This document shows positions 1 to 64,000 of a stretch of DNA of 64,000 nucleotides, piece after piece. Both the position numbers and the translations under genes were made by a program. The DNA comes from Chthonomonas calidirosea T49. GTDB lineage: Bacteria > Armatimonadota > Chthonomonadetes > Chthonomonadales > Chthonomonadaceae. The stretch spans positions 1,804,674 through 1,868,673 of the forward strand of contig NC_021487.1 of assembly GCF_000427095.1 (NCBI RefSeq), read 5' to 3'. Under the pieces are notes generated by a model that worked only from the letters and a program-made list of their open reading frames with translations, had not been told where the DNA came from and did no database searches. The number at the start of each line of letters is the position of its first letter. Position 1 is the first letter of the stretch.

Positions 1-133
1 GAGAGATTTTTTTAAATGGCGTGAGTGAAAGACAAGAGACATGAGAGCGCGACGAAGCCGCTTTTCAGAAGATAGAAGCAGGAGAGGTCGCACGCGCGTG
101 GAGGGCTTGACCGAGGGGAGAGGGCTACAGAGG

Positions 134-163
134 TTGCTTTCCCTATCTCTCATGGGGTATACT
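134..163 (+). promoter_or_regulatory. Sigma-70 promoter of the rpsB operon
   Basis: TTGCTT at 134-139 and TATACT at 158-163 are separated by 18 bases, close to the housekeeping consensus. Transcription would start near 170 and leave about 145 bases of leader before rpsB. It is the best promoter in the first 300 bases and points into the translation operon. Confidence 0.6.
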
Positions 164-315
164 TTGCCGATGGGGTTATGTAGAGAGCAGAGCCCCATCT
201 ACACTGCACCGATGCGGACCCGCTGCTGGGTGAGGCAAAACAACCTTCCGCCGCGGGAATGAGGCATCGGGAAGGCCGCAGCAAATAAAAGGCAACAACC
301 CAGGAGAAGAAGAAA
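164..315 (+). promoter_or_regulatory. 5' leader of rpsB, possible S2 autoregulatory region
   Basis: This untranslated stretch lies between the predicted promoter and rpsB. CCTTCC at 244-249 can pair with GGAAGG at 270-275, giving a stem with a 20-base loop. A purine-rich ribosome site (AGGAGAAG) starts near 302. Known rpsB leaders in many bacteria bind S2, but I do not recognise a specific published S2 leader fold here, so the regulatory role is inference. I see no convincing protein gene in 1-315. Confidence 0.3.
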
Positions 316-1191
316 TTGGCATCGCTTTCCATGAAAGAGCTCCTCGAAGCAGGAGTGCACTTTGGACATCAGACGCGCCGTTGGAACCCAAAGATGAAGC
401 GCTATATCTACGGCGCGCGCAACGGCATCCACATCATTGACCTCCATCAAACGCTGACTCTGTTCGATGAAGCCCAGCGATTTGTGCAGGAGGTCGTCGC
501 CTCGGGTGGACACGTGCTGTTTGTGGGCACCAAAAAGCAGGCGCAAGATGCCATTCAAGAGGCCGCTCAGCGCTGTCGCCAAAGCTATGTAAACCAGCGA
601 TGGCTCGGCGGAATGCTCACCAACTATCGCACCATTAAGGAGCGGCTTAAACGGCTCGACGAGCTGAACGAAATGCAGATGAACGGCACCCTAGACCGCC
701 TCACCAAAAAAGAGGCTACCCTGCTGCTTGAAGAGCGCGACAAGCTGGAGCGCTACCTCGGCGGCATCAAAAATATGCCCGGTCTACCACAATGCCTGAT
801 CGTAGTGGATTGTAAAAAGGAGCACATCGCCATTGCGGAGGCAAGACGCCTAGGCATTCCTGTGGTAGCCCTTGTGGATACCAACTGCGACCCCGATCTG
901 GTGGACTACGTGATACCGGGCAACGACGACGCCATTCGCGCCATTCGCCTCATCACCGGGCGCCTTGCGGATGCCATCGCCGAGATCAAGCAGGCGGAGT
1001 GGGATGCTGAAGAGGCCGCTCAACATCCCGCCGAAGGCGAGTCGGTAGAGGCGATCGTGCCGGACGAGGTCGAAAAACCGGACGTGGATGCCTTCGAGCC
1101 GACCCCCGATGCGGACTACGTGTTTCATCCCGGTGAGGAGGATGAGTACAGCCGCATGGCGGCAGAGGTAGAGAGCCAAGGCGAAGCCTAA
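316..1191 (+). CDS. rpsB: 30S ribosomal protein S2
   Basis: The protein is S2, the small-subunit protein that sits between head and body on the 30S. The N-terminus has the family signature [19 protein letters not shown], followed by the [13 protein letters not shown] and [11 protein letters not shown] blocks and the VDTNCDP loop. The start is a TTG at 316 placed after AGGAGAAG; an ATG at 331 is an alternative. At 291 residues it is longer than the usual 230-260, because of an acidic tail rich in Glu and Asp from about residue 230. It is the first gene of an operon with tsf 55 bases downstream. Confidence 0.97.
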
Positions 1192-1246
1192 ATCCCTCTT
1201 TTTTTGAATCTTCGCTTGAAAGAAATAGATAAAGGAAGTTTGCACA

Positions 1247-2167
1247 ATGCCAGAGATAACCGCCGCAATGGTGAAAGAGCTGCGCGATCGAACCGGCGCC
1301 GCGATGATGCTTTGCAAAGAGGCCCTCGTGGAGACCGGGGGCGACTTCGACGAGGCCGTCGTCTACATCCGCAAAAAGCTGGGCGCCAAGCTGAGCGATA
1401 GAGGCGACCGCGTCGCCGCCGAAGGCGTTATTGCCGTGGCCGTGGTGGACGATCGGGATGCGGCCATCATCGAGCTGAACTCGGAGACCGACTTCGTGGC
1501 GCGCAGCGAGGACTTTAAACAGCTGGCCAAAGAGCTGGCCGAACAGGTCGCGCGCAGCCGAGCAACCTCCACCGAGGAGCTTCTGAAACAGCCCTCCCTG
1601 GTTGACATGGCGCTGACGGTGCAAGATCGCATCCACGATGTGTTCAGCCGACTTCGGGAGAACATCGTTTTTCGCCGATTTGCGTTTGTCTCCACCGACG
1701 AGACCGGCCATATCGCCACCTACGTGCATGTGCCGGCCAACGACCGCATTGGGGTGCTCGTGGAGGTGGGCGCCGAATCGCCGGAGGCCGCCCGCAGCGA
1801 GGAGATCAAACACCTAGGGCACGAGTTGGCCATGCAGATCGCAGCCTCCCGCCCTCGCTACCTTACTCGGGAAGAGGTGCCCGAAGAGGTGCTTGAACAA
1901 GAACGCGACATCGCGCGGACCGTGGCCCGAAATGAAGGACGGCCGGAAGCGGCCATAGAGAAAATCGTGGAAGGACGGTTGCGTAAGTTCTATGAGGAGA
2001 CCGTCCTGCTGGATCAGCCCTACCTGCGCGAGCCGAAAAAGACCATCGCACAGCTGCTGAAAGAGGTGGGAAAGGGCGCCCATATTCGCCGATTCATTCG
2101 CTATGAGGTCGGAGAACAGACGGGTGGGGCGGCCACCTCCGGCGCAATAAAGGAAACCGTCGAATGA
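1247..2167 (+). CDS. tsf: Translation elongation factor Ts
   Basis: EF-Ts is the nucleotide exchange factor that recharges EF-Tu with GTP. The N-terminal UBA-like domain ([19 protein letters not shown]) and the hallmark NSETDFVAR segment near residue 80 are clear, followed by the dimerisation domain. The length of 306 residues is normal for the longer bacterial form. The ATG follows AAAGGAAG. Its stop overlaps the pyrH start by four bases (ATGA), which suggests translational coupling. Confidence 0.97.
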
Positions 2168-2982
2168 ACGACGATGCCTCCAGGCCGACGTCTTTCACTT
2201 CACCGGAGAGCGCGGAGGCCACAGCGCTCTCCGAACCCCCCTTAGAAAGGCCTCGCTGGTCGCGCGTGCTGTTGAAGCTCTCCGGCGAAGCCTTTGCTGC
2301 CGACCTAGAACACCCCGAAGAAGGCCCCCACGTTGGGCTGAACTACCGCACGATTCACACCATCGCCTCGGAGATCGTCAGCGCCTATCGCGTGGGAGTC
2401 GAGATCGCCGTGGTGGTGGGCGCCGGCAATATCGTGCGAGGCGAACGGGCCGCAGAGGCGGGCATGGAGCGCGCGGCTGCCGACTATATGGGCATGCTCG
2501 GCACCGTTATTAACAGCATGGCGCTGCAAGATGCGTTGGAAAAACAGGGCGTGCCCACCCGCGTGATGAGCGCCATCGCCATGGCCGAAGTGGCCGAACC
2601 CTTCATCCGACGCCGCGCCATTCGCCACCTCGAAAAAGGACGTGTGGTCGTTCTGGCCGCCGGCACCGGTAACCCCTTCTTTACCACCGACACCGCCGCA
2701 GCCCTACGTGCCAACGAAATCCGCGCCGGTGCCGTGCTGAAAGCCACCAACGTAGATGGCATCTACGATAGAGACCCCCATAAGTTTCAAGACGCCGTCC
2801 GTTACGAACAGCTCTCCTTCGACGAATGCATCGCCAAAAATCTGCGCGTAATGGACCAAACGGCCTTCACCTTTTGCAAGGAGTACGACATCCCCATCGT
2901 CGTTTTTAATATCGCACGCCCCGGCAACATCCGAAGGGTTGTCTGCGGTGAGAAAATAGGCACGCTCGTCGGTAATTTCTAA
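2164..2982 (+). CDS. pyrH: UMP kinase
   Basis: This is the hexameric bacterial UMP kinase (amino-acid kinase fold), which makes UDP in pyrimidine synthesis. It shows [11 protein letters not shown] near residue 40, [11 protein letters not shown], the [11 protein letters not shown] substrate loop, and the [17 protein letters not shown] block. It is 272 residues long because of a Ser/Pro/Glu-rich extension of about 33 residues before the kinase core. The start is the ATG that overlaps the tsf stop. The extension could be removed only by a later start, and none is well placed. Confidence 0.96.
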
Positions 2983-3025
2983 TAGGCTGTCGAAACGATA
3001 ACAGATCTTTTTTGAGGAGGATGCC

Positions 3026-3583
3026 ATGATCCAAGAGACACTGCGCGAGGCGGAGGAGCGCATGAAAAAAGCCGTGGAGGCCACGCAACACGAATTTAGC
3101 CTTATCCGCACAGGGCGCGCCAATCCGGCCATTCTGGAACATGTCCGCGTGGATGCCTATGGGACAACGCTGCCGCTGAATCAGGTCGCCTCCATTAGCG
3201 TGCCCGAACCACGCCAACTGCTGATAACGCCCTTTGACCGCAATATTCTTCCGCAGATCGAAAAAGGGATCCTAAAATCCGATGTAGGCATTACCCCCAC
3301 CAACGATGGCAGCGCGCTGCGCCTTAACATCCCGCCCCTCAACGAAGAGCGGCGTAAAGAGCTCATTAAGCAAGTTCACCAAAAGGCCGAGCAGGGCCGC
3401 GCCTCCATTCGCACCGTGCGCCATGAGGCCATTAAAAAGCTGCAAACCGCTAAAAAAGCCTCCGAAATATCGGAAAATGAGGAGAAGAGGGCCGAAGAAC
3501 AGGTGCAAAAACTCGTAGATAAATACACGGCCGAGATCGACCACCTCATGAAGGTGAAAGAGGCCGAACTGATGGAGGTCTAA
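3026..3583 (+). CDS. frr: Ribosome recycling factor
   Basis: RRF splits post-termination ribosomes together with EF-G. The 185-residue length is typical, and the protein has the SLIRTGRANPAIL segment and the C-terminal three-helix bundle (KLQTAKKASEISENEEKR). The ATG at 3026 follows a strong GAGGAGG site. It lies 43 bases after pyrH in the same operon. Confidence 0.97.
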   Translation: MIQETLREAEERMKKAVEATQHEFSLIRTGRANPAILEHVRVDAYGTTLPLNQVASISVPEPRQLLITPFDRNILPQIEKGILKSDVGITPTNDGSALRLNIPPLNEERRKELIKQVHQKAEQGRASIRTVRHEAIKKLQTAKKASEISENEEKRAEEQVQKLVDKYTAEIDHLMKVKEAELMEV

Positions 3584-3598
3584 TCGCGAGAGAGAGCT

Positions 3599-4354
3599 AT
3601 GGCCGAACTTGCCTCCGCATCGCATAACGTCGTCGCGCTTGACCCTAGCCGCCTCCCTACCCACGTCGCCATTATCATGGACGGAAACGGAAGATGGGCG
3701 CGGGCGCAGGGAAAATCGCGCCTCTTCGGCCACGATCAGGGCTACCGCACCCTGAAAAACATCGTGTACGCTGCCCGCGATCTCGGCATTCGCTTCCTCA
3801 CCGTCTACGGCTTCTCCTCCGAAAACTGGCGCCGCTCCGCAGAAGAAGTCGGCGGTCTGATGGATCTCATGCTTCGCGCCATGCGCAACGAGATCGAGGA
3901 GCTGGTGCAGAATCGCGTGCGTGTGCGCATCTCCGGACGCCTTCATGAGCTGCCACCCGACCTGCGCACGGAGCTGGAAGTGGCCATGGAACGTACCCGC
4001 CATTTCGATGGCCTTATCTTTAACTTGGCCATCAACTACGGCGGACGCGCCGAGGTCGTAGATGCCGTGCGCTCCATCGCCAAGCGCGTGCAAAAAGGAG
4101 AGATCAACCCCGATACCATTGACGAACAGACCATCGCAAGCCACCTCTATTGGCCCGATATCCCCGACCCCGACCTCCTGATCCGTACGGCCGGTGAGCT
4201 TCGCCTCTCTAATTTTCTGCTCTGGGAAACCGCCTACAGTGAAATCTACGTGACGCCCGTCTGCTGGCCGGAGTTTACGCGCGACCATTTTGTGGAAGCC
4301 CTTCTGGATTATCAGCGACGCGTGCGGAAGTTCGGCGCCGTCCCCGAAGAATAA
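3599..4354 (+). CDS. uppS: Isoprenyl transferase (undecaprenyl diphosphate synthase)
   Basis: The enzyme adds isopentenyl units in cis to farnesyl diphosphate and so makes the lipid carrier for cell wall and glycan synthesis. The active-site block HVAIIMDGNGRWA is at about residues 22-34, followed by GFSSENWRR, NLAINYGGRAE and the C-terminal RTAGELRLSNFLLWE and YSE motifs. The length of 251 residues is normal. The gene ends five bases before the dxr start. cdsA, commonly found between uppS and dxr, is absent here. Confidence 0.95.
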   Translation: MAELASASHNVVALDPSRLPTHVAIIMDGNGRWARAQGKSRLFGHDQGYRTLKNIVYAARDLGIRFLTVYGFSSENWRRSAEEVGGLMDLMLRAMRNEIEELVQNRVRVRISGRLHELPPDLRTELEVAMERTRHFDGLIFNLAINYGGRAEVVDAVRSIAKRVQKGEINPDTIDEQTIASHLYWPDIPDPDLLIRTAGELRLSNFLLWETAYSEIYVTPVCWPEFTRDHFVEALLDYQRRVRKFGAVPEE

Positions 4355-4359
4355 GGCCC

Positions 4360-5523
4360 ATGAAACGTTTGGTGATTCTAGGCTCTACAGGCTCCATCGG
4401 CACGCAAACGCTCGATATTGTGCGGCGTCTTCCCGATCGGTTCCAGATCGTAGGGCTATCCGCCAATAGCAACGTACAACGGCTGGTGGAGCAAGCAAAG
4501 GAGTTCCATGTACCCTACCTCGCCATAGGAGATAGGGAACAGGAGCCTGCCCTGAACCGTCTTCTAAAACAAGAAGGAGTCTCCTGCGAGGTTTTCGCAG
4601 GGGTGGAGGGGATGTGCGCTCTAGCCACCCTGCCCCATGCCGACTTGGTGGTGGTGGCCGTGGCAGGTGCCATCGGCATCGCTCCCACACACGCCGCCAT
4701 AACCGCCGGAAAGACCATCGCCCTCGCCAGTAAAGAGGTGCTTGTGGCCGCAGGAGAGCTAACCATGGCGCTGGCTAAAGCGCATGGGGTCGCCATCCTT
4801 CCCATAGATAGCGAGCACTCCGCCCTCTTTCAGTGCCTTCAGGGGGCTGATGCTTCACAAGTAGAGAGGCTCCTTCTTACGGCATCGGGCGGGCCTTTTC
4901 GGAGCGTGCCCAAAGAGGCCCTGCACCACGTGACACCGGCGCAGGCGCTGCGCCATCCAACCTGGAACATGGGGGGCTTGGTTACCATTAACTCCGCCAC
5001 GCTTATGAACAAAGCGCTGGAGATCATCGAAGCGCATTGGCTGTTTGGAGTTCCTGCCGATCACATTGAGGTGGTGATCCATCCACAGTCCATCGTACAC
5101 TCCATGGTGCGCTTTCGTGACGGCTCTACCCTAGCCCAAATGGGCTTGCCGGATATGCGACTGCCAATCCAGTATGCCTTGGTCTACCCAGAACGCATCG
5201 ATACGAATCTGCCTCGCATGCGCCTTGCCGATTTCACCAACCTTACCTTTGAAGAGCCGGATGAAGAGAAGTTTCCTGCCTTGGGTTTGGCGCGTGCCGC
5301 ATTGGCCGCTGGTGGCACCGTTCCAGCCGTCATGAATGCCGCTAATGAGGCCGCCGTAGACCTCTTTCTGCGAGAGCGTATCCCCTTCCTGCACATCATA
5401 AGGCTCGTAGAAGAGGCCATAAAGCACCATACGCCGCAACAGGCCTCTCTAGAAAATGTGCTGCAAGCCGATAAAGAGGCACGCGCGTTCGTCTACGAGA
5501 AAGCGAAAGCTCTTGCCTCGTAG
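4360..5523 (+). CDS. dxr: 1-deoxy-D-xylulose 5-phosphate reductoisomerase
   Basis: Dxr converts DXP to MEP with NADPH, the committed step of the MEP isoprenoid pathway. The NADPH-binding start LGSTGSIGTQTLDI, ALASKEVLVAAGE, the metal and substrate block PIDSEHSALFQCL, and TWNMGGLVTINSATLMNKALE are all present. The length of 387 residues is typical. It sits immediately after uppS, so precursor and polyprenyl steps are co-expressed. Confidence 0.97.
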   Translation: MKRLVILGSTGSIGTQTLDIVRRLPDRFQIVGLSANSNVQRLVEQAKEFHVPYLAIGDREQEPALNRLLKQEGVSCEVFAGVEGMCALATLPHADLVVVAVAGAIGIAPTHAAITAGKTIALASKEVLVAAGELTMALAKAHGVAILPIDSEHSALFQCLQGADASQVERLLLTASGGPFRSVPKEALHHVTPAQALRHPTWNMGGLVTINSATLMNKALEIIEAHWLFGVPADHIEVVIHPQSIVHSMVRFRDGSTLAQMGLPDMRLPIQYALVYPERIDTNLPRMRLADFTNLTFEEPDEEKFPALGLARAALAAGGTVPAVMNAANEAAVDLFLRERIPFLHIIRLVEEAIKHHTPQQASLENVLQADKEARAFVYEKAKALAS

Positions 5524-5589
5524 AGCTAAATTCCTCCTCCAACCCAAAAAGGTAAGGTACGGTAGGAAAAGAAACCTTAAGGAGCTAAA

Positions 5590-6924
5590 TTGAATATGAT
5601 GCACCTCGTAAGCACGTTGATCTACTTTATTGTTGTCTTGAGCGTCTTGGTCGTCGCTCACGAGTGGGGTCACTATATTGTTGCAAAACTTTTTAAGATG
5701 CGCGTAGAGGAGTTCTCCCTCTTTTTTGGCAAACGACTTCTGCGACTTGGAGTCCGACATGGCACAGAGTATAACATTCGTGCCGTTCCCTTAGGAGGTT
5801 TTGTGCGTATCGCCGGTATGGATCCCTCCGATCTGTTTGATGCAGCCCCCGTCCTCCCCTCCAACGACACCCCCGATTCGGCTCCTGCACTTCACGGGCT
5901 CGCTGAAGCCGACTTGGCAACCCTCGATAAAAGCCAAATCTCCCAAAAGGTGCGTGAGGCCGTGATCGGGGCGATTGGCGAGGAGCACTCCCTGACGCCC
6001 ACAGGGCGGGCAGAGCTAGAGGCGCTGCTGCTCTCACCCTCCCTGAACGAACAGGAACGCCGCTATCTGCAAATGGTGCTTTCCGCACATCCCGACCCCG
6101 CCGGCTACAGCCAAAAGCCCATTTGGCAACGGGCCTTGGTCATCTTCGCCGGTCCCTTTATGTCGCTCTTTTTTGGCTTCATGCTTTTTTGTTTGCTGGG
6201 TTTTACCGTCGGTCTGCCTGATTCCATCACGCGCACCAACGTCATCGAAACGGTGGTGGCCAACACGCCTGCGGCTCAATCGGGCCTGAAAGCGGGCGAT
6301 AAGATCGTTCGGATCGACTCCACCCCCATTCGTAATGGCGATCAGATGGTTCAGATAATTCGGGCCAGCGTTGGCAAACCGCTCCATCTCCTCGTTCAGC
6401 GCGGAAAAGAGCTTCTCCCCATTACCGTCACCCCAAAACCTCAGATCATTACAACAGAAAAGGGCACCAAGGAGCGTGCTGGCATCATTGGGGTTATGGT
6501 GGAGGCCGAGCCGAAATTAAAGCGCTACCCTCCCCTCCAGGCCATCGTGCGTGGAACCCAAATCACCTTCCTTAGCATTGACATGATGCTTAGGGGCATC
6601 TTTAGCCGTGATGTCCGAGAGAACATTGGCGGCCCCATCGCCATTGCAAGCCAAATCAACAACGCACAACAGCAAGGGCCGGCCTACGTAGCCCTCCTGG
6701 CCGCGGAGCTTTCGATGAGCTTAGGCGTTGTCAACCTTTTCCCCATTCCTATCCTCGATGGAGGCCATCTCCTTCTCCTTGGCATCGAGGCCGCGCGACG
6801 CCGTAAGCTGACCACAAAAGAGATGTACCAGGCACAGTTTGTTGGTTTGGCCATCATCGGTATCATCTTTCTGCTGGTGATGTGGAACGACATTCTGCGC
6901 ATTCTGCCCCACGGCAAACAGTGA
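5590..6924 (+). CDS. rseP: RseP-type site-2 protease (RIP metalloprotease)
   Basis: This is a membrane zinc protease of the S2P family, which cuts transmembrane segments such as anti-sigma factors or leftover signal peptides. HEWGH at about residues 25-29 supplies the zinc ligands and Glu, and NLFPIPILDGG near residue 380 supplies the Asp ligand. One PDZ domain (about 220-295) lies between membrane helices. A stretch of roughly 65 extra residues sits between GMDPSDLFD and the second helix. The start is read as TTG at 5590, six bases after AAGGAG; ATG codons at 5596 and 5599 are possible. Confidence 0.93.
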   Translation: MNMMHLVSTLIYFIVVLSVLVVAHEWGHYIVAKLFKMRVEEFSLFFGKRLLRLGVRHGTEYNIRAVPLGGFVRIAGMDPSDLFDAAPVLPSNDTPDSAPALHGLAEADLATLDKSQISQKVREAVIGAIGEEHSLTPTGRAELEALLLSPSLNEQERRYLQMVLSAHPDPAGYSQKPIWQRALVIFAGPFMSLFFGFMLFCLLGFTVGLPDSITRTNVIETVVANTPAAQSGLKAGDKIVRIDSTPIRNGDQMVQIIRASVGKPLHLLVQRGKELLPITVTPKPQIITTEKGTKERAGIIGVMVEAEPKLKRYPPLQAIVRGTQITFLSIDMMLRGIFSRDVRENIGGPIAIASQINNAQQQGPAYVALLAAELSMSLGVVNLFPIPILDGGHLLLLGIEAARRRKLTTKEMYQAQFVGLAIIGIIFLLVMWNDILRILPHGKQ

Positions 6925-6938
6925 CGGAATGGAGAAAC

Positions 6939-6954
6939 GGCACCGATCGGTGCC
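6939..6954. terminator. Palindrome between convergent genes
   Basis: GGCACCGATCGGTGCC is a perfect 16-base palindrome in the 48-base gap between the converging rseP and pyrD-like genes. It could form a hairpin for both transcripts. There is no run of T on either side, so a terminator role is weakly supported. Confidence 0.25.
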
Positions 6955-6972
6955 CGCAAGCTTCCCCACACT

Positions 6973-7898
6973 CTAGAGGCGAAGCTGCCGCACACTGGTA
7001 AGATGATGCTTCTGAAGGTACGACTCTAGCTCGTCGGCGAGACGAACCGCCAAATTGGGATGAATGGCACAGCCGACGCCCACCCCTACATACTCTGCGC
7101 CGAGCAGGAAAAACTCGAGGGCATCTTCTAACGTCATAATGCCGCCGGACGCAAGAACAGGAAGCGCACTCATTCGGCGCACGCGCCATAGCTGGTAAAG
7201 CGCGACCGGTTTCATGCAGGGGCCGGAAAGCCCGCCCACGCCCCCGGGGAATCGCAGACTGCGCGCGGAGAGACGCACGGCCACCCCTGGCAAAGCTTGG
7301 CCGATGGCAATGACATCCGCACCGGCGTTTTGCGCCGTGACGGCCGCATGACCGATCTCAACTCCGACCGCAGGCAGCTTTGCAATTAGTGGCAGGGAAG
7401 TGACTTCGCGCACGCTTTGAATGGCCTCCGATATCTGCCGGTGCAGCGCGGCTTCCGAAGGAAAAGGCGCTGACGCTTGCATGGCGTCGAGAAGAGGAAG
7501 GGGGTAAGGTTTAGCTCTAAAGCCGTAATGCCCCTCGCCCTGCCTAACTCCTTGGCTAGCTCCGCCCACTCCGATGCCGTCGTGCCGAGCAGGCTTACAA
7601 TTAAAGGACAGCCCAGCGCGCGCAATCGCGGCAGATGCTCGTCTAAAAAGCGCTCTAGGCCGGGGTTGGGCAGACCGTTGGCATGCAAAAACCCGGCGCT
7701 CGCCTCGGCCGTGCGCGGCATCGGGTTTCCCTCACGAGGCGGCAGGGTGAGGGTCGGTGTGATGAAGCCACCCAGCCGGTGCGCCTCTACCAACCCTTCT
7801 AACGTATCCCCCCAACCCAAACTTCCCGACGCCGCCAACACGCTCCGTGGCAGCTTTAACCGCACATCCGCCTTAATCTGTCCGCTCTCTGATTCCAG
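6973..7898 (-). pseudogene. PyrD-like (class 1 dihydroorotate dehydrogenase family) gene interrupted by a frameshift
   Basis: Two overlapping minus-strand frames join into one protein of about 308 residues with the DHODH class 1 layout: VLAASGSLGWGD, FLHANGLPNPGLERFL, LELNLTP, LIAKLPAVG, GGVGGLSGPCMKPVAL and VLASGGIMTLEDALEF. The break is at a run of five C on the minus strand (7500-7504); six C would restore the frame. This can be a real mutation, an assembly error or recoding. The SCPN active-site motif of true PyrD is replaced by TPLPL, so orotate synthesis is doubtful even if the frame is repaired. The likely start is a CTG at 7898 after GGAGGA, or a GTG at 7865. Confidence 0.75.
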
Positions 7899-7968
7899 AA
7901 GGGTTCCTCCAAAAGAATCGTCTTCTACTCCGCCTGATTAGTCTACCCGAATGGAGTTTGGGTGTAAC

Positions 7969-8991
7969 TTACTCGTGCGCCCAGGGTTCAAGCACTATCT
8001 TTCCGCAGTTTCCGGTGAGCTGCGTCTCAAAGGCCTCCTGCACCCTCTGCAAAGGCAAGCGATGGGTAATGAACTTTTCCAATAGGCCAGAGGCCCTCCG
8101 AATTAGATCCATCAGGCGAGGAGTATCGGCCAGATTATAGTGCCACTGCCCATGTAGGGTAAGCCCCTTGCGTAAAAGGTCGTTGCTAACGTGCAGGGTC
8201 AGCTCTCCCGCCTCTCCCACAAAGGTGACCTCACCCTTGCGGCGGGTGGCCTCCATCAACAGGCGCTGCGCTTGGGCCGAGCCCGAGCAATCAATTGCTT
8301 TGTCCACCCCAACCCCTTTGGTGATCTCCATTATCTGCTGCAAAACATCCGTCTGTTGTGGGTCGAGCACATGGGCTGCTCCAAGCTCTCGTGCCAGTGC
8401 GGCGCGATAGGGGTGGCCCTCCACCGCGATCACCTGGGCACCGCGCATCACTCCGTTGATAACGCCTCCCAGCCCAACCGGCCCCATGCCGGTGATGAGC
8501 ACTGTGTCGAAGGCGTTTACCCGCATACGCTCCATAGCCCCAAAGGTCGGCCCTAGCCCACAGCAGGCCATGGCCGCATGGTGTAAGGGAATGTCATCAG
8601 GCACAGGCACCAGAAGCCAATCGGGCTTCAGCAGGAACTGGGCGTAGGTGGCGATACCGGCCATGTTACCGGTCGTCATAAGAATATCGAGGTTGTGCTG
8701 GCAGTGAATATATTCACCCCTCAAACAGAGCCAACAGCGCCCGCAGGGGTAGTTTGGCATCACAACCACTCTATCGCCCACCTTCACACGCCCAGGCTGA
8801 GCGATCTCGGCCACCTCGCCGGCGGCCTCATGACCCGGCCAATCCACCACATATCCATCCCGATAGGCTTTGTATTCGGTGCACATGGGGGTTACCTCAA
8901 CCTTTATCACCACCACATCTCCCCATGGCGACGGCTTTGGGCACTCCACCAATTCGCACCGTTGCTTCCCCACTATGCGAACCGCTTGCAT
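7969..8991 (-). CDS. Zinc-dependent alcohol dehydrogenase family protein (MDR superfamily)
   Basis: This is a medium-chain dehydrogenase/reductase that oxidises an alcohol or polyol with NAD(P). It has the catalytic zinc region (CTEYKAY, then WPGHEAAGEV), the structural zinc lobe with four Cys (CGRCWLCLRGEYIHC), and a Rossmann fold whose glycine motif is GMGPVGLGG. The ATG at 8991 follows GGAG at good spacing and matches the family N-terminus (MQAVRI); a TTG 30 bases upstream lacks such support. The substrate cannot be named; threonine- and sorbitol-dehydrogenase-like enzymes share this layout. Confidence 0.9.
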   Translation of the reverse strand: MQAVRIVGKQRCELVECPKPSPWGDVVVIKVEVTPMCTEYKAYRDGYVVDWPGHEAAGEVAEIAQPGRVKVGDRVVVMPNYPCGRCWLCLRGEYIHCQHNLDILMTTGNMAGIATYAQFLLKPDWLLVPVPDDIPLHHAAMACCGLGPTFGAMERMRVNAFDTVLITGMGPVGLGGVINGVMRGAQVIAVEGHPYRAALARELGAAHVLDPQQTDVLQQIMEITKGVGVDKAIDCSGSAQAQRLLMEATRRKGEVTFVGEAGELTLHVSNDLLRKGLTLHGQWHYNLADTPRLMDLIRRASGLLEKFITHRLPLQRVQEAFETQLTGNCGKIVLEPWAHE

Positions 8992-9103
8992 CTTCTTGCT
9001 CCATCTGCCTATACCCCCCAACGTGGACTTCGAAGGGCGGCAGGCCGAAACGATGTGCTTATTCTACATCAGATTTTTCGAAGTTGTCCCCCATAAGATA
9101 GCA

Positions 9104-9122
9104 ATATTGTTAGATATTGTTA
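9104..9122. repeat. Two direct repeats of ATATTGTTA spaced by one helical turn
   Basis: ATATTGTTA occurs at 9104-9112 and again at 9114-9122, a period of ten bases. It lies upstream of the zinc dehydrogenase in a 306-base gap that otherwise shows no gene. The spacing fits a regulator binding on one face of the helix. This is an inference from spacing only. Confidence 0.35.
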
Positions 9123-9297
9123 TAGAAAAACTGCCATTCCGGAACGCATCACAAGCGCTCTTTATCGGGCACACGAGGATGAGCCGCAGAGAGAATAACT
9201 ATCGTCTTTTCTGCTTGTGGTCTTCAGCAACGAAGAGGCGCGATTGTGGGCTCGGAAGCCCTACCCGTTGTTCAAGACGCGGAGGCTGTCTTTAAAT

Positions 9298-9843
9298 CTA
9301 GTGCGGCCGTGTTGCGCTTTTAGCGCCTGCTGGGTAGACGCAGTCGTACAGCTCCTTATACAGCATAAGGCGTTCATGCCCCCAACCGTCGGCGCGACCG
9401 CTGGAGCTAATGACAACAAATGTGCGCGCGGCACCCAGCTGCTCCTTCTGCTCCCCCCATCGTCTGCACTCCCGCCCGGTTACCATTCGATAGACATCCT
9501 TGCCGTTGTAACAGACCCAGCGCGGTGCCGCCGCGATCAGGCGCTCGATCAGCTGTTCACGTTGGAGGGAAGACGGTTCGGGCAAAAGATGGTTAGCGTT
9601 GCTTGCGATATGAGTAAAAAGGGCGACGAGGCCGATGCCATAGGCGGGAAGAGTCACATCCTCTTCGGGTTGCAGTAGGCGCGGCGTGAAACCGGCATGG
9701 TAAAGCAACTGCCAAAAACGGTTGCGCGGCCCTGCATAGTAATGCCCTACCTGCGCGGCCCAAAAGCTCGGTGCCGCTCCCACAAAGACCACGTCAAGCC
9801 CAGGGACAAGAATATCCGGCAAAAGAGGCGCTCGTTCCTCCAT
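9298..9843 (-). CDS. Mug/TDG-type mismatch-specific DNA glycosylase
   Basis: The protein belongs to the uracil-DNA glycosylase superfamily, nearest the Mug family that removes uracil or thymine opposite guanine. It begins with a PDILVPGLDVVFVG strand followed by HYYAGPRNRFWQLLYHAG, a Mug hallmark. The usual GINPG motif reads GAAPS, and the C-terminal NPSGL loop reads SSSGRAD, so substrate preference may differ. At 181 residues the length is normal. The ATG at 9843 is 11 bases after the dapB stop, within a dnaE-dapB-glycosylase operon. Confidence 0.8.
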   Translation of the reverse strand: MEERAPLLPDILVPGLDVVFVGAAPSFWAAQVGHYYAGPRNRFWQLLYHAGFTPRLLQPEEDVTLPAYGIGLVALFTHIASNANHLLPEPSSLQREQLIERLIAAAPRWVCYNGKDVYRMVTGRECRRWGEQKEQLGAARTFVVISSSGRADGWGHERLMLYKELYDCVYPAGAKSATRPH

Positions 9844-9854
9844 CGTGCTAGCCG

Positions 9855-10658
9855 TTAAAGCAGGTTTTCAAGTCCAACCACCAACCCTGACAGAGAGCGC
9901 ACTTTCCGAATGGCCAAGAGCACGCCGGGCATAAAGGAGCGTCGGTCGGTTGAGTCGTGACGAAGGGTGAGTGTCTGCCCTACCCCTCCCAAAATAACCT
10001 CCTGATGCGCCACGAAACCGGGGAGGCGAACGCTATGCACCGGGACCCCATCCACAACTCCTCCCCGCGCCCCCGGGGCTTTTTCAAAAGCGCCCTCCGG
10101 CGCGGCAGTTGGGTGTACCCCCGCTGCACGGCGCGCCTCCGCAATGCGCTGAGCGGTGAGCATGGCGGTACCTGAAGGGGCGTCCACCTTCTTTTCATGA
10201 TGCAGTTCAATGATCTCGACATCGGGCAAGTAGCGCGCCGCCTGAGCGGCAAACTGCATCATAAGAACGGCCCCAATGGCGAAGTTGGGCGCGAGAAAGG
10301 CACCTATCTTGCGTTCCTTGGCGGTCGTTTCAAGACGGGCCACCTCCTCTTCGGACAGGCCCGTTGTGCCGATAACCGGAGAAATGCCCAACTCCAAAGC
10401 GATCAGAGCGTTAGGCAGTACGGCCGTGTGCACCGAAAAATCCACCATCACGTCCGGTCGTGCCCGAAGGGCTGCCGCCTTCCAGTCGCTCTCCACCTTT
10501 ACACCAAGCAGCGCAATGCCAGCCAGGCTGCCGACGTCCTCCTCGATGTGGTGTAGATCGATGGCCGCAACCAGCTGCATGTCTTCCGCCTCTGAAACGG
10601 CACGGGTCACTTCACGCCCCATGCGCCCAGCGGCGCCGCAAATGGCAACCCTGATCAT
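9855..10658 (-). CDS. dapB: 4-hydroxy-tetrahydrodipicolinate reductase
   Basis: DapB reduces HTPA to tetrahydrodipicolinate in lysine and diaminopimelate synthesis. The N-terminal Rossmann motif AICGAAGRMGREV, the VDFSV block, the GTTGLSEEE segment and the catalytic ELHHEKKVDAPSGTA motif near residue 150 are all present. The length of 267 residues is typical. It follows dnaE by 31 bases on the minus strand, an arrangement that links DNA synthesis to wall precursor supply only by position. Confidence 0.96.
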   Translation of the reverse strand: MIRVAICGAAGRMGREVTRAVSEAEDMQLVAAIDLHHIEEDVGSLAGIALLGVKVESDWKAAALRARPDVMVDFSVHTAVLPNALIALELGISPVIGTTGLSEEEVARLETTAKERKIGAFLAPNFAIGAVLMMQFAAQAARYLPDVEIIELHHEKKVDAPSGTAMLTAQRIAEARRAAGVHPTAAPEGAFEKAPGARGGVVDGVPVHSVRLPGFVAHQEVILGGVGQTLTLRHDSTDRRSFMPGVLLAIRKVRSLSGLVVGLENLL

Positions 10659-10689
10659 GTTCGGAAATCCTTCAGAGATGTCTTTTCTT

Positions 10690-13600
10690 CTATTCTACCC
10701 ACACGGCCTGACGCCCCAAAAAATGTTCGACCGCCTGTCGAAAATCGTCGGTATACTCCGCTAAGAGCTCGGTGCGCATCTCATACGTTTTATCGCGCCG
10801 GTTGATGCGCAGATACACCGGGCAGGCGTTTCCATTTCCCCGATGCTGCTCGATCGTGTCGCGCACGAAGCGCAGCGTCTCCGGGCGGTTAGGGTCGAGG
10901 CGCACCACGATGCGGTTCGCCTTGTGGGCCGCACTTACCATGCTTTCGGTAAGGGGGGAGATCTCCTCCGCCAGTATCTCGACGATGGGCCTGTCGTCCT
11001 CGTCGTCATCACGTACGCGCTCTCGATGGCTCGTACGCCCACGCACCAGCACCACGCGATCTTTTTCTAAGTTCTGACGTTGAGCCGCGAAGGCCGTTGG
11101 AAAGATGGTGCACGAGACGCTGCCCGTCATATCTTCCAACGTGAAAAAGGCCATAGGCTCCCCGCTCTTTTTAGAGGTAAACAGCTTGACCGATGTCACG
11201 ATCCCACCGATCAACACCTCCTGCTTGTCAGGCAGATCGGGCAGATCGGCAATAGAGGTAACACGGCGACGTCGGAAGGTCTCTTGAAAGGCCTGCAGCG
11301 GATGTTCGGAGATATACAAGCCGAGTAGCTCACGCTCATACCCCAACAGCTGAAGCGAAGGATAGTCGGGCACATCGGGAATGGTTACCTCTTCGACAGT
11401 CGTCTCGTTGGAGAGAAAGATATCGGCAAGGGAGGCTTGTCCCAGCTTCTTGTCGCGTTGGACGCGCGCTGCGGCCTGACAGCAGGCGTCGAGCGCCTCC
11501 ATGAGCGCATGCCGATTGCTGTGCTTGGGCAGGTTTGCAAAAGCGCCGGCAAGGATCAGCGTTTCCACAGTGGAACGAGAGACGCCCCCTTCATTGCCCA
11601 AAGTGCGACAGCAGAAGTCCACTAAACTGGTAAACGGCCCGCCTTCCTGTCGCGCTTTTAGAATGGCCTCTACAGCGGCTCGACCCACATTTTTGATGGC
11701 CGATAGTCCAAAGCGAATGGCCTTGGCACCGTTGGGCAGCGGTTCCACGGTGAAGTCGGCCTGACTGACATTAATGTCGGGCGGCAGCACCGTAATGCCC
11801 ATGCGCCTGCACTCTTCCATGCAAGTTACGAGCTTGTCGCTCTTCTCGCTGAAGCAGGCCATAAGCGCCGCCATGTACTCTACAGGATAGTTGGCTTTGA
11901 GGTAGGCCGTCTGATAGGCTACCATGGCATAACACACGGCGTGCGCCTTATTGAAGGCATAGCCAGCAAACGGCTCCATAAGGTCGAATATCTCGTTCGC
12001 TTTCTTCTCCGGCACCCCCTTGGCTTTTGCTCCGGCCAAGAAGTTAGCGCGCTGTTTTACCATCTCTTCCTTTTTCTTTTTGCCCATCGCACGCCGAAGA
12101 ATGTCGGCCTGCCCTAGCGTATAGCCCGCGATCACCTGGGCGATCTGCATCACCTGGTCTTGATAGACGATGACCCCATAGGTCTCTTTTAAGATATCTT
12201 CCAACCATGGGTGGGGATATTCGATCTTTTCCAGCCCATGTTTACAACGGATAAAACGTGGGATATGGGCCATAGGGCCGGGGCGATAGAGAGCTACCAT
12301 GGCCGCGAGGTCGCGCACGCTGGAGGGTTTTAGCTCCGCAATGTAGCGCCGCATCTGAGGCGACTCCAGTTGGAACACCCCTACCGTTTCTCCTCGTGCC
12401 AACAGCTCGAAGGTTTTGGGATCGTCGAGGGGCAGCTTGCGCACATCTATCTTTTTGCCGGTAGTTTGCTCCACATTGCGCACCGCTTGGGCCAGAATAG
12501 AAAGGTTGATAAGGCCCAGAAAATCCATCTTCAAGAGACCGATCTTTTCAAGGGTTGAGGCCACGTACTGAGTAACGCAGCCCCCATCGGCCGAGCGGGT
12601 GAGCGGGGTGTACTCCACGAGAGGTTCGTGCGATATGATCACGCCGGCGGCATGGACGGAGGCATGGCGGGCAATGCCCTCTAGGCGTCGCGCCGTATCA
12701 ATCAGCTTTTTCGCCTGCGGGTCTCGAACATAGGCGTTGCGAAACTCCTGATTGATCTCAAGGGTTTTATCTATTGTGATGCCGATAGGATGGGTAGGAA
12801 TCATCTTGCAGAGGCGCTCTACATCGGCCATCGGCATTCCGAGGGCACGGCCGGCATCGCGCAGCACGGCCCGCGCCTGAAGGGTTCCGAAAGTGATGAT
12901 TTGGGCGACACGGGCTTGGGTTGGGTCGTCTTGATGAGGGCTATACTTTTTGGTCACGTACTCGATAACCTCGGCCCGGCGGGCATCCTCAAAATCCATA
13001 TCCACATCCGGCATCTGAACGCGCTCCGGATTCAGGAAGCGCTCGAAGGTAAGGCCGTACTCCACAGGGTCTACATCGGTGATACCGATGAGATAAGAGA
13101 CAAGGCTGCCGGCAGCCGAACCGCGTACCCCGAAAAAGATGCCCTTTTGGGCGGCAAAGCGGGCAAAGTCGCGCACAATGAGAATGTACTGCGAAAAACC
13201 GGTTCTTTCGATGATGTCCAGCTCGTAGCGCAGACGCGCGATAACCTTTTCGGAAGGATTGCCGTTGTAGCGCTGTCGTAGCCCTTCCTCGGCCAACTGT
13301 GTTAGGTATTGATGGGGGGTAAGCCCCGGAGGAATATCCGGACAGGGGAGAGGACAACGGCCAAACTCTAACTCTACATTGCACTTCTCGGCGATGCCCA
13401 ACGTGTTCTCGACCGCCTCTTGATAGTCGGCGAAAAGCGCCCGCATCTCCTGCTCGCTCTTCAGATAGAACTCTTGGGTGGCGTAGCGAAGGCGGTCGGG
13501 GTCGTTGACCGTTGAGCCGGTTCCGATGCAGAGCAGAATGTCGTGCGCATCGGCATCCTGTTTGCTGAGATAGTGCACATCGTTGGAACAGATAACCGGC

Positions 13601-14199
13601 AAACGAAGTTGACGAGCGATTTTAAGCAGATGCTCGTTGCACTCGATCTGCTCGGGCAGAGAGTGATTCTGCAGCTCGATATAGAAGTTGCCGTCTCCAA
13701 ACACATCTTTATAGTAGGCCGCCGTGTCGAGGGCGCGCTTATAATCTTTACTGAGAATGGCCGTGCAGATCTCACTGCCAAGACAAGCAGAGGTGCCAAT
13801 AAGCCCCTCGGAGTAACGCTGGATGAGGTCGCGATCGATGCGGGGCTTATAGTAAAAACCCTCTAAGGCCGCGATAGAGGTGAGTTTGAGGAGATTTTTA
13901 TAGCCCTGCAGATTGCGGGCCAATAAAACCATGTGGTAGGCTGCCTGATCGAGCTTGGGTTGCTTGTCGGTATAACGACGCGGAGCGACGTAGGCCTCTA
14001 CCCCTAGAATGGGCTTCACTCCGGCCGCTTTACAACGCTCATAAAAGTCCGCCACTCCATACATCACGCCATGATCGGTGAGGGCAAGAGCGGGCATCTC
14101 TAGCTCTGCCGCACGTTGTACAAGCGCAGAAAGCCGATTGGCCCCGTCTAAAAGGCTGTACTCCGAATGGCAATGGACGTGAACAAAGCTGCTCGACAT
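10690..14199 (-). CDS. dnaE: DNA polymerase III subunit alpha
   Basis: This is the replicative C-family polymerase of about 1169 residues. It opens with a PHP domain (HVHCHSEYSLLDGA, then ALTDHGVMYG), has the catalytic palm Asp motif PDVDMDFED near residue 400, the helix-hairpin-helix region, and a C-terminal OB fold (VLIGGIVTSVKLFTSKKSGE). The ATG at 14199 starts the family N-terminus MSSSFVHVH; an upstream frame extension of 23 residues looks non-coding. No intein or split was seen. It begins an operon with dapB and the DNA glycosylase. Confidence 0.96.
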   Translation of the reverse strand: MSSSFVHVHCHSEYSLLDGANRLSALVQRAAELEMPALALTDHGVMYGVADFYERCKAAGVKPILGVEAYVAPRRYTDKQPKLDQAAYHMVLLARNLQGYKNLLKLTSIAALEGFYYKPRIDRDLIQRYSEGLIGTSACLGSEICTAILSKDYKRALDTAAYYKDVFGDGNFYIELQNHSLPEQIECNEHLLKIARQLRLPVICSNDVHYLSKQDADAHDILLCIGTGSTVNDPDRLRYATQEFYLKSEQEMRALFADYQEAVENTLGIAEKCNVELEFGRCPLPCPDIPPGLTPHQYLTQLAEEGLRQRYNGNPSEKVIARLRYELDIIERTGFSQYILIVRDFARFAAQKGIFFGVRGSAAGSLVSYLIGITDVDPVEYGLTFERFLNPERVQMPDVDMDFEDARRAEVIEYVTKKYSPHQDDPTQARVAQIITFGTLQARAVLRDAGRALGMPMADVERLCKMIPTHPIGITIDKTLEINQEFRNAYVRDPQAKKLIDTARRLEGIARHASVHAAGVIISHEPLVEYTPLTRSADGGCVTQYVASTLEKIGLLKMDFLGLINLSILAQAVRNVEQTTGKKIDVRKLPLDDPKTFELLARGETVGVFQLESPQMRRYIAELKPSSVRDLAAMVALYRPGPMAHIPRFIRCKHGLEKIEYPHPWLEDILKETYGVIVYQDQVMQIAQVIAGYTLGQADILRRAMGKKKKEEMVKQRANFLAGAKAKGVPEKKANEIFDLMEPFAGYAFNKAHAVCYAMVAYQTAYLKANYPVEYMAALMACFSEKSDKLVTCMEECRRMGITVLPPDINVSQADFTVEPLPNGAKAIRFGLSAIKNVGRAAVEAILKARQEGGPFTSLVDFCCRTLGNEGGVSRSTVETLILAGAFANLPKHSNRHALMEALDACCQAAARVQRDKKLGQASLADIFLSNETTVEEVTIPDVPDYPSLQLLGYERELLGLYISEHPLQAFQETFRRRRVTSIADLPDLPDKQEVLIGGIVTSVKLFTSKKSGEPMAFFTLEDMTGSVSCTIFPTAFAAQRQNLEKDRVVLVRGRTSHRERVRDDDEDDRPIVEILAEEISPLTESMVSAAHKANRIVVRLDPNRPETLRFVRDTIEQHRGNGNACPVYLRINRRDKTYEMRTELLAEYTDDFRQAVEHFLGRQAVWVE

Positions 14200-14659
14200 G
14201 GCGACTACCCCCAAAAAGAGATGGAAATGAAAGCAGGAAGCGACGTTTGGAAATCCGTTTAAGCGCAAAGCGCTCTAGGAAAAACGCTCTACAGGCCCGT
14301 CTACCCGCCATCACGCCCGGAAGCTGGCAGCGGCCTTGGGCGCGACAACGAGACCGTTGCCGACCCGTTCTGAACACAGTAGATGCCGTTATTTAGTGCT
14401 GTTGAACCCGGTCGCCGCTATATTTAGAACTCTCCGCTATTTTAACGGTTTTCCTCCTTTGTGAAAAGTAGACAAAGTTCTATTCTCGAAAGCCCCCATT
14501 GTTTCCTGCTAACCGGCCTCCCTTACCCCAATATACCAAAACCAAACGTTGCCATCGGCGCCAAAAGCCAACTTTGCGTGTAAACTAGAAGAGTTAGCCT
14601 ATAGCCAGCTGTGACTTTAGCCCGTTCTTCTGCGGTAAGAAAAAGAGGAGGTAGCGCAA
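14200..14659. other. Divergent intergenic region between dnaE and mrdA
   Basis: About 460 bases separate the divergent dnaE and PBP2 genes. I see no credible gene and no well-matched sigma-70 promoter. CCGCTAT occurs at 14415-14421 and 14434-14440, a 19-base period near two helical turns, which may be an operator. A GAGGAGG ribosome site lies just before the mrdA start. Confidence 0.4.
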
Positions 14660-16471
14660 GTGGCGGAGAAACCGATCACCAGCCCCATTGAGGCACCAGA
14701 ACATGCGCCCGATCTAAGGCGTTTGCGCCTACTTTATGGCATTATCTTTCTCTTGCTTTTAGCGATTGTTGCTCGTCTCTGGTATCTGCAGGTGGTAGAG
14801 GGCAAAGAGCTTGCCGAACAGTGCCGAAATCTTCAGTACAAACATATTCGCCGCATCGCCCCTCGTGGTCTTATCGAAGACAGAAACGGGTATATCCTCG
14901 CTGCCAATCGGTTGCGCTACATTATCTCTATCTTCCCAGACGATATTCGCAAACATCCGCAAACGCTTCCACGACTTGCTGAGCTGCTTCATCTTTCTGC
15001 CTCTGACCTTCAAAATCAGCTAACGAAATGGGTACAACAGGTCAGCCGCTACGATCCCATGCCTATTGATAAGGATGTGGATATCAAAACCCTCATCCGA
15101 GTAGAAGAGGAGAGCTTTGACCTGCCCGGGGTCTTCATCACTCGCGAGCCCGTTCGTTACTACAGCGACGATGGGCTCTGCTCGTCCTTTCTTGGAATTA
15201 CCCGACCTATTACCAGCGAACTCTATGCGCGTTGGAAAAGCCGTGGCTATCACATGGACGACCTTGTTGGCATTTTTGGGCTTGAACGAACCTACGAGTC
15301 GGTTCTTCGTGGTCAAGCAGGTGAAACCGACTACGAGACGGACGCGCGCGGGCGTATCTTGGGACAGGGTCAGGAGATCCCGCCCATTCCCGGAAAAACA
15401 CTTAAGCTGGCGCTCGACTTTGGTCTTCAAAAAGTGGCGGCACAGGCCTTAGAAGATACAGGCCACCACGGTGCTGTGGTGGCGCTCGATCCCAACAACG
15501 GTGGGGTGCTCGCTTTTGTCAGCTGGCCCTCTTATGACTTAAATCAGTATGGCAAGATATACAGTAAGCTGCTCAAAGACCCCGCCCATCCCTTGATCAA
15601 CCGTGCTTCTGACAGCGCCTTTGCTTGTGGTTCCACCTTTAAACCCATCACCGCTACCGCCGGTTTGCAAAGCGGGGTCATCACCCCACAAACGCAGTTC
15701 TATTGTCCCGGCTATTTGCGGCTCGGCTCTCGACTTTTTCATTGCGATGAGGTCCACGGCACTACCGGCTTCTATCGGGCTATCGGGGCCTCCTGCAACG
15801 TCTACTTTTTTCATGTGGGGCTTCTCGCTGGCCCAGAAGCCATTGTGGCTTGGGCAAAACGTTATGGGCTCGGAAGCCGCACCGGTATTGATATTCCTAC
15901 CGAAACCCCCGGCCTACTGCCCTCCCCAGAGTGGAAAAAGAAGACGGGACGAGGCCCTTGGTATCCCGGCGACACCCTCAACCTCTCTATTGGACAGGGC
16001 TATCTGCGCGTCTCTCCGCTTCAGCTCGCAGACTATGTGGCGGCCATTGCCAACGGCGGCACGCTGTGGCGCCCCCATTTTGTTAATGCCATTATTGACC
16101 CTATCACCGGCAGGGTCCAGCCCGTGGAACCCAAAGTGAGAGGGCAGATAGGCTTTAGTCCGGCAACACGCCAGGCCATCGTGCAGGGAATGGAGATGGC
16201 CGTTCAACCCGGTGGTACGGCTGCGGGCATCGCTATTCCAGGGCTCTCCATCGCCGGTAAAACCGGTACCGCCCAGGCCTATAGCCAAGGCAAAAAAGAG
16301 GATAACGCCTTCTTCATCTGCTTTGCTCCTGTACAGCATCCGCGCATCGCCATCGCTGTTATGGTAGAAGGCGGTGGCTATGGGGCACAGGCAGCAGCCC
16401 CCATCGCACAGAAAATGCTACTGTATTACTTTTTCCACCGGTCTCAACAGGTCGCCTTGGCACATAGGTAA
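14660..16471 (+). CDS. mrdA: Penicillin-binding protein 2 (class B transpeptidase)
   Basis: This transpeptidase crosslinks peptidoglycan during side-wall growth, together with RodA. It has a cytoplasmic tail, one N-terminal membrane helix at about residues 23-43, a dimerisation domain (APRGLIEDRNGYILA), and a transpeptidase domain with SxxK (STFK at about 325-328), SxN in GASCNVYF, and KTGTAQ near 540. The 603-residue length fits the class. The start is GTG at 14660 after GAGGAGG. recN follows by 48 bases. mreBCD and rodA are not next to it. Confidence 0.93.
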   Translation: MAEKPITSPIEAPEHAPDLRRLRLLYGIIFLLLLAIVARLWYLQVVEGKELAEQCRNLQYKHIRRIAPRGLIEDRNGYILAANRLRYIISIFPDDIRKHPQTLPRLAELLHLSASDLQNQLTKWVQQVSRYDPMPIDKDVDIKTLIRVEEESFDLPGVFITREPVRYYSDDGLCSSFLGITRPITSELYARWKSRGYHMDDLVGIFGLERTYESVLRGQAGETDYETDARGRILGQGQEIPPIPGKTLKLALDFGLQKVAAQALEDTGHHGAVVALDPNNGGVLAFVSWPSYDLNQYGKIYSKLLKDPAHPLINRASDSAFACGSTFKPITATAGLQSGVITPQTQFYCPGYLRLGSRLFHCDEVHGTTGFYRAIGASCNVYFFHVGLLAGPEAIVAWAKRYGLGSRTGIDIPTETPGLLPSPEWKKKTGRGPWYPGDTLNLSIGQGYLRVSPLQLADYVAAIANGGTLWRPHFVNAIIDPITGRVQPVEPKVRGQIGFSPATRQAIVQGMEMAVQPGGTAAGIAIPGLSIAGKTGTAQAYSQGKKEDNAFFICFAPVQHPRIAIAVMVEGGGYGAQAAAPIAQKMLLYYFFHRSQQVALAHR

Positions 16472-16519
16472 AATGCAGATGGAACGTCATATTTCTTCAA
16501 AAAGAGAGGACTGTTGGCC

Positions 16520-18193
16520 GTGCTGATACGACTTTCTGTGCGAAATCTAGCGATTATTGATCATCTTGACATCGAGTTCTATCCGGGCTTCAATGTGCTT
16601 ACCGGAGAGACCGGCGCGGGCAAATCTATTCTCATTGATGCGCTTGGCCTCGCATTAGGAGCGCGAGCAGACCCCACCATGGTGCGCGCCGGTGCCGACA
16701 AAGCGGTCGTAGACGCACTGTTCGACCTCAGTCGCCTGCCACACATCGCCGCGATCGCCCAAGAGATGGGGTTTGAACCCGAAGAGAGCCTTTTGTTGCT
16801 CTCGCGCGAAATCCAATCCAATGGGCGTTCCCTTTGTCGCATCGCCGGTCGTCCTGCCACGGTGGCTCAGCTTAAAACGCTAGCCGAATGGCTGATAGAC
16901 CTTCATGGTCAACACGAACATCAGTCCCTGCTCTCGCAATCGCGCCATCGAGATATCCTCGATGAGTGGGGAGGCCAACCGCTTCTGGAAGCAAAGTCTG
17001 CCCTTGCTGTTACGTGGACGGAGTTGCAGAACTTACGGCAAGAGCGGCAGGCCCTGGAGAAAGAGGCTCGCGAACGCATGCAGCTGCTAGACCTCTATCA
17101 GTTTCAGATTCGCGAGATCGATTCGGCCAAACTGGTTGTTGGGGAGGATGAGGAGCTTGCCGCTGAACATAGACGCGTGGCAAACGCACAACGCTTGGCA
17201 GAAAACGTGACGGCCGCCCTTTTAGGGCTAAGTAACGAGGATACAGGCGGGGCCATTGAAACGCTCGATCGAGTAGAACGAGCCTTGGCGGAGGCGGCCT
17301 CTTTTGACGAAAGGCTTAATGCGCTACTAGAGACGGTTCGCTCGGCCCTTTACGAACTAAGTGAAGTCGAGCGTGAACTCGGCCGATATCAGGAGAACAT
17401 CGAGTTTTCTCCGGAGCGGTTGCAGGCGATAGAGGAGCGCCTGGAGCTTCTCCGCACGCTTAAGCGCAAGTACGGTGCCACTATCGAAGAGATTTTGCAG
17501 TACCGCGATGACACCGAACGCAGACTACATGCGCTCACGCATAGTGAGGAGCGCAGCCGTGACTTGGATCAGGCAATTGCCCGTTTGGAAGCGAGGTTGT
17601 CGGAGCAGTGCGAGCGATTAAGCAGCTTGCGCCGAGCCGCGGCCGAAGAGTTCCAAAAGCTGATACAACAGGAACTGCAAGAGCTCGGCATGGAGCGTGC
17701 GCGCTTCCAAGTGGAACTGCAGGCCACCGAGCCCTCGATGCAAGGGGCCGATCGCGTGGAGTTCCTTTTATCTACCAACCCCGGAGAGCCGCTAAGGCCG
17801 CTTGTGAAGGTAGCATCCGGCGGTGAAATCTCTCGGGTAATGCTCGCCGTTAAGACGGCCATGTCGCTACGCCAAGAACTGCCCACCATGGTCTTCGATG
17901 AGATAGATGTGGGCATTGGGGGGCGTACGGCCAGCGTGATCGCCGCGAAAATGGCAGCGCTTGCAAAAAGGGCGCAGCTGCTGTGCATTACCCATCTTGC
18001 ACCTATTGCAAGCCGTGCCGAACATCAGTTTGCGATTGAGAAGCGAGTTATGGGTGAGCGCACAATAGTGCAGGTAACGCCGCTCACCTCGGAACAGCGC
18101 ATCGAAGAGATAGCCCGCATGCTAGGCGGCAACGCGGTTACCGATACGGTACGCCAGCATGCGCGCGAGATGCTTGCTTCGCAATTATCGTAG
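16520..18193 (+). CDS. recN: DNA repair protein RecN
   Basis: RecN is an SMC-like ATPase that acts at double-strand breaks. The N-terminus NLAIIDHLDIEFYPGFN leads to the Walker A box GETGAGKS, long coiled-coil arms fill about residues 150-350, and the C-terminal part has the ABC signature ASGGEISR and the Walker B MVFDEIDVGIGG. The GTG at 16520 is nine bases after GAGAGGA and gives the family start MLIRLSVRN; the TTG six bases upstream is too close to that site. The length is about 557 residues. Confidence 0.95.
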   Translation: MLIRLSVRNLAIIDHLDIEFYPGFNVLTGETGAGKSILIDALGLALGARADPTMVRAGADKAVVDALFDLSRLPHIAAIAQEMGFEPEESLLLLSREIQSNGRSLCRIAGRPATVAQLKTLAEWLIDLHGQHEHQSLLSQSRHRDILDEWGGQPLLEAKSALAVTWTELQNLRQERQALEKEARERMQLLDLYQFQIREIDSAKLVVGEDEELAAEHRRVANAQRLAENVTAALLGLSNEDTGGAIETLDRVERALAEAASFDERLNALLETVRSALYELSEVERELGRYQENIEFSPERLQAIEERLELLRTLKRKYGATIEEILQYRDDTERRLHALTHSEERSRDLDQAIARLEARLSEQCERLSSLRRAAAEEFQKLIQQELQELGMERARFQVELQATEPSMQGADRVEFLLSTNPGEPLRPLVKVASGGEISRVMLAVKTAMSLRQELPTMVFDEIDVGIGGRTASVIAAKMAALAKRAQLLCITHLAPIASRAEHQFAIEKRVMGERTIVQVTPLTSEQRIEEIARMLGGNAVTDTVRQHAREMLASQLS

Positions 18194-18214
18194 CATCTCC
18201 CCGGTAGATCAGCG

Positions 18215-20218
<2,004 letters not shown>

Positions 20219-20246
20219 TTAGGAGAGTTACGAAACGCACAAGAAG

Positions 20247-21245
20247 TCAGTTCCTTCGGCCGCTTGATTCCGCTTCCTCCCCTCCCAAAATAGGTGGACG
20301 CCGAGGCAAGAATAGGTAGAGATACCAGAAAACGCCGTTTAACCCGGCAAAGGTAAGGCGAAGCCACGCAGGCACCGCGAGATGAGAAAACATGCCTTCG
20401 ATCAGGCCCGCAAACACAAAGAGCGGAATGGTGCCCAGCAGCAGCTGCACGCCCTCCCTACCGGCTTGTAAAAAGGCCTCTTTTCGACGATAGGGGCCGG
20501 GGAGCAGCAGAGCAACACCCATCATAAGCCCAGCAGCTCCTCCAATGAGGGTGGCCGTGATCTCGGCAATACCATGTGGCAGAATGCCAGGCCAAAAGGT
20601 GGCGTGACGATGCACCTCCGTCATTAAGGCCGACATCGCTCCCAGCACAGCTCCGTTGTAGAACAAGAGATAGGTGGTGGGAACGCAGATGGCCGGGCCT
20701 GTGGCATAGGCCATAATGGCTACCTGAAAATTGTGGGTCATCAGCTTTCCCGAAAAGGCCGCCGATGGGGGCGCTGCGATCTTGCCGCTTTTCCAAGCAC
20801 GTACGCTGGCACGAAACTCCTTAGGAATAAACAGGTTGAGCCTTGGCGGCGAGGTTATTACCATCCAGTAGGCCAGCCCAATGCCAATAAGAAAGATGGT
20901 CAAAGCGGCAAGAAAATAGCCGCACCGACGCTGCAAAAGCGCCGGGAATTCATAGTTGTAGAAGTGGAGCACGGATCGAAACGGACTAGAAGAGGTCTCG
21001 GACTCGTATAAAATCGCTTGAGCGCGCCCCACCAACCCGTTGAGATAACTCACAATGTCTTCGCTAAGCGCATGCGCCGACGCATAGGCAAGATCAGAGG
21101 AGACACGCCGATAGAGCCTCATAAACCGCAACAGGTCTTCTCTATCTAATGCACGCACCCCACGGCGCGTATCGGCCTTCTGCACGATACGGCTTAACTC
21201 TTGCCAATCGGCCTCACGTTCGTTCACAAAATCCTGCTCGTTCAT
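20247..21245 (-). CDS. Stage II sporulation protein M (SpoIIM/DUF95) family membrane protein
   Basis: The N-terminal 115 residues are soluble and helical (ADWQELSRIV, then RFMRLYRRVSSDLAYA). Several membrane helices follow, including YFLAALTIFLIGIGLAYWM, and then the DUF95 core with FSGKLMTHNFQVAI and PHGIAEITATLIGGAAGLMMG. Family members occur far beyond spore formers and often sit near RDD or MoxR-type genes, which are not seen here. The ATG at 21245 is chosen because it starts the conserved soluble region; the frame stays open further upstream without a good site. Its function in this organism is unknown. Confidence 0.8.
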   Translation of the reverse strand: MNEQDFVNEREADWQELSRIVQKADTRRGVRALDREDLLRFMRLYRRVSSDLAYASAHALSEDIVSYLNGLVGRAQAILYESETSSSPFRSVLHFYNYEFPALLQRRCGYFLAALTIFLIGIGLAYWMVITSPPRLNLFIPKEFRASVRAWKSGKIAAPPSAAFSGKLMTHNFQVAIMAYATGPAICVPTTYLLFYNGAVLGAMSALMTEVHRHATFWPGILPHGIAEITATLIGGAAGLMMGVALLLPGPYRRKEAFLQAGREGVQLLLGTIPLFVFAGLIEGMFSHLAVPAWLRLTFAGLNGVFWYLYLFLPRRPPILGGEEAESSGRRN

Positions 21246-21398
21246 CGGTAGCAGTGCACACTCCAACGCGTCGGTCGTTCCACCGCCTTCGTATTTTCCA
21301 TAATACCATAAACACCTATGAGAGAAATCAAGGTGAGTACGGGCTTGCATATCCCAGTGCTTACGCTGTCACCGTCTATTAGAGCTATCGTCCGCAAC

Positions 21399-21427
21399 TT
21401 GACATCCAGACGTAAATAGGTTATAAT
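21399..21427 (+). promoter_or_regulatory. Perfect-consensus sigma-70 promoter
   Basis: TTGACA at 21399-21404 and TATAAT at 21422-21427 are separated by exactly 17 bases. Transcription should start near 21434, giving a leader of about 257 bases before the pilin-like gene. A promoter this strong would normally need downstream control. Confidence 0.85.
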
Positions 21428-21433
21428 TTTGAA

Positions 21434-21690
21434 GATAGACAAAATAGGCCTCTTGCATAAGAGTTTTTTTCTGTTAGATGCTAGAGGAGCTAATACAGAG
21501 ACGTTTGTAAGTTTCGCACTCTGTTGTGTTTTGCCTCGCACCGTAGCGGACAACCGAGGACGGATACCTTCACCAGAAAGCGGTCTGCTCATCACATCTC
21601 CCCATACCTGAGGAGATGAGGCTTTAGGTTCCTCAAAAACGAGGAGCCTTCTGTGCAATCGGTCAAAAACCAAACATCTTCGGAGGCAAA
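21434..21690 (+). promoter_or_regulatory. Long structured leader of the pilin-like gene
   Basis: The leader carries a short hairpin (CTCTT 21450-21454 with AAGAG 21459-21463) followed by seven T, a terminator-like element about 16 bases after the predicted start. Near its end, CATCTCC 21595-21601 pairs with GGAGATG 21612-21618. Next to it, AGGCT 21619-21623 pairs with AGCCT 21645-21649 around an inner CCTC/GAGG stem. A GGAGG site precedes the ATG. I could not match the leader to a known riboswitch such as c-di-GMP-I. Confidence 0.45.
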
Positions 21691-22611
21691 ATGAAAATGA
21701 AACAGATGTTCTCTCACCGTCATGTGCGGACAAAAGACGCAGTGCGAGGGTTTACCCTCATTGAGTTGCTTGTAGTTATCGCAATAATTGCGATACTTGC
21801 AGCGATTCTGTTCCCTGTCTTTGCCCAAGCACGGGAACAAGCCCGCAAAACCGCCTGCCTTAGCAATTCCAAGCAACTGGCCACCGCCATCCTCATGTAT
21901 GGACAGGACTACGATGAAACTTTCGTGCCCTTCGTTGCTTTCCAAGAGCCCCTTCTGCGCGACAACGGCACCGTCTACCGAAACTATAGCCCATGGACAG
22001 CCCTCATCCAACCCTACGTCAAAAACAAGTTCCTCACCGTCTGCCCGGATGAGGCCCAACTTAGCTTCGTTATGAGCGGCAACAACCGCTCCCTCCTCTA
22101 TGGCGGATATGGCCTTAACTACGGCTATCTGTCGCGCTATGCCGGCTCCGATGCCTATGGCAACGATCTGTGGATACCGCTTAAATTTGCGGCGGTGAAC
22201 CGCCCCGCTCAGGTCGTGTTGTTTCTCGACTCGGTGGGTGTAGACTATGCAACGGCGGACCATCAGTATGTCTGGGTGCCCGTAGGCACCACGGTAGACC
22301 CACCCATCAACTGCTATGCCTACGCCAACACAGACTGCGACTCCTACAGCATCGGCTGGACGGGACAGGCTAACGACTACACAAAGTACTATGACTTCCC
22401 CGGATACGGTGGCGCCTCTTTCCGCCATAACAGCACCGGATATCAATCGGGAGTTATCCCGCAGGGCGGTGCCAATGTGGCCTTTGTGGATGGGCATACG
22501 AAGTACCAGAAAGTGGGAGCCTTGGTAGCCGGCACGAACTTCCAGCCCGACGGCAGCGGCAATGCCAAAGTGATAGACACCAACGCCTATGAATGGGATC
22601 CGAGCTACTAG
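21691..22611 (+). CDS. Prepilin-type (DUF1559, H-X9-DG) secreted protein
   Basis: The protein has a type IV prepilin signal, RGFTLIELL, cut by a prepilin peptidase after the Gly and followed by the hydrophobic helix [20 protein letters not shown]. The mature start [14 protein letters not shown] is typical of the DUF1559 family expanded in Planctomycetes and Armatimonadota. The C-terminal [14 protein letters not shown] matches the H-X9-DG signature. Its 306-residue length fits. It may be a pseudopilin or surface protein; the role of these families is unknown. A small lipoprotein gene starts two bases after the stop. Confidence 0.9.
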
Positions 22612-22612
22612 T

Positions 22613-22873
22613 ATGCGCAACAAAGAGAGCGACCTACAAAAGAGGTGTTGCCTGCGTAAGGTGCTTATAGGAGGTTGGATGTGCCTGTTGTTGTTGGGCG
22701 GTCTGTGGGGCTGTCAGTCGCAAAGTGATGAGGGCAACCCGCAACCAACAGGCAAACCGCCGCATCCGCCTCAGCTCTTACCGGCAAACCCAAATCGCCC
22801 CCGGCCGCATCTGAACATGGGAGGAGGTGGCCCTTCCCCCGGAGGTGGAAGCAGCTCAACGAGTTCCCCATAG
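22613..22873 (+). CDS. Small Pro/Gly-rich lipoprotein
   Basis: This short protein (86 residues) starts at the ATG two bases after the pilin stop, so the two are probably translationally coupled. After a basic start, the hydrophobic stretch CLLLLGGLWGC ends in a lipobox, so the Cys should be lipidated. The mature part is low-complexity: Pro, Asn, Gly and Ser runs and no fold I can name. A strong terminator lies 22 bases downstream. It may tether or assist the pilin-like protein; this is inferred from position only. Confidence 0.7.
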   Translation: MRNKESDLQKRCCLRKVLIGGWMCLLLLGGLWGCQSQSDEGNPQPTGKPPHPPQLLPANPNRPRPHLNMGGGGPSPGGGSSSTSSP

Positions 22874-22894
22874 AGGGTGAAGGAGGTGTTGCGA

Positions 22895-22928
22895 AGAGGA
22901 GCAAGAAGCTATCTTGCTCCTCTTTTTT
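22895..22928 (+). terminator. Intrinsic terminator after the pilin-lipoprotein pair
   Basis: AGAGGAGCAAGA (22895-22906) pairs with TCTTGCTCCTCT (22912-22923) around a five-base loop, and T continues to 22928. It is a 12-bp stem with a T tract, a textbook terminator. Confidence 0.9.
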
Positions 22929-22957
22929 GTGCCCCGTATGCGCCGCCTAGCGTAGGG

Positions 22958-22987
22958 TAGACAGAGAGATGGCTTTGCGTGTAACAT
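22958..22987 (+). promoter_or_regulatory. Possible promoter of the cobalt/nickel transporter genes
   Basis: TAGACA at 22958-22963 and TAACAT at 22982-22987 are 18 bases apart, a moderate match to the consensus. The start codon follows 33 bases later after AAGGAGG. The 90-base gap is too short for a cobalamin riboswitch and shows none of its conserved boxes. Confidence 0.4.
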
Positions 22988-23019
22988 AATCGCTTAAGGA
23001 GGGAGACAAGCAAGGCGTT

Positions 23020-24984
23020 ATGCATATTCCAGATGGTGTTATCAGCCCCTCCACTTGCGCGGTAATGGCTGCCACCATGGCGCCCGTTTGGGTGACTGCA
23101 GGCAAGCGCGTCCGCAAGGAGATCGGGCTACGTCAGACTCCGCTGCTTGCGTTGGGAGCGGCCTTCAGTTTTACCGTGATGCTCTTTAACGTGCCCGCGC
23201 CTGGAGGGACAACGGCGCATCCGGTAGCTGGCACCCTTCTTGCGGTGATGCTGGGGCCTTGGGCAGCCTGCATTGGGGTTTCCGTCGCCCTCGCCATCCA
23301 AGCGCTTCTGTTTGGTGATGGCGGCATCCTCGCTTATGGGGCCAACTGCTTTACCATGGCCTTCGTATTGCCGTTCGTGGGCTATTTTGTTTATCGGCTG
23401 CTGGCCGGGCGCTCCCCCAGCAACTCGCTGTGGCGCGCCATCTGCGCCGGACTAGGCGCCTACTGCGGCATTAACGCGGCCGCCGCCGTGGTGGGCGTCT
23501 TATTGGGGCTTCAGCCGATGCTCTTTCACACGGCCGACGGACGTGCTCTCTACTTTCCCTTTGGGCTCGATATCTCTGTGCCGGCGATGCTCGCAGCGCA
23601 TCTTCTGGTAGCCGGCCCAGCGGAGGCCATCGTCACCACTTTTGCTGTGCGCTACCTGCAGGTTGCCGGTCATCCTCTTTACAATACAGGAGATACGGCC
23701 TTAGAGCGCAGCGGTGTGCAGACACGCTGGGCGATTATCATCTTATTGCTGATGGTTCTGCTCTCTCCCCTAGGGCTTTTGGCGAACGGAAGCGCTTTTG
23801 GAGAGTGGGGCGCACAGGATATTAAAGCGCAAATAGAACATCTGTTGCGAAGGCCGGGCTATGTGCCTCCGGGCATGGCGAGATTTGAAAAGGGCTACCA
23901 TGGACTTCTGCCCGACTATGCCCAACCGGAGACCGGTATGAACATCTGGGGTTATATAGCCGCTGGCTTCTTGGGCACTGCCGCTATAGCGGGGCTTCTG
24001 CTGTTAGCCGGCCGCCTCTGGATGCGCCACGAGGAGCAGCGCCAACAAAGGTCTGCAACTTTGTTGTCCCCTTCATCGCACTCATCCCCGTTGCCGTCGT
24101 GGCTCGCAACAAACACAGCCTCGTCAACAACCATCGAGAGTCGCGCGCTTCGAAAAGGTTCCCCCTTCTTAGAACGAACCCTCGCCGAACTTGCCGCAGG
24201 AGCTACCATAGCCCTTCGCGGAGAGGAGAGTGCTTCGCGCAAAGGTTTCCTCCAGCAGTTCGATCCCCGCGCTCGCCTCATCGGGTTGCTTCTGCTGGCC
24301 TTTTTGGCAACGCTCCAAGAACGTTTTTTACCCCTCCTTGGACTAACCTTACTGGCCCTCGTTCTGACGCAAATCTCCCAGATTCCCCTTCCGGCCTTCC
24401 TTAAACGGGTTTGGCTTACGGCGCCGGTCTTCGTGCTGCTCGTTGCTTTGCCGTCGGCTCTCAACATCGTTACGCCTGGCCGCCCCCTGCTAGTGCTATG
24501 CCATCATCCCTTCCTCTGCCTCACCGCCTCTGGAATGCAAGGCGTGCTGCTGCTGGTATTGCGGGTGGGCACCGCGGTCTCGTTTGCTGCGCTTCTGCCG
24601 CTTACCACGCGCTGGCGTGACCTTCTCTATGCCATGCAGTGCCTCGGAGCGCCACGTATCTTTGTGCTAGTTTTAGGGATGGCCCATCGCTACCTTACTG
24701 TACTGATGCAGGCTGCCGATGAGATGTTCACGGCCCGCAAAAGCCGTCAGGTCGGCCGTATAGAGCATGCCGAGGGGCGTCGCTTTGCAGGCAGGAGCAT
24801 CGGGAGTCTCTTTGCGAAGACTCTCTACCTGTCCGATGAAGTACACGCCGCCATGATCGCGCGAGGCTTTACCGGCCGGGTGCAGGTGATGCGTACTCTG
24901 CGTTGGCGTTTTGCCGATACCCTGTTTCTTCTCGCCGTATTTTTAGTTATGGGCTTTACTTTCCTAGGAGGGCGTCACTTTTGA
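23020..24984 (+). CDS. Fused CbiM-CbiN/PDGLE-like-CbiQ cobalt/nickel ECF transporter protein
   Basis: This 654-residue protein joins three membrane parts of a cobalt or nickel uptake system. Residues 1-230 are CbiM, starting MHIPDG, whose N-terminal Met and His bind the metal. Residues 240-335 resemble the CbiN/PDGLE linker with two membrane helices and an outside loop. Residues 400-654 are CbiQ, with FDPRARLIGLLLLAFLATL and the late coupling region DEMFTARKSRQVG. Fusion of all three is uncommon. The CbiO gene overlaps its stop by one base (TGATG). Cobalamin demand or a nickel enzyme would explain it; the metal cannot be told from sequence. Confidence 0.9.
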   Translation: MHIPDGVISPSTCAVMAATMAPVWVTAGKRVRKEIGLRQTPLLALGAAFSFTVMLFNVPAPGGTTAHPVAGTLLAVMLGPWAACIGVSVALAIQALLFGDGGILAYGANCFTMAFVLPFVGYFVYRLLAGRSPSNSLWRAICAGLGAYCGINAAAAVVGVLLGLQPMLFHTADGRALYFPFGLDISVPAMLAAHLLVAGPAEAIVTTFAVRYLQVAGHPLYNTGDTALERSGVQTRWAIIILLLMVLLSPLGLLANGSAFGEWGAQDIKAQIEHLLRRPGYVPPGMARFEKGYHGLLPDYAQPETGMNIWGYIAAGFLGTAAIAGLLLLAGRLWMRHEEQRQQRSATLLSPSSHSSPLPSWLATNTASSTTIESRALRKGSPFLERTLAELAAGATIALRGEESASRKGFLQQFDPRARLIGLLLLAFLATLQERFLPLLGLTLLALVLTQISQIPLPAFLKRVWLTAPVFVLLVALPSALNIVTPGRPLLVLCHHPFLCLTASGMQGVLLLVLRVGTAVSFAALLPLTTRWRDLLYAMQCLGAPRIFVLVLGMAHRYLTVLMQAADEMFTARKSRQVGRIEHAEGRRFAGRSIGSLFAKTLYLSDEVHAAMIARGFTGRVQVMRTLRWRFADTLFLLAVFLVMGFTFLGGRHF

Positions 24985-25880
24985 TGAAACCACAACAGGC
25001 ATCGTCTCCAGTCTCCTCTTCGTTAGACAATCTGTTTGTTCTAAAACAGGTAAGCTATCGCTACAACCCAGAAACTCCGGCGCTCTCCAACATCTCGGTA
25101 GAGCTGCGCGCGGGGGAAAGCGTGGCGCTATTAGGCGCTAATGGCTGTGGGAAGTCTACCCTCCTAAAGCTGCTCGGAGGGCTGCTTTTTGCACAAGAAG
25201 GGGAAGTGCTTGCTTTTGGCGAGCCGCTAACCGAAGCTTTTCTCAACGTGGAGCGCAACGCCCATCGGTTTCGACGGCGCGTGGGCTTCGTGTTTCAAAA
25301 TGCCGATGCCCAGTTGTTCTCCGCCACCGTGCGCGAGGAGCTAGCTTTCGGACCGCTTCATCTGGGGCTGCCTTACGAGGAGGTCCTGCAGCGCGTGCAC
25401 GATGTGGCTCGCCTTGTTCAAGTGGAGATGCTGCTAGAACGCCCTCCTTTCCTCCTCTCCCACGGAGAAAAGCGACGTGTTGCTCTTGGGTGTGTTTTGG
25501 CCACAAACCCCGATGTGCTCCTACTCGACGAGCCGACCACCGGCCTCGATCCGCGCTCCCAAGTGCAGTTTTCGGAGCTGTTGCAGGCGCTTCATAGGGC
25601 TGGAAAAACCTTGATCATTAGCACCCACGATCTTCACCTCGTGCCGGAGCTTGCCCAGCGTGCCCTCATTATGGCGGAAGACCACACGCTTGCTGCCGAT
25701 ATTCCCGCCGCCCAGCTATTCGATCACCTCGATCTGCTTTACCGCGTCAACCTCATTCATGAACATATGCACCGGCATGGCTCTATCGTTCACTCGCATC
25801 CACACTATCATTCCGGCGAACATGCCCATTCGCATCTACCACCACTCGAAACGCCTCCTCAAACGCAGGAAGAGAACTAA
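24984..25880 (+). CDS. cbiO: CbiO-type ECF transporter ATPase with His-rich tail
   Basis: This ATPase powers the fused CbiMNQ protein. It has Walker A GANGCGKST near residue 50, a Q-loop in VGFVFQNADAQLFSATV, the signature LSHGEKRRVALG, Walker B VLLLDEPTTGLDP and the switch His in ISTHDLHL. The last 45 residues hold about a dozen His in HxH patterns, likely a metal store or chaperone tail. The ATG at 24984 overlaps the previous stop after TAGGAGGG. Its stop overlaps that of the convergent kdpD-like gene at 25877-25880, with no terminator between. Confidence 0.93.
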   Translation: MKPQQASSPVSSSLDNLFVLKQVSYRYNPETPALSNISVELRAGESVALLGANGCGKSTLLKLLGGLLFAQEGEVLAFGEPLTEAFLNVERNAHRFRRRVGFVFQNADAQLFSATVREELAFGPLHLGLPYEEVLQRVHDVARLVQVEMLLERPPFLLSHGEKRRVALGCVLATNPDVLLLDEPTTGLDPRSQVQFSELLQALHRAGKTLIISTHDLHLVPELAQRALIMAEDHTLAADIPAAQLFDHLDLLYRVNLIHEHMHRHGSIVHSHPHYHSGEHAHSHLPPLETPPQTQEEN

Positions 25881-27025
25881 AGTGCCTCGTCTTCGGGTGG
25901 AGCGACAATAAGGATGTCTATGTTGCGCAACTCTTGGGTAAGCCGATGAATAATAGAGCCCTTGAGAAATTCTTGAAAACGAGAACGGCTTGAATGGCCG
26001 ATCACAATCTGTGTAATCTGATGCTCTTTAGCATAGGAGATCAGCTGATCGGCCACTTCACCGTGAAGGGTAACAACAGGGATCTTGAGTTGGTCAGCGA
26101 GCGCTAAAACGCTGCGAAACTGTTCTTGCTGTTCGGGCGTGAGGGGCCGATTCTCCACGTAGACCGCCACGATATCCGCGTCGAGCCTTTGGGCGATGCG
26201 CCATCCGCGCCGTAGGAGTCGCATCGATGCCAACTCAGGGGCAATACACACCATAATGCGGTCTTTCGTTGCCCAGGTCTTCTTGATGCGCTGCTCTTTT
26301 CGATAATCGCTGAGGTCACGGTCTACCTCTTGAGCCACTTCCCGAAGGGCTATCTCACGAAGTGCATTGAGGTTGCCTTCTCGAAACCAGTTGTTGAGAG
26401 CGGATTGGATCTTGTCGGAAGGATATATCTCTCCGCGCTCTAATCGGTGAATCAGCGCGCGCGGGGTGATGTCTACCATCACGATCTCGGCCTCATGTAG
26501 CAGGCTATCGGGAACGGTCTCGCGCACACGAATACCGGTGATGTCGTAAACCGTGTCGTTGAGACTTTCCAAATGCTGAACGTTCAGCGTGGTCAGCACA
26601 CTGATGCCATGGTCACGTAGATACTCTACATCTTGCCAGCGCTTCGGCCGCTCAGAGCCGGGCACGTTGGTATGGGCTAGCTCATCTACAACCACCCATT
26701 GAGGCTTGCGGCGCAGAATGGCTTCCGTATCCATCTCTTCAAAAACCCTACCGCGATACTCTATCTTCTTTCGCGGAATGATCTCGAGATCGCCTATCTG
26801 TGCCTCTGTTCCCTTGCGACCGTGCGTCTCTACATAGCCGATCACCACATCCTGCCCACGCTGCTTGCGCCGATTCGCTTCGCTAAGCATCTCATAGGTC
26901 TTGCCAACTCCTGCAGCAAAACCGAGAAAGATCTTCAGGCGCCCTCGTTGCTGTGGCTCTTCCGCTTTAATACGGGCAAGCAATGCATCGGGATCGGGGC
27001 GTTCCTCCTGAGCATCCGACACCAT
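25877..27025 (-). CDS. kdpD: Short KdpD: sensor and universal-stress domains without a histidine kinase
   Basis: The 382 residues match only the N-terminal cytoplasmic half of KdpD. The KdpD domain has Walker A GFAAGVGKTYEML near residue 35 and Walker B VVVDELAHTNVPGSERPKRW near 110, followed by a Usp domain at about 250-375 with GHSSRSRF. The membrane helices and HisKA/HATPase of full KdpD are absent. Short KdpD proteins are known in cyanobacteria and Deinococcus. It is the last gene of the kdp operon and may pass a K+ or c-di-AMP signal to the separate kinase encoded two genes upstream. A GGAAG site precedes the ATG. Confidence 0.9.
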   Translation of the reverse strand: MVSDAQEERPDPDALLARIKAEEPQQRGRLKIFLGFAAGVGKTYEMLSEANRRKQRGQDVVIGYVETHGRKGTEAQIGDLEIIPRKKIEYRGRVFEEMDTEAILRRKPQWVVVDELAHTNVPGSERPKRWQDVEYLRDHGISVLTTLNVQHLESLNDTVYDITGIRVRETVPDSLLHEAEIVMVDITPRALIHRLERGEIYPSDKIQSALNNWFREGNLNALREIALREVAQEVDRDLSDYRKEQRIKKTWATKDRIMVCIAPELASMRLLRRGWRIAQRLDADIVAVYVENRPLTPEQQEQFRSVLALADQLKIPVVTLHGEVADQLISYAKEHQITQIVIGHSSRSRFQEFLKGSIIHRLTQELRNIDILIVAPPEDEAL

Positions 27026-27039
27026 GAGGCTTCCTTCTC

Positions 27040-27777
27040 CTAAACAGTGGTCAACACGGCATCAATCCAGCGACGCATGCCGGTTGTCAGCTCTTCAACC
27101 TGCAACAGGTTGTTGGGAGGAAGTTCGGCATGCTGCCAAAGATAGTTGGCTAACGCCTCTTCACAGAGGGCCTGCCAAAAACGATTACCGCCGGCAAACT
27201 GCTCCCTGTCGGCATAAGCTTTTACAAGCTCTATGATATGGGGCAAGAGAACAACCTTACACTGGCTCTTCTCCCCTGAAGGGCTGGTAACGGTGAACGT
27301 CTGTTCAAACTTACCCCCGGTATAAAGAGCGGTATCCGGTTGAAACTCGATGTGGTAGCCGTTGACCGTGGTAAACCCGTAGGTCAGCCCCTGCGATTCA
27401 GCCGGAGCTGCCTCAGTCTTATTCAAGGCGGCCTCCACCGCACCGCGAAGGGTTTTTGCCGTGAACGGTTTTCTCAAAAAGTCGGTCGCCCCGAGCTTCA
27501 TAGCAGAAACAGCAAGGTCTATCGTTCCAAAAGCAGTAATCATGATGATCTTTGCATCACTATTGCGCTCCTTTAGCTCTTTCAGAACGTATAGGCCCTC
27601 CACGTCGGGCATTCTTTGGTCTAACAAAACGAGGTCCCATGCGTCTCCATTGCCGAACTTAGCGATGCCTTCAAGGCCGTCATAGGCCACTTCAACCTCA
27701 TGGCCGGCCGCTTTCAACGTAAGCTGAAGCATACGGCAAATATTGGGTTCATCATCTATTACAAGAATGCGGGCCAT
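27040..27777 (-). CDS. Response regulator with an unrecognised non-HTH output domain
   Basis: Residues 1-125 are a CheY-like receiver with the acidic pair IDDEP, phosphorylation Asp in LVLLDQRMPDVEG, Thr in MITAFG and Lys in FLRKPF. The remaining 120 residues (NGYHIEFQPDTALYTGG and on) do not look like the winged helix of KdpE; they resemble a small mixed fold ending in a helical part. The ATG at 27777 follows AAGGAG by eight bases and lies three bases after the kinase stop. It is the likely partner of that kinase. How it changes kdp expression without a DNA-binding domain is open. Confidence 0.85.
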   Translation of the reverse strand: MARILVIDDEPNICRMLQLTLKAAGHEVEVAYDGLEGIAKFGNGDAWDLVLLDQRMPDVEGLYVLKELKERNSDAKIIMITAFGTIDLAVSAMKLGATDFLRKPFTAKTLRGAVEAALNKTEAAPAESQGLTYGFTTVNGYHIEFQPDTALYTGGKFEQTFTVTSPSGEKSQCKVVLLPHIIELVKAYADREQFAGGNRFWQALCEEALANYLWQHAELPPNNLLQVEELTTGMRRWIDAVLTTV

Positions 27778-27779
27778 TT

Positions 27780-29615
27780 TCAAAGCTCCTTAACAGGTAG
27801 ATAGAAGGTAAAAGTGCTGCCTTTTCCTGGAGTGCTCTCCACGGTTATCTGACCTCCATGGGCCTTCACAATGGTCTGTGCGATAGAAAGCCCTAAACCG
27901 GCGCCGCTGCGCGCTACGCCCGGCACCTGTACAAACCGCTCGAAGATGCGCGGAAGATACTCTGGCGGAATGCCAATGCCCGTATCCTGCACCGAAAAGA
28001 AGACCTTCTCATCCTTTGGATAGACCTTTATATGAATTTGTCCTCCCTCGGGGGTAAAACGAACGGCGTTATTGAGCAGATTGAGGAGCACGCGGTTGAT
28101 CTGGGCAGGATCGGCTCGAAGCGGAGGCAATAGGGGAAACACTTCGACACGTAGGTGAAGATTCTTTGCTTTTGTCTGAGGCTCTATGGCCTCAACGGCG
28201 TTTTGAACCAGCTGTTCAGCCGATACGATCTCGAATCGCGGTGGAGTTGCTCCCGTTTCAAGACGGGTGATGTCGAGGAGATCGCGCATCATGCGATCGA
28301 GGCGCTGCAAATCCTCTTTCTGACATCGAACAACCTCTTGTTGTTCGGGAGTTAACGGGCCGAGAGTGCCCTCTTGAAGGAGATCCACCGAGAGCTGCAA
28401 CGAGGTCACTGGCGTGCGCAACTCATGAGAGGCAATGCCGATGAATTCCGTTTTCAGTCGGTCGAGTTGGCGTAGGTGCGTGATATCCTCCAAGACGGCG
28501 ACGGCACCAAGCAGCTCTCCCCCCTCCGCCTTCATAGGGGTTGTGCGCAAACGGTAGGTACGTGGAATGCCAGCATATTCTAGGTCCACCATGCCGGCCT
28601 CATCTTCAGCCACCGAGGCGCTTTGTTGATGAATGGCTTTATGTAGCGCTGTAACAATGCTCTTATCGCGGATGGTTTCATCAATCGGCTTACCGATAAG
28701 GTTTGCCTCTGGACCAAAAAGCCCCTCAGCTGCGCGATTCACATGTACCAGTCTGCCCTCGGCGTCGGCCACTATCACCGGGTCGTAAAGACTTTCCAAC
28801 GCCGCTTCCGACATGCGCTCGGCTCGCTGATAACGCTCCTCTTCAACGCGCCGTGCCTCTTGAAGCCTCTCGGCCATCCGGTTAAAGGCACGTGCCAATG
28901 CGCCGATCTCATCGGATCGGTGAACCTCGATGCGCTGGTTGAAATGCCCTGCTCCTATCTCTTCGGCCTGACGCACCAAAGAACGCAACGGAGCGAGAGT
29001 TGAATTGACCATTCTGTAGGAGAAGAAAAGCGCCAAACCAAGCGCGAGAACCGAGGCCGTAATGCCCAGCCAAAAAGCACGTCGCGCCTCGGTTCTTGCG
29101 CGTTTATCCGCCTTTACAATGGCTTGTTGATTCAGATCGAGCACATCCTGAGCGCGCTGTTTGAGGCGCAAAAAAGCCGGCTCGAGCACATGAAAGTAGT
29201 ACGCACGAGCCTGCTCGGGAGGCATAGGAGGGTTTGCGTAGAGCAGCCGCTCTATCGCTTTCTGATACTTTGCGAATTGGCGCTGGATGTCATCGGATAG
29301 CTGCTGCTCTCCCGGCTCCGTGATATTATGGGCCTCGACATCGGCCGCTTGGGCAAAAAGCGGCCGAAAGAACTGGTACTGCTTGCGCGCTTTCTCCACC
29401 TGCCCAGCCAGGTAGAAGGTGGCCGCGCTGTCCTGACGCTCCAAAAACTCCTTCATGTTCTCCGCGGCCACCACGCTAACGTAGTTGTTCTTCAAGATTC
29501 GGTCTACGGAGGTGCCTAAGTGGCGCACCTGCAGAATCCCCCCTATGATCACCCCCATCAGAATAAAGATGAGGATGAGATAGCCAATAAGGAACTGGGT
29601 GCGCACATTGTACAT
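27780..29615 (-). CDS. Membrane histidine kinase with HAMP and PAS domains
   Basis: The roughly 611-residue kinase has a first membrane helix (FLIGYLILIFILMGVIIGG), a helical outside sensor of about 145 residues, a second helix, HAMP, a PAS domain (ALESLYDPVIVADAEGRL), HisKA with H box ASHELRTPVTSLQLSVDLL, and HATPase with NLLNNAVRFTPEGG and GTGIG-type boxes. The ATG at 29615 is eight bases after the kdpC stop. Its place between kdpC and the response regulator suggests it takes over the kinase role missing from the short KdpD. Its signal is unknown. Confidence 0.93.
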   Translation of the reverse strand: MYNVRTQFLIGYLILIFILMGVIIGGILQVRHLGTSVDRILKNNYVSVVAAENMKEFLERQDSAATFYLAGQVEKARKQYQFFRPLFAQAADVEAHNITEPGEQQLSDDIQRQFAKYQKAIERLLYANPPMPPEQARAYYFHVLEPAFLRLKQRAQDVLDLNQQAIVKADKRARTEARRAFWLGITASVLALGLALFFSYRMVNSTLAPLRSLVRQAEEIGAGHFNQRIEVHRSDEIGALARAFNRMAERLQEARRVEEERYQRAERMSEAALESLYDPVIVADAEGRLVHVNRAAEGLFGPEANLIGKPIDETIRDKSIVTALHKAIHQQSASVAEDEAGMVDLEYAGIPRTYRLRTTPMKAEGGELLGAVAVLEDITHLRQLDRLKTEFIGIASHELRTPVTSLQLSVDLLQEGTLGPLTPEQQEVVRCQKEDLQRLDRMMRDLLDITRLETGATPPRFEIVSAEQLVQNAVEAIEPQTKAKNLHLRVEVFPLLPPLRADPAQINRVLLNLLNNAVRFTPEGGQIHIKVYPKDEKVFFSVQDTGIGIPPEYLPRIFERFVQVPGVARSGAGLGLSIAQTIVKAHGGQITVESTPGKGSTFTFYLPVKEL

Positions 29616-29622
29616 TTTGCTT

Positions 29623-30252
29623 CTATTGTCTCTTTGTGACAGGGTAGAGCCGATCGAGCGCAAGATTCAGGCGTAACACATTGACGCGCGGCTCGCCGAG
29701 AATGCCGAACTGCCGAGGTTGCGTATAGTCGTGAATAAGCCGCCTCACACGGCTAACCTCCACACCCCGTGCCTTGGCCACACGATCCGCCTGTAAAAGA
29801 GCGTTCTCAACGCTGATGTCTGGATCGAGTCCGCTTCCGGAACGGGTAACGGCGTCAGTGGGCAGCGGCATTGTGCTCGGCAGGTTGTTCTCTTGACGAT
29901 AGGCGGTGGCTAAGTCTTTCATACCATCGAAGTTGTCGGTGGCCTTCGGGCCGTGATGCACGCCATTGATCAGTTTATCCGTCGTAGGGGCCAGATTGGT
30001 TCCTCCGGAACTGGTGGGGTCGTAGCCGTTGCCTGCCGCCGAAGGACGTGGATGAAAGTAGATCGGGAGCGTGAAGCTTTGTCCGATCAGCTCCGAGCCA
30101 ACCACTCTGCCATTTCGCACAATGAGGCTTCCATGAGCTTGAAACGGAAAGAGGATGTTAGCCACCAGAGTGACAAGGCCAGGGAAAACAAACCCCAGCA
30201 AGATCGTCCAAGCCAAAACGCTAACCAGAGCAGGGCGTAATTGAGTTCTCAT
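29623..30252 (-). CDS. kdpC: K+-transporting ATPase subunit C
   Basis: KdpC is the single-span subunit that stabilises the KdpFABC complex. It shows the N-terminal helix (VLAWTILLGFVFPGLVTLVANILF), then GSELIGQSF, the FHPRPSAAGNGYDPTSSGGTNLAPT block, and the C-terminal VNVLRLNLALDRL. The ATG at 30252 follows GGAG at nine bases; an in-frame ATG 18 bases upstream has no ribosome site. The length is about 209 residues. Confidence 0.95.
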   Translation of the reverse strand: MRTQLRPALVSVLAWTILLGFVFPGLVTLVANILFPFQAHGSLIVRNGRVVGSELIGQSFTLPIYFHPRPSAAGNGYDPTSSGGTNLAPTTDKLINGVHHGPKATDNFDGMKDLATAYRQENNLPSTMPLPTDAVTRSGSGLDPDISVENALLQADRVAKARGVEVSRVRRLIHDYTQPRQFGILGEPRVNVLRLNLALDRLYPVTKRQ

Positions 30253-30276
30253 AGAGAGGTTCTCCTTCATCTATTT

Positions 30277-32382
30277 TTAGGCGAGATGTAACAGCACCAA
30301 AAGGCGGTCGAGCAGCCAAATGCCTGGGAAGGGGGCGATGATGCCGCCCAACCCGTAGATCAGCAGGTTTCTTCTTAAGATGGCCGCTGCACCTAACGGC
30401 CGATAGGCGATCCCCCTAAGGGCCAACGGGATCAGCGCGATGATGATCAACGCATTGAAAATAACCGCAGCCAAGATGGCCGATTCGGGATTGGTTAGCT
30501 TCATGATGTTGAGAGCATTCAGCGCGGGATAGATAGGTGCGAACATCGCTGGCAAGATGGCAAAATACTTGGCCACATCGTTGGCGATGCTAAACGTGGT
30601 AAGCGCCCCTCGCGTCATGAGCAGCTGTTTGCCGATCTCTACCACCTCAATGAGTTTCGTGGGGTTGCTATCGAGGTCTACCATGTTGCCCGCCTCTTTG
30701 GCTGCTTGGGTACCACTGTTCATGGCCAACCCCACATCGGCCTGAGCGAGCGCCGGAGCATCGTTTGTGCCATCCCCTGTCATGGCCACCAACTTACCCG
30801 CCGCCTGCTCTTGGCGGATCAGGGCTAGCTTCATTTCGGGCGTGGCCTCGGCAAGAAAGTCGTCTACGCCAGCCTCTTCGGCGATCGTTTTAGCCGTCAA
30901 TGGGTTATCGCCAGTGATCATAACGGTGCGGATGCCCATGGAGCGGAGCTGCTCAAAGCGCTCGCGGATTCCCCCCTTTACCACATCTTTGAGATAGATC
31001 ACGCCGAGAATACGCTCGTTTTTGGCCACGACCAGAGGCGTACCTCCCTTCTGAGAGATATTGGTGACGATGGGCTCCAGTTCACAAGGAATCTCACCGC
31101 CCAAGGAGAGCACATGGCGCTTAATGGCCTCTGCCGCCCCTTTGCGAATCTGTTGACCATCCATATCAATACCGCTCATGCGTGTTTGGGCAGAAAAGGG
31201 AACGAACTCCGCATGATGAGAGGCCAACTCTCTACCGCGAAGACCATACTTCTCTTTAGCAAGCACCACAATACTGCGACCTTCTGGGGTCTCATCGGCC
31301 AAACTGGAAAGCTGTGCGGCATCCACTAGCTCCTCCATACTCACATTGGGAAGCGGAATAAACTCCACCGCCTGGCGGTTGCCTAACGTGATGGTGCCCG
31401 TTTTATCCAACAAAATGGTGTCAATATCCCCCGCGGCCTCTACCGCCTTGCCCGACTTGGCCAGTACGTTGTGCTGCATCACCCTATCCATACCGGCGAT
31501 CCCAATAGCCGAAAGTAGCCCGCCGATGGTGGTTGGGATGAGGCAGACCAGGAGCGCCACCAACACCACGACGGAGGGCGCTTGGCCCGACTGCGTGGCG
31601 CGCACGGCAAAATCGGCGAAAGGCGGCAGAGTGACACAAACCAGTAGGAAGATAATGGTAAGCCCCGATAACAGGATGGAGAGAGCGATCTCGTTGGGGG
31701 TTTTCTGACGTTGGGCGCCCTCCACCAGAGCGATCATACGATCTATAAAGGTCTCTCCTGGGTTGGCGGTAATGCGGATGACGATGCGATCGGAAAGCAC
31801 TTTGGTTCCCCCTGTTACCGCGCTTCGATCGCCACCGGCCTCCCGAATAACAGGGGCCGACTCGCCTGTTATCACCGACTCATCCACGCTGGCGATTCCT
31901 TCGATAACCTCCCCATCACCGGGGATAATATCCCCTGCCTCACAGACCACCACATCTCCTTTGCGCAGTTGTGTGGCCGGCACCCGCTCCTCTTTTCCGT
32001 TGACAAGCTTGCGCGCGAGGGTATCCGTTTTGGTTTTACGAAGGCTCTCGGCTTGCGCCTTACCACGTCCTTCTGCCATCGCCTCAGCGAAGTTTGCAAA
32101 GAGCACTGTAAACCAAAGCCAAAGCGCCACCTGGCCCGTAAAAAGCGGTTGGCCTGTATGGGTAATCAGCTGCTTTACCCAGAAATAGGATGTGAGAAGA
32201 CTGCCAACCCACACCACAAACATCACGGGGTTGCGGGCAACGAGGCGTGGATGGAGCTTGCGAAAGGCATCGCGCACGGCATTCTTCACCAAGGTAGGCT
32301 CAAACAGAGAGAGGGTTTGTCTTCCTGAGTGAGACGGCCTACCGGCAGTTGGATTCTTAGGGTTTTTCTGTACGGTTCGCAC
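30277..32382 (-). CDS. kdpB: K+-transporting ATPase subunit B (P-type ATPase)
   Basis: KdpB is the catalytic P-type ATPase of the high-affinity potassium pump. It carries the TGES loop (VITGESAPV), the phosphorylation motif DKTGTIT near residue 325, [21 protein letters not shown], and the membrane helices, in 701 residues. The start is GTG at 32382, preceded by AAGGGAG. It lies between kdpA and kdpC in the standard order. Confidence 0.97.
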
Positions 32383-32393
32383 TGTTCGCTCCC

Positions 32394-34187
32394 TTAAAAG
32401 AGTTTTCCGATGTGTAGTTGGAACTGCTCGGCAAAAGGCCCAAGCGCTAACGCTGGGAAGAAGGTAAGCGCACCGATGATGATGGTTGTGCCCACGAGCA
32501 GAAATACGAAGGTGCTGGAGTCGGTGGGGAAGGTGCCGGCCGTGGCTGGTACCAGCTTCTTACGTGCCAAGCTGCCAGCGATGGCGATGGAAGGGATCAG
32601 CATGAAGAAGCGCCCCACCCACATGGCCAGCCCCAGGAGCAGATTGTAGATGGGGGTATTGGCATTTAGGCCGGCGAAGGCCGAACCGTTGTTATTGGTC
32701 GTGGAGGTAAACGCATAAAGAATTTCGGAAAAGCCATGGGGGCCGGGATTGTTCACGTTATTATAGGTGGCGCCGAGATAGGTTGTACTGCCGTTGACTC
32801 GGTTCCAGGAGCTGTGGGCGGAGAGTGGCAGATCGGAAGCGATGGCGGTAAAGGTGAGCACGGAGGCAGCATGGATCAGCATCACCAATACCGCCATGGT
32901 GATCTCATACTTTTCAATCTTTTTGCCAAGATATTCCGGTGTCCGTCCCACCATAAGCCCGGCAATGAATACCGCAATAACGGCAATAATAAGCATACCA
33001 GTTAGTCCTGCTCCCACCCCTCCAAAGATCACCTCACCGGTCATCATGTTCACAAGCGGTACCAGCCCTCCAATGGGAGTAAAAGAGTCGTGCATGGCGT
33101 TCACAGCCCCACAAGAGGTGTCGGTAGTGACGGTTGCAAAAAGGGCAGTGGCTGCGATGCCAAATCGCATCTCTTTCCCCTCCATGTTTCCACCCGGCTG
33201 AAGCGAGGAGGGTTTAAGGTCGAGTCTAAGAGGCCCGCTCTGCAGTAGGGCGATGCCCCTTTGTTCCTGCTGATAGCAGACAAAAACCCCCATGAAAAAC
33301 ATGGCGCTCATGGCTGCGAAGAGCGCCCACCCCTGCCGGGTATTGCCCACCATCTTGCCGAAGGTGTAGGTGAGAGCTGCAGGAATCAAGAAGATGGCGA
33401 GCATCTCCAAAAGGTTAGTGAGCGGAGTTGGGTTTTCGTAGGGATGAGCCGAATTGGCATTAAAGAAGCCCCCTCCGTTTGTACCCAACTCCTTAATCGC
33501 CTCTTGAGAGGCCACCGGCCCTTGGGGAATGAGCTGCGTGCTTCCCTCTACTGTGGCCACTTTGGTGTAGGGCGAGAAGTTCTGTGGAACCCCTTGCCAT
33601 ACGAGCAGCAGCGCCAAAATGAAGGTGAGTGGCAGAAGAATATAGAGAGTCGCCCGCGTGGTGTCTACCCAAAAGTTGCCGATTTCATGAACGGTACGAC
33701 GAGCAAACCCGCGAATGAAGGCAACAGCCACGGCGATACCAGCAGCGGCCGACATCCAGTTATGCATGGCCAAAGCCACCATGTTGGAGAAGTAGCTAAC
33801 CGTGCTTTCAGGGGTATAAGATTGCCAGTTAGTATTGGTAGTGAAAGACACAGCTGTGTTAAAGGCCAAATCGGGTGTCATCTGATCGGCCCCAAACTTC
33901 TGAGGGTTCCAGGGTAAATGCCCCTGTAGCCTCAAGAGAATGTAGGTGAGAAGCAACCCTACCACACTGAAGAGCACGAAGGCAAGGGCGTAGGTGGTCC
34001 AGGGCATCTCCACCTCCTCTTCAATACCGAAAAGCCGATAAAGCCCCACCTCGAGCGGGCGGAGAATCGGATGCAGCAGCGTTCTCTCCCCTTGGAAAAC
34101 ACGGGCCATATAGCTGCCGAGCGGTTTGGTGAATACTAGGATCAGCAGAAAGAAGAGGAGTATCTGTGCGACTCCATTGGGTGTCAT
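32394..34187 (-). CDS. kdpA: K+-transporting ATPase subunit A
   Basis: KdpA is the channel-like subunit that binds K+ in a selectivity filter related to K+ channels. Filter loops such as [30 protein letters not shown] and [18 protein letters not shown] are visible among about ten membrane helices in 597 residues. The ATG follows an AGGAGG that overlaps the kdpF stop. Confidence 0.96.
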
Positions 34188-34201
34188 GGTTTCATAGCCT
34201 C

Positions 34202-34288
34202 CTAGAAACGCTCTGGATAGAAGAGCGCATAGAGTAGGTACACAAACAGACAGCAGATAATAAATAGGATCAACGCGTGTTCCATCAT
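34202..34288 (-). CDS. kdpF: KdpF-like small membrane subunit
   Basis: A 28-residue ORF directly before kdpA encodes one membrane helix (LILFIICCLFVYLLYALFY) ending in PERF. Size, position and the YLxYALxxPERF ending match KdpF, the small lipid-like subunit of the KdpFABC pump. Two ATG codons open it after AGGGAGG. Its start overlaps the stop of another tiny ORF. Confidence 0.85.
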   Translation of the reverse strand: MMEHALILFIICCLFVYLLYALFYPERF

Positions 34289-34386
34289 CGCTGGCCTCCC
34301 TGCAGAAGACGATTGCAACCGTAAAGAAAGCCTACCGTGAGCGCCGTCATTACCAGTATAATAAAAATAGCAAATCCGTCCGACAT
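34285..34386 (-). CDS. 33-residue membrane peptide at the head of the kdp operon
   Basis: A tiny ORF with a strong site (AAGGAGAG) encodes MSDGFAIFIILVMTALTVGF followed by LYGCNRLLQGGQR: one membrane helix and a short polar tail. Its stop overlaps the kdpF start by four bases (ATGA), so the two should be coupled. Small ORFs of this general form before kdpF or kdpA occur in other phyla as far as I recall, but have no assigned role. It could be an accessory pump peptide or a control of kdpF translation. Confidence 0.7.
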   Translation of the reverse strand: MSDGFAIFIILVMTALTVGFLYGCNRLLQGGQR

Positions 34387-34422
34387 GTTTCTCTCCTTAG
34401 CCTATGTTGTTGTTTTTGTTTT

Positions 34423-34487
34423 AAAAAGCAAAAAGGCCGGAAGTGACGGTAAGCTCTCCCATGAAAGAGCTTCCGTAACCTCCGGCC
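34423..34487 (-). terminator. Terminator-like hairpin in the kdp leader
   Basis: On the minus strand GGCCGGA (34487-34481) pairs with TCCGGCC (34441-34435), with inner ACGG/CCGT and AAGCTCT/AGAGCTT stems, and is followed by T5-GC-T5. It ends only 37 bases before the first kdp ORF, leaving little room for a separate promoter. It is therefore either the end of the mpsC-like transcript or an attenuator for kdp. Confidence 0.8.
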
Positions 34488-34560
34488 TCCTTCCCGACAA
34501 AGGCAGAATCAGCAGCCTCCTTCGGAACGGCAACCGAGCACGATGACTTATTATTAAGGT

Positions 34561-34959
34561 CTATCGCTTACGCGCGGGGAGGTTTGATGCATCCAGAAAG
34601 CGTTTTTCTACGTTCTCTTCCAAGATGTAGACCTCCACCAGTTCAGCGGCCTCTACGTTCACGTCACCGTAGCTTCGCAGCACCTTACAGCCTACGATAT
34701 TGGCGATAATGGCTTCGATTTCGTTGCGGCTGATCATGCGGAGCTCCTGCCGAGCGCTTCGGATCAGCCGGCGCCCCTCCTCGGTCGCCACGAGGTGGGC
34801 CTCGGTAGGTGTGAGAATACCCGTGCAGCGTACGAGAAGTGCATCTCCCACCAGGTGTACTTTTACATCCGAGGGACCCCGCCCCTGTTGCTCCCTCTGA
34901 AATCGCGACACTGCGTTGGCGATCTCCGCCTCGATCATGCCTTTAGTTGGTTGGTTCAT
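34561..34959 (-). CDS. MpsC-family (DUF2294) protein
   Basis: The 132-residue protein matches DUF2294, now named for MpsC of the Staphylococcus membrane-potential-generating (Na+-translocating, bicarbonate-linked) system. Conserved parts are MIEAEIANAVSRFQREQQGRGPSDVKV, the TGILTPTEAHL block, and the C-terminal LVEVYILEENVE. The ATG at 34959 is chosen because the longer frame would run back through a terminator hairpin. It sits between two terminator-like elements and before kdp, which suggests an ion or membrane-potential theme. Its biochemical role is unknown. Confidence 0.85.
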   Translation of the reverse strand: MNQPTKGMIEAEIANAVSRFQREQQGRGPSDVKVHLVGDALLVRCTGILTPTEAHLVATEEGRRLIRSARQELRMISRNEIEAIIANIVGCKVLRSYGDVNVEAAELVEVYILEENVEKRFLDASNLPARKR

Positions 34960-34984
34960 ACACGGGCTTCTCAGACCATTTAGC

Positions 34985-35046
34985 AAAAAGGCCAGCATCC
35001 AACCTGCCCGTGCGTTCACGGCACACGTTCAGCTAGGATGCTGGCC
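34985..35046 (-). terminator. Strong terminator hairpin before the mpsC-like gene
   Basis: GGCCAGCATCC (minus 35046-35036) pairs perfectly with GGATGCTGGCC (35000-34990), an 11-bp stem, followed by five T. It lies about 50 bases after a consensus promoter and 26 bases before the gene start, the position of a transcription attenuator. Confidence 0.85.
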
Positions 35047-35094
35047 TACAGGGATACCAGGTTTTTGAGCCCCTTATCCTTGTCCACCAGGACA
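35047..35094 (-). promoter_or_regulatory. Short structured leader, candidate riboswitch or attenuator
   Basis: From the predicted start near 35094 the RNA forms a stem TGTCC/GGACA with a TGGT loop (35094-35081), then GGATA/TATCC (35079-35052) enclosing a loop with AAAAA, then the terminator. The order of small folded region, terminator, and gene is that of a riboswitch. I could not match it to a known class (fluoride, ZTP, preQ1, c-di-AMP, guanidine). Confidence 0.5.
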
Positions 35095-35100
35095 AATAGG

Positions 35101-35129
35101 ATTTTACCACACGTTGCACCAGATGTCAA
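35101..35129 (-). promoter_or_regulatory. Consensus promoter of the mpsC-like gene (and possibly kdp)
   Basis: On the minus strand TTGACA (35129-35124) and TAAAAT (35106-35101) are 17 bases apart. The predicted start is near 35094. No comparable promoter is visible between here and the kdp genes, so it may serve both. Confidence 0.8.
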
Positions 35130-35318
35130 GGGGAGCCATCAGAATTTTTTCATGCTTTTCGTTGAAGCAGATTCCAACTCATGGATGTTAGCCTAAAATT
35201 CGGTCGTGTCTTCATCTCCTTGCATCAGGAAAGGGGAAGCGTACACTCCCCCTTCTCCTCTAATCTATGAAACGTACCTGTATGTCGCTAGTTGCGCAAG
35301 AGCTCTTTAAAGGAAAGG

Positions 35319-36092
35319 TTATCGGCCCCTGCGATGCCTTCGGGCGCGTAGCGGAATCCAGATGCTACCTGCTACTAAGCTAGCAAAGCTAATGAAGCTG
35401 CTGGCCTCTGGAGTAGCAGCAAAGGCTATATCTTGCTTGCGCCCGTTAGCTTGAGCGCCAGCATTTTCAAAGACAGAGTTCCAGCTGCGCCAGTCGTTGG
35501 CAAAGGCGGTCTGCTCAATATTGTAGACTCCGGCCAGGTCGCCATAACTATGCTGGCCAGAATCCACCGCGGAAAAGATGCTGCTCCAGCTGTAAGTATG
35601 CTTGGAGGGGTTGTAACTCACTGAACCACCTAGAGAAAGATCCCAAATAGCAAGCTGGGCATCGGTCTTGGTGCGTGAAGCGGGCATGTTGGCATAGTGT
35701 GCCACGATATAGTCAATGGCGTGGATGTTTTGTGTCGAGATGGTGTTGCCATTGGTGCCGTTCGCGTAGTAAACGCTGGCAAGACCATGAGTAGAGTCGG
35801 AAACGGTAGTGCGTAGAGCACTCCAAGTATCGTTGTTAAAGATACTGTCGAAGAGGTCGGTACAAAAACCGGTATAGATTTGTTGGCTCCCATTGATCTG
35901 AAAGTTGTATTGGCCCGCAGTGGTGCTCTCGGTGTGGCTTTGACCGCTGAGGACGTAGGTAACATCCACACTGTTAGAACCATTGGCGTTTAGAAAATGT
36001 AGCGTGTCATTCGTAGCAAATGCCAAATGGCTCATTGACAAAGATGCTCCCAAAAGCGCACATCTCCCTACAAGGCGAACAAAAGTTTTCAT
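35319..36092 (-). CDS. PEP-CTERM-type exported protein
   Basis: The 257-residue protein has a signal peptide (CALLGASLSMSHLAFA, cut before TND) and a C-terminal sorting signal: TPEASSF, a hydrophobic helix (ISFASLVAGSIWIPL) and a run of Arg (RARRHRRGR). This fits PEP-CTERM proteins handled by an exosortase, with Ala in place of the second Pro. The middle part (YTGFCTDLFDSIF, IDYIVAHYANMPASRTKTDAQLAIWDL) resembles the Cys-containing thioester-type surface modules seen in some PEP-CTERM proteins, which I note with low certainty. No exosortase gene is in the window. Confidence 0.8.
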   Translation of the reverse strand: MKTFVRLVGRCALLGASLSMSHLAFATNDTLHFLNANGSNSVDVTYVLSGQSHTESTTAGQYNFQINGSQQIYTGFCTDLFDSIFNNDTWSALRTTVSDSTHGLASVYYANGTNGNTISTQNIHAIDYIVAHYANMPASRTKTDAQLAIWDLSLGGSVSYNPSKHTYSWSSIFSAVDSGQHSYGDLAGVYNIEQTAFANDWRSWNSVFENAGAQANGRKQDIAFAATPEASSFISFASLVAGSIWIPLRARRHRRGR

Positions 36093-36412
36093 CGTATGAT
36101 TTTCCTCTACAAAGTTTTATATAGTGTTTTAAATTTATGGTGCTGCTACCAACAGAACCGGTGTCTCTCACAATAAGCTCATAAGCAGGCAAAGGGACAA
36201 CTTTTACCACAATAGCTGTTCGCGCCAACGTTTTTCTGGTTCTACGCCCTATATACCAAATAAGTTACTAAAATAGCAAGAAATTGCATAAAACAGGTAT
36301 TCATACTAAAATTCTCAAAAGCGAATCAATCTGTGGATTTTTTGCCGAGTGAGGCAGGAATCATCTATTTAAATGCCTAATGGTAGCTTGAACCTAGCAC
36401 TGGAGAGAAAAG
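36093..36412. other. AT-rich divergent intergenic region
   Basis: This 320-base gap separates the PEP-CTERM gene (minus) from glgP (plus). It is clearly more AT-rich than its neighbours. No gene is visible. A moderate plus-strand promoter is given separately; no good minus-strand promoter was found. Confidence 0.4.
36342..36371 (+). promoter_or_regulatory. Possible promoter of glgP
   Basis: TTGCCG at 36342-36347 and TATTTA at 36366-36371 are 18 bases apart. The gene starts 41 bases later after GGAGAG. The match is moderate. Confidence 0.35.
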
Positions 36413-38983
36413 ATGCCCAAAATTCGCGCCTTCCATATTGTCCCTGCCCTACCCGAGCCGCTTCAAAAGCTACGAACGCTGGCCTATAACCTGAGATGGG
36501 CCTGGGACCATGAGACGATCGAGCTCTTTCGAAGTCTGGATCGCAATCTTTGGGAACAGTGTGAGCATAACCCGGTTCGCATGCTGAGCTTGATCTCTCA
36601 AGAGCGCCTTACGGAGGCGGCTGCCGACGATGCCTTTCTCGCTGAGGTAGACCATGTGCACTATAGCCTTCAAACCTATCTCACCACCACCAACACCTGG
36701 TATCGGCGCCAATGGGCGGACAAACTTCCCCCCGAAACCTGCATCGCCTACTTCTGCATGGAGTTCGGGCTTACAGAATGTCTACCTATCTATTCCGGCG
36801 GGCTTGGCGTTCTAGCGGGCGACCATCTGAAATCGGCTAGCGACCTCGGCCTGCCGCTTGTGGGCGTGGGGCTGCTGTATCAACAGGGCTACTTTAAGCA
36901 GACCCTCTCTCCCGATGGCTGGCAACAGGAGACCTATCCAGAAAACGACTTCTACTCCATGCCCTTGCAGGCGGTACTGAATGAAAAGGGCGAGCCCCTT
37001 AAAGTGTGTCTCGACCTGCTAGGACGACAGGTTTCCATATGTGTATGGCGGGCTCAGGTGGGGAGAGTGCCTCTCTTCTTGCTCGATACCAACCTGCCAG
37101 AAAATCGCCCCGAAGACCAGGATATCACCGACCAACTCTACGGCGGCGATGCCGAGATGCGGCTGCGGCAAGAGATGGTGCTGGGTATCGGTGGCATGCG
37201 CGCTTTGCGTGCTTTGAAGATACGCCCAACAGTGTGCCATTTGAACGAGGGGCACGCCGCCTTTACCGCTTTGGAGAGGGCACGAGAGCTGAGAGAGGAG
37301 ACGGGGTGCGACTATGCCACGGCGCGTGAGGTGGCCGCAGCTGGCAGTCTGTTCACCACCCACACCCCTGTCCCTGCCGGCTTCGATGTCTTTTCTGCGG
37401 ATTTGATGAACCGCTACTTCGCCGCCTACGCCCAACAGCTAGGGCTGTCGTTTGATGAGCTTATGGGTCTGGGACGCGTGAACCCGTGGGACCAAAGCGA
37501 GCAGTTCAACATGGCCGTTTTGGCCGTGCGTCATGCCCATCAGGTAAATGGAGTGAGCCAGCTCCACGCACGGGTTACGCGCCGCATGATGCAAGCGGGC
37601 TATCCTGGCTTTCCCGAAGAGGAGGTTCCCGCTAGCTACGTTACCAACGGAGTTCATCTGCGCTCCTTCGCCTCCATGGAGATGGCGGAGCTGCTCGATA
37701 AGTACCTGGGCGGGCGCTGGTCGTACGACGGTCACCATGAAGGCGTATGGGAACGCATCGAGGAGATACCCGACGAACTGCTTTGGCGGGTCAAAGAGAC
37801 GCGCCGAGAGAAGCTGGTTCGGTTTGCGCGAGCGCGCCTGCGGGCGCAACTGGAGCGGCGCTATTTCCGAGACGATCCGGAGTTTCGTGCCGCCGCTGAG
37901 GTCTTAGACCCTCATGCGCTGACCATAGGCTTTGCACGACGCTTTGCGCCCTACAAACGCGCGACCCTCCTCCTAACTGACCTAGACCGCCTCATCCGAT
38001 TGCTTACCAACCCACAGAGGCCGGTACAGATTCTCTTTGCAGGCAAAGCTCATCCCCGTGAGGATGCAGGGAAGGAGCTTATCCGACAGATCGTGCAGTT
38101 TTCTAAGCGGCCGGAGGTCCGAGGACGAATCCTTTTCCTTGAAGACTACGACCTCAACGTAAGTCGCTACATGGTACAAGGATGTGACGTATGGCTTAAC
38201 ACCCCCAGGCGCCCAATGGAAGCCAGCGGAACAAGTGGCATGAAAGCCCTCGTTAACGGGGGGCTTCACGTCTCGGTGCTCGACGGCTGGTGGGCTGAAG
38301 GCTATGATCCGCGCGCGGGATGGGCGATTGGGCGAGGGGAGGAGTACTCCGATCCCCAAGAACAGGACAGGATAGAGGCCACCGCACTCTACAATCTCTT
38401 GGAAAACGAGGTCGTGCCGCTTTTCTACGATAGGGGCATGGATGGAGTACCCCGCGCATGGGTCGCTCGAGTAAAATACTCCATGCGCACGTTGTGCCCT
38501 CGCTTTAACACGCACCGTATGGTGAGTGAATATGCCACACGATACTATTTTCCCGCTACGTTGCGATGCCTAAAGCTAAGGGCGAACAACCTAGAGCGAG
38601 CACGTACGCTTGTGGATTGGAAACAGAGGGTTCGTAGCCTCTGGCCTCAAGTGCGTATCCAAGAGGTCATCACTTCGCCCGAAGAGGGCGCCACACTGCA
38701 AGTGGGTGATAAACTCAAGATAACCGTGAAGGCCTTTTTAGCTGGCTTAACACCGGAGGATGTCCGCGTGCAGGCCTATAGCGGCTCTCTGGATGCTGAT
38801 CGGCGGTTGAAAGCGGAGAGTATTGTGGATATCCCTTTCACCGGCCAAGAAGGCGAGCTGTTCTGCTTTCAAGTGGAGATGCCCTGTAGCGCCAGTGGGC
38901 TTCGAGGCTTCTCGGTGCGTATTCTTCCCGCTCATCCAGACGCCCAACTGCCTGCAGAGTTACCCCTTATTTGCTGGGAATAG
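36413..38983 (+). CDS. glgP: Alpha-glucan phosphorylase (GT35, DUF3417 type)
   Basis: The enzyme releases glucose 1-phosphate from glycogen or maltodextrin using pyridoxal phosphate. The N-terminal DUF3417 domain (LAYNLRWAWDHETIELF) marks the Thermotoga AgpA-like subgroup. CMEFGLTECLPIYSGGLGVLAGDHLKS in two parts, VCHLNEGHAAF, and the PLP block with ASGTSGMKALVNGG near residue 605 are visible. The 856-residue length fits. A C-terminal extension of about 120 residues looks like a beta domain. It handles storage glucan breakdown; glycosyltransferase genes lie downstream. Confidence 0.95.
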   Translation: MPKIRAFHIVPALPEPLQKLRTLAYNLRWAWDHETIELFRSLDRNLWEQCEHNPVRMLSLISQERLTEAAADDAFLAEVDHVHYSLQTYLTTTNTWYRRQWADKLPPETCIAYFCMEFGLTECLPIYSGGLGVLAGDHLKSASDLGLPLVGVGLLYQQGYFKQTLSPDGWQQETYPENDFYSMPLQAVLNEKGEPLKVCLDLLGRQVSICVWRAQVGRVPLFLLDTNLPENRPEDQDITDQLYGGDAEMRLRQEMVLGIGGMRALRALKIRPTVCHLNEGHAAFTALERARELREETGCDYATAREVAAAGSLFTTHTPVPAGFDVFSADLMNRYFAAYAQQLGLSFDELMGLGRVNPWDQSEQFNMAVLAVRHAHQVNGVSQLHARVTRRMMQAGYPGFPEEEVPASYVTNGVHLRSFASMEMAELLDKYLGGRWSYDGHHEGVWERIEEIPDELLWRVKETRREKLVRFARARLRAQLERRYFRDDPEFRAAAEVLDPHALTIGFARRFAPYKRATLLLTDLDRLIRLLTNPQRPVQILFAGKAHPREDAGKELIRQIVQFSKRPEVRGRILFLEDYDLNVSRYMVQGCDVWLNTPRRPMEASGTSGMKALVNGGLHVSVLDGWWAEGYDPRAGWAIGRGEEYSDPQEQDRIEATALYNLLENEVVPLFYDRGMDGVPRAWVARVKYSMRTLCPRFNTHRMVSEYATRYYFPATLRCLKLRANNLERARTLVDWKQRVRSLWPQVRIQEVITSPEEGATLQVGDKLKITVKAFLAGLTPEDVRVQAYSGSLDADRRLKAESIVDIPFTGQEGELFCFQVEMPCSASGLRGFSVRILPAHPDAQLPAELPLICWE

Positions 38984-39054
38984 TTATTCAGCGAGGCCTG
39001 CACAAGAAACCTAAAATAGTTGCGATGTTCTGCTTTGCTCCTACCACGCAATAC

Positions 39055-39099
39055 CATATCCACCGAGTAAATTGAATAACATATCCACCTAGTAAATTG
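39055..39099. repeat. Two 20-base direct repeats upstream of gmhA
   Basis: CATATCCACCGAGTAAATTG at 39055-39074 recurs at 39080-39099 with one change (G to T), a 25-base period. Flanking AATACC and GGTATT form an outer inverted repeat. It lies in the 203-base gap between glgP and gmhA, where a regulator could bind. Confidence 0.6.
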
Positions 39100-39186
39100 G
39101 TATTTGACCGTGGCAATATCGTTTTTGTAGGGTAAGAGGAACTTGAGTATGTCGAAATACGTCAAATATTTGTAAAAAGAGCTGCG

Positions 39187-39783
39187 ATGACACAAAAAGA
39201 GGGTTCTTCTTCAAGGCAAACGCTCGCACGCACGATCGCCGAATCGATGGCGGTAAAAGAGCGGCTTTTCGAGGCCTGCAGCTCCGTATTCGAGCAGCTC
39301 GTTGAAGCCACCGTCTCGGCTTTTAGCAAAGGAAATAAGATGCTGCTCTGCGGTAATGGAGGCAGCGCGTGCGATGCTCAGCATGTGGCAGGAGAGTTGG
39401 TAGGCCGATTTCTCAAAGATCGCCACCCGCTGCCGGCCATCGCTCTCTCTGCGGCCGATTCTATTCTTACCTGCGTAGGCAACGATTATAGCTTTGCTGA
39501 TGTCTTTGCACGACAGGTGCAGGCCTTGGCGCAGCCGGGGGATATCGTCGTGGGTATATCTACGAGTGGCAACTCCCCCAACGTGATTCGGGCCATAGAG
39601 GTCGCTCGACAGTGTCAAGCCGTCTGTGTAGGCTTCACCGGTGCAGAGGGAGGGAAGCTTCGCGAGATCACCGATATCTGCCTCTGCGTGCCCTCTCAAG
39701 TAACTGCACGCATTCAAGAAGCCCACATCACGCTATGGCATGCCCTCTGTGAGGAGATCGAAAACCGACTTTTTGGTTCGTAA
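39187..39783 (+). CDS. gmhA: Sedoheptulose 7-phosphate isomerase (GmhA-type SIS protein)
   Basis: GmhA makes D-glycero-D-manno-heptose 7-phosphate for heptose-containing surface glycans. The SIS fold shows LLCGNGGSACDAQHVAGELVG in two parts, the NDYSFADVFARQ block, GISTSGNSPNVIRAI, and the C-terminal EAHITLWHALCEEIE with the active-site His. The 198-residue length is typical. No hldE is nearby. A glycosyltransferase gene follows and may use the product, though this is inference. Confidence 0.93.
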   Translation: MTQKEGSSSRQTLARTIAESMAVKERLFEACSSVFEQLVEATVSAFSKGNKMLLCGNGGSACDAQHVAGELVGRFLKDRHPLPAIALSAADSILTCVGNDYSFADVFARQVQALAQPGDIVVGISTSGNSPNVIRAIEVARQCQAVCVGFTGAEGGKLREITDICLCVPSQVTARIQEAHITLWHALCEEIENRLFGS

Positions 39784-39802
39784 ATTCCATCGTTCAAATC
39801 CA

Positions 39803-40990
39803 ATGCCTTCAATCCAAAAACATCCTTGTCGTGTTCTGTTCATAGACCATACCGCTCAGCTCGGCGGCGGTGAAGTGGCTTTATTGCGTCTTACACAAGC
39901 TTTCGATCGCTCGCGAGTTGCGCCCCATGTGCTGCTGTTTTCCGACGGTCCTCTCCATACGAAGTTAGAACAGGCGCAGGTACCGGTGGAGCTTTTTGAG
40001 TTGAACACGCAGATCGTGGATATGCGCAGAGAGGCCTCAAGGCCTCGTAGCCTTCTTCAACCCAACCGATTGGGCGCCGTTTTAAGCGCTATTGGACGCT
40101 TGGCACGTTTCCTACGCACTAAACCTTTCGATGTCGTTCACACAAACTCCCTAAAGGCGGATCTGATCGGCGGTTTCGCCGCTCGGCTTGCCCACATCCC
40201 CCTCGTATGGCACGTCCACGATCGAATCGAGGCAGACTATCTTCCCAAGAATACGGTACGTATTCTTCGATTGCTAGCTCGCACGCTACCCACCTTCGTC
40301 GTGGCAAACTCCGCCGCCACACTCCAAACATTGCATTTACCCAAACAGAAGCCTTCCGATGTTATCTATTGCGGTATCCCCGATGATTGGGTACAGCCCC
40401 CCTACCCTCCACCTCCTTTATGCGGAAAATCGCAGGTACGTATAGGGCTCATGGGGCGTATTACCAAATGGAAGGGACAACATATCTACCTCGCTGCCGC
40501 CGCTAAGGTGCTACAACGTTATCCACAAACGCAATTCGAGATCATCGGCTCTGCTCTATTTGGCGATCAGCCCTACTTTGTAGAGCTGCAGAGTGAGGTA
40601 GCGCGGCTCCAGCTCGACGAACGAGTTGTCTTTAGAGGCTTCCAAGAAGATACGAAAGCTGTGCTCAGCGATCTGGATATCCTTGTCCACGCTTCCATCA
40701 TTCCGGAGCCTTTGGGACAGGTGGTTTTGGAGGGTATGGCACTTGGTAGAGCAGTGGTTGCCACAGCCGGTGGCGGAGTGCTTGAGGTGGTGGTTCCGAA
40801 TCAAACCGGGCTTTTGGTGCCGATGGGCGATGCCGAGGCGATGGCTGAAGCCATCCTATGTCTTCTTTCCGACCCCTCTCTGGCACAAACTATGGGGGAA
40901 CAAGCACGCCACCATGTAGGTGAGCACTTTACGATGAGCGCTATGGCAGAACGCGTCACTGCCATCTACGAGACCGTTGCGGTAAGATAG
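39803..40990 (+). CDS. Glycosyltransferase family 4 protein
   Basis: A GT-B glycosyltransferase with an N-terminal acceptor domain (HTAQLGGGEVALLRL) and a C-terminal donor domain with IGLMGRITKWKGQHIYL, VVFRGFQEDTKAVLSDLDILVHAS, and the EPLGQVVLEGMALGRAVVAT motif whose acidic residues bind the nucleotide sugar. The product is about 395 residues. The ATG at 39803 is preferred because it begins just before the conserved first strand, but it has no clear ribosome site; earlier starts overlap gmhA. It probably decorates a surface glycan. Confidence 0.88.
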   Translation: MPSIQKHPCRVLFIDHTAQLGGGEVALLRLTQAFDRSRVAPHVLLFSDGPLHTKLEQAQVPVELFELNTQIVDMRREASRPRSLLQPNRLGAVLSAIGRLARFLRTKPFDVVHTNSLKADLIGGFAARLAHIPLVWHVHDRIEADYLPKNTVRILRLLARTLPTFVVANSAATLQTLHLPKQKPSDVIYCGIPDDWVQPPYPPPPLCGKSQVRIGLMGRITKWKGQHIYLAAAAKVLQRYPQTQFEIIGSALFGDQPYFVELQSEVARLQLDERVVFRGFQEDTKAVLSDLDILVHASIIPEPLGQVVLEGMALGRAVVATAGGGVLEVVVPNQTGLLVPMGDAEAMAEAILCLLSDPSLAQTMGEQARHHVGEHFTMSAMAERVTAIYETVAVR

Positions 40991-40992
40991 GC

Positions 40993-41027
40993 AAAAAATG
41001 CCTAGCCTACTGGTAGTAGGCTAGGCA
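40993..41027 (-). terminator. Terminator of the fasciclin gene
   Basis: TGCCTAGCCTACT (40999-41011) and AGTAGGCTAGGCA (41015-41027) form a perfect 13-bp stem with a 3-base loop. On the minus strand it is followed by six T (40998-40993). It can also act as a hairpin end for the plus-strand glycosyltransferase. Confidence 0.9.
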
Positions 41028-41060
41028 AACAGAGGCAGGTTAGTGGAGCAGGTAAAGAGG

Positions 41061-41555
41061 CTACTTGGCGCTGGCCATTTTGCTCTTCAGGTCGGGCGGA
41101 AGAAGCACCGCATTGATCACGTGGATCACCCCGTTACTGGCCTCGATATCTGTCTTTATCACCTTAGCGTTATCCACAAACACACCTTTTTTCCCGTGAT
41201 GGATCACGATATCGGAGCCCTCAACCGTCTTCACCTTGGAGCCGTTCTTCAGCTTCACAACATCGTTGGCCATCACTTTACCGGGCACAACATGGTAGGT
41301 GAGGATGGCTGTTAGCGCCTCCTTGTTGTGTAGGATCGCGTCGAACTTCTTCTGACCTATCTTCTTGATCAGGTGTTCGAAGGCCTCGTTGGTGGGCGCA
41401 AATACTGTGAAGGGGCCGGAACTCTCTAACGTGTCGGTGAGGCCGGCGGCTTGAATGGCTTTGACAAGCGTGCTGAACTGATCGTTCTTCTCGGCGATCT
41501 CAACGATATTGGGCTTTTGTTCGCTTTCGTTTTGATCCTGCAACGAACACAACAT
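41061..41555 (-). CDS. Fasciclin (FAS1) domain protein
   Basis: The 164 residues contain one FAS1 domain: NDQFSTLVKAIQAAGL, GPFTVFAPTNEAFEHL, the YHVVPGKVMANDV H-box region, and GVIHVINAVLLPP. These domains usually mediate adhesion outside the cell. No signal peptide is visible: the frame opens only 14 codons before the listed ATG, with no hydrophobic stretch. A start codon misread, an upstream frameshift, or non-classical export are possible. A strong terminator follows. Confidence 0.88.
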   Translation of the reverse strand: MLCSLQDQNESEQKPNIVEIAEKNDQFSTLVKAIQAAGLTDTLESSGPFTVFAPTNEAFEHLIKKIGQKKFDAILHNKEALTAILTYHVVPGKVMANDVVKLKNGSKVKTVEGSDIVIHHGKKGVFVDNAKVIKTDIEASNGVIHVINAVLLPPDLKSKMASAK

Positions 41556-41794
41556 GAGAGGTTTGTAGTGAGATCGCTGCGGTTGCGCCTGATCGGTCTA
41601 AGAGGGCGAACCCCAAAAATGGCAGGGAATCGTTCTCACGTCCCACGCGCTTGTCGAGATCTATTACCTCGCGCTTGCGTAGAGAGTAAAGGGAAACACG
41701 TTTAAAAAGAGTCAAGGGTATACTTCAAAGGCGATTTAGTGGGTGAAACTTTCGCCCCGATCGATATATCCAAACTATTGGGGAAAGGAAAAGG

Positions 41795-42917
41795 ATGCTA
41801 GAAGAGCTTCAGCGCGAAGTTCATGATCTAAGGGCCCGACTTAACGAACTGGGAGGGCATCTTTGACTACGCCCGCAAAGAGGCCGAAATCCAGCGGCTA
41901 GAGGAAGAGGCGAGTGCGCCCAATCTTTGGGAAGACCCTGAACGCGCGCGAACCCTGCTTCAAAAACTGAATCAGGCGAAAGAGGCTATTGAGCCCTATC
42001 AGCGGCTCCAACGGCGTATAGAAGACCTCGAAGCCTACGGGGAGCTGCTTGCAGAGCAGCCAGAGCCGGATGCGGCCGCTTTAAGGGAGTTTGAAACAGA
42101 AACCAAGAAGGCCGTCGCCGACATCGAACGTCTCGAGCTAGAGACCCTGCTTTCTGGCGAACATGACGTCGCCGACGCCATCATCGAGATCGAGGCCGGT
42201 GCTGGCGGCACCGATGCCTGCGATTGGGTTACCATGCTGCAAAGGATGTACTTGAAGTGGGCAGAGACGCACGGCTATACGACCGAGATCGTGGAGGAGA
42301 GCGAGGCCGATGTGGCTGGTCTGAAAAGCACCACTTTCCTGGTGCACGGCCGTAACGCCTACGGCTATCTTAAGTCCGAACGAGGAGTACATCGGCTCGT
42401 GCGTATCTCGCCTTTTGACGCCAATAAGCGGCGTCAGACCTCTTTTGCGCGTGTCATCGTTTTGCCCGATCTCGGTGAGGAGGTTGAGGTAGAGATAGCT
42501 CCGGAGGACCTCCGCATAGACTACTACCGCTCGAGCGGGGCGGGCGGGCAACATGTCAACAAAACCGAATCGGCGGTTCGTATTACCCATATTCCCACTG
42601 GCATTGTGGTGACTTGTCAAAACGAGCGTTCGCAGCATCAAAACCGTGCTGTGGCTATGCAAGTGCTGCGAGCACGCCTGTACGACCTGCAACAACAGCA
42701 ACAACAGCAACGCATCGCGAACCTGCGGGGGGTCACCAAGGCCAATGAGTGGGGAAATCAGGATAGATCGTACGTTCTGCACCCGTATACTCTAGTGAAA
42801 GACCATCGCACGGGCTACGAGACCAGCGATGTCAATAGGGTGCTGAACGGTGAGATCGATGACTTCTTGCAGGCCTACCTGCAATGGCTAAGGCGTCCTG
42901 TGGAGCAGAGGAGTTAA
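41795..42917 (+). CDS. prfB: Peptide chain release factor 2, with programmed +1 frameshift
   Basis: RF2 ends translation at UGA and UAA. The first 23 codons run from the ATG at 41795 to an in-frame TGA at 41864-41866; reading resumes one base later at GAC 41865 and continues to 42917, about 373 residues in all. The RF2 anticodon-like motif SPF (LVRISPFDANKR) and the catalytic GGQ (SSGAGGQHVNKT) are present. Without the frameshift only a truncated protein starting at internal codons would be seen. GGGAAAGGA precedes the start. Confidence 0.95.
41851..41867 (+). promoter_or_regulatory. RF2 programmed frameshift site
   Basis: GGGAGGG (41851-41857), an internal Shine-Dalgarno-like element, lies three bases before CTT TGA C (41861-41867). 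This is the same arrangement as in E. coli prfB, where scarce RF2 lets the ribosome slip forward one base at CUU. Confidence 0.95.
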
Positions 42918-42919
42918 AA

Positions 42920-43642
42920 ATGAAGCCGTTGGGTGGCACGAAAACAGGGCTGTGCTTGCTGGGCTTTGGTATGGGACTTGTTGGTCTCTTGCCGGCCTAT
43001 GGCGCAGCCCCGCCTACCGCAAAGCCTTCTAAAGAGAGCACGACGCCCGCCACAACCGCCTATCGCACCGATGTAGCGCTTTCCGTAAATAAGATAGGTT
43101 CCCAAGAGACCGCCTTAGGAGGTCTCGTGGCGGATGCTTTGCGTGAAGCCGCCCATGCCGATGCCGCCTTCATCCCAGCGGCGTCCTTTCGCTCGGACGC
43201 CTCTGCCATCTCCCTCGGCAGTTTTAACCCAAACGACGTGGTGCAGATGCTCGATTTCCGCAGCGAAACCATCGCTGTGGTCAAGCTGACAGGCGCACAG
43301 ATTCGGCGCGCTCTTGCGCATGCCTTCCTCCTCTACCCGCAGGAGAACAGCAGCTTTCTCCAGTACTCAGGCCTTACAGTGACGATCGCGCCGAATGCAG
43401 AGGACCAAGGCCGTATTGTCTCTGTTCGTATCGGTGGACTACCGCTGGTGGATACTCAAACCTACCAGGTGGCGATGCCGCTCACTTTAGCCAATGGCGC
43501 ACTGGCTTACTTTAAGTATTGGGATAAGGGCGACATCGTGCAGACTCTCGATATCACGCTGGAGCAGGCCGTTAAAGACTATCTTAAGAACCATCCCGTT
43601 ATCTCTAAAGGAGAGTACCGCCTTGTGGAAAAAGGAACCTAA
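42920..43642 (+). CDS. Exported 5'-nucleotidase C-terminal-domain protein
   Basis: The protein has a signal peptide (LCLLGFGMGLVGLLPAYGA) and a single 5'-nucleotidase C-terminal (substrate-binding) domain of about 190 residues, with LGGLVADALREA, ASFRSDASAISLGSF, VVKLTGAQIRRAL and the FLQYSGLTVTI strand. The N-terminal metallophosphatase domain that does the chemistry is missing. The ATG at 42920 follows AGAGGAG and lies just after the prfB stop. It may bind a nucleotide or a ligand outside the membrane; no activity can be claimed. It overlaps the next gene by 20 bases. Confidence 0.85.
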   Translation: MKPLGGTKTGLCLLGFGMGLVGLLPAYGAAPPTAKPSKESTTPATTAYRTDVALSVNKIGSQETALGGLVADALREAAHADAAFIPAASFRSDASAISLGSFNPNDVVQMLDFRSETIAVVKLTGAQIRRALAHAFLLYPQENSSFLQYSGLTVTIAPNAEDQGRIVSVRIGGLPLVDTQTYQVAMPLTLANGALAYFKYWDKGDIVQTLDITLEQAVKDYLKNHPVISKGEYRLVEKGT

Positions 43643-44741
43643 CTATCTAACGCACAGCCTGGTAGCGCTTTTTTTGTTTTCGCTCTTGTCAGGCTGCCAT
43701 CAAGGGGATTCTTCTACGAAGGCCATAGCCTCTCCAGCGACTCCAAGCCCTACATCGCTGCAGACTTCTCCTTCTAACGATACCGCAACCGCCATAAGCT
43801 ACCCCTCCTTTGACGCAGAAGAGGCCTTTACCTTACTGAAAAAACAGGTGGATTTCGGTCCACGGTATCTCGGCACGGAAGCCCATGATAAAACCCTTCA
43901 GTTTCTTCGCGACGAGATGCAAAAGTACGCCGATGTCACTGTAGAGCAACGCTTTTTCTACCGCGATATGCCGGTAACCAACGTGATCGGCATCTTCTAC
44001 GCCAAAGGCCAGAACCGTCCCTCTCCACATCCTGTTTTGTTAATGGCCCACTGGGATACTCGACCCGTAGCCGATGGGCCTTACTCCGCGGAGCTGGCCA
44101 AGGGCCCCTTCAAATACGGGCCGCACGGGTGGAATCGCTTAGCACCCATCCCCGGTGCCAACGATGGCGCTTCAGGGGTGGCTGTCTTGCTGGAGCTGGC
44201 GAAGCTGTTCCATAAACAGCGCCCGCCTGTAGGCGTCTTGTTGCTGCTAGACGATGGAGAAGACTACGGTGATTTTGAGGCCAACAACTTTAAAGGGGAC
44301 GGCGTGGAGCTTGGCTCACGCTACTTCGCCAATCATTACACCGAAGACCCTCGCTTTGGACATCCAGCCTATGGCATTCTGCTCGATATGGTGGGCGGTA
44401 AAGACATGCGCATTTACCCAGAACAAAACTCTATGCTCTATGCTCCCGATATCAACGACCGCGTCTTCGGAACGGCACAGGTACTTGGTTACAGCGACAT
44501 CTTTGTGAGAGACACGGGGCAAACGGTGGACATAGACGACGACCACCTCGCGATGAATACACAAGGGCATATTGCTACTATTGATCTTATACAGCCCCTG
44601 CCCGACCCCAACCACCCCATCGTCGGAGAATATAAGCCCTGGCACACCTTGGAGGATGATGTGGCCCACTGCTCCATAAAGTCGCTCAAAGCTGTGGGCG
44701 ACACCATCGCTCGCGTCATCTATACAGAAACGGCCAACTAA
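43623..44741 (+). CDS. M28-family lipoprotein resembling glutaminyl cyclase
   Basis: The start is a TTG at 43623, nine bases after AAGGAG, which gives a lipoprotein signal ending in FSLLSGC. The catalytic domain has AHWDTRP, the zinc ligand Asp in PGANDGASG, Glu in DDGEDYGDF, and a late WHTLEDD His, spaced as in glutaminyl-peptide cyclotransferases and related M28 peptidases. The length is 372 residues. It probably acts on peptides at the outer face of the membrane. It is coupled by overlap to the 5'-nucleotidase C-domain gene. Confidence 0.88.
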   Translation: MWKKEPNYLTHSLVALFLFSLLSGCHQGDSSTKAIASPATPSPTSLQTSPSNDTATAISYPSFDAEEAFTLLKKQVDFGPRYLGTEAHDKTLQFLRDEMQKYADVTVEQRFFYRDMPVTNVIGIFYAKGQNRPSPHPVLLMAHWDTRPVADGPYSAELAKGPFKYGPHGWNRLAPIPGANDGASGVAVLLELAKLFHKQRPPVGVLLLLDDGEDYGDFEANNFKGDGVELGSRYFANHYTEDPRFGHPAYGILLDMVGGKDMRIYPEQNSMLYAPDINDRVFGTAQVLGYSDIFVRDTGQTVDIDDDHLAMNTQGHIATIDLIQPLPDPNHPIVGEYKPWHTLEDDVAHCSIKSLKAVGDTIARVIYTETAN

Positions 44742-44931
44742 CCGATCGCACCCCCACTTTGCAGAACCTACCTCCTTACCTACTCCAAGCCAGCCAAGCG
44801 CTTCTATCCGTTCGGTGGTCTATGTGGAGCTCTCTGGGCGTTTCTAGCTGCCGAGAATGGGCAGGAATCGATAGAAACAGAGTTGAAAATAGTTTTTGGC
44901 AAGGATTCACAGTTTTAGAGAGGTTTCGACG

Positions 44932-45684
44932 ATGACAGAAGAAGAGAGGTACCAGTTCGACGTGTGGGGCTATATCGTTGTCGAGAACGCCATCCCTTCA
45001 GAAACGCTGCGCGAGATGAACGCCTGGATCGATGCCCAAGAAGCAAAAGACCCTCAATGGCAAAAGCAGTTCGCCTCCATTCTACAGTGGGGACCTCCGT
45101 TTCTTGCCCTGCTCGACAATCCACGAGTGTTGCCCTATCTCGTGGAGCTGTTGGGTCCGGAGTTACGTTTAGACCACGATTATCCCATTTTCTCAAAGGC
45201 AGGAGCTCCTCCTTTGCACCTGCACGGTGGGGGAACGCCCTACGATCCGGCGCAGTACTATCACTGCTATCGAGGGCAGATCTACAACGGATTGACTGTG
45301 GCCTCCTATGCCCTTGCCGACATTCCTCCGGGGGCCGGCGGTTTTTGCTGTATTCCCGGCAGCCACAAAGCGAACTTTCCATGCCCGCGCCCGCTGCAGA
45401 ACATGGAAAAAGAATCGCCGCTTGTACAGCAGGTTCCCATGAAAGCGGGAGATTGTATTCTGTTTACCGAGGCGTTAACGCACGGCACACTCCCGTGGAA
45501 GGCTTCACACCAACGTCGGAACCTTTTTCTCAAATACAGTCCCAAGCACCTTACCTGGGCAAATACCTACTACTTCTTACCAGATTCCCACCCAGGAATC
45601 GCGGAGTTAGAGCCCCTTTTAACCCCTACGCAACGCGCTTTGCTGGCACCTCCTAGCGTCTATCGGCATCCGCGGGTGATATAA
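44932..45684 (+). CDS. Phytanoyl-CoA dioxygenase (PhyH) family protein
   Basis: This is an Fe(II)/2-oxoglutarate oxygenase of about 250 residues. HLHGGGTPYD supplies a His region of the metal triad and THGTLPW the distal His, with a nearby Arg (SHQRRNLFLKYSP) for 2-oxoglutarate. The ADIPPGAGGFCCIPGSHK strand is a PhyH hallmark. The ATG at 44932 follows GAGAGG; the frame is open 36 bases upstream without a better site. The substrate is unknown; related enzymes hydroxylate small molecules. Its stop is two bases from that of the convergent Ig-like gene. Confidence 0.88.
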   Translation: MTEEERYQFDVWGYIVVENAIPSETLREMNAWIDAQEAKDPQWQKQFASILQWGPPFLALLDNPRVLPYLVELLGPELRLDHDYPIFSKAGAPPLHLHGGGTPYDPAQYYHCYRGQIYNGLTVASYALADIPPGAGGFCCIPGSHKANFPCPRPLQNMEKESPLVQQVPMKAGDCILFTEALTHGTLPWKASHQRRNLFLKYSPKHLTWANTYYFLPDSHPGIAELEPLLTPTQRALLAPPSVYRHPRVI

Positions 45685-45686
45685 AG

Positions 45687-47393
45687 CTAGGGCGGAGGTG
45701 GTCCCGGCCGGCCGTTGCCCCCATTCAGCAAGGGGGTAGGGGCGGCAGGCGGTTGGGCACCTCCGGTATTGTTATCAATGCCCTGCTGGCCGGAGGTAGG
45801 CATAGGAGGTGGCTCAGGGGTAATAACGAGCTGCTTCGTCACCGCCTTACCGGTATTGTCGGTTGCGGTCAACACAAACGTCGTTGGTTGATTGATGGTT
45901 ACCTCTAAAGAGCCGGTAGGCGCTAGATCGGTGGCAACCGTTTGGCCGTCGAGTGTGGATAGGGTAATAGAGACCGCCCGAACGACGCTCCAGTGCAGCT
46001 TGACCTTAGAACCGAAGTAGACCGTCTTGGGACTATAGGTGAAGCTTTGGATGGCAGCCACACTTTGATCAGGTGAAAGCACATGTACGGTCAGGGTCTT
46101 CTCAGCAGGCGGGATATTGGCATCTTGGCCGTAAACGCGCAAGGTATAGGTTATATCGCCGGGAACGGCAGGCACTTGCACGGTTTTGCTATCGGCAAAG
46201 GGCGATATCTCGATGCTGCCCGGATCAAGATAGATGTGTGCTGCGTTGCGTGCCCTCCACGAAAGCGTTACCGAATCGCCAGGATGCACCACCGTGGTAT
46301 CGGCCGTAAAGCTCTGAATAGCGGGTTTAGGCGGTGCCGGTGGCGGAAGCACCTTAATCTGTACGGTGCGCTCATCGGTTCCTCCGCGCCCATCGGCATG
46401 GAGCGTGTAGTAAACGGTAGTAGGGGTTTTCACGAGGTCGGCGATCACGGGCATATTGCCGCTGAGAATGTGAGGCGGCATATCGAAGATAGGGGTACCG
46501 TTAATCCCCACGCGATGTTGCAGCGTAAAGCGTAGATGATCCCCTTGTACATTCCAAGAAAGCGTGATCGTCTGGCCGGACTGGGCGGTGTCGGGGTTTG
46601 CCGTAAATGCGAGAATCTTGGTGGGAGGGGGTGGAGAGGGACGGAAGAGAACGATTCCGGTTGCGGCCACCACGATGAGGGCGAGCACAAGAGCCGGAAG
46701 AGGCGAAATCAGGGCATGTCGCTCGATCTGCCCCTGTGTTTTCGTAGAGATGTAGGGATCGTCAGCTACACGTGCAGAAACAGAAAAGCCATAAAGTCGC
46801 GGGTTTCCGATGAAAGAGAGCGATTTAGGGCGTGCTGCAAGTAGAATGGTCTCCGACTGACCGGGTTTGAGGGTAACACGATCTACATCGAACTCGTAGG
46901 CGCACTCATCATCAGGGTCACTAGCATGCAGTTCAATGGTGCGTTCCACATTCCCCAAGTTGGAAACGGTCACCTCAAAATCGTGCAGAGGATGGAAAAA
47001 GGTGGAAACAGCGCGACGTGGCTCAAGCTCTATTTCGAGTCGGTCGAAAGGCTTCACAAACAGCATCGCCTGTGCCTCAGCGCTCTCACCTGTCTCCATG
47101 GCCTTTACACGGACAATAAAAGGATAGGAGCCAGCACGATTTTCGCTAGATCGAGCCACCTTAAAGTTGATACGGGCTTGTGCCTGCTCGCCAGAGGCCA
47201 AATTGAAAGCCGGTACCGGAATGTTGTACCACTCTATGTCGAGCCCTTCGACCTCCAATAGAAGGCGATCGGGTATCTCTTGGCGGTTGGTAATCACGAC
47301 ATCGAGGCGCGCAATGCCGCCTGGCTCAATAGAGACATCCGGCTCTACGAGGGCGATCCCTATCTTTTGTGCATCTGATACCGTTGAGGACAT
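45687..47393 (-). CDS. Membrane-anchored protein with Ig-like domains
   Basis: I cannot name a function for this 568-residue protein. Two beta-rich domains of the CARDB/NPCBM-like sort precede one membrane helix at about residues 229-250 (PALVLALIVVAATGIVLF). After it come three repeated Ig-like units, each with a GQTITLSWNV-type core (GDSVTLSWRA, GSKVKLHWSV), and a Pro/Gly-rich tail. No signal peptide is present, so the first half may lie in the cytoplasm and the repeats outside. A structured leader with two competing helices precedes it. Confidence 0.75.
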   Translation of the reverse strand: MSSTVSDAQKIGIALVEPDVSIEPGGIARLDVVITNRQEIPDRLLLEVEGLDIEWYNIPVPAFNLASGEQAQARINFKVARSSENRAGSYPFIVRVKAMETGESAEAQAMLFVKPFDRLEIELEPRRAVSTFFHPLHDFEVTVSNLGNVERTIELHASDPDDECAYEFDVDRVTLKPGQSETILLAARPKSLSFIGNPRLYGFSVSARVADDPYISTKTQGQIERHALISPLPALVLALIVVAATGIVLFRPSPPPPTKILAFTANPDTAQSGQTITLSWNVQGDHLRFTLQHRVGINGTPIFDMPPHILSGNMPVIADLVKTPTTVYYTLHADGRGGTDERTVQIKVLPPPAPPKPAIQSFTADTTVVHPGDSVTLSWRARNAAHIYLDPGSIEISPFADSKTVQVPAVPGDITYTLRVYGQDANIPPAEKTLTVHVLSPDQSVAAIQSFTYSPKTVYFGSKVKLHWSVVRAVSITLSTLDGQTVATDLAPTGSLEVTINQPTTFVLTATDNTGKAVTKQLVITPEPPPMPTSGQQGIDNNTGGAQPPAAPTPLLNGGNGRPGPPPP

Positions 47394-47534
47394 GAACCCT
47401 CACCGTGTCCTTTCCAATTGCCACGCTTAGGCCACGGCTTTTCAACGCCTTGGTCGCTGCGATATCTTTAAGACTCTCCCCAGAGCAACCAGGTTTCCCC
47501 AATCCCGGGTGAGGGGAGAACACAATCCGCTCGT
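47394..47534 (-). promoter_or_regulatory. Structured leader with two competing helices
   Basis: On the minus strand CCCTCACC (47515-47508) can pair with GGTGAGGG (47404-47397), which is the ribosome site three bases before the ATG. The overlapping TCTCCCC (47519-47513) can instead pair with GGGGAGA (47481-47475). The two helices exclude each other, so one state hides and the other frees the ribosome site. A further CCAAGGC/GCCGTGG hairpin lies inside. The class is not recognised. Confidence 0.5.
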
Positions 47535-47540
47535 ATGGGT

Positions 47541-47570
47541 ATTATAATCATCAAACAGAAGATTTGTCAA
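47541..47570 (-). promoter_or_regulatory. Consensus promoter of the Ig-like membrane protein gene
   Basis: TTGACA (minus 47570-47565) and TATAAT (47546-47541) are 18 bases apart. The start is expected near 47534, giving a leader of about 140 bases. Confidence 0.8.
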
Positions 47571-47654
47571 CGAAAGGCCTGCGCCCTAAGCGGTCAGCAC
47601 AACACTGAACGACATCACCTGAAACCTTTGAGAACACAAGGCCTTCTCATGGAA

Positions 47655-47683
47655 TTGAATAATCACTCAAAAAAGAATACAAT
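47655..47683 (+). promoter_or_regulatory. Promoter of the CRTAC1-like gene
   Basis: TTGAAT at 47655-47660 and TACAAT at 47678-47683 are 17 bases apart. The leader is about 27 bases and contains AAGGAG. Confidence 0.7.
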
Positions 47684-47716
47684 AGACATCGTATCCTCAA
47701 CGAAGGAGCTACCTGT

Positions 47717-49414
47717 TTGAAACGTCGCGACTTTATTGGTCTCGGTCTTATAAGTACGTTCTCTTGGCTAACCGGAGGGTGTCGTCCCTCTCTGCCTTCC
47801 ATTAAATCTCGTGTCATAGATAGATCCCAGCCCGATTCGCCTGCGCTGCCGGCTTCTCCTCGTTTTGTTGATGTGGCAGCGGAGGCCGGTCTGGATTACC
47901 GCTGGGTCATCCCCGGTCCTCGCCCCCTCAACATCCTTCAAACCATCGGCAATGGATGTGCCTTCCTCGACTTCGATAACGACGGCAACCTCGATATCCT
48001 CCTCGTCGGAAGCTCTCTCGCTCTCTACCGTGGCGATGGGAAAGGGCATTTCCAAAACGTCACCCGTCAAACCGGTCTCGATAAGCTGCATGGCCATTTT
48101 CTGGGCTGTGCGGTTGGGGACTACGACAACGATGGGTATGTGGACATCTACCTGACAGCCTACCGAGGGGGAGCGTTGTTACACAACGAGGGGGGGAGCC
48201 ATTTTCGGGAGGTAACGGCACAGAGTGGCATCGCTCCACAACCTTGGGGCACTTCAGCCGCTTGGGTGCCGTTAACCAACGATGGTTTGCTCGATCTATT
48301 TATTGGGAACTACGTAGAGTTCGGGCCGCACACCGATCCGCAGCTTTGTAATAATGCTGGCAAGATGACTGCCTGCGGCCCGCGTTTCTATAACCCGATA
48401 AAGGGTGTGCTCTATAAGAATCGGGGAAACGGCCGTTTCGAAAACGTCTCGAAGGCATGGGGACTAGATGCACTACACGGTAAAGACCTCGGCGTGGCCT
48501 GTGCCGATTTCGATGGATCGGGCAGGCAGTCCATCTCCGTTGCTAACGATGAGGTGGAGGGAGACCTTCTGCAGAACCTCGGTGGGCACTTTAAAAATAT
48601 TGGGGCAGTTTCAGGTACAGCCTATAATGCGGATGGCAACGTGCACGGCGGCATGGGCACGGATTGGGGAGACTACGATAACGATGGCCGCCTCGACCTC
48701 GTGGTAGCCACTTTTCAACATGAGACGAAGTGTATCTACCATAACGATGGCGGCGGCCTCTTCACCGAAAGCTCGGCGCAGCTGGGGATGGCGGATATCG
48801 GGCTTCCTTACGTCTCTTTTGGAACCAAGTTCTTCGACTACGACAACGACGGCTGGCTTGACCTTATCATCGTCAGCGGTCACGTTCAAGATAATATCGC
48901 TGACATTGATAAAAGCACCACCTATCGCCAACCCAGCCTGCTTTTACGGAACCAGAACGGCACGCGCTTTATTGATGTGACATCACAGGCCGGCCCCGAT
49001 CTGCTGAAGCCCATTGTAGGACGTGGGCTGGCCATCGGCGATTACGATAACGACGGCCGACTGGATGTGCTTGCGGTAGATGCCGAAGGAGCTCCTCTGC
49101 TCCTCCACAACGAAACCCCCGCTGTAGGTAACTGGGTGCAGTGCCGTTTGCAGGGCACACGCAGCAATCGCGATGGGCTGGGGGCTCTGGTGTGGGTAAA
49201 GACGGAGGAAGGGAAGCGCTATCTACGCCTGTGCCAGACGGACGGTTCCTACATGTCGGCTTCGGACAAAAGGGTTCATTGCGGTGTGGGTACAGCGAAG
49301 GTAGTCGACATCGAGGTGCACTGGCCGAGTGGGCAGATAGATGTCCACAAACAGATACCGACCAACCACACCGTTACGCTTGTCGAGGGCAGTTCACAAG
49401 CAAAACTGGTATAG
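47717..49414 (+). CDS. CRTAC1-family FG-GAP/VCBS protein with ASPIC/UnbV domain
   Basis: The start is TTG at 47717, eight bases after AAGGAG. The N-terminus KRRDFIGLGLISTFSWLTGGC combines a twin-arginine motif with a possible lipobox. The body has at least six calcium-binding DxDNDGxxD repeats (DFDNDGNLDIL, DYDNDGYVDIY, DYDNDGRLDLV and others), which build a beta propeller. The C-terminus (NRDGLGALVWVKT, then VEVHWPSGQID) is the ASPIC/UnbV domain. It is likely an outside binding or matrix protein. The length is 565 residues. Confidence 0.9.
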   Translation: MKRRDFIGLGLISTFSWLTGGCRPSLPSIKSRVIDRSQPDSPALPASPRFVDVAAEAGLDYRWVIPGPRPLNILQTIGNGCAFLDFDNDGNLDILLVGSSLALYRGDGKGHFQNVTRQTGLDKLHGHFLGCAVGDYDNDGYVDIYLTAYRGGALLHNEGGSHFREVTAQSGIAPQPWGTSAAWVPLTNDGLLDLFIGNYVEFGPHTDPQLCNNAGKMTACGPRFYNPIKGVLYKNRGNGRFENVSKAWGLDALHGKDLGVACADFDGSGRQSISVANDEVEGDLLQNLGGHFKNIGAVSGTAYNADGNVHGGMGTDWGDYDNDGRLDLVVATFQHETKCIYHNDGGGLFTESSAQLGMADIGLPYVSFGTKFFDYDNDGWLDLIIVSGHVQDNIADIDKSTTYRQPSLLLRNQNGTRFIDVTSQAGPDLLKPIVGRGLAIGDYDNDGRLDVLAVDAEGAPLLLHNETPAVGNWVQCRLQGTRSNRDGLGALVWVKTEEGKRYLRLCQTDGSYMSASDKRVHCGVGTAKVVDIEVHWPSGQIDVHKQIPTNHTVTLVEGSSQAKLV

Positions 49415-49519
49415 ATGGTCATAGGCCTAAAGGAAGCGGCCTCCGCACGCACCCTCCATCTATAAGGCGGGACCGTAGCATCGTAGATGAAATCCCATGA
49501 GGCTGATGAAGGCAGGAAG

Positions 49520-49549
49520 ATGACATATTCACGGTTTAGGAGGTACAAT
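49520..49549 (+). promoter_or_regulatory. Promoter of the carboxypeptidase-regulatory-like lipoprotein gene
   Basis: ATGACA at 49520-49525 and TACAAT at 49544-49549 are 18 bases apart. The leader of about 142 bases can form small stems (GCC/GGC around 49576, TGAGG/CCTCA near the end) and has GGAAGGAAA before the ATG. Confidence 0.55.
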
Positions 49550-49697
49550 AGGTTTTGATCCGTTAGCCTCCCTCCGGCTTTTCCCCCTAAGATCGTCACG
49601 TGCGATGTAGGTAAACGTCCTTAATGTGAGAAACTCGTGGAAACGCGTTGAAGCTGTGAGGCGCTGCAGAGGTCCCCTCATGGGAAGGAAACGATAG

Positions 49698-51245
49698 ATG
49701 TCCGACTGGCTGCTACTTTGTGCAAAGAGTAGAAAACGGTTTGCCGAACTCATTCTGTGCGTTGTTAGCATTGGGTTAATGGCTCTTCTCAGCGGCTGCG
49801 GGGGCTCTGGCTCCTCGCTACCCTCAAACCCAGGCCCTAATCCTCAGAGCAGTGGCCTGGTTTCTGGAACGGTTACCGACATTAACGGCGCGCCCATTGT
49901 CGGTGCCACGGTGACCATCGCAGGACAATCCACCACCACAACCCAAGAGGGGGACTACCAGATCTCCAATATCACGGTTCCTGCCGGTCAAAATTCGGCC
50001 ATCTACGTGGTTCGAGCTTCCAAGGTCATTAACGGCCAGCAATGGAGCGGGCAAAACACCATCGAAATCCTCAATGGTGATAGCTTTACCTCCAACGCCA
50101 ATGTGGTGATGTCGCCCACTTCCACTCAGGCAACTCTCTCTGGCACCGTGCGCGATACGAATGGCAACCCGCTTATAGGAGCGCGCGTGTTTGTGGCACC
50201 TGGCCCTGTCACCGACCAACAGACGGGAGGGCAGTACTTTACTAGCCTTAGCTCCTTCACGGCCTACACCGATACAAACGGAAACTACACTATTCCGGCG
50301 CTGCCCACCCTAACGGCCAATGGCACTCCTACTACCGCTACCTACACCGCTACGGCGTCCTTCGCAGGCTACATCAACCAAACCTTCACGAATCTCACCT
50401 TCACCGCAGGCTCTAACTCTCAACTTAACTTCACTTTGTCCCCCGGCGGCAGCTCCACTCTGCCTGCCATCACCGGTTTTGATGCCGATGCCTTCACGGT
50501 ACCTCAAGTGGCCACACGTGCCGCCAATGCAACGCGCCTACAGCGGGCCTATCAGGCCATTAAAAACTACATCCTTAAAAAGCAGGGACTAGCCGATCAT
50601 CGCGCGCCGGATCCGCGCAAGGTGGTGTTGCGCTATGCTCTCCATACGCGTAGCGCTCCTGCCGGTAGCATCGTCGAATGTGATCTTTTCTGGGACTATC
50701 AGCAGGTTCCTAACCTTTTAGGCTTCGATATCCTACGCTCCCCTAACGACAACGTTCATTTTAGCTCAATAGCTCTCCTGCGCGATCCTTTAGGTGACCG
50801 TTTTGCCGACCAAGATCCCAGCCTTACGCCGGATACCATCTACTTCTACAGCGTCGCGCCGGTGGATACCATCAACTTTCCACAGAACGGCCAAGAGGGA
50901 CAACCAACAACGCCTATCCAAGTTAGCCCGCTAGACTCCATTAACGTGCTAAGCCCTGTAAGCGGCCAAACGGTTAGCGCAACCCCAACTCTTACTTGGA
51001 CGAGCGTTAGCGCCGCTGGCCAATACACGGTCTTGGTTTACAATCAGTTTCCAGACTATCAATCTGACACCAACGGAGTAAACCCCATTTTACAGCAGAT
51101 CACGTCATCTACAAGCTATACGATCACCTCCCCACTTCCCCCAGGTACCTACTACTGGGCGGTCATTGCCCAATATACCCCCCCAAGTAGCAACGTGGGC
51201 TATGCGTTCTCCGTAAGCCCTATCGGTTCCTTTGTGGTTCCATAA
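49698..51245 (+). CDS. Lipoprotein with carboxypeptidase-regulatory-like and Fn3-like domains
   Basis: After a short basic start, the helix CVVSIGLMALLSGC ends in a lipobox. Two beta-sandwich carboxypeptidase-regulatory-like domains follow (GTVTDINGAPIVGATVTI, then GTVRDTNGNPLIGARVFV), then a fibronectin-like part (SPNDNVHFSS) and a final Ig-like domain (PTLTWTSVSAAGQYTVLVY). The sequence is Thr/Ser-rich, common for surface proteins. At 515 residues it is the first of three neighbouring exported genes. Ligand binding or a structural task is likely; no enzyme motif is seen. Confidence 0.8.
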   Translation: MSDWLLLCAKSRKRFAELILCVVSIGLMALLSGCGGSGSSLPSNPGPNPQSSGLVSGTVTDINGAPIVGATVTIAGQSTTTTQEGDYQISNITVPAGQNSAIYVVRASKVINGQQWSGQNTIEILNGDSFTSNANVVMSPTSTQATLSGTVRDTNGNPLIGARVFVAPGPVTDQQTGGQYFTSLSSFTAYTDTNGNYTIPALPTLTANGTPTTATYTATASFAGYINQTFTNLTFTAGSNSQLNFTLSPGGSSTLPAITGFDADAFTVPQVATRAANATRLQRAYQAIKNYILKKQGLADHRAPDPRKVVLRYALHTRSAPAGSIVECDLFWDYQQVPNLLGFDILRSPNDNVHFSSIALLRDPLGDRFADQDPSLTPDTIYFYSVAPVDTINFPQNGQEGQPTTPIQVSPLDSINVLSPVSGQTVSATPTLTWTSVSAAGQYTVLVYNQFPDYQSDTNGVNPILQQITSSTSYTITSPLPPGTYYWAVIAQYTPPSSNVGYAFSVSPIGSFVVP

Positions 51246-51284
51246 GCGGCCACTATTCGTTAAGATAGCTCTTGATTTGATCGT

Positions 51285-51316
51285 CTTTGTCAGGCAGTGG
51301 ACACTACCTGACAAAG
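51285..51316. repeat. Perfect 10-bp inverted repeat between exported protein genes
   Basis: CTTTGTCAGG (51285-51294) and CCTGACAAAG (51307-51316) flank a 12-base loop. No T tract follows, so it is not a clear terminator. It could be an operator or an RNA hairpin in the leader of the large exported protein gene. Confidence 0.5.
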
Positions 51317-51430
51317 GCGATCGCGTGTTCATCGGCGTTTGCAGGCAGGAGGCGTTCTGCCGCAAGGAGAATCTTTATTGCAGCTCTACGCTCTCAAAAT
51401 CGGCAAACCTACAAGGGAGGAAAGTGGGAT

Positions 51431-54400
51431 TTGAAAACGTACATGGCAGTATCTGCGCGTTGGGCGCTTGGCTTAGTGCTGTGGGCCTCTATCTTTGGAA
51501 AGTCTGCAGTGGCGCAAACCTACCATAATGTGTTGAACCAACCATTCCGCACGATTGGCAACGGCCCTCAGTCGGTTGTGGTAGTGGATGTAGCCCATCC
51601 TAACAACAAAGACGAAGTTCAGCAAGCGATCGCGCAACGCATACGCCAGGTCATGCAAACGCGCGCCGCCGCCGTTGCACCGGAGATAGCCACACTTCGG
51701 CGACTTCATGCCTTTCCTCTGAATCACCAGATTCCTGTAGTAGATATGGTGGTGGTGCGTCATAACGGTCAGATACTACTTCCTCAGGCACCACCGGCAG
51801 GCAGGAGCGTGCCGACCAACAACCAACTCACCTTTGTGGCCAACACTTCCGGACAGTACGCCTTTGATGTGCCCACCGCCTCTGCCCTCGACAACACAGT
51901 CAACAACCTCCTTTATCCAGCGCTAGTGCGTCGCATCGGCCCTCCCTTGTGGAACGGGCAGGTCACCATCCTCAACAAGGACGACAATCCTACCAAAGTA
52001 TCCGGTATCATTGGGGTTACCGTGGTCATGAACCCCGATGGCTCTGTGGATATTGACCTGCCCAACTTCAGCACCGACCAAGATAAATATCTCGGTTTGT
52101 TACAGGCGATGGCACAGACCTTTCATGGCCCTCTCGCCATCGGGTATGACGCTTGGGAAATGGGCATGGCACGCGCCGCCGCCGTGGTTGTGGCGCAAGA
52201 CCTCCAAGGCCAGTTCCCTACCACCCAACCCGTAGATCCCGCTGCTGATTTCTACTACACCCCCTACTACGATGTGCTGAATCAGCCGGCGCTTGGCAAC
52301 AACACCTTTCTACCTCCTACCAAAAGCAATCAAACGCTTACCGGCCTTGGCGGCATGTTGGTTCCTCGCCTCCAGATGGCCTCAACCGCCTGGCTGAAAT
52401 GCTTTATCCAGAACCCACAGTTTTTCATCAACTTCAACAACGCCTATTACGATGCCTGGCAAGCCGATCATACGATCGCGAATGACACGGTGCGTTTGCA
52501 GCAGCTTGCCTCTGCGGCTGTTGGTGGTACTGTGGAAGGGCAACCTTTCTCTAATTGGTTCCAACAGCAGTATGTGCTCGACACCAGCGTGACCCCAGGC
52601 CCAAAAGAGTTTCTCTTCGTTACCCCGACCCTGCCCGACACCACCACCCCCTCCGACGGGGCTGCCATCGTGGTGCTTTACTACAACACCACTTCTACCG
52701 GGGATGAGATCGATCTGAACAGCGTCTGCAACCCCATCTTCTACGACTATTCCTACACGGCCACTCTAACGCTCACAGGCGCCGATCAGCCCATCAACAT
52801 CGTGGGAGGCGAAGGCTATACCTCTCCGCTCTTTTCTGGCATCGCGCAGGCACAACGTATTGAGGCCGATTTTCCTGTCAATAGTGTAAACAGTCGTCTC
52901 TACTACCCCGTCCATCAGTTCATAAACGGTAACGGCAGCCCGAACGAGTTTCTTGGGGTGGTCGTCGGCAGCGATAATGGAACCCTGTCGGCAAGCTTTA
53001 CTGGGGGCAACGGAACGGTGGTGAACACGCCGGTAGCCCAAGGTGCCTTTGGGGCTGTAGGTGGCCCGGCCATCCCAGATAACTTCACGCAGGTCACCCT
53101 TACCTTTACTCCGGCAGGCGGTGGACAGCCCATTACCTATAAGCGCAATGTGTTTCAACGCAAGGCCAACCTGAATACAGGTTTATCAAACGTCTCTTCT
53201 CTCTTCATCCTCTACGCGCCCACACAAACCGAAGTGCTCTATCACGTTTTTTTGGCCGGTCCCCAGATGATCTCACTGCCTCTTCAGCCGCTAAACCCCG
53301 ATCTCGCCCAGGTCTTCGGCTTGCCTCCAAGCCAAACCCTCCTTGCCATGTGGCGACAAGATGCCGGTGGCGACAACTACCTGCGCTATCCCTCCATGCC
53401 GCTCTATCAGCCCGGCTATGGCTTTTGGACGAACTTCCAAGGAGCGCTTAACGGTACCGGTCAGCAAAATGGCGTGCCCATATTGGGTGTCTCCACTGAT
53501 GTTCAAGCCTCGGTGAGCGTGGGGTTAGAGTATGGATGGAACCAAATAGGAGATCCCTTCACACAACCTCTCGATCTCACTGCAGACCCTACTTTGGGCA
53601 ACACAGGAGGAGTGGAGTTTCAATATCAGGGACAGGTGGCTAATTTGGCCGCTGCCATCGCCAATGGGTGGATCGCTGCCGGAGTGTTCGGTTACGATCC
53701 AAACGCCGCCACCTATACCGACATCACGGGAACCTTGCCGACGAACTCGCCGTTTCAGCAAAACAAACTGCTGCCTTGGCAAGGCTATTTCATTCTCGTT
53801 AAGGTGACCGAGGGGATCACTCTGACCTATGTCAATCCGAATCTGAGCACGCGCGGAGCACGTCTCAAGCTCCCTGTGGGCACACGTGCCTTGCATGTCG
53901 CCCCACGGCCACAACAGGGATGGCGCCTGCCGCTTTCGCTCGCCTCCGACGACGGACGCGTTGCCATCGCTACATTGGGACAGGCGCCCCAAGGGGCCGA
54001 TACCTATGTGCCTGCTCTCGATGCCGCCTCCCCCCCTCCCTTCCTTACTGGGAACTCCTTGTCTCTCTTCTTCGCTCATCCGGAGTGGAACACAGGTCGT
54101 GTCGTGGGCACAAACTTCCTCAGCGATATACGACCGCTCAATCGCTCAGCCTCTTGGATGCTCACCGCGAATCTGCCTATGGGCAGCCATACCTACACGA
54201 TTCAATGGGGCAACACGGCCTACCTGCCGCGCGGCTTGGAGCTGACTCTTACAGACCTTACCACCGGCAGTCGCGTGGTTATGAACGGTCGTACCAGCTA
54301 TACCTTTACCGCCGCCCCCAACGAGTATACGCGACAGTTCCGTATAGATGCTAGCCCACGTAACCTCTTGATCCCTATTCTCACCGGGTTGCACGTGGAC

Positions 54401-54682
54401 CTAGTTCCCTCAGGAGGACGCGCCGTAGGGCTGGCTGCTATCGTCTACGAGACCAGTACGTCCGGCACCTCTAGTGTCCAGATCCGGGCCTCTAATGGGC
54501 AAACCGTGCGGCACCTGCTGGCAGGGCGAGCGGTGTCTATGGGCCTGAATCGCGTGGTTTGGGACCTAAAGGACGATAGAGGCCGCGCGTTGCCCACAGG
54601 CACCTATTTGGTAGAGGTTACCTTAGAGACTACCGATGGTCGCCAAACCCGTTCTATCGTGCCATGTACCATCATTCGTTAA
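51431..54682 (+). CDS. Giant exported protein with a FlgD-like C-terminal domain
   Basis: The preferred start is TTG at 51431, ten bases after GGAGG, giving a signal peptide with core LGLVLWASIF and cut near SAVAQ; ATG 51443 is an alternative. The mature part of about 1050 residues has no enzyme motif I can name. The C-terminal 90 residues (ASNGQTVRHLLAG, GLNRVVWDLKDDRGRALPTG, YLVEVTLE) form a FlgD Ig-like domain as seen at the ends of many secreted proteins. It may be a surface or matrix component; the flanking lipoproteins support this only by position. Confidence 0.75.
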   Translation: MKTYMAVSARWALGLVLWASIFGKSAVAQTYHNVLNQPFRTIGNGPQSVVVVDVAHPNNKDEVQQAIAQRIRQVMQTRAAAVAPEIATLRRLHAFPLNHQIPVVDMVVVRHNGQILLPQAPPAGRSVPTNNQLTFVANTSGQYAFDVPTASALDNTVNNLLYPALVRRIGPPLWNGQVTILNKDDNPTKVSGIIGVTVVMNPDGSVDIDLPNFSTDQDKYLGLLQAMAQTFHGPLAIGYDAWEMGMARAAAVVVAQDLQGQFPTTQPVDPAADFYYTPYYDVLNQPALGNNTFLPPTKSNQTLTGLGGMLVPRLQMASTAWLKCFIQNPQFFINFNNAYYDAWQADHTIANDTVRLQQLASAAVGGTVEGQPFSNWFQQQYVLDTSVTPGPKEFLFVTPTLPDTTTPSDGAAIVVLYYNTTSTGDEIDLNSVCNPIFYDYSYTATLTLTGADQPINIVGGEGYTSPLFSGIAQAQRIEADFPVNSVNSRLYYPVHQFINGNGSPNEFLGVVVGSDNGTLSASFTGGNGTVVNTPVAQGAFGAVGGPAIPDNFTQVTLTFTPAGGGQPITYKRNVFQRKANLNTGLSNVSSLFILYAPTQTEVLYHVFLAGPQMISLPLQPLNPDLAQVFGLPPSQTLLAMWRQDAGGDNYLRYPSMPLYQPGYGFWTNFQGALNGTGQQNGVPILGVSTDVQASVSVGLEYGWNQIGDPFTQPLDLTADPTLGNTGGVEFQYQGQVANLAAAIANGWIAAGVFGYDPNAATYTDITGTLPTNSPFQQNKLLPWQGYFILVKVTEGITLTYVNPNLSTRGARLKLPVGTRALHVAPRPQQGWRLPLSLASDDGRVAIATLGQAPQGADTYVPALDAASPPPFLTGNSLSLFFAHPEWNTGRVVGTNFLSDIRPLNRSASWMLTANLPMGSHTYTIQWGNTAYLPRGLELTLTDLTTGSRVVMNGRTSYTFTAAPNEYTRQFRIDASPRNLLIPILTGLHVDLVPSGGRAVGLAAIVYETSTSGTSSVQIRASNGQTVRHLLAGRAVSMGLNRVVWDLKDDRGRALPTGTYLVEVTLETTDGRQTRSIVPCTIIR

Positions 54683-54728
54683 AATTTTTTGCAGCTGGAG
54701 CTATTAACGCAAAATGGGAAGAAACAGT

Positions 54729-55649
54729 ATGTTGGGCAGATATAGGCAAGCCCTCTTAGGAGGGCATCTCCTCTGGTGGTCGCTTCTCTTAAATGTAGGA
54801 GGAGCTTTGCTGGCAGGCTGCGGCGGTGGTGGCGGTGGTGCTAGCAGCGGCAATCTTACCGTTATTGGTACCGTGCTAACGGTGGAGACCGATGCGCCAC
54901 CTAATCCGCCCGCCACCGTAAGCATCGCGGGGCACTCCACCACCACTAGCACCAACGGCGCCTTTACCCTTACTGGCATTCCTGCGAGCGCTACCACGGC
55001 CACCGTCTCCGCACAGGGCGAGCAGACTCTTACCCTTCATCTTCAATTGCCCTCCCAAAGCACCCAGCCTGTCAATCTAGGTACCATTTTTCTCTCCGCC
55101 TCCGGCTACAATGCCTCTGTCACCGGTCAAATCGTCACCACCGTTAACGGGCAGAACCAACCCGTGGGCGGCGCTACCGTAACCATCGGCGGCTCCAGCA
55201 CGCTTTCCGGCTCGGATGGCTCTTTTACCATCAGCAATCTGCCCGTCGGGCTAGGCAACGATCCCAATATACCCATTGGCTCGGTATCCGCCACCGGCTA
55301 CGTTACCAAACAGATATTCGTACAGGCTCCTCTGATCGCTGGGGTCAATCCCCTCGGCCCCATCTCGCTTGGCGCGCCTATCAGTTCGAGCGTGCCAGGG
55401 CTTCCCTACACCATCATTGGTAAGGTGTTAAAAAACGGTCAGGGCCAGCCAAACTACCCTGTCATTTTGCAGCAAGGCAGCACCGTAGTGGGCAATACCC
55501 ACACCGACAGCACCGGCACCTTTAGCTTTTGGGTGGTGCCCGGCAGCTACACTATTGTGGTGTTCCTGCCGGATGGCAGCAGTGTTACCCAACCAGTTAC
55601 GCTGCAATCCACGAACCAGCCGGTTACCCAAAATGTAAACCTGCCCTAA
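54729..55649 (+). CDS. Lipoprotein with carboxypeptidase-regulatory-like domains
   Basis: The helix LLWWSLLLNVGGALLAGC ends in a lipobox, followed by a Gly run. Three beta-sandwich units follow, with ATVSIAGHSTTTSTNGAFTL, GATVTIGGSSTLSGSDGSFT and a last one with GTFSFWVVPGSYTIVV. It resembles the lipoprotein at 49698 in layout. ATG 54729 is preferred because GGGAAGA lies six bases upstream; ATG 54714 in the same frame is possible. It is 47 bases after the giant exported protein gene and probably shares its transcript. Confidence 0.8.
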   Translation: MLGRYRQALLGGHLLWWSLLLNVGGALLAGCGGGGGGASSGNLTVIGTVLTVETDAPPNPPATVSIAGHSTTTSTNGAFTLTGIPASATTATVSAQGEQTLTLHLQLPSQSTQPVNLGTIFLSASGYNASVTGQIVTTVNGQNQPVGGATVTIGGSSTLSGSDGSFTISNLPVGLGNDPNIPIGSVSATGYVTKQIFVQAPLIAGVNPLGPISLGAPISSSVPGLPYTIIGKVLKNGQGQPNYPVILQQGSTVVGNTHTDSTGTFSFWVVPGSYTIVVFLPDGSSVTQPVTLQSTNQPVTQNVNLP

Positions 55650-55724
55650 CTTCGGGCCTCCTCTAGCATTGGGGAGATACGTCGCGGGCGAGGGACTGCA
55701 AAGCTCTCGTTGTGCGAGCTAAAA

Positions 55725-55856
55725 GGGGGAGGGCGTCGGCCTTGGAGGGGGAGGGCGTCGGCCTTGGAGGGGAAGGGCGCCCCAGAAAATCGTACGATTT
55801 TCTGGGGTCCCCCAGTATTGGCCCCCAATAGGAAGGGCGTTAGGCCTTGAAGGGGG
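55725..55856. repeat. GC-rich 22-base tandem repeats with a diverged copy
   Basis: A 22-base unit containing AGGGCGTCGGCCTTGG occurs exactly at 55725-55746 and 55747-55768; a partial copy follows at 55769-55779. A diverged copy (GGAAGGGCGTTAGGCCTTGA) lies at 55831-55850 beyond a perfect palindrome. The composition is unlike the genes on either side. It could be a REP-like or small mobile repeat family. Confidence 0.75.
55780..55807. repeat. 28-bp perfect palindrome
   Basis: CCCCAGAAAATCGT (55780-55793) is followed directly by its exact reverse complement ACGATTTTCTGGGG (55794-55807). It sits between the GC-rich repeat copies in the gap between convergent genes. It may work as a hairpin for both transcripts or be the core of a repeat element. 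Confidence 0.85.
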
Positions 55857-55860
55857 CGAA

Positions 55861-55887
55861 AGAGCGCCGTCCAATGGACGGCGCTCT
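55861..55887 (-). terminator. Terminator of the alpha-galactosidase gene
   Basis: AGAGCGCCGTCC (55861-55872) and GGACGGCGCTCT (55876-55887) form a 12-bp stem with a 3-base loop, one base after the minus-strand stop codon. The minus strand continues with a short TTTC. Confidence 0.7.
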
Positions 55888-55888
55888 G

Positions 55889-57898
55889 CTAGAAGTGCGG
55901 TAGTTGCGCCAAATGCGAGGGACGACCGATCTTGAGCAAAACCGCACCGTGTATCGGCACCTTAACGGTGATCTGGCCGTCGTAGGTGCCGAGGTTTTTA
56001 TGGAGCCAAAGGTCACGAACGGGCTGCCGCCCCTCTAAGCCCAGCTCACTCCATGTGACGGTAACGGGCGTATCCCAATAGCCCATGTTGAGTAAGGCAA
56101 CTGCCTTAGTGCCATCGGCGAGAGGACGTGCCCAAACCTCAGTAAGGCCGGTATTGGCAACCTGACTGGCCGGTCGCCCCAAGGGGTCTTGGTTAATCGC
56201 TAGGGCCTCATCGTTCGTCAGGAGGGCCAGTGTAAAAGGATCGAGCTTGGAGAGATCACAGCCGATCAATAACGGCGCCGAGAACATGCACCACATCGTG
56301 ATGTGCATGATCTGTTCGTTGGGTGTGAGATGGCTAGGGTGAGGATTCCCCCAGCCTACACGGCCCACCACAAGCATGTCGGGGTCGTTCCAGTGGCCGG
56401 GGCCGGCATATTTCTCATGTCCTACCTGGCTGTTAATGATGCTACTAAGGCTGCCCCAGCTATCGTTGATGTCGCCCGTAGTGCGCCAGCAGTTGCCTCC
56501 CACCTCGGCTCCCCACTTCCAGACCTCGCCCATGCCATATTGGCAAAGGCTGTAGACGATGTCGCGCGGAACCTGGTCGAGGGCCTCGCGCATTACCCGA
56601 TAGGGCTTCTCCAGTCGCTCCAACCCCTCGCCGGTGGCCACGTTCCCATAGGAGCACCAGTCGTACTTAAGGTAGTCAATGCCCCACTTGGCGTAGGTCT
56701 GCGCATCCTGCAGCTCATGTTGATAGCTTCCTGGATAACCGCCACAAGTGGTTGGCCCTGGCGAAGAGTAGATGCCTATCTTCAAACCCAGACTATGAAT
56801 ATAGGCGGCGAGGGCGGGAAGATCGGGGAACTTCTGGTTGGTCGTGATCTCGCCATCCGGTTTACGGGGACCCTCCCACGTGTCATCAATGTTGATGTAC
56901 TGATAACCGTGCGCCGCTAAACCGCTACGCACCATCCAGTCGGCAGCCTCCTTCACCTTCTCTTGGTCTACTGCGCCGGCCCAAACGTTCCAAGAGTTCC
57001 AGCCCATCGGCGGCGTGAGGGCCAACTTGTGTTTACCCCCCACAATGATTAGATCACGATGCGCCACGCCGCGCGCCCCTCGCACCGTGATGTGAACTAC
57101 CGTTTGCCCAGCATGTTCCAATCGCCCGCTGATAATCCCCTTATCCGCATCCAGATGTAGGCCTGCCGGCAGCGGAGAGGCAGAGAAATGGAAAGGCCCC
57201 TCGCCCGTTACCGGAATGAGAAAGAGAAACGGGTAGCCGGGAGTTGCGCCTACAACGGGCGCTCCATGAATGGCGGGACGAGGGTCTGGCTTGGGAATGG
57301 TCATTCGCGGTGGCTCATCCTGCCCTATTGGAACGCTTTGCGGCCGAACAGCGGTGCCCGGTTTCAGCAGTAGCAGAGCACCACCCCAGTCGGCATGATC
57401 AAAATCAATGCCATCGCCCGCATCGGTTACAAGCAGCAGCATGTTCTTTGCCCCATCTAAAGGCACTGAGAGCAGCTTTGGAGGCTCCTTACCGCGTAGC
57501 ACACCGCTGTCGGCCACCTTCTTATTGTCTACATAGATCTGGAAGTCAACGGAACCGCGCCCCATCGTCTCATCGTCCACACCCACCATCGCCTCGAAGC
57601 GTGTGGCGCACCCGTTCAACTGCACAAGGAGGGCGCTGACGGCATGAGTGCCAATGCCATGCGGATAGACTACCCCACCGAGAGTAATGGGGTGATTGTC
57701 TACACTGCGCCCTGCATGCGGCTCTCCCCACCCTTGTGTCATATTACGGAGATTTACCTGCTCGAGCCAAAACCCGTTCGGCGGTGCGATGTCAGCTTGT
57801 AACTCGGCCGCCTCGTTCTGCCCACGCGGGACGAAAGAGAGGCTCAGCAGCACCAGCCCCATGCCACAAAACCATCCTATCGTTCGTCTAAGCGACAT
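55889..57898 (-). CDS. Exported GH27 alpha-galactosidase with an NPCBM domain
   Basis: This enzyme should cleave terminal alpha-galactose outside the membrane. A signal peptide (GMGLVLLSLSFVPRG) is followed by an NPCBM domain at about residues 45-180 (YPHGIGTHAVSALLVQLNG), a putative Ig-like domain with PLPAGLHLDADKGIISG, and the GH27 barrel from about 290: TPPMGWNSWN, YINIDDTW, the nucleophile Asp in YLKYDWCSYG and the acid/base Asp in RTTGDINDSW. The C-terminal beta domain closes at 669 residues. AGGAGG lies nine bases before the ATG. A GT4 gene lies upstream on the same strand. Confidence 0.93.
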   Translation of the reverse strand: MSLRRTIGWFCGMGLVLLSLSFVPRGQNEAAELQADIAPPNGFWLEQVNLRNMTQGWGEPHAGRSVDNHPITLGGVVYPHGIGTHAVSALLVQLNGCATRFEAMVGVDDETMGRGSVDFQIYVDNKKVADSGVLRGKEPPKLLSVPLDGAKNMLLLVTDAGDGIDFDHADWGGALLLLKPGTAVRPQSVPIGQDEPPRMTIPKPDPRPAIHGAPVVGATPGYPFLFLIPVTGEGPFHFSASPLPAGLHLDADKGIISGRLEHAGQTVVHITVRGARGVAHRDLIIVGGKHKLALTPPMGWNSWNVWAGAVDQEKVKEAADWMVRSGLAAHGYQYINIDDTWEGPRKPDGEITTNQKFPDLPALAAYIHSLGLKIGIYSSPGPTTCGGYPGSYQHELQDAQTYAKWGIDYLKYDWCSYGNVATGEGLERLEKPYRVMREALDQVPRDIVYSLCQYGMGEVWKWGAEVGGNCWRTTGDINDSWGSLSSIINSQVGHEKYAGPGHWNDPDMLVVGRVGWGNPHPSHLTPNEQIMHITMWCMFSAPLLIGCDLSKLDPFTLALLTNDEALAINQDPLGRPASQVANTGLTEVWARPLADGTKAVALLNMGYWDTPVTVTWSELGLEGRQPVRDLWLHKNLGTYDGQITVKVPIHGAVLLKIGRPSHLAQLPHF

Positions 57899-57923
57899 CT
57901 ACATCTCCTCCTGAAGTACGCAT

Positions 57924-59180
57924 CTACCAGTTGCTTTTTTTGTACTCTTTCCACACGCGAGAATAAACATCGTAGGTCTGTTTGGCAATGCGGTGCCAAT
58001 TGAAAAAGGTTTTCACGCGTTCATAAGCTCGCTCCGCCATTTGGCGCGCATGTTCCTGGTCGTTCAGTACGCGCAGAAGTCCCCACGCTAGGCTGTCGGG
58101 GTTGTTAAGCCACGTTACCGTGCCGGTAACATCATGCTCCACAATCTCCTTTAACCCACCAGCATCCGAAACCACTACGGGCACTTTGGCAGCCATCGCT
58201 TCAAGTGCAACAATGCCGAATGGCTCGTAAAGGCTTGGGAAACAGGCCACGTCGGCCACCTTATAGAGTCGTAGTAACGTGTCGTCAGGCACAAAACCGG
58301 TGAAGTAAACGTAGGGTGCCACTCCCAGCGCTTCGGCCTGCTCCACAAGATGCTGCCGATAGCCACCACCGGCCACAACAAGCTTAACCTTCGGATAGCT
58401 TGCGCGAACTCTTGGCAGGGCATCAATAAGCACCTGGCATCCCTTCTCTCGCACGCCACGCCCCACAAACAGAATGATCTTCTCATCCGGTGCCGCGTAC
58501 TGCGCCCGAAAGGCCGCCGCCTCCTCCGGAGGAAAATCGAAATCGAACTTCTCCCAGCGGATTCCGTTATAGATGATATCAATCTTATCGGAGGGGCATT
58601 GAAGTGCGTACTCCACCTCCCCTTTCATAAAGCCAGAACAGACGATCACCCTCCATGCCTCGGTAATAAGTTGGCGCTCAATATGGTCAATATAGCGCGA
58701 CATATCGTTGTGGATGCCGTTATTGCGACCAAACTCCGTGGCATGAACCGTGGCTACCATGGGGATTTTAAAAGCATGTTTTAGCTCCACAGCGGAAAAA
58801 TAGGCCAACCAATCGTGCGGATGAAGCACTATTCCCTGCTTTATGGGCAGCTTTTTGGGGTCTTTTGGAGCCTCTGACGGCGCCATTGGCGCAAGCCACT
58901 CTCGACAGAGGGCGTAGGCCCTATCGCGCATCGCCGCATTCAACTGATGAACCCAGTGAATAAAATCTTTGTGCCCTCCCGGAGCATCATACGCTGCCAC
59001 CCGATGAACATGCACCTTTTGGCAAACCTCTTCGGCAGGCGCCCCAGGAAAATCACAGGTCACTACATGCACCTCTACATCTGGCAACCGTGCCAACTCC
59101 CAAGAAAGCTCCTCCACATGGCGGGCAATGCCCCCAACGATGCGTGGAGGATATTCCCAGGTCAGCATGATAATACGCAC
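57924..59180 (-). CDS. Glycosyltransferase family 4, glycogen-synthase-like
   Basis: A GT-B enzyme of 418 residues with the start MRIIMLTWEYPPRIVGGIAR, where the Gly-Gly loop binds the nucleotide sugar, HPHDWLAYF and HATEFGRNNG in the acceptor domain, FVGRGVREKGCQVLI, and FPSLYEPFGIVALEAMA. The start is GTG at 59180 after GGGAGG. The EYPP and HATEFGR features are like those of actinobacterial GlgM-type maltosyl 1-phosphate synthases, but other alpha-glycosyl transfers are possible. It may pair with glgP in glucan metabolism. Confidence 0.9.
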   Translation of the reverse strand: MRIIMLTWEYPPRIVGGIARHVEELSWELARLPDVEVHVVTCDFPGAPAEEVCQKVHVHRVAAYDAPGGHKDFIHWVHQLNAAMRDRAYALCREWLAPMAPSEAPKDPKKLPIKQGIVLHPHDWLAYFSAVELKHAFKIPMVATVHATEFGRNNGIHNDMSRYIDHIERQLITEAWRVIVCSGFMKGEVEYALQCPSDKIDIIYNGIRWEKFDFDFPPEEAAAFRAQYAAPDEKIILFVGRGVREKGCQVLIDALPRVRASYPKVKLVVAGGGYRQHLVEQAEALGVAPYVYFTGFVPDDTLLRLYKVADVACFPSLYEPFGIVALEAMAAKVPVVVSDAGGLKEIVEHDVTGTVTWLNNPDSLAWGLLRVLNDQEHARQMAERAYERVKTFFNWHRIAKQTYDVYSRVWKEYKKSNW

Positions 59181-59262
59181 CGATGCCTCCCAAAAATGGT
59201 AAAAAGTCCCTGCAGCTTACACAGCGAAGCGCCTACTATTTCGACGTGAGCCGTTGCTTTTC

Positions 59263-60243
59263 CTACCCTTCAGGCAAACGTTTGGCAAGGGCTATTTCAC
59301 CAACAGCACAAAGCAGATCCTCACAACGTTCGATTCCTTTTAGATGCGCCCGGCCCCGCGGGGTGTGCACCCCCTCCATCGGAAGCGCAATAGAAAGGGT
59401 ACGCGCCAAAGGCGTAAATAAAACGGTCTGGCTGCCGGAGCGCGCACCAGAGACACGAAAAGCAGTCCCCTCGCGCTCTAACTGCTCGGCCACACGAATG
59501 CCAAACGAGGGGTCAATAAAGTTGCGCCCCTCAAAATAGCGCAGGGACGGCACATCAAGAGCTCCATCGGCCAAATTGCGAATATCGGGCACATCGGCGT
59601 TCACAATGAGCTGCAGATGGGGAGCATGACGTTGTAAAAAGACCGCTCCCTTACGAGCCACCTCCATCGCACACTCTTCAGCCATCACCAACATCGCCCC
59701 AACACGAGCGCTGTCCAAACGTCTCACCGCCTCCACAACCGCATAGAGCGTCGCCCGAGGGTCTATTGCCTTCCCATAAACCCACTCTTGCTCAAAGAGC
59801 GTAGGCTGCTGAAAAGTGAAGACCGTGCGATACGGCCTTATGCCATCGCCCTCTACCAATAAGCTCTCCTCATCTCCATACTTCTCAATCCTTCCCTGGA
59901 TCGGATGGGCTTCATCTGCCCGTGATGCTAACCAATCTATGGCCTGAAGGGTATTTTCAGCGAAAAGCCTCGGGGCGTTGCCCCAAACCCTCGTGATAAA
60001 CCCACCGCCTTCCGCCGGCCCGTAAACACATCCTCCGATCTCATCCATATGCGCGATAAAAACCACCTCTAGCTCCTCAGGAGTGCCTTCTTGCTTCTGG
60101 AATAGACAAAATCCATCCGGAACTAGGGTCTGAACGTAGCTTGCTCCAAAACGCTCGGAAAGCAAACTCAGCACCGGCCCGCAAGCGGTGCCAACGGCTG
60201 GAGCTTCCATCAACCTCCCCAAAAACTCTTTGTCCAAAGCCAT
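59263..60243 (-). CDS. M42-family metallo-aminopeptidase
   Basis: M42 enzymes are di-zinc aminopeptidases, often forming TET particles. FIAHMDEIGGCVYG supplies the first His and Asp, and EECAMEVARKGAVF carries the Glu pair with general base. The bridging Asp region reads KAIDPRATLY rather than the usual ALDDRxG. Late VHTPRG gives the last His. The ATG at 60243 follows AGGAGAG; the frame is open 30 bases upstream. The length is 326 residues. The altered DDR motif makes activity or specificity uncertain. Confidence 0.82.
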   Translation of the reverse strand: MALDKEFLGRLMEAPAVGTACGPVLSLLSERFGASYVQTLVPDGFCLFQKQEGTPEELEVVFIAHMDEIGGCVYGPAEGGGFITRVWGNAPRLFAENTLQAIDWLASRADEAHPIQGRIEKYGDEESLLVEGDGIRPYRTVFTFQQPTLFEQEWVYGKAIDPRATLYAVVEAVRRLDSARVGAMLVMAEECAMEVARKGAVFLQRHAPHLQLIVNADVPDIRNLADGALDVPSLRYFEGRNFIDPSFGIRVAEQLEREGTAFRVSGARSGSQTVLFTPLARTLSIALPMEGVHTPRGRAHLKGIERCEDLLCAVGEIALAKRLPEG

Positions 60244-60331
60244 CTTTTCTCTCCTGTTCGTTGCTGCCAACATTATGTACCATCCTTTCCTTGAACGCTT
60301 AGCAGAGGGCGCTAAGTTGAAAAATTTTTTG

Positions 60332-60360
60332 TTGCTTTTGGTGCAAAAAGTAGTTATAAT
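60332..60360 (+). promoter_or_regulatory. Promoter of the 60427 gene
   Basis: TTGCTT at 60332-60337 and TATAAT at 60355-60360 are 17 bases apart in an AT-rich stretch. The leader is about 60 bases and ends with AAGGAGA. Confidence 0.75.
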
Positions 60361-60426
60361 AGGGTGTGACGGAAAGATGGATAGGGCTTTCCGTTATGTC
60401 TCTCTACACGGCAAGGAGATCAAAAA

Positions 60427-61020
60427 ATGCTGCCCAAATCCTTTGAACTGCCCGGCTCTTTGGAGTTTGTGGGCGTGCCACGTGATTATGGAAAAGTCTA
60501 CGGCAACGTTGTATGGGGCATGGTGTCGCTGGATAAAGTCTGGATTCCGGCGGCGCTAAACCAACTGCCAGACGACTATTTCGATGTGGACTGCCTGGAT
60601 GAACCCATCCGTGTCCCTGTGCGGGGGTATGTGAGCTTTCCCGACCCCAGCCGTGCGTTTCTGCGCTTTGAAGTTGACCAGGACTCCGATTACCTGTTCA
60701 CCCACTTAAATGGCGAGCTAAGCGCCATACAGGCCGCTCTTCAGCGACAAACCAAAAGCCGTGTGCTCTGGGATATCGTCTACACAGGTTTCCAGATAAC
60801 GGGGGCGGGCATCCATTTGACATCCTACCATATTCCGTTCGTGGCGTTTAGTGCATGGGTGGCCGTGCTCGAAAGGCTCGATCCGACTTCAGGTTTCACC
60901 GTTACCGTGTTGGATAGCACACCACAACCACCGACCCTGCAGCAGTTCATCACTTTCAACAAGATGCCCTGCACGCTTAGGTCTTTTGAACCGCCCGTGT
61001 TTACCGGCACCAAAAGATAG
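60427..61020 (+). CDS. Unrecognised 197-residue protein
   Basis: I do not recognise this protein. It has no signal peptide and no long hydrophobic helix. It is rich in aromatic residues (VGVPRDYGKVYGNVVWGMV, LTSYHIPFVAFSAWVAVL) and appears to be a mixed alpha/beta fold. The strong promoter, AAGGAGA site and clean ATG support that it is expressed. It lies 24 bases before a GloVer-repeat protein gene and probably shares its transcript. Confidence 0.7.
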   Translation: MLPKSFELPGSLEFVGVPRDYGKVYGNVVWGMVSLDKVWIPAALNQLPDDYFDVDCLDEPIRVPVRGYVSFPDPSRAFLRFEVDQDSDYLFTHLNGELSAIQAALQRQTKSRVLWDIVYTGFQITGAGIHLTSYHIPFVAFSAWVAVLERLDPTSGFTVTVLDSTPQPPTLQQFITFNKMPCTLRSFEPPVFTGTKR

Positions 61021-61044
61021 CCATCGAGTGGAATAGCTCGCGAA

Positions 61045-62340
61045 ATGGACGGTCGTCCCAAAAAGGGAACTGCCCTTTTAGTGGGAGATGTTTTTGTTCT
61101 CTGGAGTGCGGTGGCTTGGTATCTGCTTCACCGAGAGCCCCAGTCGCTTACCTTTCTGCACGTGTTTTCGTCCTCTGACTCTAGCATCATTAATGCAGAC
61201 GGCGCCCACCCAGAAACGCTCATTCTAGGGCAAGATGGCGCCCTCTACGGCACGACCTATGACGGTGGCCCCTCTGGTTGCGGCGTGGTCTTTCGGTTAG
61301 ACCCACGCTCTGGTTCTTTCTGTGTCCTACACAACTTTGATACAGTGGAAAATGTGTTCGTTCAGGACGATCTGATGCAGGCAAGCAATGGACTGCTCTA
61401 CGGAGATCGCTACGATATCAAAAGCCAAACGGGCATTTTATTTGCCATGCGCCCCGACGGCAGCGACTTTAGAATACTCCACCGGTTCAATAAAACCGAT
61501 GGAAGCCCCTACACCTTGTTCGAAGGTCCAGACAGATTTTTATACGGAGCCACTCAACAGACCCCCACACGGCCGCCAGCACTTCCTATCGTCTACAAGA
61601 TCGCCCTTAATGGCAGCGGCTATCAGGTTTTACATCGCTTTAGAAAAGATAGTCAGCTTTATCAAGCCTCACTATTTACGGATCGTAACAATCTCTACGG
61701 ATTTTATCATTTATCACCTGGCCTATTTTTGAATAGCTATTCGCTCTTTGTGTTAAGTTTCGACGGGAAACACTTCCGACAATTCACCTGTCCTTTTACT
61801 CAGGACGTTCAGGATAGCCAACCACACCCTTCAGCCTTAGCTTTGCCCGACGGAAGCTTCTTCTGCTGGGCTACTGACAGCTCAAAGTACGCTGCACTAT
61901 GCCGCTTCCAACCGGCAGGCTGCGCCCTTCAAAGTCGCTATTCAATTAAACTGCTTCTAAACTACGCGAACCGTTTCAGCCCTCCCAAATCAAGCTCAGA
62001 CAGCAGTCTTGTCTTGGGTTCGGACGGGGCCATCTACGGAAACCTCGATCTGGCTCATTATGAACCTCCAACTCGCTTTTACGAAGCCATCTTCCGTATC
62101 AACACCGACGGAACGCACTTCCAGATTCTGCACCTTTTCAAATCATCCTCCTCTTCCATGCCCAAGCCGTTGCAGAAGCTGTTTCCGTTTCTCCACCTCT
62201 CGGGCTCAACCCACCAATATGTAGAATCCCCCATCGTTAAGCGTCTCCTTTGGGGTGGCAATAACACCCTCTACGGCATCCTAATCGATCGTGCCCATCC
62301 CAACGGAGCCATCTTTCGTCTACAGGTGCCTCCCTCTTGA
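61045..62340 (+). CDS. GloVer-repeat protein with an N-terminal membrane anchor
   Basis: After a short basic start and one hydrophobic helix (ALLVGDVFVLWSAVAWYLL), the protein carries tandem repeats of the choice-of-anchor GloVer type: LILGQDGALYGTTYDGG, GVVFRLD, and VLHNF, then GLLYGDRYD, FLYGATQQ, AIYGNLD and TLYGILID. They should build a beta propeller outside the membrane. The length is 431 residues. No enzymatic residue is recognisable. Some repeats are degenerate. Confidence 0.82.
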   Translation: MDGRPKKGTALLVGDVFVLWSAVAWYLLHREPQSLTFLHVFSSSDSSIINADGAHPETLILGQDGALYGTTYDGGPSGCGVVFRLDPRSGSFCVLHNFDTVENVFVQDDLMQASNGLLYGDRYDIKSQTGILFAMRPDGSDFRILHRFNKTDGSPYTLFEGPDRFLYGATQQTPTRPPALPIVYKIALNGSGYQVLHRFRKDSQLYQASLFTDRNNLYGFYHLSPGLFLNSYSLFVLSFDGKHFRQFTCPFTQDVQDSQPHPSALALPDGSFFCWATDSSKYAALCRFQPAGCALQSRYSIKLLLNYANRFSPPKSSSDSSLVLGSDGAIYGNLDLAHYEPPTRFYEAIFRINTDGTHFQILHLFKSSSSSMPKPLQKLFPFLHLSGSTHQYVESPIVKRLLWGGNNTLYGILIDRAHPNGAIFRLQVPPS

Positions 62341-62366
62341 ACTTTAGGCCTAAAAACGGCTAAAAT
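62337..62366 (+). promoter_or_regulatory. Promoter giving a leaderless transcript
   Basis: TTGAAC at 62337-62342 and TAAAAT at 62361-62366 are 18 bases apart. The ATG of the next gene is at 62372, five bases past the -10, so transcription should begin at or next to the start codon. Confidence 0.65.
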
Positions 62367-62371
62367 AGAAT

Positions 62372-62698
62372 ATGACTACTGAGGCGGGACATGGATACCA
62401 GCAAGCGCAGCTAGAAGACCTCGCGAAGCGGATCTGCGGGCACATCCAAAGCGAATGGGCTGCATTCAACACGCAGGTGTTCTACCGCCTTCATACCGAT
62501 AAGTACATAGATGTCACGGTTATTTCGTCTCTCTTTGAGGGGCAGATGGGGCCGGAGCGCGAAGGAGCCCTGTGGCAGCTTTTAGCGCCGTTCTCACCAC
62601 AAGAGCTACTGCATTTAACGGGTTGCCTCTTATTGACTCCGTCGGAAGCACAGCGCCTTGCCATCGAGCGCCCCACATCTACAAAGGGAGAACTATAA
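62372..62698 (+). CDS. Small unrecognised protein, probably leaderless
   Basis: I do not recognise this 108-residue protein. It is acidic to neutral, largely helical in appearance (AQLEDLAKRICGHIQSEW, then EALWQLL-type segments), with no signal peptide. No ribosome site precedes the ATG, but a promoter lies exactly where a leaderless mRNA would need it. A small lipoprotein gene follows by 19 bases. Confidence 0.7.
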   Translation: MTTEAGHGYQQAQLEDLAKRICGHIQSEWAAFNTQVFYRLHTDKYIDVTVISSLFEGQMGPEREGALWQLLAPFSPQELLHLTGCLLLTPSEAQRLAIERPTSTKGEL

Positions 62699-62717
62699 AA
62701 GATGAAGGAGCGTTCTA

Positions 62718-63014
62718 GTGAAGCTTTTTAGCGGCCGTAAACGCATCTTTTTCGGGTTTTTGGCGCTCTTAGGTTTGGCAGCGCTCGCCGGTTGCGATGC
62801 TTTTCCTATTCACTACACGTCACCGGGCTACGAAAGCGACTTTGTGGAGGGAGATAACGGCACCGGTCGTCAACTCGGCGCCGGCGGCACCGGTGTAGGG
62901 CGCATTAGTCAGCAGGGTGGTACCGTTGAGCAGACCGGCACGACCACTCAACGGCTTAGTAGCGGCAATGCCGGCGTGGTCTCAAGCCCAGGCCCCGGCC
63001 GCTCAGGGCGCTAA
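62718..63014 (+). CDS. Small Gly/Thr-rich lipoprotein
   Basis: The 98-residue product starts at GTG 62718 after AAGGAG. The basic start KLFSGRKR and helix FGFLALLGLAALAGC end in a lipobox. The mature chain is low-complexity, with GTGRQLGAGGTGVG and Thr/Gln/Ser repeats, and no fold can be named. A GCTCTA/TAGAGC stem at about 63034-63053 may end the transcript. Confidence 0.72.
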   Translation: MKLFSGRKRIFFGFLALLGLAALAGCDAFPIHYTSPGYESDFVEGDNGTGRQLGAGGTGVGRISQQGGTVEQTGTTTQRLSSGNAGVVSSPGPGRSGR

Positions 63015-63091
63015 TCATTACAACGTGGCTTTAGGCTCTATCTTTTTTAGAGCAGGCCGTAGGTAGATTGGACGCGATCCTCAAAAGAGCT

Positions 63092-63655
63092 CTACCCCTT
63101 GGCGGCCTCTAACTCGCGCTCCACTGGTCGAATAGAGGAAGCGGGAACGGTGGGTGCAAGAGGAGCCGGCTCCAAAAGCATCTCTTTGGTGTACAGGAAA
63201 TCTAGGCGATCGTAATCGGCCAATTCGAAATCTTTGCGCAAGACAATAGCCCCTGTGGGACACGCGTCCTGGCAGTAGCCGCAGAAAACACAGCGCAGCA
63301 TGTTGATCTCGTAGCGCGCCGCGTAGCGCTCTCCCGGAGAGTAGCGTGCCTCATCGGTGTTATCGGCCGCCTCAACATAGATGCAGCGAGCTGGACAAGC
63401 GCCCGCACAAAGGCTGCACCCGATACACTTCTCCAGTCCATCATCGTAGCGAGTGAGGTAGTGACGCCAGCGCGTGCGTGGGTACTGTTCGCGCCGCTCT
63501 TCAGGATACTGCACCGTTCCACTCGGTTTCAGCTTGAGCTGCTGCTCCACATAGTGACGCAGCGTAATGCCCATGCCGATGGCGATGGCTTTAGCACCTC
63601 CCACGGTGGCCCCCGCCTGGTTCTTAAGGGCATTAAGGCGCGTTAGGAATCCCAT
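63092..63655 (-). CDS. nuoI: NADH-quinone oxidoreductase subunit I
   Basis: NuoI is the ferredoxin-like peripheral-arm subunit of complex I. It binds two 4Fe-4S clusters through [12 protein letters not shown] and [12 protein letters not shown]. The N-terminal amphipathic part ([12 protein letters not shown]) contacts the membrane. At 187 residues it is normal in length. It directly follows nuoB, four bases apart, instead of the usual nuoH. Confidence 0.95.
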
Positions 63656-63659
63656 GACC

Positions 63660-64000
63660 TTACTTTCCCTCCCTAGCTGTTCCCGAAGTCTCTTTTTGCA
63701 AAGGGGTCAACTCGATCAGCTTGCCCGCCCCTTGCGCCTTGATCTTCTCTTGCAGCTTCATCACAGCGTAGATAAGGGCATCTGGAGTTGGTGGGCAGCC
63801 GGGAACGTATACATCCACCGGAATGATCTGATCCACGCCCTGAATGATCGCGTAGTTATTGTACATACCGCCCGTGCTGGCACAAGCCCCCATGCTGATG
63901 ACCCATTTGGGGTTGGGCATCTGTTCGTAGATTGAGCGCAGCACAGGCCCCATCTTTGTGGAAACCCTTCCGGCCACGATCATCACATCGGCCTGACGTG
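63660..64000 (-). CDS. nuoB: NADH-quinone oxidoreductase subunit B, 5' end outside window
   Basis: The visible C-terminal part (about 113 residues) matches Nuo[35 protein letters not shown], and [21 protein letters not shown], including Cys ligands of cluster N2 next to the quinone site. The frame runs through the window edge without a start, so the gene is incomplete here. Confidence 0.95.

What the first reader, a model, noticed from the sequence alone, without database searches (positions are those of the whole stretch)
25877..29615. Rearranged Kdp signalling: separate kinase, non-HTH response regulator and short KdpD
The kdp operon ends with three regulators. The kinase is a HAMP/PAS protein unrelated to KdpD outside the kinase core. 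The receiver protein has a 120-residue output part that does not look like the KdpE winged helix. KdpD is only its N-terminal and Usp halves. A regulator with no DNA-binding fold suggests control at RNA or protein level, which could fit the leader hairpin before kdp.
Basis: partly seen in the sequence, partly recalled or inferred. Interest (0 to 1): 0.75.

Follow-up and report, generated by a model that had tools for sequence, protein, structure and literature searches.

The report
Potassium two-component system, new output domain
A bacterium's potassium-pump operon carries a sensor kinase, a response regulator whose output part matches no known domain, and a free-standing KdpD serine-kinase half, and the operon is preceded by a previously unlisted attenuator-like RNA, which together suggest that potassium uptake is controlled after transcription starts rather than by the usual KdpE DNA-binding switch.

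Summary
At 25877-29615 (minus strand) lie a HAMP/PAS histidine kinase, a receiver protein, and a KdpD made only of its N-terminal and Usp domains. The RR's 118-residue output domain matches no Pfam, NCBIfam or PDB sequence family; AlphaFold gives a confident model (pLDDT 92) that is not a winged helix; the nearest fold is DUF1488 (Z 6.2, inconclusive). The domain recurs in 50 of 291 genomes of the phylum and in Acidobacteriota, in HK-RR cassettes beside Kdp or a KimA-like permease. The short KdpD is a known kind: a stand-alone serine kinase acting on KdpB.

Its 5' arm is shared with a conserved, covarying upstream RNA absent from Rfam, found before kdp, mpsC, kimA-like, HK-RR and Na+/H+ exchanger genes. 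Strong RNA hits fall in 21 genomes, 20 with this RR; the exception's contig ends inside the kinase gene. I infer RR-dependent antitermination (ANTAR-like in logic, unrelated in parts) at about 0.4. The main rival is a riboswitch independent of the RR: many RR-positive genomes lack the RNA and the domain is acidic.

The parts
27780..29615 (-). Sensor histidine kinase: TM, four-helix-bundle-like sensor, TM, HAMP, PAS, HisKA, HATPase_c (TM segments read by eye)
   Evidence: Pfam; start codon read from sequence
27040..27777 (-). Response regulator: receiver (phospho-acceptor Asp53 counted from the ATG) plus unassigned output domain
   Evidence: Pfam Response_reg E 2e-27; receiver catalytic residues invariant in 12 homologues
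27043..27396 (-). RR output domain: T-x-N-G-[FY]-x-I ... FxVxxPxG ... FW...LxxYLW...PP; no known family
   Evidence: A3, 53 rows; no family; AF2 pLDDT 92.1, pTM 0.86; nearest fold 2gpi/DUF1488 Z 6.2
25877..27025 (-). Short KdpD: N-terminal KdpD domain (Walker A GVGKT, Walker B DE) plus Usp
   Evidence: Pfam, NCBIfam; motif alignment to E. coli KdpD
29623..34187 (-). kdpA, kdpB, kdpC (KdpB keeps the TGES serine that KdpD phosphorylates in E. coli)
   Evidence: Pfam/NCBIfam; sequence
34202..34288 (-). kdpF-like small ORF (ends LYALFYPERF)
   Evidence: read from sequence
34285..34386 (-). 33-residue membrane microprotein ahead of kdpF; similar ORF seen at this place in relatives
   Evidence: read from sequences
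34479..34543 (-). Leader RNA copy 1 (before kdp): P1-P2-P3 stem-loop
   Evidence: CM R2 47.1 bits; covariation
34423..34492 (-). Terminator hairpin with T run; its 5' arm includes the 3' strand of P1
   Evidence: fold z -7.8; stem of 15 overlapping P1
35038..35096 (-). Leader RNA copy 2 (before mpsC)
   Evidence: CM R2 41.4 bits
34988..35047 (-). Terminator hairpin of the mpsC leader, overlapping P1
34561..34959 (-). mpsC (PF10057; DUF2294 is its older name, recalled), first gene of the presumed operon
   Evidence: Pfam E 7e-35
35101..35129 (-). Promoter-like TTGACA-17-TAAAAT with TG before -10, just upstream of the mpsC leader
   Evidence: consensus scan, 11 of 12; 6 promoter-like sites found against 5.8 expected in the stretch, so only this strong match is weighed

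Best explanation
This is a potassium-homeostasis module with split duties. (a) A transmembrane HK senses an unknown signal and phosphorylates the RR (inferred from anatomy). (b) The RR's output domain is a conserved, unassigned alpha+beta domain, not a winged helix. In this clade it most likely acts after transcription initiation by favouring the P1-P2-P3 fold of the leader RNA found before kdp, mpsC, kimA-like and HK-RR genes. P1 uses the same strand as the terminator's 5' arm, so the two folds exclude each other and RR action would let RNA polymerase read through (inferred). (c) The free KdpD-Usp protein acts separately as a serine kinase that phosphorylates the KdpB TGES serine to shut the pump when K+ is plentiful (shown elsewhere for E. 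coli and D. geothermalis proteins; here only the motifs are shown).
For: Output domain: conserved in 50 of 291 genomes of the phylum and 4 of 396 sampled from the phylum of L003; no known family; confident non-wHTH model. Cassette: of 46 distinct loci, HK scored as adjacent in 38 (a lower bound, overlapping ORFs were not counted), short KdpD adjacent in 34, KdpB in 19, KimA-like in 16. RNA: 77.2% of cells paired and covariation 0.42 against 0.21 in shuffles on the unfitted seed alignment; 80.6% against at most 43.4% when slid, and 0.49 against 0.20, on the model-fitted alignment. Of 45 hits, 36 have a terminator whose 5' arm overlaps P1, against 95 of 900 shuffled controls; of the 23 hits outside the 22 seeds, 19 do. 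Co-occurrence: strong hits (E<=1e-4) in 21 of 291 genomes, 20 with the RR; in the exception, G056, the contig ends inside the HK gene. G030 and G034 have RNA and RR but no kdpB hit, so the RNA is not tied to kdp alone. G045 keeps kdp and short KdpD without HK-RR and has no RNA. G053 keeps only a leader beside a KdpD remnant. Short KdpD: Walker A, Walker B D-E and the R190 equivalent kept.
Against: 30 of 50 RR+ genomes have no strong RNA hit, among them all 24 in family f15, and five Acidobacteriota-type loci have none, so the RR does not need this RNA everywhere. G046 has a well-paired kdp leader (27.9 bits) but no RR was found in its 87%-complete assembly and none lies in the operon. The domain is acidic (window -5; mean -5.7 in the members outside f15 and Acidobacteriota, -10.4 in f15), which does not favour RNA binding, although the E. 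coli KdpE DNA-binding part is only +1. Co-occurrence may be mere physical linkage, since the RNA usually heads the operon that encodes HK-RR. No binding was tested.
Confidence: 0.4

Rival explanations
1. The leader RNA is an autonomous riboswitch (ligand unknown: an ion, c-di-AMP or another metabolite), and the RR works elsewhere. RNA and RR co-occur because they lie in the same operon.
For: Conserved nucleotides, overlapping terminator, and Na+/K+ target genes are what a riboswitch would show. A c-di-AMP riboswitch before kdpFABC is known (PMC6488665, start of abstract seen). The genome has a diadenylate cyclase domain. G046 has the RNA without a detected RR; many RR+ genomes lack the RNA.
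Against: No Rfam match at gathering, and only chance-like matches at relaxed cut-off. Single stem-loop without junction or obvious pseudoknot. Strong hits are almost confined to RR+ genomes: 20 of 21.
Confidence: 0.32
2. The output domain is a new DNA-binding domain and the RR is an ordinary transcription activator of kdp/kim/mpsC promoters.
For: Most RRs bind DNA (recalled); D. radiodurans has a split KdpD and an RR that binds the kdp promoter (PMC5716572, passages read). It would explain the f15 and Acidobacteriota cassettes that lack the RNA.
Against: No DNA-binding profile matched (two of 53 members have a sub-threshold RHH_5 hit, best E 0.007); acidic domain; only one column is basic in over 70% of 53 members (R238 counted from window position 27783).
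Confidence: 0.15
3. The RR acts by protein contact, for example on the short KdpD serine kinase or on the transporter.
For: RR is adjacent to short KdpD in 34 of 46 loci; cassettes occur with different transporters.
Against: Some cassettes have no adjacent KdpD (L002, L134, L144, L147). No partner has been tested.
Confidence: 0.13

Closest known systems
KdpD/KdpE two-component system (E. coli)
   Same: HK and RR encoded with kdpFABC; K+ pump as target
   Different: HK is a HAMP/PAS protein without KdpD TM/GAF; RR has no winged helix; KdpD half is a separate protein
Stand-alone KdpD/Usp serine kinase (D. geothermalis; KdpD-N of D. radiodurans)
   Same: Same two domains, Walker A/B kept, linked to KdpB with TGES
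   Different: W39 position is Tyr here; Usp lacks the S. aureus c-di-AMP motif; partner HK/RR differ
ANTAR two-component antitermination (EutV/EutW)
   Same: Logic proposed here: a signal-driven protein favours an antiterminator that excludes an overlapping terminator
   Different: Output domain is not ANTAR; RNA is one stem-loop, not two hairpins; binding unproved
DUF1488 (2gpi, Shew_3726)
   Same: Similar predicted fold: 84 residues aligned to a 91-residue chain, Z 6.2, rmsd 3.5
   Different: No sequence-profile support; DUF1488 are small proteins of unknown function, this is an RR output domain
c-di-AMP riboswitch before kdpFABC (B. thuringiensis)
   Same: cis RNA controlling kdp transcription
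   Different: Different RNA; no Rfam match; ligand, if any, unknown

Membership tests
KdpE (OmpR/PhoB-type RR) | C-terminal Trans_reg_C winged helix | tested here: not met
   No PF00486 match in the RR; model is beta5-alpha-alpha-beta-alpha. The genome's six PF00486 hits lie elsewhere
Full-length KdpD | TM/GAF and HisKA/HATPase_c on the KdpD chain | tested here: not met
   382-aa protein with KdpD and Usp only
Stand-alone KdpD serine kinase | Walker A and Walker B D109/E110 | tested here: met
   GVGKT and VDEL aligned to E. coli KdpD fetched from NC_000913
Stand-alone KdpD serine kinase | Adenine-contact pair W39/R190 | tested here: inconclusive
   R190 kept, W39 is Tyr
Stand-alone KdpD serine kinase | KdpB substrate serine in TGES | tested here: met
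   [11 protein letters not shown] in window and E. coli KdpB
Stand-alone KdpD serine kinase | Kinase activity on KdpB | not testable with these tools
   needs purified proteins
c-di-AMP-binding KdpD Usp | (A/G/C)XSXSX2N(Y/F) motif (PMC8214093) | tested here: not met
   window reads C-I-A-P-E-L-A-S at the place; compared by eye
ANTAR RR | ANTAR domain | tested here: not met
   no Pfam match of any kind in the window's output domain
ANTAR RR | Two-hairpin target RNA | tested here: not met
   one stem-loop (P1-P2-P3); overlap with a terminator is met
ANTAR RR | Phosphorylation-dependent RNA binding and antitermination | not testable with these tools
   needs bench work
DUF1488 | Profile similarity | tested here: inconclusive
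   hhalign score 13.2; 7 of 150 column shuffles and 14 of 100 block shuffles reach it, and the reversed alignment scores higher
DUF1488 | Fold with left-handed crossover | tested here: inconclusive
   VIA Z 6.2 to 2gpi, next row 4.2; handedness not checked
Rfam 15 riboswitch families | match at gathering score | tested here: not met
   0 matches in the window; relaxed scan gives only matches far below gathering scores, mostly miRNA

The most novel reading that the evidence does not exclude
A second kind of two-component antitermination, independent of ANTAR: an HK-RR pair whose RR carries a DUF1488-like output domain recognises a new leader-RNA class and by read-through controls a Na+/K+ transport regulon (kdp, kimA-like, mpsC, a Na+/H+ exchanger), while a split-off KdpD serine kinase shuts the pump.
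Probability: 0.37. Interest if true: 0.85.

Novelty: new variant of a known kind. Interest (0 to 1): 0.66.

Why it matters
Response regulators that control RNA are known to me chiefly through ANTAR (recalled). A new output domain paired with a new attenuator RNA would add a second solution and give a clear test. Even if the RR does not act on it, the RNA is a covarying leader class before K+ and Na+ transport genes that has no match in Rfam 15, and the output domain is an unlisted family spanning two phyla. The cassettes also separate the serine-kinase half of KdpD from its histidine kinase and, in some genomes without a detected kdpB, from the pump itself.

Tried and rejected
DUF1488 homology: fold similarity only; profile comparison not above shuffles. 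Foldseek against PDB and BFVD: no match at E<=0.001; absence from these lists is not proof of a new fold. PHROG hits weak and short. Rfam at relaxed cut-off: chance-like matches.

Searching f15 and Acidobacteriota cassettes for the RNA with filters off: best 15.3 bits, E 0.23, not accepted. Upstream terminators in those lineages: none convincing; reading upstream sequences of 11 f15 kinases by eye gave no shared element.

I first took the G046 leader as decayed; counting its pairs did not support that, so it stands as a counter-example. RNA hits in G238, G148, G153, G196 and G220 and one in G008 were judged false or weak: the two that were tested (L254 and L252) have no overlapping terminator; the other four were judged only by eye.

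Full report
THE GENES. The minus strand reads mpsC - small ORF - kdpF - kdpA - kdpB - kdpC - HK - RR - short KdpD. Pfam and NCBIfam give KdpA, KdpB, KdpC and (Pfam) MpsC clearly. The HK carries HAMP, PAS, HisKA and HATPase_c with a weak 4HB_MCP match in front; it has no KdpD or GAF match. The short protein has only PF02702 and Usp. The RR is a receiver followed by about 118 residues that no Pfam model matches up to E 10.

THE OUTPUT DOMAIN. The search for related loci gave eight loci (L002-L009, of 80 kept) whose match runs through the C-terminal part and which I carried on; a ninth, L029, aligned to residue 218 but its genome has no match to the domain profile. The eight are one Abditibacteriaceae and seven Acidobacteriota-type records (Acidobacteria, Pyrinomonadaceae, Vicinamibacterales, Blastocatellia). 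A 12-row profile found the domain in 50 of 291 genomes of the window's phylum and in 4 of 396 genomes drawn from the phylum of L003. The own genome has one copy. The 53-row alignment A3 has invariant N, G and W and near-invariant T, V, F, L, W and P. None of the 53 members gives a convincing Pfam, NCBIfam or PHROG match; a profile search of PDB sequences gives nothing below E 0.011. The AlphaFold model is confident (pLDDT 92.1, pTM 0.86). Foldseek finds nothing at E<=0.001 in PDB or BFVD. VIA-align puts DUF1488 (2gpi) first with Z 6.2, 84 aligned, rmsd 3.5; the next row is 4.2. The tool warns that Z under 8 may be a common arrangement, and hhalign against 26 DUF1488 members is not above shuffles. 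DUF1488 has an unusual fold with a left-handed crossover and was classed as a new SCOP fold (PMC2954204, passages read). I therefore file the domain under no family.

THE CASSETTE. In 46 distinct loci (48 examined, two dropped as repeats of the same stretch) the RR has the HK scored as adjacent in 38, short KdpD adjacent in 34, KdpB in the locus in 19, a KimA-like permease in 16 and MpsC in 14; 13 have KimA-like without KdpB, and 14 have neither in the stretch held. The HK count is a lower bound because overlapping ORFs were not counted. 'KimA-like' rests on similarity to one locus protein that I recognised from memory; Pfam calls the two tested AA_permease_2. Four Blastocatellia or Pyrinomonadaceae loci have two full RR copies in tandem (L004, L008, L009, L159). 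KdpB was found in 73 and the KdpD domain in 87 of 291 genomes. Eleven of 50 RR+ genomes have no KdpB hit; that list contains G016, where kdpA nevertheless lies beside the RNA at a contig end, so fragmented assemblies are undercounted.

THE SHORT KdpD. Silberberg et al. 2024 (PMC11018627; abstract and sections 7 and 8 read) show that KdpD's N-terminal domain is an atypical serine kinase that phosphorylates KdpB S162. They report that some species carry this kinase and the HK on separate chains, and that the KdpD/Usp protein of D. geothermalis is stimulated by c-di-AMP. The window protein keeps Walker A, the Walker B D-E pair and R190; W39 is Tyr (E. coli sequence fetched). KdpB keeps TGES. The Usp lacks the S. 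aureus c-di-AMP motif as given in PMC8214093 (passages read), although the genome has a diadenylate cyclase domain. In family f15 the second Walker B acid is kept in only some members (for example D-D in L133, L139, L145, L150-L152 and D-P in L141), so those copies may not be KdpB kinases. D. radiodurans has a comparable split KdpD, with an RR that binds the kdp promoter (PMC5716572, passages read).

THE LEADER RNA. The hairpin at 34423-34487 folds at -38.2 kcal/mol, z -7.8, and ends in a T run. In relatives a similar terminator before kdpA and mpsC follows a conserved stretch. I aligned 22 such stretches and drew a structure by eye. P1 is GGUUG-C paired with G-AGGCC with one G-A mismatch; P2 follows, then an internal loop with conserved A and G, then P3 (column conservation). 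On the unfitted alignment 77.2% of cells pair (25.8-45.9% when slid) and the covariation score is 0.42 against 0.21 in shuffles; because I drew the structure from these sequences, this leans in its favour. Model R1 then found 35 matches in 68 sources, including 13 or so outside the seeds. On the 35-row fitted alignment the score is 0.49 against 0.20.

Downstream genes of matches include kdpA, a second kdpA, mpsC, KimA-like, HK-RR and a Na+/H+ exchanger. Of 45 R2 matches (46, L121 dropped as the same stretch as L002), 36 have a terminator whose 5' arm overlaps the 3' strand of P1, against 95 of 900 shuffled downstream controls. The seeds were chosen partly by their terminators; among the 23 non-seed matches, 19 have one. 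P1 and the terminator therefore compete for the same strand, which is the layout of an attenuator. Rfam has no such family. I saw no mention of kdp or Armatimonadota in three papers on new bacterial RNAs or riboswitches searched by term (PMC8632094, PMC11109978 and PMC7266159; the last has 'potassium' once, in potassium fluoride), and none is evident in the listings.

DOES THE RR ACT ON THE RNA? Over 291 genomes, R2 has strong matches (E<=1e-4) in 21; 20 also have the RR. The exception, G056, is 64% complete and its contig ends inside the HK gene just upstream of where the RR would lie (L202). At E<=0.01 it is 21 of 24, the further exceptions being G053 and G238. G053 is a leader standing before a fragment of KdpD, a relic; G238 has no terminator overlap. 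At E<=0.05 it is 21 of 29.

Against the link: 30 of 50 RR+ genomes have no strong match, among them all 24 f15 genomes; outside f15 the RR+ genomes without a strong match are G023, G041, G047, G052, G058 and G209, some of them on broken contigs. Acidobacteriota-type loci show none with filters off. G046 has a well-paired kdp leader, mpsC, kdp and short KdpD but no RR was found. G045 has kdp and short KdpD, no RR and no RNA. The domain is acidic. Linkage in one operon could by itself create much of the association, and genomes related by descent are not independent, so the Fisher values are not used.

JUDGEMENT. I commit to RR-dependent antitermination in this clade as the single most likely mechanism, at about 0.4, because this RNA is the conserved cis element I found before the cassette's operons in this clade and the RR lacks any known DNA-binding fold. 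It works like ANTAR systems (PMC3369931, passages read) but fails the ANTAR membership tests. A riboswitch independent of the RR is nearly as likely.

Noticed in passing
window 34285-34386 (-): A 33-residue single-TM ORF sits between the leader and kdpF; similar ORFs of about 27-30 residues with C-x-[RK]-L near the end occur at the same place in L122, L123, L128, L135, L138 and L148 (read by eye).
   Followed up: partly
L204:10627-12402, L210:2332-4089, L004:900-2630, L250 near 7203: A second, divergent KdpA (about 50% identical to the window KdpA) lies after kdpC or alone; the L250 copy has its own leader RNA.
   Followed up: partly
L133, L136, L137, L139, L141, L145, L146, L149-L153, L155, L157: Short KdpD in cassettes without local kdp; the second Walker B acid is often Asp and once Pro, suggesting another substrate or loss of kinase activity.
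   Followed up: partly
L160:8720-9840: Two short ORFs (167 and 218 aa) carry the output domain without a Pfam receiver match.
   Followed up: no
L006:10717-12923: Two overlapping ORFs each match KdpD, the first with a degenerate Walker B (VDGLAYD): tandem short KdpDs or a frameshift.
   Followed up: no
L142:3073-3135: Leader RNA before a Na+/H+ exchanger gene (PF00999), widening the likely regulon beyond potassium uptake.
   Followed up: yes
L253:805-1134: A leader RNA is followed by a short ORF fusing two KdpD fragments, apparently the remnant of a deleted kdp operon.
   Followed up: yes
window 25877-27025 (-), NCBIfam NF038185: The family is named 'KdpD-like non-kinase', yet PMC11018627 shows serine-kinase activity for a KdpD/Usp protein of this architecture; the name may mislead.
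   Followed up: no

Follow-up and report, generated by a model that had tools for sequence, protein, structure and literature searches.

A covarying RNA motif that overlaps intrinsic terminators twice in the mpsC-kdp operon of Chthonomonas calidirosea, apparently an undescribed class of attenuator

A rod-like RNA hairpin overlapping an intrinsic terminator was found twice in the mpsC-kdp operon of Chthonomonas calidirosea T49, within a window of 64,000 nucleotides (the whole stretch of DNA analysed, to which all coordinates of this genome refer). The fold and its overlap with the terminator are almost certainly genuine and represent what appears to be an undescribed attenuator class on K+-uptake genes. 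The best explanation overall, to which we give an even chance, is an uncatalogued transcription attenuator used twice in this operon, with a regulator that is most likely a protein. Sequence comparison among relatives shows the fold and its repeated occurrence, as well as the overlap with terminators and the K+ regulon; the features of the locus are listed in Table 1.

Table 1. Features of the mpsC-kdp operon in the window
Feature	Position	Strand	Basis and remarks
Promoter, sigma-70 type, TTGACA-N17-TAAAAT	35101..35129	-	-35 at 35129-35124, -10 at 35106-35101; 11/12 matches
Motif copy 1 (predicted antiterminator)	35039..35092	-	Covariance models R1-R3; ~54-nt rod-like hairpin
Intrinsic terminator 1	34985..35046	-	5' arm includes 3' strand of motif P1
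mpsC-family gene (PF10057/DUF2294)	34561..34959	-	132 aa from ATG; Pfam E 4.7e-35, 120.5 bits vs cut-off 23
Motif copy 2 (kdp type), CGGTTGCC / GGAGGCCGG	34480..34540	-	R1, R2 and R3 searches
Intrinsic terminator 2	34430..34490	-	5' arm at 34490-34473, 3' arm with T5 at 34449-34430; shares bases with P1 of copy 2
Small membrane-protein ORF, 33 aa, MSDGFAIFIILVMTALTVGFLYGCNRLLQGGQR	34285..34386	-	Sequence; between leader 2 and kdpF
kdpF	from 34288, within 34202..34386	-	Sequence
kdpA	32394-34187	-	Pfam KdpA
kdpB	30277-32382	-	Pfam E1-E2 ATPase
kdpC	29623-30270	-	Pfam KdpC
Sensor histidine kinase	27780-29663	-	
Response regulator	27040-27783	-	Receiver and a C-terminal domain (126 aa) that belongs to no known family
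KdpD sensor domain and USP	25877-27025	-	

A preliminary description of this DNA, made from the letters alone, had proposed a minus-strand promoter, a leader with two small stems, a perfect 11-bp terminator with five T and then an MpsC-family gene. The promoter was located as described, and one with 10-12 of 12 consensus matches lies just 5' of the motif in 13 of 14 mpsC leaders of relatives; the transcript is expected to start at about 35094, at motif copy 1. The coordinates of the terminator and gene also agreed. The arms of terminator 1 (5', GGCCAGCATCC, 35046-35036; 3', GGATGCTGGCC, 35000-34990) form 11 perfect pairs around an inner hairpin and are followed by five T (34989-34985), and the mpsC ATG at 34959 lies 25 nt past this T run. 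An alternative, longer mpsC reading from a GTG at 35019 would start within terminator 1. Of the two stems, the idea of a structured leader was upheld by covariation, and the particular stem TTGTCC/GGACAA was absent from the relatives' leaders inspected. The conserved fold instead pairs CTGG (35090-35087) with CCAG (35044-35041), which is part of the terminator's own 5' arm. Folding of the leader with terminator 1 was far better than that of shuffles (z -5.7), mostly through the contribution of the terminator, and the 60-nt leader part alone did not stand out from shuffles (z -0.88); folding of a single sequence would thus have been no proof of an aptamer-like structure, which comparison provides.

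The MpsC protein is present in 17 of the 31 genomes of the order, and most upstream regions of these genes share, on direct reading, the pattern YTGGTTGAC-N3-4-YGCA-AGGG...CCGG-TGC-N3-TGTAGGCCAG. Ten mpsC leaders were aligned by sequence only, and this alignment, the basis of model R1, contained 19 pairs with 90% of cells paired and double-sided changes in 10 pairs. Its covariation score was 0.387, compared with 0.244 +/- 0.023 for shuffled alignments, and was reached by 0 of 500 shuffles; RNAalifold, unaided, gave a nearly identical fold. In the later models R2 and R3, copies of the kdp type were added. In the 39 aligned copies of R3, 91% of cells were paired and double changes occurred in 16 of 19 pairs (163 cells), with 56 further pair types and again 0 of 500 shuffles reaching the score; the R2 and R3 alignments were fitted to the structure and are therefore biased towards the fold, a bias from which the sequence-only alignment of 10 leaders is free. 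Covariation among homologous leaders, whose absence the preliminary description had named as evidence against its proposal, is accordingly present in both sets.

In copy 1, which scored 50.7 bits (R2) and 46.4 bits (R3) in a search of its own genome (a 3.44-Mb single contig), P1 is formed by CTGGTG/GGCCAG with a G35084.A35047 mismatch, followed by P1b (ACA/TGT), a 3x3 spacer, P2 (ATA/TAT), a purine 2x2 loop (AG/GG) and P3. Across the copies, which are 54-77 nt in length, P1 reads YGGUU/GGCCR, the G.A mismatch is kept in 38 of 39 and a short P1b follows. The spacer is 3x3 in 32 of 39 copies with nearly random sequence (conservation 0.02-0.24 bits), P2 has three pairs, the 2x2 loop is mostly AG/RG, and P3 and its loop vary in length and sequence. 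Two subtypes were recognised, an mpsC type with GAC/GUA and a kdp type with GCC/GGA, so that the pair beside the G.A mismatch covaries from A-U to C-G. Counted along the helix, the two conserved mismatch sites would stand about 9-10 base-pair steps apart, or roughly one helical turn, a spacing that would suit contact of a protein, or of a dimer, with one side of the rod.

A second motif and terminator, missed in the preliminary description, lie between mpsC and kdp (34540-34430). In a search of 63.5 kb, the mpsC-only model R1 matched copy 2 with E 0.048. R2 and R3, both of which had been trained with copy 2, matched it in a search of the whole genome with E 1.7e-5 and 8.3e-7, respectively; exactly two motif matches were found in the genome with R2 and R3. 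R1 also matched the gap between mpsC and the next gene in relatives (loci L005, 3.8e-5; L004, 9e-4; L006, 0.009; L007, 0.044; L014, 0.056), at a constant position relative to mpsC, so that mpsC-kdp leaders were recovered from mpsC leaders in several genomes, mostly weakly (E 4e-5 to 0.056). The resulting order is promoter, motif, terminator, mpsC, motif, terminator and kdp genes. The placement of mpsC between two motif-terminator units (here 34985-35092 and 34430-34540) recurs at L104, L106, L006 and others. Small ORFs resembling that at 34285-34386 were seen at the equivalent place in relatives. KdpD is reduced to the sensor domain and USP, the histidine kinase being encoded separately.

An intrinsic terminator stem overlaps the 3' strand of P1 in all 43 copies examined. 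The overlap is at least 5 bases in 42 of 43 copies, whereas random anchors reach this in 161 of 1720 cases; if a stem score of at least 18 is also required, the figures are 37 of 43 and 17 of 1720. Judged against this control, each copy can adopt either of two structures that cannot coexist, and the second of these along the transcript is an intrinsic terminator; together with the covariation this makes the label of attenuator, a structured cis-regulatory element of the kind first suspected, well supported. Compared with the motif plus the folds downstream of it, the fold containing the terminator was favoured by 5-22 kcal/mol, with a median of 13.1. Termination should therefore be the default, and whatever binds the motif would be expected to turn the gene ON; from this anatomy, motif formation probably prevents termination. 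Most mpsC-kdp copies are without a promoter of their own, and stand-alone kdp copies of genomes G029, G030 and G038 have one.

Two mutually exclusive folds would in principle suffice for a passive attenuator, in which the balance of hairpin and terminator tracks temperature, ionic strength or transcription speed with no dedicated binder, and the purine mismatches and G.A site could be ion-sensitive; we nevertheless consider this improbable, since the conservation of the G.A, of GGUU/GGCC and of the AG/RG loop goes beyond what pairing needs. Less probable again, to the point of being very unlikely, is a chance fold in what would be tandem terminators of the ordinary kind or attenuation by a leader peptide. 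The Chthonomonas mpsC leader does contain a frame of 13 codons (GTG GAC ... TAG), but no Shine-Dalgarno sequence was seen before it and the variable loop lengths would break such frames. Against both stand the double covariation in 39 sequences and the recurrence of the motif before unrelated K+ genes, and the leader peptide was rejected on covariation.

The preliminary description had suggested a covariance-model search upstream of DUF2294 genes in other Armatimonadota, and this search recovered copies. Among 291 Armatimonadota genomes, R3 gave matches in 23, one of them G116; the weak matches in G116, L044 and L046 lay within coding sequence and were set aside as chance. A copy before KimA at the Abditibacteriaceae locus L124, taken as the same genome as G033, was missed in this filtered search, and four copies outside the training set (L124, L146, L147 and L148) lie upstream of KimA or kdp. 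The genes downstream of the motif are mpsC, a small ORF/kdpF with kdpABC, or a KimA-type K+ importer, for which the closest solved chain was 6s3k in two cases (E 6.7e-136 and 1.5e-107). One copy (L074) precedes a Na+/H+ exchanger followed by a sensor kinase, response regulator and KdpD domain, and in G002 and G004 a sensor kinase follows mpsC; copies at L041, L043, L031, L064 and L089 were left without an assigned target gene. The connection with ions first guessed from the neighbouring kdp genes is thus borne out as a tie to K+ homeostasis by the kdp, KimA, exchanger and mpsC targets, and a conserved, covarying leader structure before functionally related genes, as is expected of riboswitches, is seen here.

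Several individual loci depart from these arrangements. At L069 (~1640-1920, G048:C309) the frame that follows a motif and terminator is lysine-rich and 16 aa long, MAKKAKDKKDKKKNKK. The mpsC gene of L190 / L018 (G003:C72) is truncated to about 26 codons and continues into a frame resembling the end of a KimA-type permease, with the upstream motif retained. Tandem copies about 260 bases apart stand before kdp at L076 (1263-1319 and 1578-1640, G002:C160), where mpsC does not intervene. In Vallitaleaceae, the single mpsC locus examined was without the motif.

The preliminary description could match the element to no known class, and Rfam 15, searched at gathering and permissive thresholds in the window and the relatives' loci, likewise held no family for it; sub-threshold matches were chance ones only, to miRNA, CRISPR-repeat and one sRNA family. 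The c-di-AMP riboswitch model RF00379 matched neither the window, the relatives' loci nor the rest of the genome, and a plasmid DNA search gave no match. No description was met in the part of the open literature covered by searches for DUF2294/MpsC with a riboswitch, a K+ riboswitch or Chthonomonas non-coding RNA, and the texts of two large non-coding RNA surveys were without kdp, potassium or Armatimonadota. The novelty of the RNA class is provisional.

Presence was scored for mpsC (38 of the 291 genomes), KdpA (78) and the motif (22, the count used for co-occurrence). Given KdpA, the motif was found in 17 of 28 genomes with mpsC vs 1 of 50 without (Fisher 5e-9), and outside family f15 in 17 of 24 vs 1 of 22 (3e-6); these p-values overstate independence, as the genomes are related and phylogeny was uncorrected, and inclusion of G033 would make the mpsC-positive figure 18 of 28. 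No such leader was found in the kdp upstream regions of G015 (where the contig ends 332 bases upstream of kdp), G019, G255, G225 and G116, all without mpsC, nor in that of G033, which has mpsC and carries the motif at KimA instead. Four f15 genomes with mpsC and kdp had no motif match, and their kdp upstream regions were without such a leader, so MpsC should have a motif-independent role; in G027 the motif is present and neither mpsC nor kdp was found. The C-terminal domain of the response regulator occurs in 53 of 291 genomes, including many motif-less ones (among them G015 and G026, with kdp and no motif), and was not found in motif-bearing G020. Given these mismatches, mpsC tracks the motif better than does the response-regulator domain within the family to which C. 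calidirosea belongs.

From these results the following mechanism is proposed. RNA polymerase would first make the rod-like hairpin, of which the P1 3' strand is also the 5' arm of the next terminator. With no regulator, the more stable terminator would form and transcription would stop; a regulator holding the hairpin would keep P1 closed, block the terminator and allow the gene to be read. Copy 1 would control mpsC and everything downstream, and copy 2 kdp. The regulator would most likely be a protein that recognises both mismatch sites in the rod when K+ is limiting, either MpsC, by autoregulation in a bglG-like layout, or the response regulator of the operon; we infer that K+ limitation is the signal, that a protein is involved and which protein it is. 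Protein-dependent antitermination is slightly favoured over direct sensing of a ligand (Na+, another ion or c-di-AMP), because the spacer is unconserved while the helix, the G.A (38 of 39) and the AG/RG loop are conserved, and because of the bgl-like layout and the co-occurrence with mpsC.

A true ON-type riboswitch, whose rod would bind an ion or metabolite that rises at K+ shortage, for example Na+, and thereby stabilise P1, is quite conceivable, though we place it below an even chance. It would fit the leader position, the compact fold and the coherent regulon of K+ importers and a cation/H+ exchanger. A small-molecule pocket usually requires conserved unpaired bases, but the motif has no conserved unpaired pocket and its spacer sequence is nearly random; the association with mpsC beyond kdp would not be predicted either. 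Na+ riboswitches do exist (PMC9337991), and the DUF1646 motif resembles the present one in its cation-homeostasis regulon; that motif conserves nucleotides at the P1 base and in the P2 loop (PMC9337991), whereas P3 and its loop are variable here. As to c-di-AMP, a synthase domain is found in 29 of the 31 genomes of the order and the known c-di-AMP riboswitch in only 2 of 31, so that control of K+ genes by this nucleotide would need another receptor. Those two genomes, G006 and G007, have a degenerate motif-like leader before kdp (in G007, L184 474-538, minus strand, 13 bits). The ydaO/RF00379 riboswitch is likewise a leader attenuator on kdpFABC and kimA, and Bacillus kdp operons that carry it have, as here, a KdpD truncated to its N-terminal part (PMC6488665), but it matches the motif in neither sequence nor structure. 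Binding to the present motif would have to activate its genes. The known c-di-AMP riboswitch on kdp, in contrast, favours termination in its bound state, and c-di-AMP falls under K+ limitation (PMC6488665), which gives a sense opposite to that expected of the motif; a c-di-AMP variant is possible only if the ligand opens, not closes, the motif.

For a protein regulator, one close parallel is the BglG/LicT/SacY group. The bglG gene sits between two antiterminator elements, and the layout here resembles this arrangement; in that group the regulator gene is preceded by its own element, as the candidate regulator gene mpsC is here, and in both an antiterminator hairpin with internal loops is mutually exclusive with an intrinsic terminator. 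The RAT antiterminator overlaps the terminator (PMC9981650), and the CAT-RAT complex is a stem with two internal loops bound by a protein dimer (PMC3369936). In contrast to RAT, the present motif, 54-77 nt long, contains purine mismatches and a 3x3 spacer and does not follow the RAT consensus; the genes serve K+ uptake, not sugar uptake as with BglG; and no CAT/PRD regulator was found in the gene between the motifs, whose Pfam matches were to PF10057 only. In ANTAR/EutV systems, too, an operon with attenuators encodes a kinase together with a response regulator in which no DNA-binding domain is recognised, but the present motif is a single rod and the C-terminal domain has no ANTAR match in Pfam.

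That MpsC/DUF2294 might be the founding member of an RNA-binding antiterminator family, which would sense K+ limitation, hold the rod and activate its own gene and the K+ importers, is put forward tentatively and remains on the doubtful side. Its AF2 model is confident (pLDDT 90), with the order helix, two strands, two helices, two strands and helix. Comparison of the model with the PDB gave a best Foldseek E of 0.04 and a best VIA Z of 7.3, inside the range that unrelated folds give; the model thus resembles no solved structure convincingly, whether RNA-binding or not, and an RNA-binding family is neither claimed nor excluded. The family name derives from gene order in Staphylococcus (PMC6689103) and carries little functional weight, since deleting mpsC in S. 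aureus gives no phenotype and mpsC does not lie beside mpsAB elsewhere (PMC6689103). For the response regulator, Pfam at E<=10 gave the receiver only, with no ANTAR match, and its C-terminal domain had no Pfam or convincing PDB match; the best hit of the AF2 model, to a DUF1488 protein (Z 6.1), is weak and not decisive.

How K+ shortage is sensed outside the well-studied bacterial groups is largely an open question, and the canonical KdpDE pair is present in only about half of the species with kdp (PMC6488665 survey). The motif provides kdp and kimA with a compact, well-defined RNA in a phylum where the c-di-AMP synthase occurs (as tested in the order) and known c-di-AMP riboswitches are almost absent. 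If it senses a ligand, a minimal rod RNA reading a cation-related signal would be new; if it is read by a protein, a function would be gained for the orphan DUF2294 family or for an unassigned response-regulator output domain.
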